Assembly: GCF_022695595.1 (NCBI RefSeq)
Contig: NZ_CP074380.1
Coordinates: 5,586,001-5,650,000, forward strand
From: Streptomyces sp. MST-110588
Lineage (GTDB): Bacteria > Actinomycetota > Actinomycetes > Streptomycetales > Streptomycetaceae
Length of the DNA: 64,000 nucleotides
Reading direction: 5' to 3'
Shown here: positions 1 to 64,000 of the stretch, piece after piece
How positions within the stretch are numbered: the stretch's first letter is position 1
Layout of the letters: each line of letters starts with the position of its first letter
Notes under the pieces: generated by a model
Told to the model about the DNA's origin: nothing
The model's database searches: none
Seen by the model: the letters and a program-made list of their open reading frames with translations, nothing else
Translations under genes and position numbers: made by a program

Positions 1-3782
<3,782 letters not shown>

Positions 3783-3883
3783 GACCGCCCACTTCAGTAA
3801 CTCGGTGCTTATAGGCGCGCTCAGTCTGTCACTCTGGCAGTGGCGTGTTTGGCGCTATTGCGGAACTGCTCGGGAGTTGCTCA
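3783..3883. promoter_or_regulatory. divergent promoter region, kinase / SpoIIE phosphatase
   Basis: About 100 bp separates the two divergent start codons. A TATAAG hexamer on the minus strand (3808-3813) is a possible -10 for the kinase. I see no convincing -35. On the plus strand a GGGAG ribosome-binding site (3872-3876) precedes the phosphatase ATG. Confidence 0.4.
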
Positions 3884-6661
3884 ATGTGGACGCCGACTTC
3901 ATCACCGAGGGACGTCGCCGGGGCGCGTGCGGCGGCCCGTACCGGAGCCGGTCAGCCCGCTGCCGGTACGTGCGGCGCGGGTGCGTGCGGGGAGCGGGAC
4001 GGCACGGACGGCGGCCGGTCCGGCGCCGCGCCGGGCCGCGGCGCGCCCGCGTCCACCGGCCCCTTCGCCGCGGCGCCCGCGCCCGCCTCCGGGCCTGCGT
4101 CCGGGCCCGCGCCCGCCGCCGGTCTTCCCTCCGGCTCTCCTCCCGTCCTTCCTTCCGGTTCTCCTTCCGCTTGTGCCTCCGCACCGGCCGGCTCCTCTCC
4201 AGAGCAGGCCTCCGTTCCCGCCGGCGCCGGCCCGCCCACCGAGGCGGGCCGCGGTGGTTGCGAGGGCGGTTCCGGTACGGACAGCGACGCCGGCGGCAAG
4301 GCCCGCCCCGGTGCCGGGCCGGATCACGGCCCCAGGACCGAGGGCACCGCCGGTTCCGGGGACGGCAGGGGTTCCGGGCCCGGCCCCGGCCTCGGGACCG
4401 GTACAGCATCGACCGGTACGGCATCGACCGGTACGGCGTCCGTGCCCGGCCCGGGTTCCGCTTCCCGTTCCGAAAGCTCCCCCGCGAGCACTTCTTCCGT
4501 GAGCGCGTCCTCGTCCGCGGACACCGCCTCTCGCGCGAACGCTTCCGACGTCGACACCCACGGCGGTACGGGCCGCGCCCCCGACAGCGGTACGGGCCGC
4601 GCCCCCGACGGCGCGCCCGCGACGGCCCCCGGCCTCGGACCCGGAACCGGTCCGGGGTCCGGATCCGGCCCCGGCGCCGGATCCGGTATCGATGCCGCTG
4701 TCGATCCCGGTCTTGACTGCGGTGTCGGTTCCGCCGCGCCCGGCGGCGCGCACGGTGGAGGCGGCAGCACCCGCCGGGGCCGGCTGCCCGGCAATCCGAG
4801 CGCCGCCGCTGCCGCCCGCCAGTTCGTACGGGCCTCCCTCGCCGACTGGATCTCGCGGGGGCTCCCCGGCGCCGAATCCCTCGACGACCGCCTGGCCGAC
4901 GAAGCGGTCCTCCTGGTCAGCGAACTGGTCACCAACGCGGTGGTGCACGCGGGCACGGCCGTGGAGCTGATGGCCCGGCTGGAAGCCGACGGGCCGCGCG
5001 CGGCGCTGGTCTTCGAGGTGTCCGACCACCACCCGGCCCGCGCCGTACGGGGCCACCACGAGACCGCGCCGACCGAGAGCAGCGGCCACGGCCTGCAACT
5101 GGTCGGCGCGCTCGCCGAGTCCTGGGGCGTGACCTACCGCCGCGACATGAAGAGCGTGTGGCTGCGGCTGATCGCCGACGAGGCGGACCGCCCGGACACC
5201 TGGAACCTGCCGTCCTCCTACGACGAGCAGGCCCTCCAGCGCGGGCTGCGCGCCGCCGAGCTGCTGGCGCCCTCACCGCAGCGTGCCGCGCTGCGCCGGG
5301 CCGACGCGGACTGGATCAACCACGGCGCGCTGTCCTTCCTCGCCGAGGCCTCCGACCTGCTCGCCGGTCAGTTGGACGTCGACCAGGCCGCCTCCGTCAC
5401 GGCGCAGTTGCTCGTACCGAGACTGGCGGACTGGTGCGCGGTGTGGCTCTACGACGGGGGCGCGCCCGGCGGCGGCCCGGGGGAGGGCGGCCAGCCGCGG
5501 CTGGCCCGCGTCTGGCACTCCAACGAGGCGCGGATCGAGGCGCTGCGCATGGTGCTGGAGAAGGACCCGCCGGTGCCCGACCGGGCGGGCCGGGGCGGAC
5601 AGCCCGCGGGTCCGGCCGGCCCCGCGGTGCCCTGGCCCTGGCCCCAGGAACCGTGCGGATACGGGCCGGGCGGCGCGGCGCTGGCCTGCCCGCTGGTCGC
5701 CGGCGGGCGCCGGCACGGCACGCTGCTGCTCGGCCGGGCCGGACTGATGCGCTTCCCCGACGAGGTCAGAGGGCTGATCGAGGATCTGGCGCGGCGCGCG
5801 GCCCAGGCCATCGCCACCGCCCGCGCCTACGCCCGCCAGGAGCGCATCAGCCAGGTCCTCCAGCGCAGGCTGCTGCCCGCCGGGCGGGTGACGGTGCCCG
5901 GAATCGAGTCCTCGGTGGTCTACGAGCCGCGCGAGGGCGCCTGGGCGGGCGGCGACTTCTGGGACCTGTTCGAGGCCGGTGGCGGACGCTGGTGCTTCGC
6001 GCTGGGCGATGTGTGCGGCAGCGGCCCCGAGGCGGCGGCGGTGACCGGCCTGGCCCGGCCCGTACTGCGTCTGCTGGCGCGGGACGGCTTCGGGGTCGCG
6101 GAGGTCCTGGACCGGCTCAACAAGACCATGGCGCGGGAGGCCGCCGACTCGGTGGCGGCGGTGGCGGCGGCGGTCGTCGCGGCCGGCAGCGTACTGGAGC
6201 CGGCCGTCGAATTCCGGGACGAGGGTGAGCAGGCCCGCTTCCTGTCCCTCCTGTACGGCGAGATCGTGCCCTATCCGGGGCCCGGCGGCGGCGCCCGCTG
6301 CACCCTCGCCAGCGCCGGCCACCCGCTTCCGCTGGTGCTGGGCGCCGACGGCAAGGTCCGGGTCGTGGCGGCCCCGCAGGTGCTGCTCGGCGTCATGGAG
6401 AACGCGGCGTACGAGAGCGAGTCCTTCGACCTCCTGCCGGGCGAGAGCCTGCTGTGCGTCACGGACGGGGTGACCGAGCGCCGGTCGGGCCGCCGGCTGT
6501 TCGACGACGAGGACGGGCTGGCGGCCACCCTCGCGGCCTGCACCGGCCTGAACGCCTCCGGCATCGCCGCATACCTCCGGCGCGCCGTGCACGACTTCGA
6601 CTCGGCACCGCCGGACGACGATCTGGCCATGCTGGTGCTCCAGGCGGCCTGGCCCCAGTAG
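3884..6661 (+). CDS. SpoIIE-family PP2C phosphatase with RsbW-like ATPase and GAF domains
   Basis: Predicted Ser/Thr phosphatase acting on anti-sigma-factor antagonists in partner-switching regulation. Residues 1-300 are a disordered Gly/Pro/Ser/Ala-rich stretch. A HATPase_c_3 (RsbW-like) domain follows at ~306-430, with the N-box [11 protein letters not shown]. Then come a GAF-like region (~472-640) and a PP2C SpoIIE domain (~655-920) with the metal motifs GGDFWD and [11 protein letters not shown]. Start: ATG 3884 has GGGAG seven bases upstream and is preferred over an in-frame GTG at 3845. 925 aa. Combining kinase-like and phosphatase domains in one chain is common in Streptomyces regulators. 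The targets cannot be read from the sequence. Confidence 0.9.
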
Positions 6662-6846
6662 AAGCAGCCACCCGCCGACGCTGCCTCCGCCGGTGCCGTC
6701 CCCGTCGGTGCCGTCCCCGTTCCCCGTCGGCGCCGTCCGCCGTCGGCCCTGTCTACGGCCCATAGGCCACGTACCCCCACAGGCCCGCCCTTCCGCCCCC
6801 CCGTACACCTCCCCGCTCGGCCGGCCGGGGAACCCTCGGCATGGCG

Positions 6847-6859
6847 GACAATGGGAGGT
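6847..6859 (+). promoter_or_regulatory. leaderless-type -10 of hemW
   Basis: GACAAT at 6847-6852 lies seven bases before the ATG at 6860. Transcription would start at or next to the start codon. The GGGAGG directly before the ATG is too close to serve as a normal Shine-Dalgarno site. Confidence 0.5.
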
Positions 6860-8092
6860 ATGCCTTCCGCACTGCCTGATGGTGAGCCCATGCCCGACGA
6901 CGGGGCGCTGCCCCCTCATGCCCTGGCGGGAGCGGGCGGCCGGCCCCTCGGGTTCTATCTGCACGTGCCGTACTGCGCGACCCGCTGCGGCTACTGCGAT
7001 TTCAACACCTACACCGCCACCGAGCTGCGCGGCTCCGGCGGCGCGCTCGCCTCGCGGGAGAACTACGCGCAGACCGTCGCCGAGGAGATCCGGCTGGCCC
7101 GCAAGGTGCTCGGGGACGACCCGCGGCCGGTGGAGACCGTCTTCGTCGGCGGCGGCACCCCGACCCTGCTGCCCGCCGCCGACCTGGGGCGGATGCTCGC
7201 CGCCATCCGGGAGGAGTTCGGCCTGGCCGAGGGCGCGGAGATCACCACGGAGGCGAACCCCGAGTCGGTGGACCCGCGCTACCTGGAGGAGCTGCGCGCG
7301 GCCGGGTTCAACCGTGTCTCCTTCGGGATGCAGAGCGCGCGGCAGCACGTACTGAAGATCCTGGACCGTACGCACACCCCCGGCCGCCCGGAGGCGTGTG
7401 TCGCCGAGGCGCGGGCGGCCGGCTTCGAACACGTCAACCTCGACCTGATCTACGGGACGCCGGGGGAGAGCGAGGAGGACTGGCGGGCGAGCCTGGACGC
7501 GGCGATCGGCGCGGGCCCCGACCATGTGTCGGCGTACGCGCTGATCGTGGAGGAGGGGACCCAGCTCGCCCGCCGCATCCGCCGCGGCGAGGTCCCGATG
7601 ACCGACGACGACGTGCACGCCGACCGCTACCTGATCGCCGAGGAGGCGCTGACCGCGGCGGGCTTTGGGTGGTACGAGGTCTCGAACTGGGCGACCGGTG
7701 AGGCGGGCCGGTGCCGCCACAACGAGCTGTACTGGACCGGCGCCGACTGGTGGGGCGCGGGCCCCGGCGCGCACAGCCACGTCGGCGGCGTGCGCTGGTG
7801 GAACGTCAAGCACCCCGGCGCGTACGCCCAGGCGCTGGCGGCGGGCCGCTCACCGGGCGCGGGCCGCGAGGTCCTGCCCGAGGAGGACCGCCGCGTCGAA
7901 CGCATCCTTTTGGAGCTGCGTCTCGCGGCCGGCTGCCCCCTGGACATCCTCGCCCCGGCCGGTGCCCGCGCCGCCGCCCGGGCGCTGGCCGACGGTCTGC
8001 TGGAGCCCGCCCCGTACCAGGCGGGACGCGCCGTACTGACCCTGCGCGGACGGCTGCTGGCGGACGCGGTGGTCAGGGACCTGGTGGACTGA
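6860..8092 (+). CDS. hemW: radical SAM protein HemW (coproporphyrinogen III oxidase-like heme chaperone)
   Basis: HemN-like radical SAM enzyme of the HemW subgroup, thought to deliver heme rather than oxidise coproporphyrinogen. The 4Fe-4S/SAM motif CATRCGYC supplies C39, C43 and C46. It is followed by the SAM-binding GGGTPTLL motif and the conserved NLDLIYGTPGE segment. 410 aa, a normal length for the family. ATG 6860 is preferred because of the adjacent -10 box; ATG 6851 and ATG 6890 are in-frame alternatives. In many actinobacteria hemW sits just upstream of hrcA-dnaJ. Here three small genes intervene. Confidence 0.9.
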   Translation: MPSALPDGEPMPDDGALPPHALAGAGGRPLGFYLHVPYCATRCGYCDFNTYTATELRGSGGALASRENYAQTVAEEIRLARKVLGDDPRPVETVFVGGGTPTLLPAADLGRMLAAIREEFGLAEGAEITTEANPESVDPRYLEELRAAGFNRVSFGMQSARQHVLKILDRTHTPGRPEACVAEARAAGFEHVNLDLIYGTPGESEEDWRASLDAAIGAGPDHVSAYALIVEEGTQLARRIRRGEVPMTDDDVHADRYLIAEEALTAAGFGWYEVSNWATGEAGRCRHNELYWTGADWWGAGPGAHSHVGGVRWWNVKHPGAYAQALAAGRSPGAGREVLPEEDRRVERILLELRLAAGCPLDILAPAGARAAARALADGLLEPAPYQAGRAVLTLRGRLLADAVVRDLVD

Positions 8093-8203
8093 TCACTCAC
8101 TTGAGTGAACTGGTTTCGCTACGCCGAGTGTCCGCCTGTGCCGTCCTTAGTCTGGCGCCGTAAATGCGGCGACAGAAAACGACAGGCCAGGGAAACGACC
8201 GCT

Positions 8204-8773
8204 GTGGATGAACGCCGGATGCCGGAGCTCTTGGAGAACCTTCAGGTTCCCGACGGCCTCAAGGCCGAGCTCCTCCGGGGGGAAATCGTGCTGACGGCGA
8301 GCCCGGATTGGGTCCACAACTGCATCGTTACGGATGTGATGGACCAGATCCCGCGACAGCGTTGGCGGCGCGTTCAGACGCAGGATGTCGACATCCTCGG
8401 TGAGAACAGCGAGCCGGTGCCCGACCTCGTGGTGCTGGAGCGCGGTGCCGGACCGGTGTCCGGGCGGCTGCTTCCCTCCGCCGTCCTCACGCTGCTCGTG
8501 GAAGTCGTCTCCAGGACCAGCGTCGAACGTGACTACGACATCAAGCGCTCCGTTTATGCGGCGGGCCGGGTTCCCGCCTACTTGATCATCGATCCCCTCA
8601 TAGGACGGTGCGTCCTGCTCACCGAGCCCACCGGCAGCGGCGACGGCGCCGATTACGCCGTGCAACGCATCACCGAGTTCGGCGATCCGGTGCCGCTGGA
8701 CCTGCTGGACGTCGGACTGGACACCCGTGCGTTCAGGACGCTTCCCCACGCTGGGCGGCACTCCCGGCCGTGA
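8204..8773 (+). CDS. Uma2-family (DUF820) putative PD-(D/E)xK nuclease
   Basis: 189 aa. The motif series fits the Uma2 restriction-endonuclease-like fold: an early E in LLRGEIV, then PDLVVLE, LLVEVVS, a conserved D and K in RDYDIKRSVYA, and AYLIID. Uma2 genes are multi-copy in Streptomyces and their substrates are unknown. The GTG start at 8204 has AGGGAA about nine bases upstream; the frame is open from an ATG at 8105 without a good ribosome-binding site. The 3' end overlaps the convergent DUF3097 gene by 41 bp. Confidence 0.8.
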   Translation: MDERRMPELLENLQVPDGLKAELLRGEIVLTASPDWVHNCIVTDVMDQIPRQRWRRVQTQDVDILGENSEPVPDLVVLERGAGPVSGRLLPSAVLTLLVEVVSRTSVERDYDIKRSVYAAGRVPAYLIIDPLIGRCVLLTEPTGSGDGADYAVQRITEFGDPVPLDLLDVGLDTRAFRTLPHAGRHSRP

Positions 8774-9593
8774 CGAAGTCGATCAGTTCCTCCACCCGTC
8801 CCAGCAGCGCCGGTTCGACGTCCTTGTAGGAGCGTACGGAGGACAGGATGCGCTGCCAGGCCGCGCCGGTGTTCTGCGGCCAGCCCAGTGCCCGGCACAC
8901 GCCCGTCTTCCAGTCCTGGCCGCGCGGTACGGACGGCCAGGCCGGTATGCCGACGGAGGACGGCTTCACGGCCTCCCAGACGTCGATGTACGGGTGGCCG
9001 ACGATCAGGACATCGGGGTCGGTGACCGACGCCGCGATACGGGACTCCTTGGAGCCCGGAACGAGGTGGTCGACCAGGACGCCGAGGCGGGCGTCCGGGC
9101 CGGGGGAGAAGGAGCGCACGACGGCGGGCAGGTCGTCGATGCCCTCCAGGTACTCCACGACGACGCCCTCGATGCGCAGGTCGTCGCCCCACACCCGTTC
9201 GACCAGTTCGGCGTCGTGGCGGCCTTCCACGTAGATGCGTCCGGCGCGTGCCACCCGGGCGCGCGCTCCCGGGACGGCCAGTGAGCCGGATGCCGTACGG
9301 GCCGGGCGGCCGGCCGTGGCACCTCCCTGGGCGCCGCGGGGGCGTACGAGAGTGACGACCTGGCCCTCCAGCAGGAAGCCGCGCGGCTCCATGGGGAAGA
9401 CCCGGTGCTTGCCGAAGCGGTCCTCCAAGGTGACCGTCGGACCCTGGGCGGATTTCTCGCACCGGACCACCGCGCCGCAAAAGCCCGTGGTGGCCTCTTC
9501 GACCACCAGGTCCACCGCCGCCTCGACCTGTGGCGCGGGCCGCTGCTTCTTCCACGGGGGCGTGAGATCGGGACCGTACTGTCTGCTGCGCAT
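8733..9593 (-). CDS. DUF3097 family protein
   Basis: 286 aa, soluble, conserved in actinobacteria, of unknown function. The start MRSRQYGPDL at ATG 9593 is typical, as are the central IYVEGRHDAELVERVWGDD and LVDHLVPGSKE segments. The latter resemble TOPRIM-like acidic motifs, but that is my inference. TATCGT seven bases before the ATG suggests a leaderless transcript. It overlaps the convergent Uma2 gene at its 3' end and lies downstream of the MBL hydrolase on the same strand. Confidence 0.85.
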   Translation of the reverse strand: MRSRQYGPDLTPPWKKQRPAPQVEAAVDLVVEEATTGFCGAVVRCEKSAQGPTVTLEDRFGKHRVFPMEPRGFLLEGQVVTLVRPRGAQGGATAGRPARTASGSLAVPGARARVARAGRIYVEGRHDAELVERVWGDDLRIEGVVVEYLEGIDDLPAVVRSFSPGPDARLGVLVDHLVPGSKESRIAASVTDPDVLIVGHPYIDVWEAVKPSSVGIPAWPSVPRGQDWKTGVCRALGWPQNTGAAWQRILSSVRSYKDVEPALLGRVEELIDFVTAGSAAQRGEAS

Positions 9594-9621
9594 TGGACAG
9601 ACGATAGGAAGCTTCGGCAGG

Positions 9622-10359
9622 TCAGGAGGGCGACACGCCGAAGCGGCGGCACAGCTCGGCACGCTGCGCACGGACGAAAGGGGCATCCACGACAGCGCCG
9701 TGTCCCGGGACGTAGACCGCGTCCTCGCCACCGAGGGCCAGCAGCCGGTCCAGCGCCGCCGGCCACCGGTCGGGCGCCGCGTCCGGCCCGGCCTGCGGTG
9801 CGCCGGACTCCTCGACCAGGTCGCCGCAGAAGACGACCGCGGGGGTGCCGGGCCCGGCGGGGACCAGGACCGCCAGGTCGTGGGCGGTGTGCCCGGGGCC
9901 GGCCACGGCCAGCACCACCTGCCGGCCGCCGAGATCCAGGACGTGTTCGCCGTGGACCGGGTGGCGCGGGCGGACGAGCAGATCGGTGGCCTCGGCGGCG
10001 GCGTCCGGGTCGGCCCCGTGCCGTACGGCGTCGGCGCGCAGGCCGTCCTTGTCGCGGGCCAGCAGCTCCGCCAGCCCGGCCGCGCCGAAGACCTCCACCC
10101 CGGCGAAGGCGGCCGTCCCCAGGACGTGATCGAAATGGGCGTGGGTGAGCGCTACGTGTGTCACCTCACGGCCGCCCGTCAGCCCGCGGATCTGCCGGCG
10201 CAGCCCGGCGCCGTCCGCGATCGTGGCGCCCGTATCGATGACCAGTACCCCCGCCGAGCCGATGACCAGGCCGATCGTCTCGTCCCAGCCGGGCATCCGG
10301 CGCCGTGCGACGCCCGCGCCGAGCTGTTCCCACCCGGCCTCTTCCCAACTCCTTTGCAT
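9622..10359 (-). CDS. MBL-fold metallo-hydrolase
   Basis: 245-aa metallo-beta-lactamase-fold hydrolase with the metal motif THAHFDH (H73, H75, D77, H78), a later GPGHTAHD, the bridging Asp in FCGDLVEESG and the final VPGHGAVV. No signal peptide, so probably cytoplasmic. The substrate is not predictable; related proteins include glyoxalase-II-like and lactonase-like enzymes. ATG 10359 is preceded by TAGCGT and a six-base gap, a leaderless-type promoter. The DUF3097 gene follows 28 bp downstream and may be co-transcribed. Confidence 0.88.
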   Translation of the reverse strand: MQRSWEEAGWEQLGAGVARRRMPGWDETIGLVIGSAGVLVIDTGATIADGAGLRRQIRGLTGGREVTHVALTHAHFDHVLGTAAFAGVEVFGAAGLAELLARDKDGLRADAVRHGADPDAAAEATDLLVRPRHPVHGEHVLDLGGRQVVLAVAGPGHTAHDLAVLVPAGPGTPAVVFCGDLVEESGAPQAGPDAAPDRWPAALDRLLALGGEDAVYVPGHGAVVDAPFVRAQRAELCRRFGVSPS

Positions 10360-10483
10360 ACCAAGACGCTAGCCGTATCGCGGTAGCGTTGCCCGCCGGG
10401 CCGCGGCGGGAGCGACCCGGACGGAAGGGGGAAGGACGGCGGCGCCGGGCGGGCCGCCGTGAGAGGCGTCATGCCGACCGCCC

Positions 10484-10514
10484 TTGCCCTGGCCGTGTGA
10501 CCCGGCCGTACACT
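10484..10514 (+). promoter_or_regulatory. hrcA-dnaJ promoter
   Basis: TTGCCC (10484-10489) and TACACT (10509-10514) are spaced 19 bp. The predicted start is near 10521, so the CIRCE element falls immediately downstream, the usual arrangement for HrcA repression. Confidence 0.55.
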
Positions 10515-10524
10515 GGCACAGGGT

Positions 10525-10551
10525 CTGGCACTCGGCCCCTGTGAGTGCCAG
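10525..10551 (+). promoter_or_regulatory. CIRCE operator (HrcA binding site)
   Basis: The sequence is CTGGCACTC, nine bases, then GAGTGCCAG: a perfect 9-9-9 inverted repeat. It matches the CIRCE consensus TTAGCACTC-N9-GAGTGCTAA except at the two outermost positions (TTA to CTG and TAA to CAG), which remain complementary. It precedes hrcA, so the operon is probably autoregulated. Confidence 0.9.
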
Positions 10552-10603
10552 GCGGATGACCTGGAACAAGCCGAAGAAGACGGCCGGACTGGAGGTGTGC
10601 GCG

Positions 10604-11620
10604 ATGCTCAGTGAACGCAGGCTCGAAGTGCTGCGCGCCATCGTCCAGGACTATGTCGGTACCGAGGAACCGGTCGGGTCCAAGGCGCTCACCGAGCGCC
10701 ACAAGCTCGGCGTCTCCCCGGCCACAGTCCGTAACGACATGGCGGCGCTGGAGGACGAGGGTTTCATCGCCCAGCCTCATACGAGCGCCGGGCGGATCCC
10801 GACCGACAAGGGATACCGCCTCTTCGTCGACAAGCTGGCGGGCGTCAAGCCCCTGTCCACCCCGGAGCGGCGGGCCATCCAGAACTTCCTGGACGGCGCC
10901 GTCGACCTGGACGACGTGGTGGGGCGCACCGTCCGGCTGCTGGCACAGCTCACCCGGCAGGTCGCCGTCGTGCAGTACCCGTCGCTGACGCGCTCCACGG
11001 TGCGCCACGTCGAACTGCTGCTGCTGGCGCCGGCCCGGCTGATGCTCGTCCTGATCACGGACACCGGACGGGTCGAACAGCGCATGGTGGACTGCCCGGC
11101 GCCGTTCAGCGAGATGTCCCTGGCGGACCTGCGGGCACGGCTGAACAGCCGGGTCGTGGGCCGCCGGTTCACCGACGTCCCGCAACTGGTGCAGGACCTG
11201 CCGGAATCCTTCGAGCAGGAGGACCGCGGCACGGTCTCGACAGTGCTGTCGGTGTTGCTGGAGACTCTGGTCGAGGAGACCGAGGAGCGGCTGATGATCG
11301 GCGGAACCGCCAATCTCACGCGCTTCGGACATGATTTCCCACTGACCATCCGGCCGGTGCTGGAGGCCCTTGAGGAGCAGGTGGTGCTCCTCAAACTGCT
11401 CGGAGAGGCCAAGGACTCCGGCATGACCGTACGCATCGGGCACGAGAACGCCCACGAGGGCCTGACGTCCACATCGGTCGTCGCGGTCGGCTACGGTTCG
11501 GGCGACGAGGCAGTGGCCAAACTCGGCGTGGTCGGACCGACCCGCATGGACTACCCCGGAACGATGGGAGCGGTACGCGCAGTGGCACGTTACGTCGGAC
11601 AGATCCTGGCGGAGTCGTAA
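10604..11620 (+). CDS. hrcA: heat-inducible transcription repressor HrcA
   Basis: 338-aa repressor of class I heat-shock genes. The N-terminal winged-helix begins [18 protein letters not shown] and includes [16 protein letters not shown]. The C-terminal GAF-like dimerisation domain ends with [20 protein letters not shown], a hallmark of HrcA. ATG 10604 has GGAGGT seven bases upstream. In actinobacteria HrcA binds CIRCE and is helped to fold by GroEL. A CIRCE element lies in its own leader. dnaJ starts directly after the stop codon, so the two are translationally coupled. Confidence 0.97.
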
Positions 11621-12754
11621 GTGGCCACGGACTATTACGCGGTCCTGGGCGTACGGCGCGATGCCTCGCAGGACGAGATCAAGAAGGCTTTCCGGCGGCT
11701 GGCGCGCGAGCTCCACCCGGACGTGAACCCCGATCCCAAGACCCAGGAGCGGTTCAAGGAGATCAACGCCGCCTACGAGGTGCTGTCGGACCCGCAGAAG
11801 AAGCAGGTCTACGACCTCGGCGGCGACCCGCTCTCCCAGTCGGGCGGCGGCGGAGCGGGCGGCTTCGGCGCCGGCTTCGGCAACTTCTCCGACATCATGG
11901 ACGCCTTCTTCGGACAGGCGTCGCAGCGCGGACCGCGCTCGCGCACCCGGCGCGGCCAGGACGCGATGATCCGGCTCGACATCGAGCTGGACGAGGCGGC
12001 CTTCGGCACGACCAAGGACATCCAGGTCGACACGGCCGTCGTCTGCACGACGTGCAGCGGCGAGGGCGCGGCGCCCGGGACTTCGGCGCAGACCTGTGAC
12101 ATGTGCCGCGGCCGGGGTGAGGTCTCCCAGGTCACCCGGTCCTTCCTGGGCCAGGTCATGACCTCGCGCCCGTGCCCGCAGTGCCAGGGCTTCGGTACGG
12201 TCGTGCCGACCCCGTGCCCGGAGTGCGCCGGTGACGGCCGCATCCGTTCGCGCCGTACGCTGACCGTCAAGATCCCGGCCGGTGTCGACAACGGGACGCG
12301 CATCCAGCTCGCGGGCGAGGGTGAGGTCGGCCCCGGCGGCGGCCCCGCCGGTGACCTGTACGTCGAGATCCACGAGCTGCCGCATCCGGTCTTCCAGCGG
12401 CGCGGCGATGACCTGCACTGCACGGTCACCATCCCGATGACGGCGGCGGCGCTGGGCACCAAGTGCCCGCTGGAGACGCTGGACGGGGTGGAGGAGGTCG
12501 ACATCCGGCCCGGCACGCAGTCCGGCCAGTCGATCCCGCTGCACCAGCGCGGCGTGACGCATCTGCGCGGCGGCGGACGCGGTGACCTCGTCGTACACGT
12601 CGAGGTGCAGACCCCCACCAAGCTCGACCCCGAGCAGGAGGAACTGCTGCGCCGCCTCGCCAAGCTCCGCGGCGAGGAACGCCCCACGGGACAGTTCCAG
12701 CCGGGGCAGCAGGGGCTGTTCTCGCGGTTGAAGGATGCGTTCAACGGGCGGTAG
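11621..12754 (+). CDS. dnaJ: molecular chaperone DnaJ
   Basis: 377-aa Hsp40 co-chaperone that stimulates DnaK ATPase. The J domain has HPD at 32-34. A short Gly/Phe-rich linker (~76-95) and four zinc-binding repeats follow: CTTCSGEG, CDMCRGRG, CPQCQGFG and CPECAGDG. The C-terminal substrate-binding domain comes last. The GTG start at 11621 abuts the hrcA stop. This is the HrcA-linked DnaJ2-type copy and not the dnaK-operon copy. The last 18 codons and the bases after the stop are part of a 104-bp tandem repeat that runs on past the gene. Confidence 0.97.
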   Translation: MATDYYAVLGVRRDASQDEIKKAFRRLARELHPDVNPDPKTQERFKEINAAYEVLSDPQKKQVYDLGGDPLSQSGGGGAGGFGAGFGNFSDIMDAFFGQASQRGPRSRTRRGQDAMIRLDIELDEAAFGTTKDIQVDTAVVCTTCSGEGAAPGTSAQTCDMCRGRGEVSQVTRSFLGQVMTSRPCPQCQGFGTVVPTPCPECAGDGRIRSRRTLTVKIPAGVDNGTRIQLAGEGEVGPGGGPAGDLYVEIHELPHPVFQRRGDDLHCTVTIPMTAAALGTKCPLETLDGVEEVDIRPGTQSGQSIPLHQRGVTHLRGGGRGDLVVHVEVQTPTKLDPEQEELLRRLAKLRGEERPTGQFQPGQQGLFSRLKDAFNGR

Positions 12755-12961
12755 GTCTGTGCCGACCGGGGGTCCGGGGGTTGCCTCCGGGTGAGAGGGG
12801 TCAGCCGGGGCAGCAGGGGCTGTTCTCGCGGTTGAAGGACGCGTTCAACGGGCGGTAGGTCTGTGTCGGCCGGGGGTCCGGGGGTTGTCCCCGGGTGAGG
12901 GGGGTCAGCCGGGGCAGCAGGGGCTGTTCTCGCGGTTGAAGGACGCGTTCAACGGGCGGCA
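12698..12961 (+). repeat. 104-bp tandem repeat copying the dnaJ 3' end
   Basis: Unit starts at 12698, 12802 and 12906, period 104 bp: two full copies and about 56 bp of a third. Each unit begins with the DNA for the DnaJ tail QPGQQGLFSRLKDAFNGR. The two full copies carry its stop codon followed by a G-rich spacer; the partial copy ends at GGCGGCAGG instead. Only copy one is in the gene; the others are untranslated duplicates with a few substitutions. This fills the 250-bp gap between dnaJ and the nitronate monooxygenase gene. Confidence 0.95.
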
Positions 12962-13004
12962 GGCCCGGTTCAGTGGAGGGCGGTGGGCGTGACACGATGT
13001 GGTC

Positions 13005-14270
13005 ATGCCCACCGCGCTGACCGATCTCTGCCGTCACCCGATCGTGCAGGCCCCCATGGCGGGAGGTGCCGCCTCCCCGGTGCTGGCCGCCGCCGTCTGC
13101 GAGGCCGGCGGTCTCGGCTTCCTGGCCGCCGGGTACAAGACCGCCGACGGCATGTACCAGGAGATCAAGCAGCTCCGTGGGCTGACGGGCCGGCCCTTCG
13201 GCGTGAATGTGTTCATGCCGCAGCCGCCGCTCGCCGATGTCGCCGCCGTCGAGGTCTACCGCGAACAGCTCGCGGGTGAATCGTCCTGGTATCAGACGCC
13301 GCTGGAGGAGATCGACCCGTGCGGCGGCGTGGACGACGGCTACGAGGCCAAGCTCGCCATCCTGCGTGAGGACCCGGTACCGGTGGTCTCCTTCACCTTC
13401 GGCTGCCCCTCCCGCGCCGTCTTCGACGCGTTCGCCAGGATCGGCACGTACACGGTCGTCACCGCCACCACCGCGGCCGAGGCACAGGCGGCCCAGTGGT
13501 CCGGCGCGGACGCGGTCTGTGTGCAGGGCATCGAGGCGGGCGGCCATCAGGGCACCCACCGCGACGACCCGCACGCCGACGCCACCGGCGCCGGCATGGG
13601 GCTGCTCTCGCTCGTCGCGCAGGTGCGCGAGGCCGTACAGATTCCCGTCATCGCCACGGGCGGGCTGATGCGCGGCTCGCAGATCGCCGCGGTGCTCGCG
13701 GCGGGCGCGTCGATGGCGCAGCTCGGTACGGCGTTCCTGGCCACCCCGGAGTCGGGCGCCCACGTGCTGCACAAGCAGGCGCTGACCAACCCCCTGTTCA
13801 CCCGTACGGAACTGACCCGGGCCTTCTCCGGGCGTCCGGCCCGCGGCCTGGTCAACCGCTTCATGCGCGAGCACGGCCCGTACGCCCCGGCCGCCTATCC
13901 CGCCGTCCACCACCTCACCTCCGGCCTGCGCAAGGCCGCGGCCAAGGCGGGTGACGCACAGGGCATGGCGCTGTGGGCCGGGCAGGGGCACCGGATGGCG
14001 CGCGAGCTGCCCGCCGGGGAACTGATCGAGGTGCTGATGGCCGAACTGGAGGCCACCCGGCAGTCGTTGCGCGCGGGTGACGTCATGAGCGGCGGCATCG
14101 GCGGTGAGGTGAGCGGTGACAGGAACGGCGGCGTGAGTGGCGCGATGAGCGGCGAGATCAGTGGTGGCACGGGCGGCGACATCAGTGGTGGCACGGGCGG
14201 TGGCATGAGTGGCGGCATGAGCGGTGACATGAGTGGCGGCATGGGCGGCAATCCGGGAAGCGCGTCATGA
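13005..14270 (+). CDS. nitronate monooxygenase (2-nitropropane dioxygenase family)
   Basis: FMN-dependent TIM-barrel enzyme that oxidises alkyl nitronates such as propionate-3-nitronate. The N-terminal PIVQAPMAGGAASP, the EAGGHQGTHRD loop and the C-terminal VIATGGLMRGSQIAAVLAAGA and MAQLGTAFLAT flavin-binding segments fit the family. About 360 residues are enzyme. The last ~60 are a low-complexity Gly/Ser/Met tail of degenerate MSGG-type repeats (DNA ~14080-14260). ATG 13005 has CACGAT six bases upstream (leaderless type); GTG 12999 is in frame. The stop overlaps the rsmE start (ATGA). Confidence 0.88.
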   Translation: MPTALTDLCRHPIVQAPMAGGAASPVLAAAVCEAGGLGFLAAGYKTADGMYQEIKQLRGLTGRPFGVNVFMPQPPLADVAAVEVYREQLAGESSWYQTPLEEIDPCGGVDDGYEAKLAILREDPVPVVSFTFGCPSRAVFDAFARIGTYTVVTATTAAEAQAAQWSGADAVCVQGIEAGGHQGTHRDDPHADATGAGMGLLSLVAQVREAVQIPVIATGGLMRGSQIAAVLAAGASMAQLGTAFLATPESGAHVLHKQALTNPLFTRTELTRAFSGRPARGLVNRFMREHGPYAPAAYPAVHHLTSGLRKAAAKAGDAQGMALWAGQGHRMARELPAGELIEVLMAELEATRQSLRAGDVMSGGIGGEVSGDRNGGVSGAMSGEISGGTGGDISGGTGGGMSGGMSGDMSGGMGGNPGSAS

Positions 14271-15010
14271 CGGCGCCGGTCTTCCTCGTGGAGAAGGTGC
14301 CGGGGCCCGGCGAGACCGTGCTGGACGGGCCCGAGGGCCGGCACGCGGTGTCCGTACGGCGGCTGCGCGCCGGTGAGGACGTGGTGTTGACCGACGGGCG
14401 CGGCAGGGCGGCCGAGGGCGAGGTGGTGGCGACCGAGGGCAAGGACCGCCTCGTGGTGCGGGTGACCGCCGGACGGACCGAGCCGGAACCCGTCCCGCAC
14501 ATCACGGTCGTCCAGGCTCTCCCCAAGGGCGACCGCGGCGAACTGGCCGTGGAGACCATGACGGAGACCGGCGTGGACGCCATCGTCCCGTGGCCGGCGG
14601 CGCGCTGCATCACCCAGTGGAAGGGGGAGCGGGCCGCCAAGGCGCTGGCCAAGTGGCGTGCCACGGCGCGCGAGGCGGGCAAGCAGTCGCGCCGGCTGCG
14701 TTTCCCCGAGGTCACCGACGCGATGACGACCAAGCAGGTGGCCGAGCTGCTGGCCGGGGCCGATCTCGCGGCCGTCCTGCACGAGGACCGGGTGGCGGAC
14801 AGCGTGCCGCTGGCCACCGCCGAACTGCCCGCCGAGGGCCGGATCGTCCTGGTCGTGGGACCCGAAGGCGGTGTGTCGCCCGAAGAGTTGACGGTTTTCG
14901 CCGCGGCGGGGGCGCGGCCGTACCGGCTGGGTACGAGCGTGCTGCGTACCTCCACCGCCGGTACGGCCGCGACCGCGCTGCTGCTGGGGCGCACCGGGCG
15001 CTGGAGCTGA
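14267..15010 (+). CDS. rsmE: 16S rRNA (uracil(1498)-N(3))-methyltransferase RsmE
   Basis: 247-aa SPOUT methyltransferase that methylates N3 of U1498 in 16S rRNA. An N-terminal PUA-like domain contains GRHAVSVRRLRAGE. The knotted SAM-binding domain has KGDRGELAVETMTETGV, VGPEGGVSPEE and the final RLGTSVLRTSTAGTAA. It starts within the stop of the nitronate monooxygenase gene (ATGA overlap), so translation is coupled. In Streptomyces it usually lies downstream of hrcA-dnaJ, as here. Confidence 0.95.
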   Translation: MTAPVFLVEKVPGPGETVLDGPEGRHAVSVRRLRAGEDVVLTDGRGRAAEGEVVATEGKDRLVVRVTAGRTEPEPVPHITVVQALPKGDRGELAVETMTETGVDAIVPWPAARCITQWKGERAAKALAKWRATAREAGKQSRRLRFPEVTDAMTTKQVAELLAGADLAAVLHEDRVADSVPLATAELPAEGRIVLVVGPEGGVSPEELTVFAAAGARPYRLGTSVLRTSTAGTAATALLLGRTGRWS

Positions 15011-15116
15011 GCTACCGGCCGTGACGGGGCGCCGGCCGGCCGGTGGGCCGTTGCCCCGGCGCCCGGTGGACGGTCGGTGGCCGCCCGGTGGGCGCACGCC
15101 CTTTCAGGTGCCCCTC

Positions 15117-15148
15117 GGCCCGCCCGTCAGGCGCCCTGCGGGCGGGCC
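15117..15148. terminator. hairpin between rsmE and osmC (bidirectional)
   Basis: GGCCCGCCCG (15117-15126) and its reverse complement (15139-15148) with a 12-base loop, between convergent genes. A second weaker inverted repeat, GGGCGCCGG / CCGGCGCCC, spans 15027-15064. There is no T-tract, which is usual for Streptomyces terminators. Confidence 0.6.
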
Positions 15149-15188
15149 GGGCCCTCCGTCCCGGCCGGCCCGCGGGCGCCGAAGGCCC

Positions 15189-15617
15189 TCAGACCAACTG
15201 CGCGTCGAGGGTGATGTTCTTGACCCCGGCCAGCGCCTGGCTCACCGGGCAGTTGGCCTTGGCGTCCTGTGCCGCGGCCTGGAAGTCCTCCTCCGAGAGG
15301 CCGGGCACGCTCGCCCGCACGGTCAGCGTGATGCCCGTGATGCCCTCGCCCGGCTGGAAGGTGACATCGGCCTTGGTGTCGACCGACGCGACGGTGTAGC
15401 CCTTGCCCGCCAGGCCGTGGGAGAAGGCCATGGAGTAGCAGGAGGAGTGGGCGGCGGCGATCAGCTCCTCGGGGCTGGTGCGCCCGTTGGGCTGCTCGGC
15501 GCGGGAGGGCCAGCTCACCTCGTACGAGCCGACGTTGGAGGACGTCAGGGCGACGGTGCCCTTGCCCTCCATCAGGTTGCCTTCCCAGTGGGTCTGGGCG
15601 GTGCGCGTGGTTGCCAT
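15189..15617 (-). CDS. osmC: OsmC-family peroxiredoxin
   Basis: 142-aa OsmC/Ohr-fold peroxidase reducing organic hydroperoxides with a Cys pair. The reactive cysteines are C60 in AAHSSCYSMAFS and C123 in AKANCPVSQAL; R39 and E51 are also present. The N-terminal sequence ATTRTAQTHWEGNLMEGKGT is typical of the OsmC and not the Ohr subgroup. ATG 15617 has GGGAG upstream. Two 20-bp direct repeats lie just upstream of the start and might be regulatory. It is convergent with rsmE. Confidence 0.93.
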   Translation of the reverse strand: MATTRTAQTHWEGNLMEGKGTVALTSSNVGSYEVSWPSRAEQPNGRTSPEELIAAAHSSCYSMAFSHGLAGKGYTVASVDTKADVTFQPGEGITGITLTVRASVPGLSEEDFQAAAQDAKANCPVSQALAGVKNITLDAQLV

Positions 15618-15630
15618 GGTGGACAGCTCC

Positions 15631-15670
15631 CGGTTCGTGGGCGAAAGGCCCGGTTCATGGGCGAAAGCCT
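15631..15670. repeat. two 20-bp direct repeats upstream of osmC
   Basis: CGGTTCRTGGGCGAAAG occurs at 15631 and again at 15651 with period 20 and two differences in 20. They lie in the osmC leader on the minus strand and could be a duplication or a regulatory site. Confidence 0.8.
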
Positions 15671-15891
15671 TCTGTGGTGGATCAGCTTAGTGACCGGGGG
15701 CCGCCCGTTCGGTGCCGCCGCAGCCGGTTGGCCGGTTCTTCGCCCGCCCGCCGGTCAGGGGCCGCCCGACGAACCACGTACGCGTGCCCGTCCGGGGGTT
15801 CGTACAGGGGGAGGCCGGGGGCGGCCGGCGCGTGGCACTCTGGCCGAGCCGTGGCTGTCGGTCCGCGTACGGCGATGGCAAGCTGCCTGTC

Positions 15892-16767
15892 ATGGGCGCT
15901 ATACGGCGCGTAGGAGACCTACGGAATCCACGGAACCCAAGAATCCCGCGCATCCAGCGGATCCGCCGGATCCGGCGCACCCCGTCGCTCCCGCGGCACC
16001 TGCGCCCCAGGCGGCTGCTGGCGGCGGTCGGGGCGGCGGGCGCGGCGGTCGCCGCGGTGACGGCTTGTGAGCCGGCGGGCGGACTGAACACCGCGTCCGT
16101 GGCGTACACCACCGACCAGACCGGCACCAGGGCGCTGGAGCACGCGGGCGTCCAGGTGCGCTGGCTGAGCTGTACGGCCACGATCCCGGGTGACGGATGG
16201 GCCACCGCCAACCCCACCCACACGCCCCGTACGCGACCGGTGGCCGTCGTCGACTGCCAGGGCGAGTCCGCCGGGGGAGAGAAGATCACCATCAAGGGGC
16301 TGGTGACACAGGAGATCGACAGCCGGTGCGTACGGGGACGGCTGACGGCCCGGGTCGGCAACCGTCTCGTCTTCCGGGTGTCCGTCCTCGGCGACTGCAG
16401 CGGCGACCAGCCGACGGCCAATCCGCCGCGGCCGACCGTGACCCATACGGTCTGGCCGCCGAGCCGCCCCCCGACCGTACGGCCGCCGTACACGCCGCCG
16501 GTGACGGTGACCGTCACGGCGAGCCCCGACCCGCCGCCGCCTTCACCGGACCCGGACCCGTCCCCCAGCGACACCTGCTCGGACGACCCACAGGGCAATG
16601 ACGGTCACGACGACCCCGGCCAGAACAACGGCAACAACGGAAACAACAACAACGGGAACAACAACGACGGAAGCAACGGTGACGGAAGCAACAACGACGG
16701 AAACAACAACGACGGAAACAACAACGACCACCCCGATCCCGGCAAGACCTGGGCCGCGTACCACTAG
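15892..16767 (+). CDS. putative lipoprotein with Asn/Gly/Asp-rich tail
   Basis: 291 aa, no recognised enzyme family. The N-terminus is unusual: an Arg/Pro/Ile-rich repeat (residues ~8-30) precedes the hydrophobic core LLAAVGAAGAAVAAV and a lipobox ending VTAC at C59, so it is probably an exported lipoprotein with a long basic leader. Residues ~75-180 form a small Cys-containing domain. A Pro/Thr linker follows, then ~55 residues dominated by NNDGNNNDG repeats encoded by AAC/GGA runs, a local dip in GC. ATG 15892 is preceded by CAAGCT with a seven-base gap. Role unknown; a cell-wall-spanning surface protein is one possibility. Confidence 0.75.
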   Translation: MGAIRRVGDLRNPRNPRIPRIQRIRRIRRTPSLPRHLRPRRLLAAVGAAGAAVAAVTACEPAGGLNTASVAYTTDQTGTRALEHAGVQVRWLSCTATIPGDGWATANPTHTPRTRPVAVVDCQGESAGGEKITIKGLVTQEIDSRCVRGRLTARVGNRLVFRVSVLGDCSGDQPTANPPRPTVTHTVWPPSRPPTVRPPYTPPVTVTVTASPDPPPPSPDPDPSPSDTCSDDPQGNDGHDDPGQNNGNNGNNNNGNNNDGSNGDGSNNDGNNNDGNNNDHPDPGKTWAAYH

Positions 16768-16884
16768 CCGGTAACCGGGCGCTGCGCCACCGGGCCCGGA
16801 CGGGCCGGTACCATCCGGAGTCGTACGCGCGATCGGCCCGTACGCGAGACGCGCGCGGGCCGTAGACCCGGGAGGAGCCCACTG

Positions 16885-17241
16885 GTGGCCGGAGAACCGC
16901 AGGCCGACTGCTTGTTCTGCAAGATCGCGGCGGGGGACGTGCCCGCGACGATCGTGCGGGAGACCGAGACGACCCTCGCCTTCCGCGACATCAGCCCGCA
17001 GGCCCCGACCCACGTCCTGGTCATCCCCAAGGTCCACTACTCCGACGCCGCGGAGCTGGCCGCCGCCGAACCGGTGATCGCCGGGGACGTGCTGCGCGAG
17101 GCGGGCCAGGTGGCGGCCGACGAGAAGGTGGACGGAACGGGCTACCGCATCGTCTTCAACACCGGCCCCGGCGCGGGCCAGACCGTCTTCCACGCCCACG
17201 CGCACGTCCTGGGTGGCCGCGACCTGCAGCGCCTGGTCTGA
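16885..17241 (+). CDS. HIT-family nucleotide-binding protein
   Basis: 118-aa histidine-triad protein of the HINT type (purine nucleoside phosphoramidase-like). N-terminal [16 protein letters not shown] is typical, with a possible zinc pair C9/C12, and the triad HAHAH is at 103-107. The GTG start at 16885 is preceded by GGGAGGAG. rnz starts 20 bp downstream and is probably co-transcribed. Confidence 0.95.
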
Positions 17242-17261
17242 CGGGGACGGGGCCGGCTCCT

Positions 17262-18167
17262 TTGTCCGTACGCGAGTTCGTCGTCCTGGGGACCGCCAGC
17301 CAGGTCCCCACCCGGCACCGCAACCACAACGGTTATCTGCTGCGCTGGGACGGCGAGGGCATCCTCTTCGACCCGGGGGAGGGCACCCAGCGGCAGATGC
17401 TGCGGGCCGGGGTCGCCGCCCACGACCTGAACCGGATCTGCGTCACCCACTTCCACGGCGACCACAGTCTCGGGCTCGCCGGGGTCATCCAGCGCATCAA
17501 TCTGGACCGGGTGCCGCATCCGGTCACCGCCCACTACCCGGCGAGCGGCCGGCGCTTCTTCGAGCGGCTGCGGTACGCCACCGCCTACCGCGAGACGGTC
17601 GAGCTGTGCGAGCAGCCGGTCCGCGCCGACGGCGACCTGGCCGTGACCCCTTCGTACGTCCTTCAGGCGCGCAGGCTCTCCCATCCGGTGGAGTCCTTCG
17701 GCTACCGCCTGGTCGAGCCCGACGGGCGGCGGATGCTGCCCGAACGGCTGGCGGCACACGGCATCGCCGGGCCGGAGGTGGGGCGGCTGCAGCGCGAGGG
17801 GACGGTGCGCGGTGTGACGCTGGAGGAGGTCAGCGAGGTACGGGCCGGCCAGCGCTTCGCCTTCGTCATGGACACCCGGCTGTGCGAGGGCGTACGGGAG
17901 CTGGCCGAGGACTGCGACCTGCTGGTCATCGAGTCGACCTTCCTCGACGAGGACACCGGCCTGGCCGAGGAACACGGTCACCTGACGGCCGGTCAGGCCG
18001 CGCGGGTGGCCGCCGGCGCCAACGTACGCCATCTGGTCCTCACCCATTTCTCGCAGCGCTACCCCGACCCCTCGGAGTTCGAGCGCCAGGCGTGCGCGGC
18101 GGGGTTCACGGGGGAGCTGACCGTCGCACAGGACCTGATGCGCGTCCCGGTCCCCAAGCGCCGCTGA
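17262..18167 (+). CDS. rnz: ribonuclease Z
   Basis: 301-aa tRNA 3'-processing endonuclease of the metallo-beta-lactamase fold. Motifs: VTHFHGDH (H63, H65, D67, H68), the [15 protein letters not shown]-terminal motif typical of RNase Z, the conserved MDTRLCEG bridging Asp, the [11 protein letters not shown] segment and the final [10 protein letters not shown]. Translation starts at TTG 17262 ([10 protein letters not shown]); no ATG or GTG gives a full-length protein. It lies directly behind the HIT gene. Confidence 0.95.
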
Positions 18168-18174
18168 GCCGACC

Positions 18175-18236
18175 GTCACCGAATCCGGCCGCCACTGGTC
18201 CGGCCGTCACCGAATCCGGCTGTCACCGAATCCGGC
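18175..18236 (+). repeat. three direct repeats downstream of rnz
   Basis: GTCACCGAATCCGGC occurs at 18175, 18206 and 18222 in the short gap between the convergent rnz and HAD phosphatase genes. The cause is unknown; small duplications are likely. Confidence 0.85.
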
Positions 18237-18267
18237 CGCCGGAGGCCGGCGGCCGGACCACCGTCCG

Positions 18268-19097
18268 CTACGGCAGGTAGTACATCGGGTTGGGCAGCTT
18301 GAAGGTACGGTCCCCGTAACCGCCCTTCAGGTCGCTGTACTGGTCGCCGAAGTTGGCGACGATGTCGTAGCCCAGCGACTCGATGTGCTTGCGGGTGCCG
18401 GACTTGAACTGCACCGTGGTGCAGTTGGCGCCGCACGGCAGGTAGGCGGGCGGGTTCTTCTTGTCCTTGAGGTAGACGTGCTTGCGGTCCAGCGGCACGT
18501 TGTACCCGACGTTCTTCAGGTTCCGTACGCTCCAGGCGCGCTGCGCCTCCTTGCGGCCGGTGAGGAAGAAGACCTCGTACCCGGCCTTGTGCGCCTTGTT
18601 GACGAGCTGGTTCATGCCGAAGACGGCGGCCATGTCGGTGCTCGCCAGGTACTTGTCCTGGGCCTCGGGGTGTGGTGGAAGCCGACCTGGAGCTCGTAGT
18701 TGTAGGTGAGCAGGGTGGTGTCGTCCATGTCCAGGACGATGGCGGGCTTGGCCGGCTTGTGCCCGTGCCCGTGGTCGGAGGCCGCCACGTGCTGCCCGCC
18801 GCTCTTGGGACGGCTCTTGTCGAGGGCGTCGGTCAGATAGCGCTCGGCCTTGGCCTCGATGCCGCGGACCTGCTTGGCGTAGTTGCTCTTGTCCGAGGCG
18901 TAGTGCTGCCCGTCAGAGGTGACGGTGTCGCCGTAGTACGCCTTGATCTGGTCCTGGACCAGGGTGAGGTTGGGGATCTCCTTGTCCGTACGCGGTACGG
19001 CGTGGTCGGCGGTGGCCTGGCCGATGCCGAAGGCGGCGGTGCCGACGGCGAGGGCGGTGGCGACGGCGGCGGCGCCCAGGCGGGTGCGGTGGTGCAC
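18268..19097 (-). pseudogene. secreted HAD-family acid phosphatase, broken by one frameshift
   Basis: Class B/IIIB-like acid phosphatase. The GTG start at 19097 has AAGGAG upstream. A Sec signal peptide occupies residues 1-30. The HAD nucleophile motif VLDMDDTT has D123 and D125. After YELQVGFHHTP the frame is lost near 18668. The -1 frame then gives EAQDKYLASTDMAAVFG and continues to FFLTGRKE (motif II/III region) and GDQYSDL (motif IV), ending PMYYLP at 18268. One missing base in CCCCGGAGG (read here as CCCCGAGG on the minus strand) explains it. Either a sequencing error or a recent mutation; the rest of the gene is intact. Confidence 0.88.
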
Positions 19098-19288
19098 GGT
19101 GCTGCTCCTTGAGGGGGTGTGGGGGGTGAGGACGTAGTAGATCTAGCAGGCGGGGCAGCGCCGATCTACGCGCGAAGATTCAACGGTTGGCAAAGGCTGG
19201 AGCCGATGGGGTGAATATGAGGGCCGGGAATGGACGCCGGTGGCCCGGTCCCGGCAGGAAGTCGTCTGTGCGCCGCCGCCCGGCCCGC

Positions 19289-19308
19289 GTACGGTATTGC
19301 TCCCGTAC
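19289..19308. promoter_or_regulatory. inverted repeat upstream of the mycothiol dehydrogenase gene
   Basis: GTACGG and CCGTAC separated by eight bases, 25 bp upstream of the start codon. The position fits an operator, but the regulator is unknown. Confidence 0.35.
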
Positions 19309-19333
19309 ATGATCTTCGGAAGGGGCTGTCCCG

Positions 19334-20419
19334 ATGGCACAAGAAGTCCGTGGCGTCATCGCGCCGGGCAAGAACGAGCCGGTCCGGGTGGAGACGATCG
19401 TCGTGCCGGACCCGGGGCCGGGCGAGGCCGTGGTGAAGGTGCAGGCGTGCGGGGTGTGCCACACCGACCTGCACTACAAGCAGGGCGGGATCAACGACGA
19501 CTTCCCCTTCCTGCTCGGCCACGAGGCGGCGGGCGTCGTGGAATCCGTCGGCGCGGGGGTCCAGGACGTCGCACCCGGCGACTTCGTGATCCTCAACTGG
19601 CGCGCGGTGTGCGGCCGGTGCCGCGCGTGCCGGCGCGGGCGCCCCCAGTACTGCTTCGACACCCACAACGCCCGGCAGAAGATGACGCTGAAGGACGGCA
19701 CCGAGCTGAGCCCCGCGCTGGGCATCGGCGCCTTCGCCGACAAGACGCTGGTGGCCGCCGGGCAGTGCACCAAGGTCGACCCGGGCGTCTCCCCGGCCGT
19801 GGCCGGACTGCTGGGCTGCGGTGTGATGGCCGGCATCGGGGCCGCGATCAACACCGGCGCGGTGGGCCGCGGCGACCGGGTCGCGGTCATCGGCTGCGGC
19901 GGCGTGGGGAACGCGGCGGTCCTCGGCGCCCGGCTGGCGGGCGCGGCCCGCGTCATCGCGGTGGACATCGACGACCGGAAGCTGGAGACGGCCAAGACCG
20001 TGGGCGCCACCCACACCGTCAACTCCCGCCGCCACGACCCGGTGGAGGCGATCCGCGAGCTGACCGACGGCTTCGGCGCGGACGTGGTGATCGACGCCGT
20101 GGGCCGCCCCGAGACCTACCGGCAGGCGTTCTACGCCCGGGACCTGGCCGGGACGGTCGTCCTGGTCGGCGTACCGACCCCGGAAATGCAGCTCGAACTC
20201 CCGCTGCTGGACGTCTTCGGCCGCGGCGGCGCGCTGAAGTCCTCCTGGTACGGCGACTGCCTGCCCTCCCGCGACTTCCCGATGCTGATCGACCTGCACC
20301 AGCAGGGGCGGATCGACCTCGGCGCGTTCGTCACCGAGACCATCGGCATCGGGGATGTGGAGCAGGCGTTCACGCGGATGCACGCGGGTGACGTCCTGCG
20401 CTCGGTGGTGACGTTCTGA
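19334..20419 (+). CDS. mscR: S-(hydroxymethyl)mycothiol dehydrogenase
   Basis: 361-aa zinc- and NAD-dependent medium-chain dehydrogenase that oxidises the formaldehyde-mycothiol adduct, and possibly acts as an S-nitrosomycothiol reductase. Catalytic zinc ligands: C39 in VQACGVCH, and the GHE motif at 62-64. The four structural-zinc cysteines lie in [15 protein letters not shown] (C93, C96, C99, C107). The Rossmann motif is [15 protein letters not shown]. It shows the mycothiol-dependent type, which confirms an actinobacterial origin. ATG 19334 follows GGAAGGGG. The next gene overlaps by one base (TGATG), so the two form an operon. Confidence 0.93.
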
Positions 20420-21039
20420 TGGCGGCACGCGTCGACCACCTCGTCACCTCCGGCACCTTCTCCCTGGACGGCGGCACCTGGGAGGTGGAGAACAACGTCT
20501 GGATCGTCGGCGACGACCAGGAGGCGATCGTCATCGACGCCGCCCACGACGCCGAGGCCATCCTCACCGCCCTCGGCGGCCGTACGCTGCGCGCCATTGT
20601 CTGCACCCACGCCCACAACGACCACATCGACGCCGCCCCGGCGCTGGCCGCCCGCACCGGCGCCATGATCCACCTCCACCCGGACGACCTGCCGCTGTGG
20701 AAACTCACCCACCCGGACCGGGCGCCGGAGGCCACGCTGACCGACGGCCAGGTGCTGACCATCGCCGGTACGGACCTGACGGTGCTGCACACCCCCGGCC
20801 ACGCCCCGGGCGCGGTCTGCCTCCACGCCCCCGCGCTGGACACCGTCTTCACCGGCGACACCCTCTTCCAGGGCGGACCGGGCGCCACCGGGCGCTCCTT
20901 CTCGGACTTCCCGACGATCGTCCGCTCGATCCGCGAACGGCTGCTGACCCTGCCGCCGCACACCGTGGTCCGCACGGGCCACGGCGACTCCACCACCATC
21001 GCCGCCGAGGCCGCCCATCAGGAGGAGTGGCAGCCCTAG
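20419..21039 (+). CDS. MBL-fold hydrolase coupled to the mycothiol dehydrogenase
   Basis: 206-aa glyoxalase-II-like protein. Metal motif CTHAHNDH (H64, H66, D68, H69), then HTPGHAPGAVC, FTGDTLFQGGPGATGRS and VRTGHGDST. The same dehydrogenase-MBL pair is conserved in actinobacteria. A role as S-formylmycothiol hydrolase completing formaldehyde oxidation to formate is a reasonable inference but not shown. The ATG overlaps the upstream stop. The TAG stop codon lies exactly in the left CTAG flank of a small inverted-repeat element. Confidence 0.88.
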   Translation: MAARVDHLVTSGTFSLDGGTWEVENNVWIVGDDQEAIVIDAAHDAEAILTALGGRTLRAIVCTHAHNDHIDAAPALAARTGAMIHLHPDDLPLWKLTHPDRAPEATLTDGQVLTIAGTDLTVLHTPGHAPGAVCLHAPALDTVFTGDTLFQGGPGATGRSFSDFPTIVRSIRERLLTLPPHTVVRTGHGDSTTIAAEAAHQEEWQP

Positions 21040-21204
21040 GGCGCTTCTGACGGATCTCCGCGGCCTCGCGTCGCCCGGCACGCACCCTCGCCGCACGGCG
21101 CAAAGGGACAGGTGGCTCCGCCACATGACCCTTCACACCGCACGCCGAGCGCACGCACCGAACACCGCTCCGTCTTCCACGGAGATCCATCAGAAACGCC
21201 CTAG
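21036..21204. mobile_element. MITE-like element: ~161 bp, terminal inverted repeats, CTAG on both sides
   Basis: The element (21040-21200) is flanked by CTAG at 21036-21039 and 21201-21204. Its ends are imperfect inverted repeats: 26 of 29 positions match counting the flanks, and the core is GGCGYTTCTGAYGG followed by ATCTCCG. The interior has no gene but holds a hairpin near 21104-21132 around GTGGC/GCCAC. CTAG fits the YTAR target duplication known for the IS5 group, so a non-autonomous IS5-like element is likely. It occupies the gap between the MBL gene and the GH4 gene. Confidence 0.7.
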
Positions 21205-21263
21205 GAATCCGCCGACCGGAGCGGTCACCGAAGGCGCCGCCGGGCACGAGGAGTCCGGAGGTC

Positions 21264-22637
21264 TCAGGCCGTGGCCGCCCGCTCCAGGATGCGGGCGGCG
21301 ACCGCCGGGGAGTCCACCAGGGGGTGGAGGGCCAAGGCGCGCAGTGCCGCGTGGCGGTCCTTGAAGGTCGCGGCTTCCACCGTCGCCCGCTCCACCGCCT
21401 TGACCTGGAGCATCAGCCCCAACTGGTCTTCCCGCAGGGGGGCGCACGGCAGCGGGCGCGGGCCGTGCGCGGAGACCTCGCACACCGTTTCGATGATGGC
21501 GTCGGGGGCGAGCTGCGGAACCGTCGCCCCGTTGCGTACGTTGAGGATGAGCCGGCCGCGCCGGTCCTGCGCGATGGCGTGCATCAGGGCGAGCGCGACC
21601 CGGTCGTAACCGCCGCCCTCCAGGTCGCATTCCTCACGCTGCCAGCCGCCGCCGGCCTCCCGGGCGTCGGCCATGTACGTCTCCTCGCGCTCCCGCCGGG
21701 TGCGCTCCCACAGTTCCAGCGCCTGGTCCGGCGCGGCGGCGGCCTCGGTGAAGAACGCCCCCTGCTGCCGGTCCAGGAACGCGCCCCGGGTCTGCCGCGC
21801 CTCCTGTACGGCGCGCAGCGTCTCGCGGCGGAAGTAGTAGTAGTGCAGATACTCGTTCGGGATCGCGCCCAGGGCGCGCAGCCAGTCCGCGCCGAAGAGC
21901 CGGCCCGCCTCGAAGGAGGCCAGGGCCCGGTCGTCGGCGAGCAGGCCCGGCAGCAGGTCACGGCCGTCCAGGGTGAACGACCGCAGCCAGCCGAGGTGGT
22001 TGAGCCCCACGTAGTCGTACGTGACGGTGCCGGGCGCGGGCCGCCCGCCCGGGCCCGTACCGCCTGCCGCCGGCCCGTCGGACAGGTCCGCAGAACCGGC
22101 CCCGGCCGCCCGCGCCACGTGCCGCACCAGTCCCGCCGGCGAGTCGCAGATCCCGATGACCCGCTCGCCCAGCACCTGCGCCATCGCCTCCGTCACCATC
22201 CCCGCCGGATTGGTGAAGTTGATGACCCAGGCGTCCGGCGCCAGCGCCGCGACACGCTCGGCGATCTCCAGCGCCACGGGGATCGTCCGCAGCCCGTACA
22301 GCACACCGCCCGCGCCCACCGTCTCCTGGCCCAGCACGCCCTCGTCCAGGGGGATCCGCTCGTCACGCACCCGGCCTGCCGTACCGCCGACCCGGATCGC
22401 GCAGAAGACGAAGCCGGCGCCGCGCAGCGCCTCGTCGAGTCCGTCGGCGACCCGTACGGGTACCGGGTCGGTGCGTCCTTGGGCCAGCCGTTCCAGGACC
22501 GCGGCGATCACCCCCGCCCGCCGGGCGTCGGTGTCGTACAGCGTCACCTCGGACACGGTCCTGGCGGGATCGTCCAGCACGGCGCGGTAGACCAGCGGCA
22601 CGCGGAACCCGCCGCCACCGAGAATCGTGAGCCTCAT
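21264..22637 (-). CDS. GH4 family 6-phospho-beta-glucosidase-like glycosidase
   Basis: 457-aa family-4 glycoside hydrolase, NAD- and Mn-dependent, normally cutting 6-phospho-glucosides by an oxidation/elimination mechanism. It has an N-terminal dinucleotide fold (LTILGGGGFRVP), the INFTNPAGMVTEA segment, the metal-site CDSPAG motif, GLNHLGW, and a C-terminal NVRNGATVPQLAPDAIIE region. ATG 22637 is preceded by TACGTT with a seven-base gap (leaderless type). Divergent from a PfkB sugar kinase ~100 bp away, which suggests a joint role in sugar use. The exact substrate is unknown. Confidence 0.9.
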   Translation of the reverse strand: MRLTILGGGGFRVPLVYRAVLDDPARTVSEVTLYDTDARRAGVIAAVLERLAQGRTDPVPVRVADGLDEALRGAGFVFCAIRVGGTAGRVRDERIPLDEGVLGQETVGAGGVLYGLRTIPVALEIAERVAALAPDAWVINFTNPAGMVTEAMAQVLGERVIGICDSPAGLVRHVARAAGAGSADLSDGPAAGGTGPGGRPAPGTVTYDYVGLNHLGWLRSFTLDGRDLLPGLLADDRALASFEAGRLFGADWLRALGAIPNEYLHYYYFRRETLRAVQEARQTRGAFLDRQQGAFFTEAAAAPDQALELWERTRREREETYMADAREAGGGWQREECDLEGGGYDRVALALMHAIAQDRRGRLILNVRNGATVPQLAPDAIIETVCEVSAHGPRPLPCAPLREDQLGLMLQVKAVERATVEAATFKDRHAALRALALHPLVDSPAVAARILERAATA

Positions 22638-22736
22638 GGGCCGGAACGTACCGCAGCATCGGGCACACTGGCGTCAGGGGCGAAAGGACCGGCCACCGCG
22701 CACGCGCGCGGGAGGAGACGAGCAGGGGCAGGCACG

Positions 22737-23957
22737 GTGAGCACACAGGACCGCCGACAGGCCGCGCACACGGCGCCCACGGGACCCTCGGCGCCCGTCC
22801 TGGACCCGCTCGCCGCCGTACGGGCCGAAGGCGACCCGCCCACCGACGTCTACCTCACCGGAACGGTCTTCTTGGACATCATCTTCACCGGCCTGGACTC
22901 CGCCCCCGTACGCGGCACGGAGTCCTGGGCCCGCGGCATGGGCTCCAGCCCCGGCGGCGTCGCCAACATGGCCACCGCGCTGGCCCGCCTGGGCCTGCGC
23001 ACCTCCCTGGCCGCGGCCTTCGGCGACGACAAGTACGGCGAGTACTGCTGGGAGGCGCTCGAACAGGGCGAGGGCATCGACCTGACGCTCTCCCGCACGG
23101 TCGCCGGCTGGCACTCCCCGGTCACCGTCTCCATGGCGTACGAAGGCGAGCGCACGATGGTCTCCCACGGTCACGAGGCGCCGCCCACCGAGCCCCCGGA
23201 GCGCGCCGCAAGCGCCGGGAGCGCAGGCGCCGGGGGCCCCGGGGGCTTCGGGAGTGCCGTCCCGGGCCCCTTCGACGGCAAGCACGCCCCCGGCTGTCCG
23301 CCGCCGACCCGTGCCTGCGTCGCCTCCCTGGTCCCCGGCCGCAGCGAGGGCTGGCTCGGCTGCGCGGCGGGCCGCGGCAGCCGGATCTTCGCCGACGTGA
23401 GCTGGGACGACACCGGCCGCTGGGACCCCGCCGACCTCGCCGACCTGGAGCACTGCGAGGCGTTCTTGCCCAACGCCGAGGAGGCGATGCGCTACACCCG
23501 CACCGACTGCCCGCGCGCCGCCGCCCGCAAGCTCGCCGACCTGGTCCCGCTCGCCGTCGTCACCATGGGCGCCCAGGGCGCCTACGCCGTCGACAGCCGT
23601 ACGGGCGCCGTCGCCGAGGTCCCGGCCATCGCCGTCGAGGCCCTGGACCCGACCGGCGCCGGGGACGTCTTCGTGGCGGGGTTCGTCACCGGGACACTGG
23701 CCGGCTGGCCGCTGGCCGACCGGCTCGCCTTCGCGGCACTGACCGCCGCCCTGTCGGTGCAGGAGTTCGGCGGCTCGCTCTCGGCGCCCGGCTGGGTCGA
23801 GATCGCCGCCTGGTGGCAGCACGTACGGTCCTACGACGACCAGGACCCGGCCGCGCTGCGCCGCTACGCCTTCCTCGACGCGGTCCTGCCGGCCCACGGC
23901 CGCGCCTGGCCACTGGCCCGCGCCGTCCCCACGCTCGGCTTCCGCCACCCGGCATGA
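22737..23957 (+). CDS. PfkB-family carbohydrate kinase
   Basis: 406-aa ribokinase-like kinase. N-terminal GMGSSPGGVANMATALARLGL is PfkB signature 1. DPTGAGDVFVAGF (304-316) is signature 2, with the catalytic base D310 and the anion hole GAGD. An insertion of ~45 residues rich in Ala/Gly/Pro (150-195) is unusual. The GTG start at 22737 has AGGGGC about nine bases upstream; the reading frame is open far upstream but that part is opposite the GH4 gene. The substrate cannot be told from the sequence; the GH4 neighbour favours a sugar released from a glycoside. Confidence 0.88.
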   Translation: MSTQDRRQAAHTAPTGPSAPVLDPLAAVRAEGDPPTDVYLTGTVFLDIIFTGLDSAPVRGTESWARGMGSSPGGVANMATALARLGLRTSLAAAFGDDKYGEYCWEALEQGEGIDLTLSRTVAGWHSPVTVSMAYEGERTMVSHGHEAPPTEPPERAASAGSAGAGGPGGFGSAVPGPFDGKHAPGCPPPTRACVASLVPGRSEGWLGCAAGRGSRIFADVSWDDTGRWDPADLADLEHCEAFLPNAEEAMRYTRTDCPRAAARKLADLVPLAVVTMGAQGAYAVDSRTGAVAEVPAIAVEALDPTGAGDVFVAGFVTGTLAGWPLADRLAFAALTAALSVQEFGGSLSAPGWVEIAAWWQHVRSYDDQDPAALRRYAFLDAVLPAHGRAWPLARAVPTLGFRHPA

Positions 23958-24133
23958 CCGCCCCTCACGCAGCGTGACCGCCCGCCCTCACGTCCCGGTC
24001 CGGGAACGCCTGACGGAAATACCCTCGGGCATGTCAGTGCACCGTCGTACCCTTGGTATCCCGAGGGGCCGGGTCGCCGGCACCTTCCTCACCAGCAAGG
24101 AATGGGGGTTGAGCAGGCCACCAGGGCCGGCCC
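23958..24133 (+). promoter_or_regulatory. phoH leader region with inverted repeat
   Basis: CCCTCGGG (24022-24029) and CCCGAGGG (24060-24067) form an inverted repeat around a probable promoter for the phoH-ybeY operon. No clear -35/-10 pair was found. Nothing else is evident in this gap. Confidence 0.35.
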
Positions 24134-26215
24134 ATGACTCAGACACCCACGCGACCGCAGGCGCACGCCCAGTTCACCGTCCCGGCCAAGCACCCCATGG
24201 TCACGGTCCTGGGATCCGGCGACTCGCTCCTGCGCGTGATCGAGAAGGCGTTCCCGGCGACCGACATCCACGTTCGGGGCAACGAAGTCAGCGCTGTCGG
24301 CGACGCCGCGGAAGTCGCCCTCATCCAGCGCCTGTTCGACGAGATGATGCTGGTGCTCCGCACCGGACAACCGATGACGGAGGACGCAGTGGAACGCTCC
24401 ATCGCCATGCTGCGCGCGGCGGAGAACGGCGAGGGGGCCGGCGAGACGCCCGCCGAGGTGCTCACCCAGAACATCCTGTCCAACCGCGGCCGGACGATCC
24501 GCCCCAAGACGCTCAACCAGAAGCGCTACGTCGACGCCATCGACCGGCACACCATCGTCTTCGGCATCGGCCCGGCCGGTACCGGCAAGACGTACCTGGC
24601 CATGGCCAAGGCCGTCCAGGCACTTCAGTCCAAGCAGGTCAACCGCATCATCCTGACCCGCCCCGCGGTCGAGGCCGGCGAACGCCTGGGCTTCCTGCCC
24701 GGCACCCTCTACGAGAAGATCGACCCGTACCTGCGCCCCCTGTACGACGCGCTGCACGACATGCTCGACCCCGACTCCATCCCGCGCCTGATGGCGGCGG
24801 GAACGATCGAGGTCGCGCCGCTCGCGTATATGCGGGGACGGGCGCAACCGGTGTTCACGAACGTCTTGACTCCGGACGGCTGGCGTCCCATCGGCGACCT
24901 CCAGGTGGGCGATCTGGTCATCGGGTCGAACGGTGAGCCCACCCCGGTCCTCGGTGTCTACCCGCAGGGTGAGAAGGACATCTACCGCGTCACCGCGCAG
25001 GACGGTTCCTGGACCCTGTGCTGCGGGGAACACCTGTGGACGGTCCGTACCGCGGCCGGCAAGCGCCGCGACGAGCCGTGGCGGGTCCTGGAAACCAAGG
25101 AGATGATCGGCAACCTCCGCACGGCGCACGCCCGTCGGTACGAGCTGCCGCTGCTCACCGCGCCGGTGTGCTTCCCGGAGCGGGCGGTGCCCATGGACCC
25201 GTACGCGCTGGGTCTGCTGCTCGGGGACGGCTGCCTGACCGGCCGCACCACGCCGTCGTTCTGCACCGATGACCAAGAGCCGGCCTTCGCTGTGGAGGCG
25301 GCACTTCCCGGTGCGGAAGTACGGCGGAAGAACCGCGTCGATGACACGCTGAACCCCGTGAAGGCACCGGGCGATGTCGTCACTGTGGAGAACCCGGTCA
25401 CGGGCGCTCTGCGCGCCCTTGACCTGCTCGGCACCGGGTCGTACACGAAGTTCGTGCCGGACGCCTATCTCCAGAACTCCGCGGAGGTCCGTCTGGCCGT
25501 CCTGCAGGGGCTGCTCGACTCCGACGGCGCACCGGTGACCCAGGCCGACCGGACGTGCCGGATCCAGTACACGACGGCATCGGACCTCCTCCGGGACGAC
25601 GTCATCGCGCTGGTCCAGTCGCTGGGCGGCGTGGCCTGCACCCGCCGCAGGGCAGCCGAGGGCAGGAAGCCGGGGAGGGCAGGGGACCGTGATGTCGTCC
25701 ACCACCGGGACGCGCACATCGTCGACATCCGTCTTCCCGAAGGAATCGAGCCGTTCCGTCTCGCCCGCAAGGCCGAGACGTACCGTGCGGCCGGGGGCGG
25801 CGGACGTCCGAGGCGGTTCATCGACTCCATCGAACCCGCGGGGCGTGAGGAAGCCGTGTGCATCCAGGTCGCGGCCGAGGATTCGCTGTACGTGACACAG
25901 GACTACCTGCTCACGCACAACACCCTGAACGACGCCTTCATCATTCTCGACGAGGCGCAGAACACCAACCCCGAGCAGATGAAGATGTTCCTCACCCGCC
26001 TGGGGTTCGACTCGAAGATCGTCATCACCGGTGACGTCACGCAGATCGACCTCCCCGGCGGTACGAAGAGCGGTCTGCGGCAGGTCCAGTCGATCCTGGA
26101 CGGGGTGGAGGACGTGCACTTCTCGCGGCTCACCAGTCAGGACGTCGTACGGCACAAGCTCGTCGGCCGTATTGTCGACGCGTACGAGAAGTACGACAGC
26201 CGCAACGGCCAGTGA
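24134..26215 (+). CDS. phoH: PhoH family ATPase containing an intein
   Basis: 693-aa precursor. The exteins make a 333-aa PhoH-like P-loop ATPase: residues 1-236 and 597-693. Walker A GPAGTGKT is at 146-153. The conserved segment [30 protein letters not shown], which includes Walker B, is split between R236 and T597 by a 360-residue intein. PhoH proteins are ATPases with RNA-related roles in phosphate-stress or ribosome biology; linkage to ybeY supports rRNA metabolism. The ATG at 24134 has only a weak ribosome-binding site. ybeY follows within 30 bp. Splicing should restore a normal-length enzyme. Confidence 0.95.
24842..25921 (+). other. class 3-type intein with LAGLIDADG endonuclease, inside phoH
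   Basis: 360 residues between extein R236 and T597. Residue 1 is Ala, so no Cys/Ser nucleophile at the N-junction. Block A is [20 protein letters not shown]. Block B has H64-L-W66. Block F has C340 in [15 protein letters not shown]. Block G is LLTHN (T358, H359, N360), followed by extein Thr. W66, C340 and T358 match the Trp/Cys/Thr triplet that defines class 3 inteins, where the block F Cys starts splicing. Two dodecapeptide motifs, LGLLLGDG (D129) and LQGLLDSDG (D226/D228), indicate an intact DOD homing endonuclease. The reading frame is open throughout and base composition is close to the host gene. Confidence 0.92.
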
Positions 26216-26241
26216 CCCTGAGAAACGAGAAACAGCACTTC

Positions 26242-26739
26242 ATGTCGATCGACGTCAACAACGAGTCCGGAACGGACATCGACGAGCAGGCCGTCCTGGA
26301 TGTGGCGCGCTACGCCCTGGCCCGGATGCGTATCCACCCGCTCTCCGAGCTGTCGGTGATCGTCGTGGACGCCGACGCCATGGAGCAGCTCCACATCCAG
26401 TGGATGGACCTGCCCGGTCCCACCGATGTGATGTCCTTCCCGATGGACGAGCTGCGCCCGCCGGCCAAGGACGACGAGGAGCCCCCGCAGGGGCTCCTGG
26501 GGGACATCGTGCTGTGCCCGGAGGTCGCCGAGAAGCAGGGGCGCCAGGCGCCGACGGGGCACTCGATGGACGAGGAGCTGCAGCTCCTGACCGTCCACGG
26601 CGTGCTGCACCTGCTCGGTTACGACCACGAGGAGCCGGACGAGAAGGCCGAGATGTTCGGCCTCCAGGCGGCGATCATCGACGGCTGGCGTGCCGAGCGG
26701 GGCCTGACCGGTCCCTCCCCGGCCCCCACCATCACCTGA
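26242..26739 (+). CDS. ybeY: endoribonuclease YbeY (rRNA maturation factor)
   Basis: 165-aa single-strand endoribonuclease for 16S rRNA 3' maturation and ribosome quality control. The zinc motif is H119-GVL-H123-LLGYD-H129. [15 protein letters not shown] and [10 protein letters not shown] are typical. ATG 26242 gives the usual N-terminus [10 protein letters not shown]; an in-frame GTG at 26212 overlaps the phoH stop and is an alternative. Follows phoH in the standard actinobacterial order, with the CBS-domain protein next. Confidence 0.95.
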
Positions 26740-26743
26740 CCGG

Positions 26744-28084
26744 GTGACGATGACCACTCAGCTCATAGCGGTCGCCGTCCTCCTGGTCGTCATCGCCTGG
26801 CTCGCGGCCTGCGCGGAAGCCGGTCTGGCCCGTACGACCAGCTTCCGCGCGGAGGAGGCCGTACGGTCCGGGCGGCGCGGCAGCGCGAAACTGGCCGCCG
26901 TGGCCGCCGACCCCACCCGCTACCTCAACGTCGCGCTGCTGGTGCGGGTCGGCTGCGAGATGGCGGCCGGGGTGCTGGTCACCTATGCCTGTCTGCGTTC
27001 CTTCCAGGAGACCTGGCAGGCGCTGACCGTCGCCATCGCCGTCATGGTGCTCGTCTCCTACGTCGCCGTCGGCGTCTCCCCGCGCACCATCGGCCGCCAG
27101 CACCCTTTGAACACGGCCACGGCCGCCGCGTACGTCCTGCTGCCGCTGGCCCGGATCATGGGGCCGATCCCGCCGCTGCTGATCCTCCTCGGCAACGCGC
27201 TGACCCCCGGCAAGGGGTTCCGCCAGGGCCCGTTCGCCTCGGAGGCCGAGCTGCGCTCGCTGGTGGACCTGGCGGAGAAGGAGTCGCTCATCGAGGACGA
27301 GGAGCGCCGTATGGTGCACTCCGTCTTCCAGCTCGGTGACACCCTCGTGCGCGAGGTCATGGTGCCGCGTACGGACCTGATCTCCGTCGAGCGCTACAAG
27401 ACCATCCGTCAGGCCCTCACCCTGGCGCTGCGCTCCGGTTTCTCCCGCATCCCGGTGACCGGTGAGAACGAGGACGACATCGTGGGCGTGGTCTACCTCA
27501 AGGACCTCGCCCGCAAGGTGCACATCAGCCGGGACGCCGAGAGCGAGCTGGTCTCCACGGCCATGCGCCCGGCCGTCTTCGTCCCCGACACCAAGAACGC
27601 CGGTGACCTGCTGCGCGAGATGCAGCGCGACCGCAATCACGTGGCGGTGGTCATCGACGAGTACGGCGGCACGGCCGGCATCGTGACGATCGAGGACATC
27701 CTGGAGGAGATCGTCGGGGAGATCACCGACGAGTACGACCGTGAGCTGCCGCCCGTGGAGGACCTCGGCGAGGGCCGCTACCGGGTCACCGCCCGGCTGG
27801 ACATCGGTGACCTCGGTGAGCTGTACGGGGTGGCGGAGCTGGACGACGAGGACGTCGAGACGGTCGGCGGGCTGCTGGCCAAGCATCTGGGGCGGGTGCC
27901 GATCGCGGGCGCCACGGCCGAGGTCGATCTTCGCGACCACCCGGCCGATCCGTCCCTGAAGGCGCTGCGGCTGACCGCGGAGGCACCGGCGGGGCGCCGC
28001 AACAAGATCATTACGGTGCTGTGCGAGCCGGTCCGCGAGCGGGAGCCGGCCGATGAGGGGACGGGCGGGGGCGCGGGCGGCTGA
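26744..28084 (+). CDS. hemolysin-type (CNNM/CorC) membrane protein with CBS domains
   Basis: 446 aa. The N-terminal DUF21/CNNM membrane domain (~1-145) has about four hydrophobic segments, though it lacks the usual strong EMT-type motif. A CBS pair (~200-320) contains [12 protein letters not shown] and [26 protein letters not shown]. The CorC/HlyC C-terminal domain (~335-430) follows. The family is linked to magnesium or cobalt handling. GTG 26744 lies close behind ybeY; an ATG two codons later is also possible. Conserved place between ybeY and era, although here era is separated by an inserted MFS/regulator pair. Confidence 0.92.
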
Positions 28085-28152
28085 GGCCGCACGTTCTTTC
28101 ACGTTCTTTCGCCCTTCTTCCACGTTCTTCACGGACACCTTGCAGGACACCC

Positions 28153-28195
28153 CACCGCTGCCCGGCGCGTTCTTCGATCGCGCCGGGCAGCGGTG
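28153..28195. terminator. strong terminator after the hemolysin-like gene
   Basis: Perfect 17-bp stem: CACCGCTGCCCGGCGCG (28153-28169) and its complement (28179-28195), nine-base loop TTCTTCGAT. It lies between convergent genes and can serve both. Confidence 0.85.
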
Positions 28196-28299
28196 TCAGG
28201 AAGGCGGTGGCAGGAGGGTGGTGTGAGGAAGGTGGTGTCAGGAGGGCAGTGGCGTGACGTCGGCGGTGGCGTGAGCGCGGTTGCCACAGCGGCTCGTGC

Positions 28300-29856
28300 T
28301 CATGCCGCGGGCGGGGTGCCGCGTCGCGTACGGGTCCGGCGCAGGCCCACCGCGACGAGGAGGGCGACGACCGCGACGAGGGCGGCGTCCAGGCCCAGGC
28401 CGAGCTTGATGCCGCCGAGCGTGGCGTCCGCGAAGCCCGTACCGCTCTCGCGCAGCGCCGCGATGCGCGCCGAGGCCACGGCGCTCAGCAGCGGGATGCC
28501 GACGGTGATCCCGACCTGCTGGGAGCTGCTGACCAGGCCGGTGGCCAGTCCCTGCTGGTCGTCGGGCACGCCGGAGGTGGCCGTCACGCCGTAGGAGATG
28601 ATCGCCCACAGGTGGCCGAGGCTGCCGATGCTCACGCCGGCCAGGGCCAGCCAGACACCGGCGCCGTCGCCGGGTCCGGAGCCCACAGCGAGCAGCGCGG
28701 CGGTGAAGACGGCCTGGACCAGCAGGCCGAGGACCAGGGTGCGGTGGGCGCCGATACGTCCGATGACCTTGGGCGCGAGGATGCCGGCCAGTGCCGAGAC
28801 CACGCCCTGTACGCCGAAGACCAGCCCGGTCCGGAAGGCCGTCAGCCCCAGCACCTCCTGGAGGTAGAGCGTCAGGAGGAAGACGACCGTACTCATCATC
28901 GCGAAGGTGATCAGGCCCGCCAGGTTGCCCCAGGCGACCGTGGGGCGGCGCAGCATCGGCAGCGAGACCAGCGGCTGGTCGGTCCGCGACTCCACGACGG
29001 CGAAGGTGATGAGCAGGACCACGCCCACGACCAGGGTGCTCAGGACGTCCGGGCGGCCGAAGCCGGCTTCGGCGGCGGTCGACAGGGCGTAGATCAGGGC
29101 GAGCAGACCGCCGGTGACGGTGACCGCGCCGGGGACGTCGATCCGCGGGCGCAGCGGGTTGCGGGATTCCGGGAGCAGCAGCGGGGCCGCCACCAGTACG
29201 GCCACACCGGCCGCGCTCAGCAGGCCCATGGTCGAGCGCCAGCCCAGCGAGTCGGTCATCACGCCGCCCAGCACCATGCCGACGGTGAATCCCGTGGAGA
29301 GCACGCTGCCGCTGATGCCCAGGGCGCGTTCGCGCCGTGGGCCCTCGGTGAAGGTGGTGGTCAGCAGGGACATGCCGGTCGGCACGATGATTGCCGCGCC
29401 CAGGCCCTGGACGGCGCGTCCGGCCAGGAAGGTGGCCGGGTCCCAGGCGAGGGCGGCCAGTACGGAGGCCACGGTGAACAGGGCGAGCCCGGCGAGGAAG
29501 AGCCGGCGCCGCCCGTACAGGTCGGCGATGCGGCCGGACAGCAGCAGGAAGCCGCCGGAGGGGAGGGCGAAGGCGGTGACCGCCCACTGGAGGTCGGCCT
29601 GGCCCATGCCCAGGTCCTTGCCGAGGACGGGCAGCGCCACGTTCAGGATGGTGAAGTCCAGCGCGATGATGAACTGCGCGGCGCACAGCACCATGAGGAT
29701 GAGCTTGTCGCGGGTGGTCATCCGCTCGGGCGCGGCGGGGGGTGCGGGAGCTGCGGGCGTTGCGGACGCCGTCTGCGCGGTCTGTGCGGTTGGCGCGGTC
29801 TGTGTGGTCTGGGCGGTCGGCGCGGTGCCGGGGAGCAGGGACGTATCGGTTGGCAT
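28300..29856 (-). CDS. MFS drug-efflux transporter, DHA2 (14-TM) family
   Basis: 518-aa proton-coupled multidrug exporter of the EmrB/QacA type. It has ~14 membrane spans, the motif-A-like GRIADLYGRRRLF loop, and motif C in the fifth helix (GFTVGMVLGGVM). The first ~45 residues are a Thr/Ala/Gln repeat (TAQTAQTA-like) before MTTRDKLILMVL, which could be the true start. ATG 29856 is used here. Divergent from an XRE/MmyB-type regulator 90 bp away, a common drug-pump control arrangement. The pair separates the hemolysin-like gene from the cytidine-deaminase-like gene and so looks like an insertion in a conserved block. Confidence 0.9.
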   Translation of the reverse strand: MPTDTSLLPGTAPTAQTTQTAPTAQTAQTASATPAAPAPPAAPERMTTRDKLILMVLCAAQFIIALDFTILNVALPVLGKDLGMGQADLQWAVTAFALPSGGFLLLSGRIADLYGRRRLFLAGLALFTVASVLAALAWDPATFLAGRAVQGLGAAIIVPTGMSLLTTTFTEGPRRERALGISGSVLSTGFTVGMVLGGVMTDSLGWRSTMGLLSAAGVAVLVAAPLLLPESRNPLRPRIDVPGAVTVTGGLLALIYALSTAAEAGFGRPDVLSTLVVGVVLLITFAVVESRTDQPLVSLPMLRRPTVAWGNLAGLITFAMMSTVVFLLTLYLQEVLGLTAFRTGLVFGVQGVVSALAGILAPKVIGRIGAHRTLVLGLLVQAVFTAALLAVGSGPGDGAGVWLALAGVSIGSLGHLWAIISYGVTATSGVPDDQQGLATGLVSSSQQVGITVGIPLLSAVASARIAALRESGTGFADATLGGIKLGLGLDAALVAVVALLVAVGLRRTRTRRGTPPAA

Positions 29857-29946
29857 ATGAGGAGCTTGGAGCCGCGGAATATCCGGTGGGGAGCGGCAAC
29901 TTATCGTGGTGTCCGTACCACCAGCCTGGGATGACAGGGGGAACAG

Positions 29947-30957
29947 GTGACCAGGGGGAGCAATGCGGCGGGTGCCACCGCCGGCGCGGCCGTCACAGCC
30001 GCCACCGGTCCGGGGCCGGCGGCCGGTCCGGGGCCGGCCACCGGAGCGGGAGCCGCCGGTTCCGGTGCCGCTGCCGGTATCGGTGCCGGTGCCGATGTGC
30101 GCCGGCGGCAGGAACTGCGCGACTTCCTGATGAGCCGCCGGGCGCGGGTCAGCCCGGCCGAGGCGGGGCTGCCGGACGGCGGCCGGCGCCGTACGCCGGG
30201 GCTGCGCCGCGAGGAGGTCGCGGTGCTCGCCGGTGTCGGTGCCTCGTGGTACCAGTGGCTGGAGCAGGGGCGGAACATCACCGTCTCGCCGCAGGTCCTC
30301 GACTCCGTGGCGCGGGTGCTCAGGCTGGACGGCGCCGAGCGGCGTCATCTGTACGTCCTGGCGGGTCTGAACCCGCCGCTGCCGCAGGGGCCGGACAGCG
30401 GCACCGGTGTCGGTGACGGCCTTCAGCGGCTGATCGACGCGTGGATGCCCTTCCCGGCGCACATCATGGACCCCTACTGGAACACCATCGCCTACAACGA
30501 CGCCTCGCACCTGGTCCTGGGGCACGGTCAGGAGGGGGTCTCGCTCAACTGCATGATCGCCTTCTTCACCGACCGGGTCTACCGTGCCCGGGCCAGGAAC
30601 TGGGCCCGCAACGCCCCGGCCGTCGTCGCGCAGTTCCGCGCGGCGTGTTCGGAGCGGCCCGGTGACGAGGGGTACGAGGAGGTCGTACGGGCGGCGTCGC
30701 AGGCCAGTCAGGAGTTCGCGGAGCTGTGGGCGCTGGGTGACGTACAAGACGGCGGGCAGATCCAGAAGGAGATCGAGCATCCGCTGGTCGGGGCGCTGTA
30801 CTTCGAGAGCACGCAACTGCGGGTGCCGGCGCGTCCGGATCTGACCGTGGTGCTGCACAATCCGCAGCCGGCGACGGATACCGCCGCGAAGCTGGAGTGG
30901 CTCACCTCGCCGGAGGGCCGGCGGGGCGGGATGTACTCGGTCGCGCTGTCGGGATGA
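29947..30957 (+). CDS. XRE-family regulator with MmyB-like ligand-binding domain
   Basis: 336 aa. After a ~50-residue Ala/Gly/Pro repeat, the helix-turn-helix (~52-140) contains RRRTPGLRREEVAVLAGVGASWYQWLEQGR. The C-terminal MmyB-like domain (~160-330) has AHIMDPYWNTIAYNDA and ends LEWLTSPEGRRGG. Such proteins usually control an adjacent transporter or reductase. GTG 29947 has AGGGGGAA upstream. Divergent from the DHA2 transporter, which it probably regulates. Confidence 0.9.
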   Translation: MTRGSNAAGATAGAAVTAATGPGPAAGPGPATGAGAAGSGAAAGIGAGADVRRRQELRDFLMSRRARVSPAEAGLPDGGRRRTPGLRREEVAVLAGVGASWYQWLEQGRNITVSPQVLDSVARVLRLDGAERRHLYVLAGLNPPLPQGPDSGTGVGDGLQRLIDAWMPFPAHIMDPYWNTIAYNDASHLVLGHGQEGVSLNCMIAFFTDRVYRARARNWARNAPAVVAQFRAACSERPGDEGYEEVVRAASQASQEFAELWALGDVQDGGQIQKEIEHPLVGALYFESTQLRVPARPDLTVVLHNPQPATDTAAKLEWLTSPEGRRGGMYSVALSG

Positions 30958-30965
30958 GGCCCGCA

Positions 30966-30971
30966 TATGCT
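30966..30971 (+). promoter_or_regulatory. leaderless-type -10 of the cytidine-deaminase-like gene
   Basis: TATGCT followed by seven bases and then ATG 30979. Choosing this ATG rather than the one at 30967 rests on this box. Confidence 0.5.
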
Positions 30972-30978
30972 CGCCCGT

Positions 30979-31341
30979 ATGAGCGAAGCCGCACCGCTGG
31001 ACCCGGAAGACCGGAAGATCATCACCCTCGCCCGCTCCGCGCGCGCCCGTAACGGCGTGCCCGAGGGCGCGGCCGTACGCGACGAGACCGGACGTACCTA
31101 CGTCGCCGGTACCGTCGCGCTGGACTCGCTGAAGCTCAGCGCCCTGCAGACCGCCGTCGCGATGGCCGTGGCCAGTGGTGCGCGGTCCCTGGAGGCGGCG
31201 GCCGTGGTGACCGGGGCCGAGGAGGTGTCCGGGGCGGACCGCGCGGCCGTGGGCGACCTCGGGGGCCCGGGGACGCCGGTCCTGCTGGCCGGTCCCGACG
31301 GGACGCTGCGTGCCACCGTCCGGGCGGGCGCGGACGCATAG
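30979..31341 (+). CDS. cytidine-deaminase-like protein lacking the zinc motif
   Basis: 120 aa. It aligns by eye with the small cytidine-deaminase-like proteins found just before era in Streptomyces. However, I see neither the (H/C)AE proton-donor motif nor PCxxC, and the protein contains no Cys at all. It is therefore unlikely to be an active zinc deaminase and its function is open. Preserved segments are DRKIITLARSARARNGVPEGAAVRD and GRTYVAGTVALDSLKLSALQTAVA. Confidence 0.75.
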   Translation: MSEAAPLDPEDRKIITLARSARARNGVPEGAAVRDETGRTYVAGTVALDSLKLSALQTAVAMAVASGARSLEAAAVVTGAEEVSGADRAAVGDLGGPGTPVLLAGPDGTLRATVRAGADA

Positions 31342-31429
31342 CGGTCCCCCAGGCGAGTCGCCCCGTGGGCGCCGGCCCTGGTCGGGTGATCCGGTGCTCA
31401 CGGGGCGTTCATGGTTCGCCGTGTCGCTT

Positions 31430-31542
31430 TGTCGCTGAAGCGACAGGCGCTACAGCGCGGCGGCTGTTGCCTCGGATGTGACATCGAGTGCTGTCACGTC
31501 GCCTGCCGCTGCATCGGCGGTCGCTATGTCGCTACAGCGACA
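31430..31542. repeat. paired palindromes in the gap between convergent genes
   Basis: TGTCGCT, two bases, AGCGACA occurs at 31430-31445 and again at 31527-31542. Between them lies a third inverted repeat, GTGACA (31478-31483) / TGTCAC (31492-31497). The region lies between the convergent cytidine-deaminase-like and secreted-protein genes. They may act as terminators or protein-binding sites. Confidence 0.7.
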
Positions 31543-31546
31543 CACG

Positions 31547-32395
31547 TCACCGTACGTCGACGAAGTCCTCCTTGCCGACGCCCACGAAGTGCTTGCCGTC
31601 GGGGTAGAAGAAGACCGGCAGCCAGGTGCCGTCCACGTCGGCCGTGAAGCTCTTGCGGAACGTGCCGTTGGCGCCGGTCCGCACCTCACCGCGCAGGTAC
31701 CACTTGCGGTCGCCCTTGGGGCGGAAGAGGATCTGCACCTTCTGCTTGCCGTACGCCTTCCAGCCGGCGGTCTTGTGCTGGAGGGTGCCGGTGACCGTGA
31801 GCTTGTGGCCCCTGCGGACCGGTTCGGGCCCGGCGTCGAAGCCGGAGATGCGGGTCTCGGTGCGCTGCTCCTTGAGGATCTTGCTCACCGAGCCGCGGAT
31901 CTTGGAGGTGCCCTGGTAGACCGCGGCGTAGAAGCCCTTGGCCGGCGCGTTGAAGCTCGTGGAGAAGTGGCCGCCGCGGACGGCGACCGTCTTGGCCCGG
32001 TACCAGTTGTTACGGCCGTTCGCCGACCAGGCGATGATCACCTTGGGCGCGCGGTCCTTGGTGCCGCGGAACTTCAGGTCGCCCTTGGCGGTCAGTACCG
32101 CGAACTTGTTCAGCGAGGTGTCGAAGCGGCTGATGGAGCTGGTGCCGGTGAAACGGGCGGCAGCCGCGGCCCGTACGGCGACGGGCCTGCCGGCCTCGGC
32201 GGCCTTGATCGCCTGGTCCGCCGAGGCGTTGCCGGCGAGCGGGTCGGCCGTGGCGGCGGCGGTCCGCTCGACGGCCGGCGCGGACACGGTGACCGCCGCC
32301 GGGCCGGACCCGGCCGCCTGCGCCGCGGTGGCGGGCACAGCCATGACGCCCAGTGCGACTGGGGTGCACAGGGCGAGGGAAAGGATGCGCTTCAA
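31547..32395 (-). CDS. secreted protein with two beta-rich modules, function unknown
   Basis: 282 aa. Sec signal peptide: MKRILS, hydrophobic core, then a cleavage site near ATAAQA (~26). The mature part has an Ala-rich stretch and then two similar ~95-residue modules (~85-175 and ~185-282), both with NxFxxLxxKGDLKFRG/VTGTLQHKT-type strands and a K-W/Y-Y core (NNWYRAKTV, RKWYLRGEV). They may be Ig-like sandwiches. Starts at TTG 32395 with GGGGGGA upstream. Divergent from era. No enzyme motif is visible. Confidence 0.8.
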   Translation of the reverse strand: MKRILSLALCTPVALGVMAVPATAAQAAGSGPAAVTVSAPAVERTAAATADPLAGNASADQAIKAAEAGRPVAVRAAAAARFTGTSSISRFDTSLNKFAVLTAKGDLKFRGTKDRAPKVIIAWSANGRNNWYRAKTVAVRGGHFSTSFNAPAKGFYAAVYQGTSKIRGSVSKILKEQRTETRISGFDAGPEPVRRGHKLTVTGTLQHKTAGWKAYGKQKVQILFRPKGDRKWYLRGEVRTGANGTFRKSFTADVDGTWLPVFFYPDGKHFVGVGKEDFVDVR

Positions 32396-32526
32396 GATCG
32401 TCCCCCCGGACGTGAATAAGGGGCGCGCGGAAAGCGCCGCGCGCCGATGTCCGCATCATATGGTGCGGCAGTGACAGAGATGACGTGAGTTGTTCCTGAG
32501 TGGTCGGTGTCGTCCCGGGGATCGGG

Positions 32527-32532
32527 GACAAT
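32527..32532 (+). promoter_or_regulatory. leaderless-type -10 of era
   Basis: GACAAT then seven bases and ATG 32540, the same arrangement as at hemW. Confidence 0.5.
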
Positions 32533-32539
32533 GGGCGCC

Positions 32540-33478
32540 ATGAGCGTTCGTACAGACTCCTCCGCCCCGCACCGCGCCGGCTTCGCGTGCTTCGTCGGCC
32601 GCCCGAACGCGGGCAAGTCCACCCTGACGAACGCTCTCGTCGGCACGAAGGTGGCCATCACCTCCAACCGCCCGCAGACCACCCGCCACACCGTGCGCGG
32701 CATCGTCCACCGCCCCGACGCCCAGCTCGTCCTGGTCGACACGCCGGGTCTGCACAAGCCCCGTACGCTGCTCGGTGAGCGCCTCAACGACGTCGTACGG
32801 ACCACCTGGTCCGAGGTCGACGTCATCGGCTTCTGCCTGCCCGCCGACCAGAAGCTCGGCCCCGGCGACCGCTTCATCGCCACCGAACTGGCCGGCATCA
32901 AGAAGACCCCCAAGGTCGCCGTCGTCACCAAGACCGACCTGGTCGACTCCAAGACGCTGGCCGCCCAGCTCATCGCCGTGGACCAGCTCGGCAAGGACCT
33001 GGGCATCGAATGGGCCCAGATCGTCCCGGTCTCGGCCGTCGGCGACCGCCAGGTCTCGCTCCTGGCCGATCTGCTCGTGCCGCTGCTGCCCGAGAGCCCG
33101 CCGCTGTACCCGGAGGGCGACCTCACCGACGAGCCCGAGCAGGTCATGGTCGCCGAGCTGATCCGTGAGGCCGCGCTCGAAGGCGTACGGGACGAGCTGC
33201 CGCACTCCATCGCCGTGGTCGTCGAGGAGATGCTGCCGCGCGAGGACCGCCCGGCCGACAAGCCGCTGCTGGACATCCACGCCAACGTCTACATCGAGCG
33301 CCCCAGCCAGAAGGGCATCATCATCGGCCCCAAGGGCAAGCGCCTGAAGGACGTCGGAATGAAGTCCCGCAAGCAGATCGAGGCGCTGCTCGGCACGCCG
33401 GTCTTCCTGGACCTGCACGTCAAGGTCGCCAAGGACTGGCAGCGCGACCCCAAGCAGCTCCGCAAGCTGGGGTTCTAG
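32540..33478 (+). CDS. era: GTPase Era
   Basis: 312-aa essential GTPase for 30S assembly that binds the 16S rRNA 3' end. G1 GRPNAGKS (20-27), G2 in SNRPQTTRHTVRG, G3 DTPG, G4 TKTD and the C-terminal KH domain with IIIGPKGKRLKDVG are all present. ATG 32540 is supported by the adjacent -10 box; an in-frame upstream ATG at 32507 is less likely. Together with rsmE, ybeY and phoH it makes this part of the window rich in ribosome-maturation genes. Confidence 0.97.
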   Translation: MSVRTDSSAPHRAGFACFVGRPNAGKSTLTNALVGTKVAITSNRPQTTRHTVRGIVHRPDAQLVLVDTPGLHKPRTLLGERLNDVVRTTWSEVDVIGFCLPADQKLGPGDRFIATELAGIKKTPKVAVVTKTDLVDSKTLAAQLIAVDQLGKDLGIEWAQIVPVSAVGDRQVSLLADLLVPLLPESPPLYPEGDLTDEPEQVMVAELIREAALEGVRDELPHSIAVVVEEMLPREDRPADKPLLDIHANVYIERPSQKGIIIGPKGKRLKDVGMKSRKQIEALLGTPVFLDLHVKVAKDWQRDPKQLRKLGF

Positions 33479-33499
33479 GAAGCTCCTGAGCTGTCTCCG

Positions 33500-33900
33500 C
33501 CTGTGATCAGCCGGCTTGCCGAAGGCTGCCGGCTGCTGGTCCAGATGGCCGCTGCGCGCGGACGGGGTCCGGCGAGGCAGCTCTCGCGGAGTGCTGCGAG
33601 GTGGCTCCCGGGCGTCTTGCCGTAGCGCATGGCGATGCGCCTCCAGTCCTTCACCCTCCAGTCCTTCATCCTGTTGATGGCCCGCTCTGCCGTGGCGTGA
33701 TCACGGGAGAGACATGGTGCGATCACGGGAGGGACCGCATCGCGTATGACAGGCGACAGGCGACAGGCCGACTGCCCCGGCCGCCTTTCTTCCTGCGGCT
33801 GGCGGCCCGGTCCTTCTTCCGCGCAATGACCGCCTGGTCCAGCAGGGCCAGAAGGGCGCCCGCGACATGCCATCGCCATCTTCGGCCTTGGTCCCGGCGA
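33500..33900 (-). pseudogene. decayed IS5-like transposase remnant
   Basis: No intact gene. In shifting minus-strand frames one can read ALLDQAVIARKKDRAASRRK, then CRLSYAM, then HATAERAINRMKDW and RRIAMRYGKTPGSHLAALR. These resemble the DDE C-terminus of IS5-type transposases (ExKDQxxNRxRK..., ERxINRLKxxRxxATRYDK). Several frameshifts and small duplications have broken it: KDWRVKDWR at the protein level, and GCGATCACGGGAG / GTGATCACGGGAG around 33700-33735. This explains the ~530-bp gap between era and the HTH gene. Confidence 0.65.
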
Positions 33901-33957
33901 AGTCGGCCCTCTTGGTGAAACGTACGGAGAGGTGGTGGTCCGGTCCGCATCCGAGAG

Positions 33958-33997
33958 TTGCAAGGACCCCTTGCAAACGCCCTTTGCAACTTATAGC
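33958..33997 (+). promoter_or_regulatory. three TTGCAA repeats and -10 before the HTH regulator gene
   Basis: TTGCAA, itself a palindrome, occurs at 33958, 33971 and 33984, exactly 13 bp apart. TATAGC (33992-33997) is a likely -10, eight bases before ATG 34006. The last repeats overlap the core promoter, so they may be an operator for autoregulation, or one may serve as the -35. Confidence 0.6.
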
Positions 33998-34005
33998 CTT
34001 CCGGC

Positions 34006-34569
34006 ATGGCCGACCAACCGCCCGCTCAAGAGATCACCGATGTCGAGGCGCTGCGCGCTTTCGCGCACCCGATGCGGCAGAAGATCGAGCAGTGCCTGCG
34101 CCGAGGGCCGGCCAACTCCGCCGCACTGGCACGCGAGTTGGGTGAAAGCACGGGGCTGGTCAGCTACCACCTGCGGCAGTTGGCCAAGCACGGCTTCGTC
34201 GAGGAGGTCCCGGAGCTGGCGAAGGGGCGGGAGCGGTGGTGGCGGACGGTGCCGGGGGACCGGCGGATCCCGCCGTACAGCCGGCAGCCGCCGCAGTTGC
34301 GCGAGGCACTGACCGAGATGCACCGGCTCAGCCTGGCCGAACTGATCGACTCCGCCCGGCGGTTCGAGGAGGCGCGCGACACCCTTGGGCCCTGGGCCGA
34401 CGCGGCGCTCTTTTCGCGCGCCACGCTGCGGGTCGAGCCCGCCCGGCTCCGTGCGTTCTTCGAGGAATACATCGAACTCCTGCACCGGTACTCGGCCCCG
34501 GAGTCGGAGGACGCGCCCGAGGCGCGGCCCGTACTCATCCGACTGCTCGCCATTCCCGACACCGACTGA
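34006..34569 (+). CDS. ArsR-like winged-helix transcriptional regulator (HTH_20 type)
   Basis: 187 aa. The winged helix (~13-90) contains LRAFAHPMRQKIEQCLRRGPANSAALARELGESTGLVSYHLRQLAKHGFVEE, typical of ArsR/HTH_20 regulators, but without a Cys metal site. The helical C-terminal half is unassigned. Preceded by the TTGCAA repeats and followed 38 bp later by a membrane-bound hydrolase gene it probably controls. Confidence 0.88.
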   Translation: MADQPPAQEITDVEALRAFAHPMRQKIEQCLRRGPANSAALARELGESTGLVSYHLRQLAKHGFVEEVPELAKGRERWWRTVPGDRRIPPYSRQPPQLREALTEMHRLSLAELIDSARRFEEARDTLGPWADAALFSRATLRVEPARLRAFFEEYIELLHRYSAPESEDAPEARPVLIRLLAIPDTD

Positions 34570-34607
34570 CCGTGCGGTCCGACCGACAACGAAGGGGAAC
34601 GCACGCC

Positions 34608-36032
34608 GTGCTGCTCTCGGCTACGTCCGCATCACTGATACGCGCCACAGTGGCTGTTCTGTCCGGGTTGCTGACCGGCGCCCTCCTCCTGCTGACCGCG
34701 CCGATGGCGCACGCCGAGGGGGACGGGCTGGTTCGCCAGGAGGTCACCTTCCGGGGCGGCCGGGGACTCGTCCTGCACGGCACCGTCCTGAGCAACAACG
34801 GACCGCCCGGCGCGAAACCCGGCATCGTACTCGTCGGCGGCTCAGGCTCCGGTCCCCGGGAGGAGTACCGGCAGGAGGCCGAGGCGTTCGCCCGGGCCGG
34901 GATCACCACGCTCGTCTACGACAAGCGGACCATCGGCTACTCCCTGCTCCACCGGGACTTCGGCCTGCTGGCCGACGACGCGGTTGCCGGGGTACGGCTG
35001 TTGCAGTCCAGGAGCGGGGTGAACCCACGTCAGGTCGGGCTGTGGGGGTTCAGCGAGGGCGGCTGGGTGGCGCCGCTGGCCGCAGCGCGCTCCACCGACG
35101 TCGCGTTCGTCGTCACCATCGGCGGCTCCGGCTACGACCCGCTGCGTACGCAGACCTGGAACCTCGCCACGCATCTGCGCCACCAAGGGGTGGGCGCACC
35201 GTTCCGTCGCACCGTGGCCGGCCCCGCCGCCCAGTTCGTGGCCTCCACCGGCCGGTTCCCCGCGGCCGGCTACGACCCCTTGCCGGCGCTGGAGCGGCTC
35301 CACCGGACGCCGGTGCTGGCGCTGTGGGGCGATCACGACACGCAGGTGCCGCCGCAGGAGAGCGCACAGGTCTTCCGCGAGGCCCTGGCCCGTGCGGGCA
35401 ACCGGCACGCCGTCATCGGCTTCGTCGCCGGCGGTGCGCACAACGGGCACCGCACCTCGGACGGGTTCGACCGGATCGGCGGCCCGCCCTTCCACGGCAA
35501 GAAGCTGGGGGAGCTGGCCCCAGGCTATGCGCAGACCATGACCTCATGGGTACGGGCGGTGGCCGCCGGCCACCCACCGGCGTCGAGCGCCGCCGCCGCC
35601 CCCGGGCAGGCCCTTGCCACCACCCCCGTACCGGGCCACACCTGGTATGCCTGGCTCGCCCCCGCGCTGCTGCTCCTGGGCTTCGCCGCCTATCCGGTGA
35701 GTGCCCTCCTGCGCCGGGGCCCCGTCCTGCGCCCGGTGCGGTGGCTGGCCGGGCTCGGCCTGCTGGCGGTCGTGGCGACGGTGGCCTGCTCGATCGCCGT
35801 CTTCGTGGCGGGAGACGGTGTGGCGGCGCCCGTTGTGTGGGGCCGTCCGGCTCTGTGGCTGGTGGCGCAGGGGCTTGCCGTCGCCGTGCTGGTGTCCGCC
35901 TGTCTCTCGGCAGTCGCACTCCGGCGCCGACCGCTGACCTGGAACCGGGCGGCCTGGCTGCGCCTGGCCCCGGTCGGGCTGGCCGCGGTCGGGTTCCTTC
36001 CGTGGGCGGTGTGGTGGGGTCTCGCCGCGTGA
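34608..36032 (+). CDS. alpha/beta hydrolase with C-terminal membrane segments
   Basis: 474 aa. N-terminal hydrophobic helix/signal (~10-36, ending PMAHA). The alpha/beta-hydrolase domain (~45-330) has nucleophile S149 in GFSEGG, an acid in GDHD (D242 or D244) and H278 in GGAHNGH. About four membrane helices follow (~365-470). The catalytic domain is probably outside the membrane. Related to YbbA/BAAT-like acyl hydrolases; substrate unknown. GTG 34608 has AAGGGGAA upstream. Likely in an operon with the HTH gene. Confidence 0.85.
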   Translation: MLLSATSASLIRATVAVLSGLLTGALLLLTAPMAHAEGDGLVRQEVTFRGGRGLVLHGTVLSNNGPPGAKPGIVLVGGSGSGPREEYRQEAEAFARAGITTLVYDKRTIGYSLLHRDFGLLADDAVAGVRLLQSRSGVNPRQVGLWGFSEGGWVAPLAAARSTDVAFVVTIGGSGYDPLRTQTWNLATHLRHQGVGAPFRRTVAGPAAQFVASTGRFPAAGYDPLPALERLHRTPVLALWGDHDTQVPPQESAQVFREALARAGNRHAVIGFVAGGAHNGHRTSDGFDRIGGPPFHGKKLGELAPGYAQTMTSWVRAVAAGHPPASSAAAAPGQALATTPVPGHTWYAWLAPALLLLGFAAYPVSALLRRGPVLRPVRWLAGLGLLAVVATVACSIAVFVAGDGVAAPVVWGRPALWLVAQGLAVAVLVSACLSAVALRRRPLTWNRAAWLRLAPVGLAAVGFLPWAVWWGLAA

Positions 36033-36139
36033 GGACCATCGTCCTGCTGCGGCTGACTCCAGCAGCCCGCTGAATCGTTGATTGCGGCTGAAGACAGCCC
36101 CTTGGGGCTTGACGGTACCCGGTCACCGCCGCGCGCGGG

Positions 36140-37399
36140 TTACGCCACCGAGCGGATCCGCCGCACCAGCAGCGCCCCCGCCAGCCCCACTCCCGCCGCG
36201 ACCAGGTAGAGCACCGGATAGCCGCCCAGGTACGTCACGACCGGGGCGGCCAGCGCCGGGGCGGCCACCTGGGGCAGCGAGTTGGCGATGTTGATGACGC
36301 CGAGGTCCCTGCCCCGGTGGGCGGCGGCCGGCAGTACGTCCGTCATCAGCGCGAAGTCCACGGACGTGAAGACGCCGAAGCCGATGCCCAGCAGTGCCGC
36401 CGCGACCAGGGCCCCGGCCCAGGTCTGCCATACGGCGAGCAGCGCGGTGGCCACCGCCATGATCACCCCCGCCGCCAGCACGAACGGCTTGCGGCGGCCG
36501 GTGCGGTCCGACCAGATCCCGCCGATCACGACGGTGGTGAGCAGCATGACGCCGTTGACGGCGGTGAGCACCAGCACGCCGTCCTGCGGACGCGGCCGGT
36601 GCAGCGCGTCGCGCAGGTAATACAGCAGGTACAGCAGGGCGATCGCGTTGCCGAGGTTGACCAGGAAGCGGGTCAGCCAGGCCCATCCGAGGTCGGGGTG
36701 GCGGCGCGGGCTGATCCAGAACCCGGCGAGGAAGGACCGCCAGGCGAACGGCGGCCGGTCACCGCGTCCGGTCTTCAGGTCGCGGTGCAGCACGACGTAC
36801 GGAAGCGAGCCCAGCACCGTGAAGACGGCACAGGCCGCGTAGCCCGCCGCGATGCCGCCGGCCGCCGACGCCAGGCCCGTACCGGCGGCCACGCCCAGGA
36901 ACTGCGCCGCGCCCAGCCAGCCGCCGACCGCGCCGCGCTGGAGGTGCGGCACGCGGTCGGGAACGGCCGCGGTGATCGCGGCGAACGCGGCGTTCAGGCA
37001 CAGTTGCACCAGGCACCAGCAAGCCGCCATGGCCAGGACGCCACGGGCGGCGGCCAGCAGGCACAGCGCCGCGCCGCCGCCCAGGACACCGGCCGCGATC
37101 CACGGCGTACGGCGCCCCCAGCGCGACGCCGTACGGTCCGACAGCGCGCCGAAGAGCGGGTTGGCGAGGAGGGAGACCACGGCGCCCAGCCCGGTGACCC
37201 AGGCCAGCACCGACTCCTTGGAGACGCCGGGCGGCGCCAGCTCGGCGGCCTGGAGCGCCAGCAGGATCTGGAGCGGCCCGTACCAGCCGGCCCATATGGC
37301 CCCGTTCGCCAGACAGAGCGAGGCGATCCAGCCGCGGCCGGCCCGCTCGGCCGGCTCGGTGAGGGCCCCGGGCGTCTCCGCGGCCCCCGCGGTGGTCAC
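36140..37399 (-). CDS. MFS transporter (GPH/SLC45-like sugar permease)
   Basis: 419 aa, ~12 membrane helices. Sugar-porter-like motifs are ANPLFGALSDRTASRWGRRTPW (motif A) and IGGIWSDRTGRRKPF in the second half. The GTG start overlaps the stop of the GH1 beta-glucosidase gene (GTGA), so the two are translationally coupled and the permease probably imports the enzyme's beta-glucoside. Confidence 0.9.
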   Translation of the reverse strand: MTTAGAAETPGALTEPAERAGRGWIASLCLANGAIWAGWYGPLQILLALQAAELAPPGVSKESVLAWVTGLGAVVSLLANPLFGALSDRTASRWGRRTPWIAAGVLGGGAALCLLAAARGVLAMAACWCLVQLCLNAAFAAITAAVPDRVPHLQRGAVGGWLGAAQFLGVAAGTGLASAAGGIAAGYAACAVFTVLGSLPYVVLHRDLKTGRGDRPPFAWRSFLAGFWISPRRHPDLGWAWLTRFLVNLGNAIALLYLLYYLRDALHRPRPQDGVLVLTAVNGVMLLTTVVIGGIWSDRTGRRKPFVLAAGVIMAVATALLAVWQTWAGALVAAALLGIGFGVFTSVDFALMTDVLPAAAHRGRDLGVINIANSLPQVAAPALAAPVVTYLGGYPVLYLVAAGVGLAGALLVRRIRSVA

Positions 37400-38781
37400 C
37401 GCTGGGCCCGCAGTACGTCCCGCAGCCAGTGGTACGAAGCCTTCGGCGTCCGCGCCAGCGTCCCGTAGTCGACGTGCACCAGCCCGAACCGCCGGGCGTA
37501 GCCCTCGGCCCACTCGAAGTTGTCCAGCAGCGACCAGACGAAATAGCCGCGTACGTCCACCCCGGCGCCGATCGCCTCGTGCAGGGCCCGCAGGTGCGCG
37601 TCCAGGAAGTCGATCCGCTCCTGGTCCTGGATGCCGTCGTACGCGCAGCCGTTCTCGGTGATGACCAGCGGCGGCAGGCCGGCGCCGTACCGGTCGCGAA
37701 AGCCGGTGAGCAGCTCGGTCAGTGCCGCCGGGACCACCGGCCAGCCGAAGTCCGTGCGCGGATATCCCTCGATCTCCCGGGGGGCGAACGGCAGGCCCGG
37801 CGGCAGTTCGATTCCCGCGAAGCCGGCCGGCCCGTCCGCCTGCGGGTCCGGCGCGCCGACCATCGTCGGCTGGTAGTAGTTGATCCCGTACCAGTCCAGG
37901 GGCTCGCTGATCACCTTCAGGTCCTCGGCGACCGCCGCCGGGTCCGGGAGCAGCGCCGCGAGGTCCTCCGGGTAGCGGCCGAGCAGCAGCGGATCTGCGA
38001 AGAATCGATTCAGCAGCAGATCGTAGAGATCCGCGGCCCTCCGGTCGGCCTCGGAGTCCGACGCGGCCCACGTCGGCCCGTGCGAATTGGCGATACCGAT
38101 CTCACGCGCCCCGCCCGCCCGCAGTGCCTGTACGGCCAGCCCGTGCCCCAGCAACTGGTGGTGCGCCGCCGCCAGCGCCTCGAACCCCAGCCGCTTCCCG
38201 GGCGCGTGCTGCCCCAGCCCGTACCCCAGCAGCGTCAGTTCCGCGGGCTCGTTGAGCGTGATCCACCGCTTCACCCGGTCCCCGATCCGGTCCGCCACCA
38301 CCTCCGCGTACGCCGCGAAGCGCCGGGCGGTCTCCCGTACGAGCCAGCCGCCCGCCTCCTCGACCCGCGCCGGGGTGTCCCAGTGGAAGAGCGTCGGCAC
38401 GGGCCGTACGCCCGCCGCGCACAACTCGTCCACCAGCCGGTCGTAGAAATCCAGCCCCGCCGTGTTGACCCGCGGACCACCGTCCGGCATCACCCGCGGC
38501 CAGGCGACGGAGAATCGATACGCCCCGACGCCCAGCTCCTTGATCAGCGCCACGTCCTGCCGGTAGCGGTGATAGTGACCGGTCGCCACCCGGGCGTCCG
38601 ACCCGTCCTTGACCCGCCCCTCCTCCTCCACGAACACGTCCCATGAGGACCGCCCCCGCCCGTCCTCCTCCACCGCCCCCTCGATCTGGAACGCGGAGGT
38701 CGACACCCCCCACAGGAACCCTTGGGGAAAACGCGGCAACGGACGCGAGGAGGACCCGGACGACACGAACGAGGAGTTCAT
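37396..38781 (-). CDS. GH1 family beta-glucosidase
   Basis: 461 aa, retaining glycoside hydrolase family 1. FPQGFLWGVSTSAFQIEGA is the N-terminal signature. Acid/base E178 is in WITLNEPA and nucleophile E376 in VITENG; WSLLDNFEWAEGY is the aglycone-site segment. No signal peptide, so it should act in the cytoplasm on imported beta-glucosides. ATG 38781 is chosen as nearest the conserved start; an in-frame ATG at 38817 exists and neither has a good ribosome-binding site. Confidence 0.93.
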   Translation of the reverse strand: MNSSFVSSGSSSRPLPRFPQGFLWGVSTSAFQIEGAVEEDGRGRSSWDVFVEEEGRVKDGSDARVATGHYHRYRQDVALIKELGVGAYRFSVAWPRVMPDGGPRVNTAGLDFYDRLVDELCAAGVRPVPTLFHWDTPARVEEAGGWLVRETARRFAAYAEVVADRIGDRVKRWITLNEPAELTLLGYGLGQHAPGKRLGFEALAAAHHQLLGHGLAVQALRAGGAREIGIANSHGPTWAASDSEADRRAADLYDLLLNRFFADPLLLGRYPEDLAALLPDPAAVAEDLKVISEPLDWYGINYYQPTMVGAPDPQADGPAGFAGIELPPGLPFAPREIEGYPRTDFGWPVVPAALTELLTGFRDRYGAGLPPLVITENGCAYDGIQDQERIDFLDAHLRALHEAIGAGVDVRGYFVWSLLDNFEWAEGYARRFGLVHVDYGTLARTPKASYHWLRDVLRAQR

Positions 38782-38836
38782 GCGCCGGATCCTGGGACCG
38801 CCACGTACCGGTGTCAAGAGACGTGCGGCGTGGTGC

Positions 38837-38945
38837 TGTTGCCGCGCGTCTCAGGTTCCATGTCTCTCAGGTCTCTTGTCTATCAGGTCCCTTTTGTCGC
38901 AGTCGCTTCTGGCGAAGACTCTTTTGCCTCAGGTTCCTTCTTTCA
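38837..38945. repeat. short degenerate tandem repeats between GH1 and emfourin genes
   Basis: CAGGT occurs at 38852, 38868, 38884 and 38930; the first three are 16 bp apart with similar flanks. Overlapping this, three 15-bp units read CTGAGGCAAAAG-like on the minus strand. The DNA is lower in GC than its surroundings. It partly overlaps the end of the emfourin gene. Confidence 0.55.
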
Positions 38946-39195
38946 GTACGCGGGTGATCAGCTTGCGCTGTTCGTCGGTGAGGCGGGGGTCGGAGCAGTA
39001 GACGGTGCGGCCGTCGATGGTGAGCTGGTAGCTGAAGCCGTCGGGTACGCCTATGGGCGGGGTGCCCCGGCCGGCGGCCAGCGCCTGCTCGGCCAGGGCG
39101 TTCCACTCCTGGGCGTCGGGGCGCCCCGAGGTGTCCACCTCGGCATAGCGCTCGATGCCGGCGAAGCCGCCCGTGCGTCGAACCTGGATTCGCAT
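38929..39195 (-). CDS. emfourin-type protealysin inhibitor
   Basis: 88-aa small protein of the emfourin family, which inhibits M4 (protealysin-like) peptidases. It starts MRIQVRRTGGFAGIERYAEV, the family signature, and ends with the YQLTIDGRTVYCSDPRLTDEQRKLI segment. ATG 39195 has AGGAAG six bases upstream. Directly downstream of the M4 peptidase gene on the same strand, which is the classical protealysin operon. A hairpin sits between the two genes and may set their expression ratio. Confidence 0.88.
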   Translation of the reverse strand: MRIQVRRTGGFAGIERYAEVDTSGRPDAQEWNALAEQALAAGRGTPPIGVPDGFSYQLTIDGRTVYCSDPRLTDEQRKLITRVLKEGT

Positions 39196-39207
39196 AAGAG
39201 GCTTCCT

Positions 39208-39233
39208 ACCCCGGGAAGGCGGGGTTACGTAAC
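39208..39233. promoter_or_regulatory. hairpin and palindrome between protease and inhibitor genes
   Basis: ACCCCG (39208-39213) pairs with CGGGGT (39220-39225), and GTTACGTAAC (39224-39233) is a perfect palindrome. Either an mRNA structure or an internal regulatory site for the inhibitor. Confidence 0.4.
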
Positions 39234-39292
39234 CGGAGGGCGGTGGATCGGTGCGCCCGGCCCGGTCCACCGGTCCGGTCCGCCTGTCCGGT

Positions 39293-40360
39293 TCACTTGG
39301 TGGGGACGCCGACCTGGGACCAAGACTTGAGCAGGGACTGGTGCTCGTCGCCGTCGCCGTAGCGGGTGTGCGCGGCGGCGACAGTGAGCTTGGCGAAGTC
39401 GGCGAACTGGGCGTCGGAGGCCAGGTTCCCGCCGGTCAGGACGTCGTACCAGATCTGGCCCGCGCGCTCCCACGCGTTGCCGCCCAGGGCGTCGGCGAAC
39501 AGGTAGAAGGCGTGGTTGGGGATGCCCGAGTTGATGTGCACGCCGCCGTTGTCGCGGGAGGTCTTGACGTAGTCGTCCATCGTCGCGGGCTGCGGGTCCT
39601 TGCCCAGGACGTCGTCGTCGTACGCGGTTCCCGGGGCCTTCATGGAGCGCAGGGCCTCGCCGGTGACGTTGGGTCCCAGCAGGCCGGCGCCGATGAGCCA
39701 GTCGGCCTGGGAGGTGGACTGGCTCAGCGCGTACTGCTTGATCAGCGAGCCGAAGACGTCCGACATGGACTCGTTGAGCGCGCCGGACTGGCCGAAGTAC
39801 TCCAGGTTGGCGGTGTACTGGGTCACGCCGTGGGTCAGTTCGTGGCCGATGACGTCGACGGGGATGGTGAAGTCCAGGAACAGGTCGTTGTCGCCGTCGC
39901 CGAAGACCATCTGCTGTCCGTCCCAGAAGGCGTTGTCGTACTTCTCGCCGTAGTGGACGGTGGCGTTCAGCGCGAGGCCGGAGTCGTCGATGGAGTGCCG
40001 GCCGTAGATCTTCAGGTACAGCTCGAAGGTCGCCCCGAGGCCGGCGTGCGCGCGGTTGACCGACGCGTCCTTGGAGGGCTTGTCGGCCTCGGAGTGCACC
40101 TTCTTGCCCGGCAGGGTCTCCTGGTGGCGGGCGTCGTAGATGGTGCGGTCGGGCTTGTCCGACGGGGCGCCGGGCGCGGCGGGGGCGATGCCGCGGACGG
40201 TGGTGATACGGCGCCGGGTGCGCTGGAGGGCGTCGTGCTCCAGGGTGCGGCGGGCGTTGTCGGACAGGCGGGGGTCCTCGGCGCGGGCGAGCTTGTCGAG
40301 GACGTGCGGAGGCACGATGGTGCAGAAGACCGGGTTGACCGGATTGGCGTTGGCGTCCAT
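39293..40360 (-). CDS. protealysin-like M4 metallopeptidase
   Basis: 355-aa thermolysin-family peptidase. No signal peptide. It has the short propeptide typical of protealysins with a PPL-type motif (VPPHVLDKLA near residue 17). Zinc motif HELTH is at 173-177 and the third ligand E197 is in NESMSDVF; the catalytic-His region is GGVHINSGIPNHAFY. ATG 40360 is chosen because CACATT lies seven bases upstream; an in-frame TTG is at 40369. The paired emfourin gene downstream supports an inhibitor-controlled, possibly intracellular or non-classically exported peptidase. Confidence 0.93.
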   Translation of the reverse strand: MDANANPVNPVFCTIVPPHVLDKLARAEDPRLSDNARRTLEHDALQRTRRRITTVRGIAPAAPGAPSDKPDRTIYDARHQETLPGKKVHSEADKPSKDASVNRAHAGLGATFELYLKIYGRHSIDDSGLALNATVHYGEKYDNAFWDGQQMVFGDGDNDLFLDFTIPVDVIGHELTHGVTQYTANLEYFGQSGALNESMSDVFGSLIKQYALSQSTSQADWLIGAGLLGPNVTGEALRSMKAPGTAYDDDVLGKDPQPATMDDYVKTSRDNGGVHINSGIPNHAFYLFADALGGNAWERAGQIWYDVLTGGNLASDAQFADFAKLTVAAAHTRYGDGDEHQSLLKSWSQVGVPTK

Positions 40361-40503
40361 GCACGGCAATGTGGCACTGGGTCACCGTCATGTCACTCCC
40401 TGGCGTCAAGATTCCTGAAATCGTGTGGTTGCCCGCGCTTCGTCCTGACGGCCAGGCGATCCCGCATACTGATACGGGACCGCCGATCGTCGTACACCTC
40501 GGC

Positions 40504-40509
40504 TAGGGT
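40504..40509 (+). promoter_or_regulatory. -10 box of the leuA leader
   Basis: TAGGGT ten bases before the leader-peptide ATG. No clear -35. The mRNA would begin very close to the leader peptide. Confidence 0.45.
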
Positions 40510-40519
40510 GCTGTGCATC

Positions 40520-40567
40520 ATGCGTTACGGGCTGCTTCTCCTTAGCTGCCGCGGCGAGGGTCTGTAA
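40520..40567 (+). CDS. leuA leader peptide (15 aa, four consecutive Leu codons)
   Basis: ATG 40520 encodes MRYGLLLLSCRGEGL and stops at TAA. Four adjacent leucine codons (CTG CTT CTC CTT) and a final Leu make it a classic attenuation sensor: stalling during leucine shortage would change folding of the downstream leader RNA. Confidence 0.85.
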   Translation: MRYGLLLLSCRGEGL

Positions 40568-42531
<1,964 letters not shown>

Positions 42532-42695
42532 GCCGGCTCAGGCGTCGGGGATCCGGCATCCGGATGCCGGTCAGCCGCCCGGCCACGGCCGCCGGCTGCT
42601 GTTTCGCGACCGCCGACCGCCGACCGCCGGCCCGGCCCCGGATACCGGTCCGGGCGTCGGCCGGGGCCGGCCGGGCGTCCGTTCGGGTGTTCTCC

Positions 42696-42730
42696 GCGTC
42701 CCGCCCGTCAGCCCCGGACGGGCGGGACGC
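42696..42730. terminator. leuA terminator in the 355-bp leuA-terB gap
   Basis: Perfect 14-bp stem GCGTCCCGCCCGTC (42696-42709) / complement (42717-42730), seven-base loop. The same gap (42532-42886) also has an 18-bp perfect palindrome, CCGGCATCCGGATGCCGG, near 42550, a GACCGCC triple repeat near 42610, and a possible -10 TAACAT near 42800 for the next gene. No further gene seen. Confidence 0.75.
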
Positions 42731-42886
42731 CCGTGCGCGCGGCGGCCTCCCACGGCCCTCCCGTCCGTCCCGGGCTACTGACGCCGCGTCGAGGATGTGG
42801 CTAACATCACGTCAACGCGGCTGGGAGGGCGCGGGGGTGCCTCCCGTCCCCGAAGGGCTACGCGGGAGTTACGGAGGTTCGACGTG

Positions 42887-43630
42887 ATGCACAAGCTGGC
42901 CGTGATGGGTGTGCGTACGTCATGGCGCACCGTCGCCGACGGCGAGTTCTTCTGCCCCGCATGCGGTGGTGACCGCAACTATCAGCGCCGCACCGGCCGC
43001 CGCCGCCTCGCCGTCCTCGGTGTCCCGCTGCTGCCGCGCGGCACCGCCGGGCCGGTCGTGGAATGCTCCGCCTGCCGCGGGCACTTCGGCCTGGACGCGC
43101 TGGACCACCCCACCACCACCCGTTTCTCCGCGATGCTGCGGGACGCCGTGCACACCGTCACCCTCGCCGTCCTGGCCGCGGGCGGCACCTCCTCCCGCGC
43201 GGTCCGTGACGCCGCCGTCCGTGCCGTCCGCGCGGCCGGCTTCACCGAGTGCACCGAAGAGCAGCTCCTGACGCTGCTCGCCGCGCTGGCCGCCGACACC
43301 GGCCGGCTGCACGGCACGTACGAGACGGGCGTCTCCCGTACGGCCCCGGGAGGCGCCCGGGACGGCGTAGAGCCCCCGCTGGCCTTCGGCATGGCGGGCC
43401 CCAGCGGCACCGCCCTGGCCATAGAGCTGCACGAGGCCCTGGAGCCGCTGGCCCCGCACCTCGCCCCGGTCGGCCGCGAGTCCCTGCTCCTCCAGGGGGC
43501 GCGGATCGCGCTCGCCGACGGCCCGTACAGCCCCGCCGAGCGCGAGGCGCTGACAACGGTCGGCGCGGCGCTGCTGCTGTGTCCGGACGACACCGCCCGG
43601 CTGCTGGCGGCGGCCCGCACGCCGTCCTGA
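42887..43630 (+). CDS. TerB-like (tellurite resistance family) protein with zinc ribbon
   Basis: 247 aa. The N-terminal zinc ribbon has CxxC in FFCPACGG and VECSACRG. The C-terminal helical TerB-like region is ~130-245, with VPLLPRG, DAVRAVRAAGF, and LADGPYSPAEREALTTVGAALLL. Common in Streptomyces between leuA and recO. The true function is unknown despite the tellurite name. Start at ATG 42887 (a GTG sits one codon before) with GGAGG upstream. Confidence 0.8.
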   Translation: MHKLAVMGVRTSWRTVADGEFFCPACGGDRNYQRRTGRRRLAVLGVPLLPRGTAGPVVECSACRGHFGLDALDHPTTTRFSAMLRDAVHTVTLAVLAAGGTSSRAVRDAAVRAVRAAGFTECTEEQLLTLLAALAADTGRLHGTYETGVSRTAPGGARDGVEPPLAFGMAGPSGTALAIELHEALEPLAPHLAPVGRESLLLQGARIALADGPYSPAEREALTTVGAALLLCPDDTARLLAAARTPS

Positions 43631-43852
43631 AGACCCGCGTTCCGGCGTGAAAAGTCCCTGAAAGTGCCTGAAAGCCCCAGGAAGCTCTAGAAAGTCGCTG
43701 AACGCCCCGGGAGGCCGGAGGCGTACGCCGGCCAGGGGGTCGACCCGGGACCCGTGCCGTGTCTGTGCCGTACCCGTGCCAGGACCGGTCCCGCGGCGGC
43801 CCCGCTGCGGATCCGCGTCCGGCCCGGCGCCGGGTTCGGCGGTGGCGTGGGC

Positions 43853-43858
43853 GAGAAT
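43853..43858 (+). promoter_or_regulatory. leaderless-type -10 of recO
   Basis: GAGAAT, six bases, then ATG 43865. It fixes the recO start against an upstream in-frame ATG at 43754. Confidence 0.45.
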
Positions 43859-43864
43859 GGGGCC

Positions 43865-44611
43865 ATGAGTCTGTTCCGTGATGACGGCATCGTGCTGCGC
43901 ACCCAGAAGCTGGGCGAGGCCGACCGGATCATCACGCTGCTCACCCGCGGGCACGGACGGGTCCGCGCCGTGGCGCGCGGCGTCCGGCGGACCAAATCGA
44001 AGTTCGGCGCGCGGCTGGAACCTTTCTCACACGTGGACGTGCAGTTCTTCGCGCGCGGCAGCGAATTGATCGGGCGCGGACTGCCGCTGTGTACGCAAAG
44101 TGAGAGCATTGCCGCTTACGGTGGCGGAATCGTCTCCGATTACGCACGGTACACGGCCGGTACGGCCATGCTGGAAACCGCCGAGCGTTTCACCGACCAC
44201 GAGGGCGAACCCGCCGTACAGCAATATCTGCTGCTGGTCGGCGGACTGCGGACGCTGGCCCGTGGTGAACACGAACCGCATCTGGTCCTGGACGCCTTTC
44301 TCTTGCGCTCGCTCGCCGTCAACGGTTATGCCCCGAGTTTCGACGACTGCGCCAAATGCGGCCTGCCCGGGCCCCACCGGTTCTTCTCCGTGGGTTCGGG
44401 CGGCGTGGTGTGCGGTGACTGCAGGGTGCCCGGAAGCGTCGTACCCTCCTGTGAGGCCATCGGGCTGCTGGCGGCGCTGCTCTCGGGGGACTGGGCCACG
44501 GCCGACGCCTGCGAGGCCCGCCATGTCCGGGAGGGCAGCGGGCTGGTGGCGGCCTATCTGCACTGGCATCTGGAGCGCGGCCTGCGCTCGCTGCGCTATG
44601 TAGAGAAGTAG
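43865..44611 (+). CDS. recO: DNA repair protein RecO
   Basis: 248-aa recombination mediator that works with RecR to load RecA on SSB-coated DNA. The N-terminal OB fold (MSLFRDDGIVLRTQKLGEADRIITLLTRGHGRVRAVARGVRRTKSKFG) is typical. The C-terminal zinc finger is CAKCGLPGPH...CGDC. Precedes uppS by ~90 bp, the conserved order. Confidence 0.95.
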   Translation: MSLFRDDGIVLRTQKLGEADRIITLLTRGHGRVRAVARGVRRTKSKFGARLEPFSHVDVQFFARGSELIGRGLPLCTQSESIAAYGGGIVSDYARYTAGTAMLETAERFTDHEGEPAVQQYLLLVGGLRTLARGEHEPHLVLDAFLLRSLAVNGYAPSFDDCAKCGLPGPHRFFSVGSGGVVCGDCRVPGSVVPSCEAIGLLAALLSGDWATADACEARHVREGSGLVAAYLHWHLERGLRSLRYVEK

Positions 44612-44703
44612 CGAAGTAGACAAATAGAGAAGCAGTGGAACAGGCCGTCTCATAGGACGCCGGGTAGAACCAACCGCTTCATACGACGAGGAGACGTGAC
44701 CGC

Positions 44704-45540
44704 ATGGCACGACGCGGGATTCTGGGCCGTAACCGGCGTACCTATGAGACGCCCGAGCCGCACCCCTCCGGTGCCCGCCCGCCGAAGATCCCCGGCGAGC
44801 TCGTCCCCAACCATGTGGCGGTCGTCATGGACGGCAACGGCCGGTGGGCCAAGGAGCGCGGGCTGCCGCGTACCGAAGGCCACAAGGTCGGTGAGGGCGT
44901 CGTCCTGGACGTCCTCAAGGGCTGTATCGAAATGGGCGTCAAAAACCTGTCGCTGTACGCCTTTTCCACCGAGAACTGGAAGCGTTCCCCGGACGAGGTG
45001 CGCTTCTTGATGAACTTCAACCGGGATGTCATCCGGCGCCGCCGGGACGAGATGGACGCGCTGGGCATTCGTATCCGCTGGGTCGGCCGGATGCCCAAGC
45101 TGTGGAAGTCCGTCGTCCAGGAACTCCAGGTCGCCCAGGAGCAGACCAAGGACAACGACGTCATGACGCTGTATTTCTGCGTCAATTACGGTGGCCGGGC
45201 GGAAATCGCGGACGCGGCGGCGGCCATCGCCGCGGACGTACGGGCCGGGAAACTCGACCCGTCGAAGGTGAACGAGAAGACCGTCGCCAAGTACATGTAC
45301 TACCCGGACATGCCGGACGTGGACCTGTTCGTGCGGCCGTCCGGCGAGCAGCGCACGTCCAACTACCTGATCTGGCAGAGCGCTTACGCCGAGATGGTCT
45401 TCCAGGACATCCTGTGGCCGGACTTCGACCGGCGGAACCTGTGGGACGCCTGCTTCGAGTACGCCAAGCGCGACCGCCGCTTCGGCGCCGCGCCGGAAGC
45501 CGGCACGGGTACGGGTACGGGAACCGGAAGCGAGAAGTAG
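44704..45540 (+). CDS. uppS: isoprenyl transferase (undecaprenyl/decaprenyl diphosphate synthase)
   Basis: 278-aa cis-prenyltransferase making the polyprenyl carrier for cell-wall synthesis. Catalytic Asp D43 is in [27 protein letters not shown] and the C-terminal [24 protein letters not shown] are family signatures. It ends in a Thr-Gly repeat tail (TGTGTGTG). ATG 44704 has GAGGAG upstream. Located between recO and the ABC/zur block. Confidence 0.95.
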
Positions 45541-45787
45541 GCGCGTGGGGCCGCCCGGCGGCAACGCGCCGGGACCTGCCCAGGAGCACCGAGAAGCACC
45601 GCCGGCCGCAGCGCCCGGCGGCCCGACAGCGGAAGAGAGCAACCATGGGGGAGCGTGCCGGGACGGCGGGCCACGGCGGCACGGGCGGACCAGCAGATGA
45701 ATTGGCCGACCGGTCACCGGGCTGGTCACCGGGCCGGTCACCAGGCGGGACAACGGGCGGGTCACCGGGGGATCAACGGCCGGCGCA

Positions 45788-46612
45788 GTGGCCGGCGCAA
45801 CGGCCGGGGTGGCAGCCGCACGGTACCGGGCGCATGGCCTCCCAGAAAACGCCGCCGCGCCCGCGAGCGGCCCCGGCGGGCGCTCCTGGGCGGTGCGCCT
45901 GAGCGCGGTCACCAAGATCCACGGCCGGGGCCGGAGCGCGGTGACCGCACTGGACGAGGTCAGCGTCGAGCTCCCGTACGGCACGTTCACCGCCGTCATG
46001 GGGCCCTCCGGCTCGGGCAAGAGCACCTTCCTGCACTGCGCCTCCGGCCTGGAGCGCCCCGACCGCGGCATCGTCGAGATCGGCGGCCGGGAACTGGCCG
46101 GCCTGAGCGAGACCGCGCTGACCAAGCTGCGCCGGGAGCGCGTCGGCTTCGTCTTCCAGGGCTTCAACCTGCTGCCCGCGCTGACCGCCGAGCAGAACAT
46201 CACCCTGCCGGTACGGCTGGCGGGCCGCCGGATGCGGCTGGACCGGCCCTGGCTGGACCACCTGATCGACCGTACGGGCCTGGCCGACCGCCGCGGGCAC
46301 CGGCCCGGCGAACTCTCCGGCGGCCAGCAGCAGCGGGTCGCCATCGCCCGCGCGCTGGTCACCCGCCCCGAGGTGGTCTTCGCCGACGAGCCGACCGGCG
46401 CGCTGGACACCACCTCCGGCCGGCGGGTGCTGGAGCTGCTGCGCGGCCTGGTGGACGAGATGGGGCAGACGGTCCTGATGGTCACCCACGACCCGGTGGC
46501 CGCCTCCTACGCGGACGCCGTACTGCTGCTCGCCGACGGGCGGATCATCCAGGCGCTCCCGAGGTCCTCCGCCGAGGTCATCGCCGAGCGCATGACCGGA
46601 CTGGGGGCGTAG
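45788..46612 (+). CDS. ABC transporter ATP-binding protein (MacB/LolD type)
   Basis: Exporter-type ATPase of the FtsE/LolD/MacB group. Walker A GPSGSGKST, Q-loop VFQGFNLLP, signature LSGGQQQRVAIARAL, Walker B VVFADEPTGALD, switch His in VTHDP. The conserved domain starts near VRLSAVTKIHGRG (GTG 45893). A different-frame ATG at 45645 has an excellent ribosome-binding site (GGAAGAGAG) and a Gly/Pro-rich peptide leading up to the same point, so the start may be upstream with a base missing. The GTG at 45788 is provisional. The permease gene follows six bases after the stop. Confidence 0.88.
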   Translation: MAGATAGVAAARYRAHGLPENAAAPASGPGGRSWAVRLSAVTKIHGRGRSAVTALDEVSVELPYGTFTAVMGPSGSGKSTFLHCASGLERPDRGIVEIGGRELAGLSETALTKLRRERVGFVFQGFNLLPALTAEQNITLPVRLAGRRMRLDRPWLDHLIDRTGLADRRGHRPGELSGGQQQRVAIARALVTRPEVVFADEPTGALDTTSGRRVLELLRGLVDEMGQTVLMVTHDPVAASYADAVLLLADGRIIQALPRSSAEVIAERMTGLGA

Positions 46613-46617
46613 AAGCC

Positions 46618-48566
46618 GTGCTCTTCCCTTTGGCCTGGCAGACCATCAGGGCCCGCCGGGTGACCTTCGCGGGCTCCTTCGTCGCCATGACGTGCGCGCA
46701 GACGCTGGTGACCGCCTGCGCGGTGCTGGTGGACGCCGGCGCCCGGGCGAGGCCCGAGCAGGGCGGGGCGGCCCTGCTGAGCTTCATCGTGCCCTTCGGG
46801 TTCATCTGTTTGTGCGTGGCGCCCTTCGCCATCGCCGGGACCTTCTCGCTCGCCGTCCAGCAGCGGGTCCGCGAGATCGCGCTGCTGCGGGCGGTGGCCG
46901 CCACCCCGGCCAGGTGCGCCGGCTGATCGCGTACGAGGTCCTGGTGGTCACCGTGGTCGCGGCGGTGCCCGGCGCCGGCCTGGGGGCGCTGCTGGCCTTC
47001 GGCCTGCTGACCTGGCTGTCCGGCCAAGGTTTCGTCCCCGGTTCGCTGCCGCTGGTTTTTGGACCGGTCAGTGTGCTGATCGCGGTGGCGGTCTGCTGGG
47101 TGACCGCCGAGGCCGCGGTGTGGTCCAGCGGCCGGCGGGCGTCGCGGGTACGGGCCCTGCAGGCGCTGGGCGAGGCGGCGGTACCGCGCCGCGCGGTCGG
47201 CGTGGTCCGTACGGGCCTGGGCCTGGCGGTGCTGGCCGGTGGCGTCTGGGGACTGGCGGCCCTCAGTGAGGCGCCGGTCGCCGATGCCGCCGGCACGGCA
47301 GGGGGCATGGTCATGGTGCTGATGGTGGCCGTGGGCCTGCTCGCCCCCTGGGTCGGGAAGCTGGCGGGCGGCGTCTTCGGAGCGCTGTGCCGGGTGCTGT
47401 TCCCGGTGGTGGGCCTGCTGGTGCACACCAACCTCGGCTCCCGGCACCGCCGGCTGGGCGCGGCGGCCACCCCGCTCGCGCTCACCGTCGCCTTCGCCGC
47501 CGTCGCCCTGTTCGTCCCGCAGATGAAGTGGGAGGCGCAGCACGGGGACGACCAGCGGCGGGTGGTCGCCGACCGGCTGGTGTGGTCCGCGCGGGACCAG
47601 TTGCCGGTCTCCGCCACCCGTACGCTGCGCGGTGTCCCGGGCGCCGGCGCGGCCGTCGGCACGCTGGACACGTACGCCACCGTGTACGCCAAGGGAGCCG
47701 GCCCCGACGACCGCAAGGCCACCCCCGTCAACGGGAAGGGCAGGGCCGTGGCGGTCACGGACGGGCCGCTGTCCCAGGTCCTGGACCTGGCGCCGCGCCC
47801 CCGGCCGATCGAACGGCTGGGCCGTGACGAGGTGGCGCTGAGCGAGAACGCGGCCCGCCTGGGACACCTGCGGGTCGGCGACAAGGTGTGGCTGCGGATG
47901 GAGGACGACCGCGTGGTGAGCGCGCGCCTGGCCGCCGTCTACGCCCGCGCCGCGGGCTTCACGGACCTGCTCCTGCCCCACCGGCTGGCCACCGCCCACA
48001 CCATGGACGAGCGCCCCGGCCTGGACACGGTGTACGTACGCGCCCGCTTCGGGCAGGAGAAGCGGCTGGCCGAGGGCCTGGCGGCGCTGGCGGCCCGGCA
48101 CCCGGACTGGCAGGTGCAGGACCGGGCCGGCTACCGGGCGCAGGAGCTGCGGCAGCACCAGGCGTCCATGGCCGCCACCTACCTGCTGCTGGCGGTGATC
48201 ACCGTCTTCACCTCGATCTCGGTGGTCAACACGCTGGTGATGACGACGATGGAGCGCACCGGCGAGTTCGCCCTTCTCCGGCTGGTCGGCGCCACCCGCC
48301 GGCAGGTGGCGCGCATGATGCGGTTGGAGAACGCGGTGACGGTGCTGGCCGCCCTGTTGGTGGGGGCGGCGGTGGGCGGGTCGGTGTTGGCGGTCTTCAG
48401 CCGGGCGCTGACCGGCTCGCCGTGGCCGCACCTGCCGGGGGCCGCCACGGCGGTCATCCTGGGCGGCGCGGGCCTGCTCGCGGTGGCGACGGGCGTGCTG
48501 ACCACGCGTATCGCGCTGCGGCAGCGGCCGACGGGGGCGCTGCGGAGCCCGGAGCAGCACGGTTGA
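46618..48566 (+). pseudogene. ABC transporter permease (FtsX/MacB type), interrupted by one frameshift
   Basis: Partner of the preceding ATPase. GTG 46618 begins with a membrane segment, then TFSLAVQQRVREIALLRAVAATP. Near 46912 one base is missing in CACCCCGGCC. The next frame continues GQVRRLIAYEVLVVTVVAAVPGAGLGALL and runs to 48566, with a large periplasmic-type domain and a second FtsX core (MERTGEFALLRLVGATRRQVARMM). Repaired length 649 aa, ~10 membrane spans, typical of two-FtsX-domain exporters. The break is probably a sequence error. Confidence 0.88.
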
Positions 48567-48621
48567 GGGAGCCGGGCCGGTTCGGTCCGGACGTTCCCGT
48601 TCCGGGTGGGCGGTACGCGCC

Positions 48622-48647
48622 GAGGGGGCCGGTCACCCGGCCCCCTC
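48622..48647. terminator. terminator after the ABC permease
   Basis: GAGGGGGCCGG and its complement around a four-base loop TCAC (11-bp stem). The rest of the gap to zur (48648-48786) is a string of imperfect ~20-bp repeats built on GCGTACGGCCTCAT. Confidence 0.75.
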
Positions 48648-48786
48648 ATACGGTGCGCACGGCCTCATGCGGCGCGTACGGCCTCATACAACGCGTACGG
48701 CCCCGTGCGATCCCTACGGCGTCCCGCGCGATGCGTCCGGCTCTGCGCGCGATGCATCCGCGCACGGCTGTCCCGCGGCGCCGCCC

Positions 48787-49214
48787 TCAGCCCGTCGCGT
48801 TCGCGGCCCCGGCACAGTCACCGCAGGTCCCGAAGATCTCGACCGTGTGGCCGACATCCTTGAACCCGTGCTCGGCGGCGACCTGCTCCGCCCACTTCTC
48901 CACGGCGGGGCCCTCCACCTCCACGGCCTTGCCGCAGGTCCGGCACACCAGATGGTGGTGGTGGTCGTCGGTGCTGCACCGGCGGTAGACCGCCTCGCCC
49001 TCGTTCGTACGCAGCACATCGACCTCGCCGGCGTCGGCGAGCGACTGCAGCGTCCGGTAGACGGTGGTCAGCCCGACCGAGTCCCCCGGTGTTTGAGCAT
49101 GTCGTGCAGCTCCTGCGCGCTGCGGAACTCGTCCACTTCGTCGAGTGCCGCGGCCACGGCGGCGCGCTGCCGCGTCGAACGGCCGCGCACCGGAGATCCC
49201 GGGCTCGTCGCCAC
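48787..49214 (-). pseudogene. zur: zinc uptake regulator Zur (Fur family), interrupted by one frameshift
   Basis: Fur-type zinc repressor. GTG 49214 has GGGAGG upstream. The winged helix reads STRQRAAVAAALDEVDEFRSAQELHDMLKHRG, where the frame is lost near 49086. The other frame continues DSVGLTTVYRTLQSLADAGEVDVLRTNEGE, then the metal region DDHHHHLVCRTCGK and FGTCGDC (structural zinc, two CxxC), to 48787. Restored length 142 aa. A missing base in the C run at 49083-49087 explains it. Context (znuBCA upstream on the same strand, Zur boxes at znuA) identifies it as Zur. Confidence 0.92.
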
Positions 49215-49299
49215 AGTTGCCTCCCTAGGAATCAGGACTTCCCCCTGCACATGCGTCCGGCCATTGTGCCAGGTGATGACCGGATCCCAGGTTGGCCGC

Positions 49300-49339
49300 T
49301 TACACGTACCTCTGGTTCCTTACACGTACCTCTGGTTCC
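49300..49339. repeat. exact 20-bp tandem duplication between znuB and zur
   Basis: TTACACGTACCTCTGGTTCC occurs twice back to back. The spacer 49215-49359 also carries a possible zur -10 (CACAAT on the minus strand near 49263-49268). Confidence 0.95.
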
Positions 49340-49359
49340 GGAACGCGGGCCCGTCCGGT

Positions 49360-50274
49360 TCACGACGCCGGCGTCTGCTCCACGACCGCGACGTCGTCCG
49401 CGGCGGTGCGGCTGCGGGGAACCTCCAGGGTGCACCGCCGGGCGGCCTCGGCGGCGGCTTTCGCGCGTTTGCGGGCCAGCGGGGCGGCCAGCACGGTCAT
49501 CGCCCCGAAGATCACGATGGCGAGCAGGACGATGCTGGCGCCGGGCGGGACGTCCACGTAGAAGGAGAAGACCGTACCGGAGAGGGTGACGGTCACGCCG
49601 ATGGCGACGGCCAGCGCGAGGGTCGCCGCGAACCCGCGGGTGGCCTGCTGGGCGGCGGCCACCGGCACCACCAGCAGCGCGCTCACCAGCAGCAGGCCCA
49701 CCGCCCGCATGGCGACGGTGACGGTGACGGCCGCGGTGACGGCGAGCAGCAGGTTCAGGGCCCGTACGGGAAGCCCGGTGACCCGCGCGAACTCCTCGTC
49801 CTGGCAGATGGCGAAGAGCTGCCGGCGCAGCCCCAGCGTGATCGCGATCACGAAGGCGGCCAGGACGCAGGTCATGGTGACGTCCTGCGCGGAGACGCTG
49901 TTCAGGGAGCCGAAGAGATAACTGGTCAGGTTGGCGGTGGAGCCGCCGGGCGCCAGGTTGATGATCAGTACGCCGCCGGCCATGCCGCCGTAGAAGAGCA
50001 TCGCCAGCGCGATGTCCCCGCGCGCCTTGCCGTAGGAGCGGACCAGTTCCATGACGACGGAGCCGAGGGCCGCGACGATCACAGCCGTCCATACGGGCGA
50101 GGTGCGCAGCAGGAAGCCCAGCGCGACACCGGTCAGGGCGATGTGCCCGATGCCGTCGCCCATGATCGCCTGGCGGCGCTGCACGAGGTAGATACCGACG
50201 GCGGGCGCGGTCACGCCGACCAGGACGGCGGCGAGCAGCGCCCGCTGCATGAAGGCGTAATTGAGGAGGTCCAT
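49360..50274 (-). CDS. znuB: zinc ABC transporter permease ZnuB
   Basis: 304 aa, ABC-3 family permease with ~8 membrane helices. MDLLNYAFMQRALLAAVLVGVTAPAVGIYLVQRRQ and GDGIGHIALTGVALGFLL are family signatures. Starts one base after the znuC stop. Imports zinc delivered by ZnuA. Confidence 0.95.
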   Translation of the reverse strand: MDLLNYAFMQRALLAAVLVGVTAPAVGIYLVQRRQAIMGDGIGHIALTGVALGFLLRTSPVWTAVIVAALGSVVMELVRSYGKARGDIALAMLFYGGMAGGVLIINLAPGGSTANLTSYLFGSLNSVSAQDVTMTCVLAAFVIAITLGLRRQLFAICQDEEFARVTGLPVRALNLLLAVTAAVTVTVAMRAVGLLLVSALLVVPVAAAQQATRGFAATLALAVAIGVTVTLSGTVFSFYVDVPPGASIVLLAIVIFGAMTVLAAPLARKRAKAAAEAARRCTLEVPRSRTAADDVAVVEQTPAS

Positions 50275-50275
50275 C

Positions 50276-51175
50276 TCAGCTCAGCAGTCCTGTCCGGACC
50301 GGCTGCGCCGCCTGGTCCGCGTGGGGGTGTACGTGGTCGTGGCCCGGCAGGCCGTGCTGGCCCACGGCCTGCGGGGGAGGGCCGTCGTGGACGACGCAGC
50401 CGTCGCGCAGCACCACCGCGCGGTCGATCAGCGGCTCCAGGGGGCCCAGCTCGTGCAGCACCAGCAGGACGGTCACCCCGGCCTCCACCTGTGCGCGCAG
50501 GGTCTTGGCCAGGACTTCCTGGCTGGCCAGGTCCACCCCGGCCATCGGCTCGTCCATGATCAGCAGTTCCGGCTCGCCGACCAGCGCGCGGGCTATCAGG
50601 ACGCGCTGGTGCTGGCCTCCGGAGAGCGCGTCGACCGGGTCCTTGGCCCGGTCCGCCATGCCGACCAGCTCCAGCGCCCGGCGGACGGCCTCCCGGTCGG
50701 CCCGGCCGGGCCACTTCAGCTTCGTACGGGCCAGCCGGCCGGAGGCGACGACCTCGCGGACGGTGGCGGGGACCCCGCCGGCCGCGGTGGTGCGCTGCGG
50801 TACGTACCCGATGCGCGCCCACTCCTTGAAGCGGCGCCGGGGGGTGCCGAACAGCTCCAGTTCGCCGCCGCTGAGCGGGACCCGGCCGACCACGGCCCGT
50901 ACGGCGGTGGACTTGCCGGAGCCGTTGGCGCCGAGGAGGGCGACGACCTCGCCGCGGCGTACGGTCAGGTCGATGCCGTGCAGGACGGGGCGCGCGCCCA
51001 GGGCCGCGCTCGCCGCACGCAGGGCTATGACGGTGTCGGTGCCGGTGCCGGCACCCGTGTCGGTCGTGGTGCCAGGACCCGTGTCGGTCGTGGTGCCGGT
51101 CTTGGCGTCCTCGGCGACGGCAGCGGCCGTTGTCGCCGGATGGTTCGTGGTCATCTCCGGTGCCTCCGTCGTCAC
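50276..51175 (-). CDS. znuC: zinc ABC transporter ATP-binding protein ZnuC
   Basis: 299 aa. Walker A LLGANGSGKST, signature LSGGQHQRVLIARAL, Walker B LLIMDEPMAGVD, switch His in LLVLHELG. The N-terminal ~48 residues are a Thr/Gly repeat extension (TTTDTGPG-like) and the C-terminus has a His-rich stretch (GHDHVHPHAD) that may bind metal. The GTG start overlaps the znuA stop (GTGA). Confidence 0.94.
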   Translation of the reverse strand: MTTEAPEMTTNHPATTAAAVAEDAKTGTTTDTGPGTTTDTGAGTGTDTVIALRAASAALGARPVLHGIDLTVRRGEVVALLGANGSGKSTAVRAVVGRVPLSGGELELFGTPRRRFKEWARIGYVPQRTTAAGGVPATVREVVASGRLARTKLKWPGRADREAVRRALELVGMADRAKDPVDALSGGQHQRVLIARALVGEPELLIMDEPMAGVDLASQEVLAKTLRAQVEAGVTVLLVLHELGPLEPLIDRAVVLRDGCVVHDGPPPQAVGQHGLPGHDHVHPHADQAAQPVRTGLLS

Positions 51176-52173
51176 TTGGCGCCGAGCGCCTTCTGCAGGG
51201 CCGTGAGGTTGGCCTCCATGACCTCGATGTAGTCCTTGCCCCGGGACTTGTCGGTGATCCCTTCGACGGGGTCCAGGACGTCGGTCTTCAAGTTGAGGTC
51301 CCTGGCGAGCGTCCTGGCCGTATCGGGGCTGGTCAGGGTCTCGAAGAAGACCGTGCCGACGTGGTGCTCCCCGGCCAGCCCGTGCAGCTCCTTGATGCGG
51401 CTGCCGCTGACGTCGCCGGACTCCGGGTCGATGCCGCTGATGGCCTCTTCGGTCAGGCCGTAGCGCTCGGCGAGGTAGCCGAAGGCGGCGTGGGTGGTGA
51501 TGAAGGTGTCCGACTTCCTGTTCTTGAGCCCGTCCGCGTACTTCTTGTTCAGGTCGGCGAGCTTTTTGACCAGGTTGTCGGTGTTACGGGCGTAGTCGGC
51601 CTGGTGGGCCGGGTCGGCGGCGGCCAGGGTCTTGCCGACGCCCTTGGCGACCTGCGCGTACTTCACGGGGTCCAGCCAGATGTGCGGGTCCGCCCCGTCC
51701 GCTCCGTGATCGTGGCCGTCCTCGCCCTCTGCCTCGTGCTCCCCGCCTTCCCCGTGTTCTCCGTCCTCCCCGCGCGAGTGCCCGCCCACCTCCGCGCCGT
51801 GCTTCTTCAGCGGGGTCAGGGCGGCGGCGTCGACGATGTGCTCGACCTCGGTCTGCTGTACCGCCGCGTCCACGGCGGGCTGTACGCCCTTGAGGTAGAC
51901 GATCACGTCCGACTCGGCGAGGTCCGCGGTCTCCCGGGCGCCGAGCTCCAGGTCGTGCGGCTCGGTGCCGGGGCCGGTCAGGTCCTTGACCCGGACGTGC
52001 TCGCCGCCGATCTCCTTGGCGAGGAATTCCATCGGGTAGAAGGACGCCGTCACGGCGAGCCGGTCGCCCTTCTTGCCCGCAGCGCCGGAGGAGGAGCAGG
52101 CGGTCGTAGCCGTCAGGCCGAGGGCGAGCGCTCCGGCGAGGGCCGCGGCGCGGAGGGGGCGACGTATGTTCAT
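51172..52173 (-). CDS. znuA: zinc-binding lipoprotein ZnuA
   Basis: 333-aa cluster A-I substrate-binding protein. Lipoprotein signal peptide ends in the lipobox TTAC (C~26). Metal-binding His residues occur in GTEPHDLEL, ADPHIWLDP and ITTHAAFGY, and the acidic ligand in GIDPESGD. A His/Glu/Asp-rich loop (~120-165) is typical of zinc-specific binders. ATG 52173 is chosen because -35, -10 and the seven-base gap line up with it (leaderless); two upstream in-frame starts (52182 ATG, 52191 TTG) lie inside the Zur box. Confidence 0.93.
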   Translation of the reverse strand: MNIRRPLRAAALAGALALGLTATTACSSSGAAGKKGDRLAVTASFYPMEFLAKEIGGEHVRVKDLTGPGTEPHDLELGARETADLAESDVIVYLKGVQPAVDAAVQQTEVEHIVDAAALTPLKKHGAEVGGHSRGEDGEHGEGGEHEAEGEDGHDHGADGADPHIWLDPVKYAQVAKGVGKTLAAADPAHQADYARNTDNLVKKLADLNKKYADGLKNRKSDTFITTHAAFGYLAERYGLTEEAISGIDPESGDVSGSRIKELHGLAGEHHVGTVFFETLTSPDTARTLARDLNLKTDVLDPVEGITDKSRGKDYIEVMEANLTALQKALGAK

Positions 52174-52210
52174 GACAGTCATTTTCAACAAAGATGGAAA
52201 CGATTGTCAA
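52173..52210 (-). promoter_or_regulatory. znuA promoter with two Zur boxes
   Basis: Minus strand: -35 TTGACA (52210-52205), 18-bp spacer, -10 GAAAAT (52186-52181), then seven bases to ATG. Box 1, TGACAGTCATTTTCA (52173-52187), covers the -10; box 2, TGGAAACGATTGTCA (52195-52209), covers the -35. Both match the actinobacterial Zur palindrome TGAAAATGATTTTCA closely. Zinc-loaded Zur should block RNA polymerase. Confidence 0.88.
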
Positions 52211-52372
52211 CAAGGAGGGGAAGGGAGGGATCGGAACCAAACCGATTTGATCCGGGGGGTACGCCCGCCGGTACCCTGAGTCATTCACCTGCCCGCCTCG
52301 TGACCACCCCCTCATCGAGGCGCTCAGCGCCGCACCTGTCCATCGTTTCGTCGTCGTAATGAAGAGAGCACC

Positions 52373-53755
52373 GTGGCCGCCGACAAGATCGACACCATCG
52401 TCAGCCTGAGCAAGCGCCGTGGCTTCGTATACCCCTGTAGTGAGATCTACGGCGGCCAGCGTGCCGCTTGGGACTACGGACCCCTGGGCGTCGAACTCAA
52501 GGAGAACATCAAGCGCCAGTGGTGGCGCTCCATGGTCACCTCGCGCGACGACGTGGTCGGTATCGACTCGTCGGTGATCCTGGCGCCCGAGGTCTGGGTG
52601 GCCTCCGGTCACGTCGCCACCTTCACCGACCCGCTCACCGAGTGCACCTCCTGCCACAAGCGCTTCCGCGCGGACCACCTCGAAGAGGCGTACGAGGCCA
52701 AGCACGGCAAGCTGCCCGAGAACGGCCTGGCCGACGTCAACTGCCCGCACTGCGGCAACAAGGGCGGCTTCACCGAGCCCAAGCAGTTCTCCGGCCTGCT
52801 CTCCACCCACCTCGGCCCGACCCAGGACTCCGGCTCGGTCGCCTACCTGCGCCCCGAGACCGCCCAGGGCATCTTCACCAACTTCGCCCAGGTCCAGCAG
52901 ACCTCGCGCAAGAAGCCGCCGTTCGGCATCGCGCAGATGGGCAAGTCCTTCCGGAACGAGATCACTCCGGGCAACTTCATCTTCCGCACCCGCGAGTTCG
53001 AGCAGATGGAGATGGAGTTCTTCGTCAAGCCGGGCGAGGACGAGCAGTGGCAGGAGTACTGGATGGAGCAGCGCTGGAACTGGTACCGCGACCTGGGCCT
53101 GCGCGAGGAGAACATCCGCTGGTACGAGCACCCGGCCGAGAAGCTCTCCCACTACTCCAAGCGCACCGCAGACATCGAGTACCGCTTCCAGTTCGGCGGT
53201 TCGGAGTGGGGTGAGCTGGAGGGCGTGGCCAACCGTACGGACTACGACCTGTCCTCGCACTCCAAGGCGTCCGGCCAGGACCTGTCCTACTTCGACCAGG
53301 AGGCCGGCGAGCGCTACACCCCGTACGTCATCGAGCCGGCGGCCGGTGTCGGCCGCGCGATGCTCGCCTTCATGCTCGACGCGTACAACGAGGACGAGGC
53401 GCCCAACGCCAAGGGCAAGATGGAAAAGCGCACCGTGCTGCGCCTGGACCCGCGCCTGTCGCCGGTCAAGGTCGCCGTCCTGCCGCTGTCCCGCAACCCG
53501 CAGCTCTCCCCGAAGGCCAAGGGCCTGGCGGCGGACCTGCGCAAGCACTGGAACATCGAGTTCGACGACGCGGGTGCCATCGGCCGCCGCTACCGCCGCC
53601 AGGACGAGATCGGCACGCCGTTCTGCGTCACCGTCGACTTCGACACCCTGGAGGACAACGCGGTGACCGTGCGCGAGCGCGACACCATGAAGCAGGAGCG
53701 GGTCTCCCTGGACCAGATCCAGTCCTACCTCGGCGGTCGTCTGCTGGGCTGCTGA
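52373..53755 (+). CDS. glyS: glycine--tRNA ligase
   Basis: 460-aa dimeric class II glycyl-tRNA synthetase of the eukaryal/archaeal-like type. Motifs: [15 protein letters not shown], a zinc-like pair CTSC/CPHC, motif 2 in [25 protein letters not shown], motif 3 in [14 protein letters not shown], and the anticodon-binding C-terminus. GTG 52373 has GAGAG upstream. Sits next to znuA as in other Streptomyces. Confidence 0.97.
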
Positions 53756-53794
53756 CCTGGCGGCCTTCCAAGCCGTACAGGCCGTACGGGGTCT

Positions 53795-54337
53795 TCAGGG
53801 CCCGGACGCCGGCCGGGTGTGAGCGCTCATCGAGTCCTCACGCCCGGCCGGCGTCGCCGTGTCCGGCATGGCTCCGTGTGGCGTGGCTCTCCGTCCGGTG
53901 TGGCTCCGTCCGGTGTGGCTCTTTCCGGCGGCCCGTACGGCGAGCGCCGCGCACAGGGCCGCCAGCGGCAGCTCCGCGGCCACCGCCATCGCCAGCGCCG
54001 TCAGTAACTCCGCGCCCGGCCCGGCGGTGGCCACGTCCACGCAGGCGTCCACGGTCAGCAGGACCGCGGCCAGGCCCGCGCCCGTCCCGTGCCCCGGCTC
54101 GCCGCGCAGCAGCCGGCCCCCGGCGCTGAGCAGGCAGGCCGCCTCCATGGTGTCCAGGGCCACCCACGCCGCCGCCTGGGCCGGCGGCAGCGTCGCGGCC
54201 AGGTAGCCCATCCACGGCAGCAGCGCCAGCCCGGCCCCCGTCAGCAGCCGCCCCTGCCACCGGTTCCGCGCCACCGGCGACAGCCGGCGGGACCGGTAAC
54301 GGGAGTGGTAAGGGGAGTTGAGGGCGATCAGTGCCAT
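53795..54337 (-). CDS. small four-helix membrane protein, function unknown
   Basis: 180 aa with about four membrane helices (e.g. LLTGAGLALLPWMGYLAATL and LLTALAMAVAAELPLAALCAALAV). The C-terminal tail has short repeats (SHTGRSHTGRR). ATG 54337 has GGAAGG about ten bases upstream; the frame is open further up to 54478. Its last codons run through the glyS terminator hairpin. Divergent from the next sensor kinase. No family recognised. Confidence 0.6.
   Translation of the reverse strand: MALIALNSPYHSRYRSRRLSPVARNRWQGRLLTGAGLALLPWMGYLAATLPPAQAAAWVALDTMEAACLLSAGGRLLRGEPGHGTGAGLAAVLLTVDACVDVATAGPGAELLTALAMAVAAELPLAALCAALAVRAAGKSHTGRSHTGRRATPHGAMPDTATPAGREDSMSAHTRPASGP
53805..53855. terminator. 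glyS terminator, 19-bp stem
   Basis: GACGCCGGCCGGGTGTGAG (53805-53823) pairs with its complement (53837-53855) with one G-U type mismatch and a 13-base loop. It overlaps the 3' end of the convergent membrane-protein gene. Confidence 0.8.
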
Positions 54338-54513
54338 GACGAAAGCGCCTTCCGACGTCGCGAACCCGGCCGTCGGGCTCACGGTCAACACTTCCGGCCA
54401 CGGCGCCGGAAGTCGGTAACGCGGCTTTCTGTTCCGGGGTGGCACTACTTGCACCCCCGAAGCGGGCAGTGGGTTCATCGCACCGGCACCCCGTGGCTGC
54501 CTATCGTCGGATC

Positions 54514-55746
54514 ATGAACATCCCGCCCTGGCTGCGCCCCGGCCTGGTCCGGCTCCGCCGCGCGCTGCCACGACTGCGGCGCGACCTCCTCTTCGCCGCC
54601 GTCGGTGTGCCGCTGCACGCCCTCCCGCCACTGCTGGCCCTGTGGGCGCTGACCCAACTGGCCGGTCTGCTGGAGGGGACCTCCGACGCGGCTCCGGTGC
54701 TCCTGCCCGTCGCGCTCGGGGGCATGGTGGCCACCGCCTTCACGCTCACCGAAGGGCAGCGGTGGCGGCTGCGCAGGCTGTGCGGGGTGGATCTGCCGCG
54801 GCTGCGGTTCACCCAGGCACGGCGGCAGTTCGGCTACCACTTCCTCGCCGGGCCCTTGCTCGGCGTGCTCGAAGCGGCCCTGCTCGCCCTGCTGCTGGCG
54901 GGTCTGGCGGCGGCGTCGGTCTTCCTGTGGATCTGGGCGCTGCCGGCGGAGTGGCGGCTGGCCAACATGGGTTACGCGACCGAGGCCGGGTACGCCACCG
55001 CCCTGGGTCTGGCTGCGGTGGCCGTGGTGCCGCCCCTGGCCGCGCAACTCCTGCGGCTGGAGAACCTCCTGCTGACCTCGCTGCTGGGCGTCGGCCGGGC
55101 CGAGGAGCTGGCGCGCCGGGTCGAGGACCTGACGCGAAGCCGGGCCGGGGCCGTGGACGCGGCGGACGCCGAACGCCGCCGTATCGAACGCGACCTGCAC
55201 GACGGCGCCCAGCAGCGGCTGGTCTCCCTCGCCCTGAACCTGGGGCTGGCCAAGGCCACGCTGACCGACCTGCCTCCCCAGGCCCGCCAGGTCATCGAGG
55301 AGGCCCACCGCGAGGCCAAGGAGGCCATCGAGGAACTGGGCAGCCTGGTCCGCGGACTGCACCCCGCCGTCCTGGACGAACTGGGGCTGGACGCGGCGCT
55401 GTCGGGCCTGGCGGCCCGGGCCCCGCTGCCCGTACGCCTGCGGGTGGAGATGGACCGGCGGGCCGCCCCCGCCGTCGAGGCCGTCGCCTACTTCGTCGTC
55501 TCCGAGGCACTGACCAACATCGCCAAGCACGCCCGGGCGACCCGGGGCGAGGTGACGGTGACCTTGCTGGGGGAGATACTGCGGGTGGTCATCGCCGACG
55601 ACGGGGTGGGCGGGGCCGATCCGTCGGGGGGCAGCGGGCTCAAGGGCCTGGCGCAGCGCGTACGTTCCGTGGACGGAGCCTTCCGTGTGAGCAGCCCCGT
55701 GGGGGGCCCGACCGTGATGACCGTGGAGCTGCCGTGCACGCCGTGA
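54514..55746 (+). CDS. NarL-type sensor histidine kinase
   Basis: 410 aa. An N-terminal membrane domain of ~4 helices (~25-190) is followed by a HisKA_3 dimerisation domain with H229 in RRIERDLHDGAQQRL, and an HATPase domain with SEALTNIAKHARA and DDGVGGADPSGGSGLKGL. ATG 54514 has TATCGT six bases upstream (leaderless type). The response-regulator gene overlaps its stop, so they form a two-component pair. Signal unknown. Confidence 0.93.
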   Translation: MNIPPWLRPGLVRLRRALPRLRRDLLFAAVGVPLHALPPLLALWALTQLAGLLEGTSDAAPVLLPVALGGMVATAFTLTEGQRWRLRRLCGVDLPRLRFTQARRQFGYHFLAGPLLGVLEAALLALLLAGLAAASVFLWIWALPAEWRLANMGYATEAGYATALGLAAVAVVPPLAAQLLRLENLLLTSLLGVGRAEELARRVEDLTRSRAGAVDAADAERRRIERDLHDGAQQRLVSLALNLGLAKATLTDLPPQARQVIEEAHREAKEAIEELGSLVRGLHPAVLDELGLDAALSGLAARAPLPVRLRVEMDRRAAPAVEAVAYFVVSEALTNIAKHARATRGEVTVTLLGEILRVVIADDGVGGADPSGGSGLKGLAQRVRSVDGAFRVSSPVGGPTVMTVELPCTP

Positions 55747-56390
55747 AGCGCGCTGTGATCGCCGAGGATTCCGTCCTGCTGAGGATCGGCCTGGTCAAGG
55801 TCCTGGAGACGGCCGGGTTCGAGGTGGCGGCCGAGGCCGGGGACGCGCCGGGGCTGCTGGAGGCGGTCCGGGAGCACCGCCCGGACATCGCCGTGGTGGA
55901 CGTCCGTATGCCGCCCGGCTTCGCCGACGAGGGCGTACGGGCCGCGCTGGAGATCCGGCGGCAGTGGCCGGACACCGCCGTCCTGCTGCTCTCCCAGTAC
56001 GTGGAGGAACGCTACGCCGCCGACCTGCTGTCCGCGAACACCCGGGGCATCGGCTACCTCCTCAAGCAACGTGTCGCCGACGTCGAGGAGTTCATCGAGG
56101 CGCTGCGCCGGGTCGCCGACGGCGGCACCGCCCTGGATCCGCAGGTCGTGGCGCAGTTGCTGGTACGCCGCCCCAGCGACCCGCTGGAGCGGCTGACCGC
56201 GCGCGAGCGCGAGGTGCTCACCTTGATGGCGGAGGGCCGCTCCAACGCCGGCATCGCCGGACAGCTCGTGGTCAGCGAGAGCGCGGTGGCCAAGCACATC
56301 AACAGCATCCTGGCCAAGCTGGACCTTCCCCGGGCGGACGCGGACCACCGCCGGGTGCTGGCCGTCCTGCACTTCCTGGGTGTGGCCTGA
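55743..56390 (+). CDS. NarL/LuxR-family response regulator
   Basis: 215 aa. Receiver domain with phosphoacceptor D53 (VVDVRMP), acidic pair near AEDS, and conserved Lys in YLLKQ. LuxR-type HTH (~150-210) contains LTAREREVLTLMAEGRSNAGIAGQL and SESAVAKHINSILAKL. GTG 55743 overlaps the kinase stop (GTGA). Confidence 0.94.
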   Translation: MKRAVIAEDSVLLRIGLVKVLETAGFEVAAEAGDAPGLLEAVREHRPDIAVVDVRMPPGFADEGVRAALEIRRQWPDTAVLLLSQYVEERYAADLLSANTRGIGYLLKQRVADVEEFIEALRRVADGGTALDPQVVAQLLVRRPSDPLERLTAREREVLTLMAEGRSNAGIAGQLVVSESAVAKHINSILAKLDLPRADADHRRVLAVLHFLGVA

Positions 56391-56558
56391 CGCCCCCCAC
56401 CCTCCTGGCCGCAACTCATCGGCCACCGGTGACTCCCCGTCACCGGCCGTCACGGTAAGGGCATGATCGAGATGCGGAATCCGGTCTGCCGGTTCTACGA
56501 TCTAACTGCGCGGGACGCGCGCTGTGAGCGGTTCCGGCAGAGCGGCGCGGAGGTCGCG

Positions 56559-56786
56559 ATGGAGTACCCCGAGTTCGTGGAGCTCGTCTTCCAGGCGGCG
56601 GCGGAGGACGACACCGTCACCGTCCGGCGCACCGAGCGGTCCGGGGCCGGCGGCCATCCGGTGTACGAGGACGAGAGCGGCATCGTCCGCGCGGAGATCA
56701 GCGACCGGGGCGAGGTACGGATGCTCGCCACCGGCGGCCACCAGGCGCCCCATACGCCGGTGCTGGTCCGGCCGCTGGTGCACTGA
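56559..56786 (+). CDS. small conserved protein, DUF6296-like
   Basis: 75 aa if started at ATG 56559, which has GGAGGT five bases upstream; an in-frame ATG at 56463 would extend it to 107. The core VRRTERSGAGGHPVYEDESGIVRAEISDRGEVRMLATGGHQ resembles the DUF6296 group as I remember it. Function unknown. Confidence 0.6.
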   Translation: MEYPEFVELVFQAAAEDDTVTVRRTERSGAGGHPVYEDESGIVRAEISDRGEVRMLATGGHQAPHTPVLVRPLVH

Positions 56787-56861
56787 TCGCCCGGATGGAT
56801 GGCCCCCGGGTCGCCCGGACGGCCCCCAGGGTTGCCCGGACGGCCCCCGGGTCCGCGGTCA

Positions 56862-57482
56862 TCAGGCGCGCAGGCTCCGCAGAACCAGGCCGCACACGGC
56901 GGCGAAGGCCCGGTCGATGTCCGGGGCGGACCACTCCTTCGCGTAGCAGGGGTCGTGGAAGCGGCCCGTGGCGTCGAAGACCGCGCGGGCCGTCACGGCG
57001 GTGGAGGAGGCCGTGGGGGAGGCCGTGGCGGGGACAGCGGAAGGAGCGGCGGCGAAGACGCCCTGCCGTATGCCGTCCTCGATGATCGCGGTGAGCTGGC
57101 CGGTGAGGTCGGCGATGTGCCGCTCCACCACGCCGCCGCTCTCGCCGATCAGCGTCATGTAGGTGGCGAAGAGTTCGGGGTCGTCGCCCGCCTTGTGGCG
57201 CTTGGCCGCGAAGAGGGCGGACAGCCAGCGTTCCAGCCGCGCATCGGCCGGGCCGTCCTGCGCGACGATGTCCCGCAGTCGTTCGCTCGTGCGCTCCAGC
57301 CAGCGTTCCGTGACGGCCTCGCGCAGCGCCGTCTTCGTACGGAAGTGGCGGTAGACGCTGCCGTGGCTGACGCCCAGCGCGCGGGCGACGTCGACGACCG
57401 TGGCCTTGGCCGGGCCGTAGCGGCGCAGCACTTCCTCGGTGGCTTCGAGGATGCGTTCGGGGGTCAGGGTCTCGGCTGCCAT
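56862..57482 (-). CDS. TetR-family transcriptional regulator
   Basis: 206 aa. HTH (~10-55): ILEATEEVLRRYGPAKATVVDVARALGVSHGSVYRHFRTK. The C-terminal ligand domain is TetR-like and contains a Thr/Ser/Ala-rich insert (~150-165). It lies ~140 bp downstream of an aldo/keto reductase gene on the same strand; a strong inverted repeat at that reductase's promoter is a candidate binding site. Confidence 0.92.
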   Translation of the reverse strand: MAAETLTPERILEATEEVLRRYGPAKATVVDVARALGVSHGSVYRHFRTKTALREAVTERWLERTSERLRDIVAQDGPADARLERWLSALFAAKRHKAGDDPELFATYMTLIGESGGVVERHIADLTGQLTAIIEDGIRQGVFAAAPSAVPATASPTASSTAVTARAVFDATGRFHDPCYAKEWSAPDIDRAFAAVCGLVLRSLRA

Positions 57483-57622
57483 CGGGGCGTTCGGCCTTTC
57501 GGGTCGGGAGCGCCGTACGGGGCGCCCTGATACGGACGCCGTGCGCGGGCGCCTTGGTCCGGACGCCGCGCGGGCGTCCTCCTACGGACCGTACCCGGGC
57601 GCCCCGCGGCGTGCGCGGGTGG

Positions 57623-58627
57623 TCAGCGCTCGCTGTCCAGGTGGGCCATCTGGTCGGCGGGGTAGCGCTCGCCGGCGGCGGCGCCGGGCGGGACGGCGGC
57701 CTCGATCGCGGCCAGATCGGCGGCCTCCAGCGTCACCTCGGCCGCGCCCAGCGCCTCGGCCAGCCGGTCCCGGCGGCGGGCGCCGACCAGCGGCACGATG
57801 TCCTGGCCGCGGGAGAGCACCCAGGCGATCGCGATCTGCGCGACCGAGACGCCCTTGCTCTCGGCGATCTTGCGCAGCGCGTCGGCCAGGCCCAGGTTGC
57901 GTTCCAGGTTCTCGCCCTGGAAGCGCGGGCTCATGCCCCGGAAGTCGTTCGCGGCCAGCTTCCGGTCCCGGCTCCAGTGACCGCTGATCAGGCCGCGCGC
58001 CAGGACGCCGTACGCGCTCACGCCGATGCCCAGCTCGCGGGCGGTGGGCAGAATCTGGGCCTCGATGCCGCGGGAGATCAGCGAGTACTCGATCTGGAGG
58101 TCGCTGATCGGGGCGACGGCGGCGGCCCGGCGCAGGGTGGCGGCGCCGACCTCCGAGAGGCCGATGTGCCGTACGTGCCCGGCCTGGACCAGTTCGGCGA
58201 TGGCGCCGACCGTCTCCTCGATGGGGACGGCGGGGTCGACGCGGGCGATCCGGTAGATGTCGATGTGGTCGGTGCCCAGGCGCTGGAGCGAGTAGGCGGC
58301 GAAGTTCTTCACGGCCTGCGGGCGGCCGTCGTACCCGGTGAAGGCGCCCTCGACGGTGCGCAGCGCACCGAACTTCACGCTGATCTGCGCCGCTTCACGG
58401 CGGGCCGCGGGGGCGGTGCGCAGGGCCTCGTTGATGAGCAGCTCGTTGTGGCCCATGCCGTAGAAGTCGCCGGTGTCCAGCAGGGTGATGCCCGCTTCGA
58501 GCGCGGCGTGGATGGTGGCGACCGACTCGGCGCGGTCGCTGTCGCCGTACAGGGCGGACATGCCCATGCAGCCGAGGCCGAGGGCGGAGGTGCGCGGGCC
58601 GGTGGTGCCGAGGGTGCGGGTCTGCAC
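57623..58627 (-). CDS. aldo/keto reductase
   Basis: 334-aa NADPH-dependent (alpha/beta)8 oxidoreductase. D51, Y56 and K85 of the catalytic tetrad are present (LLDTGDFYGMGHNE; ISVKFGALR), but the position of the catalytic His is Ala128 (DIYRIARVD), as in some subfamilies. C-terminal AIAWVLSRGQDIVPLVGARRRDRLAEAL binds the cofactor. The GTG start at 58627 has AAGGAG upstream. Confidence 0.9.
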   Translation of the reverse strand: MQTRTLGTTGPRTSALGLGCMGMSALYGDSDRAESVATIHAALEAGITLLDTGDFYGMGHNELLINEALRTAPAARREAAQISVKFGALRTVEGAFTGYDGRPQAVKNFAAYSLQRLGTDHIDIYRIARVDPAVPIEETVGAIAELVQAGHVRHIGLSEVGAATLRRAAAVAPISDLQIEYSLISRGIEAQILPTARELGIGVSAYGVLARGLISGHWSRDRKLAANDFRGMSPRFQGENLERNLGLADALRKIAESKGVSVAQIAIAWVLSRGQDIVPLVGARRRDRLAEALGAAEVTLEAADLAAIEAAVPPGAAAGERYPADQMAHLDSER

Positions 58628-58675
58628 GAGGGGGCTCCTTCGAGGGCGGGGTGGGGTGGCATCTCCACCATGACA

Positions 58676-58711
58676 CGTGGACTGACAGGTTTCAATATCT
58701 GTCAGTCCACG
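58676..58711. promoter_or_regulatory. perfect 13-bp inverted repeat upstream of the aldo/keto reductase gene
   Basis: CGTGGACTGACAG (58676-58688), ten-base spacer GTTTCAATAT, and the exact complement (58699-58711). It overlaps the probable promoter and fits a TetR-type operator; the TetR gene at 56862-57482 is the obvious candidate regulator. Confidence 0.75.
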
Positions 58712-58737
58712 CACGTCGATCCTCTCCGCGTCCCGGG

Positions 58738-60201
58738 TCAGCGCACGGTGCGGGGCAGCCGCAGGCCCAGTGCCGTGGTCACCGCCACCACCGCGAACTG
58801 CGTCAGCACGGCGATGAGCAGCGCGTCCCGCATGCCCAGCGACGGCAGCAGCGACAGGAAGAGCGTGCCGAGGGTGGCCACGCCCAGCGCCATGCCCGAC
58901 TGCTGGGTGGTGACCATGACGCCGCCGCCCACCCCGGCCTGGGCGGCCGGCAGCTCACTGAGCACGACGCGCAGCAGTACGGGCAGCAGCAGGCCCTGGC
59001 CCATGCCGAGCACCGCCATGCTGGGCGCCAGCCCCGCCACCGAGATGTCCGGCCAGCCCGCGCGGACGGTCAGCGCCAGGGCGAGGAGGCCGGTGGCCTG
59101 GATCAGCGAGCCGGTGATCACCACCCGCCGTCCGAAGCGGGCGACCAGCCGCGGACCGGCCAGCGAGGCGGCGAAGAACGCCACACACAGCGGCGCCAGC
59201 GCCACACCCGCCGCCATCGGCCCGTACCGCAGCCCGTCCTGAAGGGCGATGGCCACCACGAACATGAAGCCGCCGAAGCCCAGCGTGAACGGAAGGATCA
59301 TGGTCAGCCCGCTGCGTACGGACGCGATGCGCAGCAGCGACGGCGGCACCAGCGGGGTACCGCCGCGCCGTTCCGCGCGCCGCTCCACCACCAGGAACGC
59401 CACCGCCGTGAACGGGAAGACGGCGAGCATCACCCAGGACCACAGCGGCCAGCCCGCGGCCCGGCCCTCCGTCAGCGGCAGCAGCAGGGTGATCAGGGTG
59501 ACCGCCAGCAGCACGGTGCCGGGGCCGTCCACCCGCGCCGGCTGCGGCGAGCGGGTCTCGGGGACCGTACGCAGCGCCAGCAGCAGTGCGACCACGGCGA
59601 CCGGCACGTTCACCAGGAACACCGAGCGCCAGCCCGAGCCGGCCAGGTCGGCGGCGACCAGCGCCCCGCCGAGCACCTGACCCACGGCGCTGGCGACCCC
59701 GGCCGTGCCGCCGTACAGGCTCACCGCCTTGGCCCGGCGCTGTCCGCTGGTGGCCGCCTGGATCGTGGCCAGCACCTGTGGCAGCAGCAGCGCCGCGGCG
59801 GCGCCCTGCCCGGCCCGGGCCGCCACCAGCGTCCAGGGGCCGGGCGCCACACCGCAGGCCAGCGAGGTGACACCGAAGGCGGCCAGGCCCCACAGGAACA
59901 GGCGGCGCCGGCCGACCATGTCACCGAGCCGCCCGCCCAGGACCAGCAGCACCGCGAACGCCACGCCGTAACCCGCCACCACCATCTCCAGCAGGGCGGG
60001 CCCCGCGTGCAGATCGCGGTCGATGGTGGGCAGTGCGACATTGACGATGAAGAAGTCGACCATCGGGAGCGCGGCGCCCAGCAGGACGGTGCCCAGCCCC
60101 AGCGGCGTCAGCCGGGGCGGCGCGGGCGTGGGGGCGGTGGTCCGAGGGGGAGAAGCGGTTGCCGGTACAGGGACGGTGGTTCGTACTCGCGTGTCACTCA
60201 C
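58738..60201 (-). CDS. MFS drug-efflux transporter, DHA2 family
   Basis: 487 aa, ~14 membrane helices. LGGRLGDMVGRRRLF is motif A and GVASAVGQVLGGALV motif-C-like. GTG 60201 gives a short Thr/Pro-rich N-terminus. Divergent from an XRE/MmyB regulator (60303), repeating the layout at 28.3-31 kb. Substrate unknown. Confidence 0.9.
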   Translation of the reverse strand: MSDTRVRTTVPVPATASPPRTTAPTPAPPRLTPLGLGTVLLGAALPMVDFFIVNVALPTIDRDLHAGPALLEMVVAGYGVAFAVLLVLGGRLGDMVGRRRLFLWGLAAFGVTSLACGVAPGPWTLVAARAGQGAAAALLLPQVLATIQAATSGQRRAKAVSLYGGTAGVASAVGQVLGGALVAADLAGSGWRSVFLVNVPVAVVALLLALRTVPETRSPQPARVDGPGTVLLAVTLITLLLPLTEGRAAGWPLWSWVMLAVFPFTAVAFLVVERRAERRGGTPLVPPSLLRIASVRSGLTMILPFTLGFGGFMFVVAIALQDGLRYGPMAAGVALAPLCVAFFAASLAGPRLVARFGRRVVITGSLIQATGLLALALTVRAGWPDISVAGLAPSMAVLGMGQGLLLPVLLRVVLSELPAAQAGVGGGVMVTTQQSGMALGVATLGTLFLSLLPSLGMRDALLIAVLTQFAVVAVTTALGLRLPRTVR

Positions 60202-60230
60202 GAGAACGACGATCGCCGTCCGCTCAAAGT

Positions 60231-60258
60231 GGTACCAGAGTCTTCTTATCCTGGTACC
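60231..60258. promoter_or_regulatory. inverted repeat between MFS and XRE genes
   Basis: GGTACCAG (60231-60238) and CTGGTACC (60251-60258) with a 12-base spacer. A TATCCT -10-like box (60247-60252) for the regulator lies inside. Likely operator for the divergent pair. Confidence 0.65.
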
Positions 60259-60302
60259 GGCGCTACCTGGCAACAGGCTGGGCGTTCGGGCACTCTGGGA
60301 TC

Positions 60303-61280
60303 ATGACGACGACCGCGACGGAGGCACGCAGCACACCGAGGACCGATCCGCGCTTCGGTGCGCAGGTGGCACAGCGGGCAGTACAGCAGGCGGTACAGCA
60401 GGAGGCACCGCAGGCAGGGTCACCGGCCGGGCCGCGGTCCGACGCCCGGACCCGGCGGCAGGAACTCGCCGCGTTCCTGCGCAGCCGCCGGGAGCGGATC
60501 ACACCGGAACAGGTCGGTCTGCCACGCGGGACGCGGCGGCGGACCCCCGGACTGCGGCGCGAAGAGGTCGCCCATCTCTCCGCGGTCGGTGTCACCTGGT
60601 ACACGTGGCTGGAGCAGGCCCGCGACATCCATGTCTCCGCGCAGGTGCTGGACGCGGTGGCGGGCGCGCTGCTGCTGGACCGGGCCGAGCGCAGCCATCT
60701 GTTCGCGCTGGCCGGGGAGGTGGACCCGGCGCTGCCCGGCAAGGAGTGCACGGGGCCGCCGGAGGCGCTGCGGCTGATGATGGCGCAACTGGAGCCGTAT
60801 CCGGCCGTCGTCCAGAACAGCCGGTTCGACATCGTCGCCTACAACCGTCCGTACGGGCGGCTGCTGTGCGACCTGGACGCGGTGCCCGAAGAGGACCGCA
60901 ACTGCATGTGGCTGGCGTTCACCCATCCCCAGTGGCGGGCCGCTCTGGTGGACTACGACGAGACGGTCCGTACGATGGCCGCCAAGTTCCGGGCCGGGAT
61001 GGCCGGGCATGTCGCGGAGCCCGCGTGGCGGTGCCTGGTCGACCGGCTGACGGCGGCCTCCCCGGAGTTCCGCGAGATCTGGGCGCGGCATGAAGTCCTG
61101 CGGCCGGAGTACCAGGCCAGGACCTTCCGGCAGGCGCGGGTGGGCATCGTACGGCTGACCGCGACCGTACTGTGGACGGGCCGTGGCGCCGGCTCGAAAA
61201 TGATCGCCTACACGCCCGCGGACGACGAGACGCGTGAACGGCTGGAGCGGCTTCAGGAACTGGTGCTCGCGGAGGACTGA
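60303..61280 (+). CDS. XRE-family regulator with MmyB-like domain (second copy)
   Basis: 325 aa. After a Gln/Ala-rich stretch (AVQQAVQQ), the HTH contains RRRTPGLRREEVAHLSAVGVTWYTWLEQAR. The MmyB-like domain starts near PYPAVVQNSRFDIVAYNRPYG. Paralogue of the regulator at 29947-30957. ATG 60303 has CACTCT six bases upstream. Its 3' end overlaps the convergent MFS gene by 28 bp. Confidence 0.9.
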   Translation: MTTTATEARSTPRTDPRFGAQVAQRAVQQAVQQEAPQAGSPAGPRSDARTRRQELAAFLRSRRERITPEQVGLPRGTRRRTPGLRREEVAHLSAVGVTWYTWLEQARDIHVSAQVLDAVAGALLLDRAERSHLFALAGEVDPALPGKECTGPPEALRLMMAQLEPYPAVVQNSRFDIVAYNRPYGRLLCDLDAVPEEDRNCMWLAFTHPQWRAALVDYDETVRTMAAKFRAGMAGHVAEPAWRCLVDRLTAASPEFREIWARHEVLRPEYQARTFRQARVGIVRLTATVLWTGRGAGSKMIAYTPADDETRERLERLQELVLAED

Positions 61281-62770
61281 CCCGGCTCCCGGCCGGGCGG
61301 ATCCGGGTCCGCTGCGGGCCCGGGCGCGTTCCGGCCGGGTACGGGCTGCCCGGGCGGCTGCTCCCAGCGCGCCGCCGCACGCAGCGCGCCGGCCTGCGCC
61401 CGGTGGCCGGTGGTCAGCGCCCCCAGCAGCAGCACGGCCGCGCCGCAACCGGTGATGATCCACCAGGCGGACCGGCTCGCGCCGGCGAAGCCGGAGGTGC
61501 CGGCCGCGTGCACCCCGCCCGCCAGGACCGCGCCGATCACCGCGACACCCAGCGACTGCCCTACCTGCCGGCTGGTGGAGGCCACCGCCGCGGCGACCCC
61601 GGCCTGCGCCCGTGGCATCCCGGAGACGGCGGTGTTGGTGATGGGCGCGTTGACCAGCCCGAAGCCGATGCCGAACAGGACGTACCCGGTGAACAGCAGC
61701 GGGGTGCTCCCCTGGGCGTCCAGAGCCGCGAACAGCAGCCCGCTCGCGCTCATCGCCGTCCCGGCCGCGAGCAGCGGCAGCCGGGGCCCGCGGGCGCCGA
61801 CCACCCGTCCGGACAGCGGCGCGCAGACCAGCGTCATCGACGCCATCGGCAGCATGTGCAGCCCGGCGTCCAGCGCGCTCATGCCGCGTACGTTCTGGAG
61901 GTAGAGGGTGTTGACGAAGAGGAAGCCGCCGAGCGCGGCGAAGGCGCACACCGCCACGACGGTGGCCCCGCTGAACGGCACACTGCGGAAGAACCGCAAC
62001 TCGATCAGCGGCTCGGCGCGCCGGCGCTCGTAGGACAGCAGCGCGGCCAGGGCGGCGACGGCGACCGCGGCGCAGGAGAGGATCAGCGGCGAGGTCCAGC
62101 CGGCCTCCGGTGCCTCGATGATCGCGTACGTCACCGAGCCCAGGAGCACGATCACCAGCACCTGGCCGAGGGGATCCAGGCGGCGCGGACGGGGGGCGCG
62201 TGACTCGGGTACGTACCGGAGGGTGAGGAAGAGCGCCAGCGCTCCGATGGGGACGTTGATCCAGAAGATCGAACGCCAGCCGACGGACTCCACCAGCAGC
62301 CCGCCCACGATCGGCCCGGCCGCCATGCTGATGCCCACGACACCGCCCCACACCCCAATCGCGCGGGCCCGTTCGCGCGGCTCGGTGAAGGTGTTGGTGA
62401 TGATCGACATGGCGACGGGGTTGAGCATCGAGCCGCCGACGGCCTGCACCATACGGAAGACGACCAGCCACCCCAGCGTGGGCGCCAGGCCGCACAGCAG
62501 GGAGCCGAGCGAGAAGACCGTCAGCCCGGCCATGAAGACGCGGCGGCGCCCGAGCCGGTCGGCGGTGGAGCCGGCCAGCATCAGGAGCGAGGCCAGGACC
62601 AGGGTGTAGGCGTCGATCGTCCACTGCATGCCGGAGACGGAGGCACCCAGCTCCTTCTGCATGGAGGGCAGCGCGACGTTCAGGACGGTGTTGTCGAGGC
62701 TGACGATCAGCAGGCTCAGACAGCAGATCATCAGGACGAGCAGACGCCGCCGGTGGCTGGGCTCGGACAT
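61253..62770 (-). CDS. MFS multidrug exporter, EmrB/QacA (DHA2) family
   Basis: 505 aa, ~14 helices. N-terminal SLDNTVLNVALPSMQKELGAS and GSTADRLGRRRVF (motif A), and GISMAAGPIVGGLLVE (motif C) are clear. A Pro-rich tail follows the last helix. ATG 62770 is preceded by TAGCGT and a six-base gap, a leaderless-type promoter. Convergent with the XRE gene; third drug-exporter-type MFS gene of the window. Confidence 0.92.
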   Translation of the reverse strand: MSEPSHRRRLLVLMICCLSLLIVSLDNTVLNVALPSMQKELGASVSGMQWTIDAYTLVLASLLMLAGSTADRLGRRRVFMAGLTVFSLGSLLCGLAPTLGWLVVFRMVQAVGGSMLNPVAMSIITNTFTEPRERARAIGVWGGVVGISMAAGPIVGGLLVESVGWRSIFWINVPIGALALFLTLRYVPESRAPRPRRLDPLGQVLVIVLLGSVTYAIIEAPEAGWTSPLILSCAAVAVAALAALLSYERRRAEPLIELRFFRSVPFSGATVVAVCAFAALGGFLFVNTLYLQNVRGMSALDAGLHMLPMASMTLVCAPLSGRVVGARGPRLPLLAAGTAMSASGLLFAALDAQGSTPLLFTGYVLFGIGFGLVNAPITNTAVSGMPRAQAGVAAAVASTSRQVGQSLGVAVIGAVLAGGVHAAGTSGFAGASRSAWWIITGCGAAVLLLGALTTGHRAQAGALRAAARWEQPPGQPVPGRNAPGPAADPDPPGREPGQSSASTSS

Positions 62771-63001
62771 ACTTGAACGCTACAACGAGTTTGCGCCCGG
62801 GGGCACAAGGTGTGCCGCGGAGTGCGGGACAATGGGAGGTCGTTCCTGCCCGTGGGCCCGTGACGGGGCCCTCAGCCCGGGGCGGGGCGCCCATGAGCCC
62901 GCGAAGCCCGCGAGCTCGTGAACCCGCGGGCCCGCAAAGCGCGCGGGCCCGCGACGAGGCGCCCGACGTCCCGACGAACCGCCGAAGGAAAACCGCTCCC
63001 C
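62771..63001 (+). promoter_or_regulatory. dusB leader region
   Basis: GACAAT at 62828-62833 is a likely -10. The transcript would then carry a ~165-base leader rich in CCCGCG repeats, unlike the leaderless genes with the same box. No leader gene recognised. Confidence 0.35.
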
Positions 63002-64000
63002 ATGACTTTGCTGAAGATCGGCCCGCACGCGGTGCAGCCGCCGGTGGTGCTCGCACCGATGGCCGGGATCACCAACGCCCCCTTCCGGACGCTGTGCCGG
63101 GAGTTTTCCGGCGGCAAGGGGCTGTTCGTCAGCGAGATGATCACCACCCGGGCGCTGGTCGAGCGCAACGAGAAGACCATGCAGCTCATCCACTTCGACG
63201 AGACCGAGAAACCGCGCTCGATCCAGCTCTACGGCGTGGACCCGGACACCGTCGGCAAGGCGGTCCGCATGATCGCCGAGGAGGACCTCGCCGACCACAT
63301 CGACCTGAACTTCGGCTGCCCGGTCCCCAAGGTCACCCGTCGCGGCGGCGGCTCGGCGCTCCCGTACAAGCGGCACCTGCTGCGCGCGATCCTGCGCGAG
63401 GCCGTGGCCAACGCCGGTGACCTGCCGGTGACCATGAAGATGCGCAAGGGCATCGACGACGATCACATCACCTACCTGGACGCGGGCCGGATCGCGGTGG
63501 AGGAGGGCGTCACGGCGATCGCGCTGCACGGGCGGACGGCGGCGCAGCACTACGGCGGTACGGCCGACTGGGAGGCCATCGCCCGCCTCAAGGAGCACGT
63601 CCCGGAGATCCCGGTGCTGGGCAACGGCGACATCTGGTCCGCGCACGACGCGGTGCGGATGATGCGCGAGACCGGCTGCGACGGGGTGGTCGTGGGGCGC
63701 GGCTGCCTGGGGCGGCCGTGGCTCTTCGGGGACCTGGTGGCGGCGTTCGAGAGCGGTGGTACGGGAGCCACCGGCGCCGACGACAGCCCGGCCCGGGCGG
63801 AGGACGGCTCGGTTCCGGCGGAGGACGGCTTCGCGCGGCCGACGCTCAAGGAGGTCGCACGGGTGATGCGGCGGCACGCCCAGCTCCTGGGCGAGTGGCT
63901 GGGGGACGAGGCGCGGGGCGTCATCGACTTCCGTAAGCACGTCGCCTGGTACACCAAGGGCTTCTCCATCGGCTCCGAACTCCGTAAGAAGCTGGCGATC
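63002..64000 (+). CDS. dusB: tRNA dihydrouridine synthase, cut by window end
   Basis: 333 residues visible of an FMN-dependent enzyme reducing uridine in tRNA D-loops. N-terminal VVLAPMAGITNAPFRTLCRE, catalytic C106 in LNFGCPVPKV, TMKMRKG, ALHGRTAAQHYGG, VLGNGDIW and VGRGCLGRPWLF are all typical. A ~35-residue Asp/Glu/Ala-rich insertion around 255-280 is unusual. ATG 63002. The C-terminus is beyond the window. Confidence 0.95.
   Translation, partial: MTLLKIGPHAVQPPVVLAPMAGITNAPFRTLCREFSGGKGLFVSEMITTRALVERNEKTMQLIHFDETEKPRSIQLYGVDPDTVGKAVRMIAEEDLADHIDLNFGCPVPKVTRRGGGSALPYKRHLLRAILREAVANAGDLPVTMKMRKGIDDDHITYLDAGRIAVEEGVTAIALHGRTAAQHYGGTADWEAIARLKEHVPEIPVLGNGDIWSAHDAVRMMRETGCDGVVVGRGCLGRPWLFGDLVAAFESGGTGATGADDSPARAEDGSVPAEDGFARPTLKEVARVMRRHAQLLGEWLGDEARGVIDFRKHVAWYTKGFSIGSELRKKLAI

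Follow-up and report, generated by a model that had tools for sequence, protein, structure and literature searches.

The window, i.e. the whole 64,000-nucleotide stretch of DNA analysed, carries a phoH (YbeZ-type) precursor gene whose reading frame runs without interruption over its whole length and in which an intein is flanked by two extein segments (Table 1). The original prediction had claimed a 360-residue in-frame insert at the MRGR/TLNDAF junction, starting with Ala, ending in THN and followed by Thr; ORF translation and direct indexing bore out the insert, its coordinates, its numbering and both of its ends, and confirmed A1, H64, W66, C340, T358, H359, N360 and Thr+1. The insert begins with AQPVF and ends with YLLTHN, between the flanks ...AYMRGR and TLNDAFII; taken without it, the two halves of the 333-residue PhoH read ...LAYMRGR on one side and continue into a 14-residue stretch on the other. 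Pfam recognises PhoH (PF02562, E 5e-91) in two stretches, one on either side of the insert. Walker A lies in the N-extein and the Walker B motif DEAQN begins at residue 10 of the C-extein; since the intein thus separates the two ATPase motifs, PhoH is predicted to be inactive before splicing. The 333-residue extein contains no cysteine.

Table 1. Features of the phoH locus (positions in the window; residue numbers of the intein unless stated otherwise)
Feature	Position	Strand	Remarks and evidence
phoH (YbeZ-type) precursor ORF	24134..26215	+	ATG start; 693 aa with the intein, 333 aa after splicing
N-extein, 236 aa	24134..24841	+	Contains Walker A GPAGTGKT; terminates in MRGR
Intein, class 3-type, 360 aa	24842..25921	+	Precursor residues 237–596; sequence, Pfam, alignments, structure comparison
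Hint splicing domain, N-terminal half, blocks A and B	24842..25126	+	Residues 1–95, approximate; alignment to class 3 and gp41-1 inteins; structure
C60–C61	25019..25024	+	C61 stands where block B of MchDnaB1 has Asp; alignment, row counts
Block B H64, L65 and W66, the last being the Trp of the WCT triplet	25031..25039	+	H64 and W66 in 104/104 rows
LAGLIDADG homing endonuclease domain	25127..25801	+	Residues 96–320, approximate; PF14528; PI-SceI match; dN/dS medians 0.16–0.21
First DOD block (10 residues), D129	25202..25231	+	Motif
Second DOD block (LQGLLDSDG), D228	25502..25528	+	Motif
Block F cysteine C340, predicted to act as first nucleophile	25859..25861	+	104/104 rows
T358-H359-N360, block G with cyclising Asn	25913..25921	+	104/104 rows; 53/53 rows by tblastn coordinates
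C-extein, 97 aa and stop	25922..26215	+	First residue Thr+1; Walker B LDEAQN
ybeY endoribonuclease gene	26242..26739	+	PF02130, E 5e-36; directly downstream of phoH
CNNM/CBS/CorC-type protein gene	26744..28084	+	PF01595, PF00571, PF03471

A PfkB-type kinase gene lies upstream of phoH, and, together with the ybeY and CNNM/CorC-type genes downstream, it defines a phoH/ybeZ–ybeY neighbourhood, which may form an operon. The same genome contains a second PhoH-like ORF (G000:C1:2769345-2769965 (-), loci L082/L083), an open frame of 554 residues that carries no insert at this site; its match is split into two adjoining pieces, 31% and 41% identical.

Class 3 inteins are defined by a Trp at position B:12, a Cys at F:4 and a Thr at G:5, combined with the absence of an N-terminal nucleophile (PMC3196547, PMC5050341, PMC7891396, PMC7664689; papers are cited here by PMC number, from excerpts of each). 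The insert has the predicted Hint fold, the terminal Asn (N360) and the +1 nucleophile (Thr+1) of an intein; its position 1 is occupied by a residue devoid of nucleophile (Ala1), and W66, C340 and T358 stand at B:12, F:4 and G:5, respectively. Thr+1 is a compatible residue, as Cys, Ser or Thr may be found at this position (PMC7891396). Among solved structures, the best sequence match is 6riz (gp41-1 with the substitutions C1A, F65W and D107C), an intein bearing a grafted class 3 triplet (PMC7664689): W66, C340 and T358 line up with the three residues of that triplet, the C-terminal stretch scoring just 2.4 bits. The solved class 3 intein MchDnaB1 aligns across blocks A and B, its His and Trp corresponding to H64 and W66. 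The Pfam Hint models score under their cut-offs on the intein. An AlphaFold model (pLDDT 88) matches PI-SceI over its full length, and the splicing domain of the model matches the solved class 3 DnaB inteins.

The intein belongs to a large family. Of the 7994 candidates scored in a protein search, 1428 were relatives with an E-value under 1e-3, and a genome scan yielded 134 encoding loci; we examined 120 of the protein matches (64–85% identical) and the best 80 of the 134 loci (from 88% identity in Streptomyces down to 66–69% in mycobacteria), a selection that leaves out the most distant relatives. A structure alignment (A1) gathered 53 sequences, namely the window intein and 52 of the 80 loci. 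Residue counts were made on 104 rows (the window, the 80 loci and 23 genus genomes), which are partly non-independent because they amount to 97 distinct inteins, 7 of the 23 genus-genome inteins being DNA-identical to a named locus. The pattern applied to this set and to the dN/dS set, THN followed by T[LI]N, was passed by all 104 rows, none being lost. W66, C340, T358, H359, N360, Thr+1 and the MRGR preceding the insert are each present in 104/104 rows; residue 1 is Ala in 93 rows and Ser in 11. The proposed identification of W66, C340 and T358 as the class 3 Trp/Cys/Thr triplet is therefore upheld by indexing, by the alignments and by all the rows. In a broader set of 176 unique rows, W66 and C340 are invariant (176/176), and residue 1 is Ala in 159 rows, Ser in 15 and Cys in 2. 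Note that this set was selected by the pattern [TS]HN followed by [TSC]L[NSD], a source of bias; 79 of the 80 loci and 99 of the 120 listed proteins passed, giving 179 rows with the window before duplicates were removed. The failures were L078, whose downstream junction reads TINDAF but which ends in THN followed by Thr, and 21 proteins, 16 of which align to the C-terminal end, with THN in 16/16, the other five stopping short or diverging earlier.

Within the genus, the intein is found in 24 of 150 genomes (the window's own included), with one full-length match in each. The remaining 126 contain the exteins only, and in these the best match covers just the N-extein, up to residue 236–237. Forty of these 126 intein-less genomes, including all those with an open frame of at least 600 residues, were opened (the other 86 being left unopened), and a seamless junction, MRGR[T/S]LNDAF, was found in 40/40, in the form MRGRTLNDAF in 39 cases and MRGRSLNDAF in one. 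The comparison of congeners with and without the insert that had been recommended with the original prediction thus came out in its favour. A chance in-frame ORF was rejected on the grounds of the family conservation, the Pfam matches and the seamless intein-less homologues.

The insert is almost certainly a class 3 intein of full length, complete with a LAGLIDADG homing endonuclease; it is lodged in phoH/ybeZ and predicted, from its sequence and modeled fold, to splice. Two other readings of its splicing region were weighed. The insert is conserved across many actinobacteria, as would be a non-splicing domain peculiar to some atypical PhoH subfamily, but such a domain should not be missing from 126 of 150 genus genomes, leaving a seamless site in every one that was opened, nor divide Walker A from Walker B, nor display identical splice-junction residues in 104/104 rows; we rejected this reading, which we regard as exceedingly improbable. 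Splicing through class 1 or class 2 chemistry, rather than by the class 3 route, might be suggested by the N-terminal nucleophile present in some relatives (Ser1 in 11/104 or 15/176 rows, Cys1 in 2/176); however, Ala1 excludes class 1 chemistry at residue 1 in the window allele, none of the rows counted lacks W66 or C340, and W, C and T are all retained in 17/17 rows of the broader set that begin with Ser1 or Cys1, so that this alternative, too, is very improbable. Since the Ser1/Cys1 rows retain the triplet, there are natural alleles that possess the first nucleophile of class 1 alongside that of class 3. The class 3 reading is supported by every sequence feature amenable to testing, and conservation, predicted fold, empty sites and endonuclease selection concur. 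Judging from experiments performed on other class 3 inteins, C340 of block F would attack the Arg–Ala1 bond to form a branched thioester; Thr+1 would then accept the N-extein, N360 would cyclise with the help of H359, and ligation of the exteins would yield a normal 333-residue PhoH.

Both DOD motifs had been predicted to be intact, and this also proved correct: ALGLLLGDG ends at intein residue 130 and LQGLLDSDG at residue 229, D129 and D228 (which, by motif, we take to be the catalytic aspartates) are both Asp, and PF14528 (LAGLIDADG_3) scores 29.7 bits inside the insert against a cut-off of 22.5. No second LAGLIDADG_3 match was found in the same genome, that of the intein being the sole one. 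D228 is Asp in 104/104 rows and D129 in 102/104; D129 is altered in 5/176 rows of the broader set, so some members of the family may have lost endonuclease activity. The replacements are His in L006, Glu in L072, Asn in P0035, Ala in P0078 and Glu in P0104, whose endonucleases are possibly dead. The median pairwise dN/dS of the endonuclease (residues 96–320) is 0.195 over all 5348 pairs, 0.211 over the 1041 pairs with an endonuclease dS below 0.8 and 0.161 over the 22 pairs with a dS below 0.4, these pairs being mutually non-independent; the medians for residues 117–275 in the same three groups are 0.185, 0.194 and 0.138. Values are lower in the Hint halves and the exteins, at 0.07–0.14 over all pairs or those with a dS below 0.8, and 0–0.064 for a dS below 0.4. 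As indicated by these low medians, the endonuclease is kept by purifying selection, less tightly than the surrounding Hint halves and exteins. It is probably active in this strain, and the selection lends indirect support to cleavage of the intein-less allele.

Trees were built for 81 inteins and for 600-base pieces of the corresponding exteins. The two trees agree on several genera and differ within Streptomyces. The inteins of L025, L030, L038 and L050 form a clade (SH-aLRT 99) that the exteins reject (p-AU 0.007), the clade having been selected after the trees were seen; this conflict suggests transfer. The reverse test, in which L031 and L038 were placed together on the intein tree, gave no rejection (p-AU 0.113). 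The locus L004 (NZ_PXWG01000012.1, titled Streptosporangium nondiastaticum) falls inside Streptomyces in both trees, and its name may be misplaced. At the genus level, both trees are mostly clustered by taxon, and much of the spread may therefore be vertical or short-range. When all pairs are taken, synonymous divergence has a median of 0.96 in the endonuclease, 0.68–0.80 in the Hint halves and 0.50 in the exteins; the higher values in the intein fit exchange, but codon bias could also explain them. As for donors, matches occur in 527 of 50,697 phage records, none of them reaching 60% identity and the best among the 25 listed being 39.9% identical, so that no close source was found among them. 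Thirty of 72,556 plasmid records match, up to 66.8% identity; the best one, NZ_LT559118.1, is an 11.85 Mb Nonomuraea record in the plasmid collection, whose size suggests a chromosome.

The intact catalytic aspartates, the purifying selection, the patchy distribution and the gene-tree conflict together lead us to propose homing: the excised 360-residue intein would cut intein-less phoH at MRGR/TLND and spread through repair copying. A splicing intein that is no longer mobile, either because its endonuclease is inactive or because it lacks empty targets, and that is inherited vertically, would account for the clustering of the intein tree by taxon and for the non-significance of one of the two discordance tests, and, given the alterations of D129 in the broader set, some family members may have undergone such a loss. 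Against this stand the intact D129 and D228 of the window allele, the endonuclease dN/dS medians, the presence of the intein in such a minority of the genus genomes and the one well-supported intein clade at odds with its exteins; we consider loss of mobility possible but rather unlikely.

One block B residue deserves mention. C61 occupies the position of Asp62 in the DxxH motif of MsmDnaBi1 (PMC6195587). It is Cys in 50/50 Streptomyces loci (window excluded) and in 24/24 intein-bearing genus genomes, and Ser in 7/7 mycobacterial loci. Across the 176 rows, position 61 is occupied by Cys (109 rows), Ser (59) or Thr (8), so C61 is at most a lineage trait, and the idea of a family-wide cysteine switch was dropped. 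In MsmDnaBi1, a non-catalytic cysteine, Cys48, forms a disulfide with the catalytic cysteine, whereby splicing is paused (PMC6195587). Such a pair appears to be absent here, since the MchDnaB1 Cys near the Cys48 position aligns with Ile47. By analogy, a disulfide-like pause through C61 is a matter of speculation. Splicing of the Streptomyces PhoH intein might be conditional, with C61 pairing with or tuning C340 under oxidative or metal stress and so delaying a PhoH–YbeY RNA/ribosome step until reducing conditions return, but we hold this to be improbable. If true, conditional splicing would use a cysteine pair unlike the known mycobacterial DnaB one.

The Streptomyces PhoH intein is nothing new in kind but a sound example of a widespread, already described family, and no concept is altered by it. 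In 2020, 1701 class 3 inteins were counted, 82.5% with LAGLIDADG motifs (PMC7891396). Streptomyces inteins displaying horizontal transfer have been reported in thymidylate synthase (TdS), PhoH being unmentioned in the excerpt (PMC5050341), and a search of PMC5222942 for PhoH found nothing on it. We found no record of a published Streptomyces PhoH intein among the open-licence papers searched, which are a part of the whole literature. Two details are possibly new, namely the cysteine C61, which all Streptomyces rows have at an active-site position of block B, and the Ser1 alleles of congeners, which account for 8 of the 24 intein-bearing genus genomes. Of interest to specialists are the coexistence of Ser1 and Ala1 alleles within one genus with W-C-T intact, and a Cys at the block B Thr/Asp position. 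More generally, full-length class 3 inteins are documented here as a large family that shares one insertion site in an actinobacterial housekeeping ATPase, and thanks to the intein-free sister species, homing and splicing lend themselves to easy testing in harmless Streptomyces.

The closest known systems are the mycobacterial PhoH inteins. Those of M. xenopi (EID13626) and M. fortuitum (OBK00716), which share host protein and class with the window intein, were aligned as class 3 (PMC6195587), and M. smegmatis also has an intein in PhoH (PMC7360933). The seven mycobacterial relatives that we compared (L071, L072, L074–L077 and L080) are 66–69% identical to the window intein, are likewise inserted at MRGR/TLN and retain W, C and T, but they have Ala-Ser in block B (7/7) instead of Cys-Cys, and in L072 a Glu replaces D129. 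MsmDnaBi1 (6bs8) and MchDnaB1 (6rix, 6riy) have the same splicing-domain fold and W-C-T triplet (PMC6195587, PMC7664689), but they reside in DnaB and their solved chains are short, whereas the window intein resides in PhoH and contains an endonuclease domain; MsmDnaBi1 is devoid of endonuclease (PMC6195587) and followed by Ser+1 (PMC7360933) instead of Thr+1, and both have Asp (PMC6195587 for MsmDnaBi1) where the window intein has C61. More remote are mycobacteriophage inteins of class 3 type, those of Phrappuccino gp2 (annotated as DarB-like or terminase) and of the Pinkcreek DNA helicase, which align over their full length, LAGLIDADG domain included, with W, C, T and a THN end, but are 38–41% identical to the window intein and lie in different host genes. 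Phage GX15bay (Caudovirales, MK557849.1; L134, 517-3339) encodes a protein annotated as 'PhoH' that has no similarity to the 333-residue extein (BLASTP, E 1) and whose intein, in which W, C and T are conserved, is 38% identical to that of the window; its name was probably transferred from the intein similarity. Finally, PI-SceI, the yeast VMA intein, is a eukaryotic class 1 intein with 23% identity to the window intein in the structural alignment.
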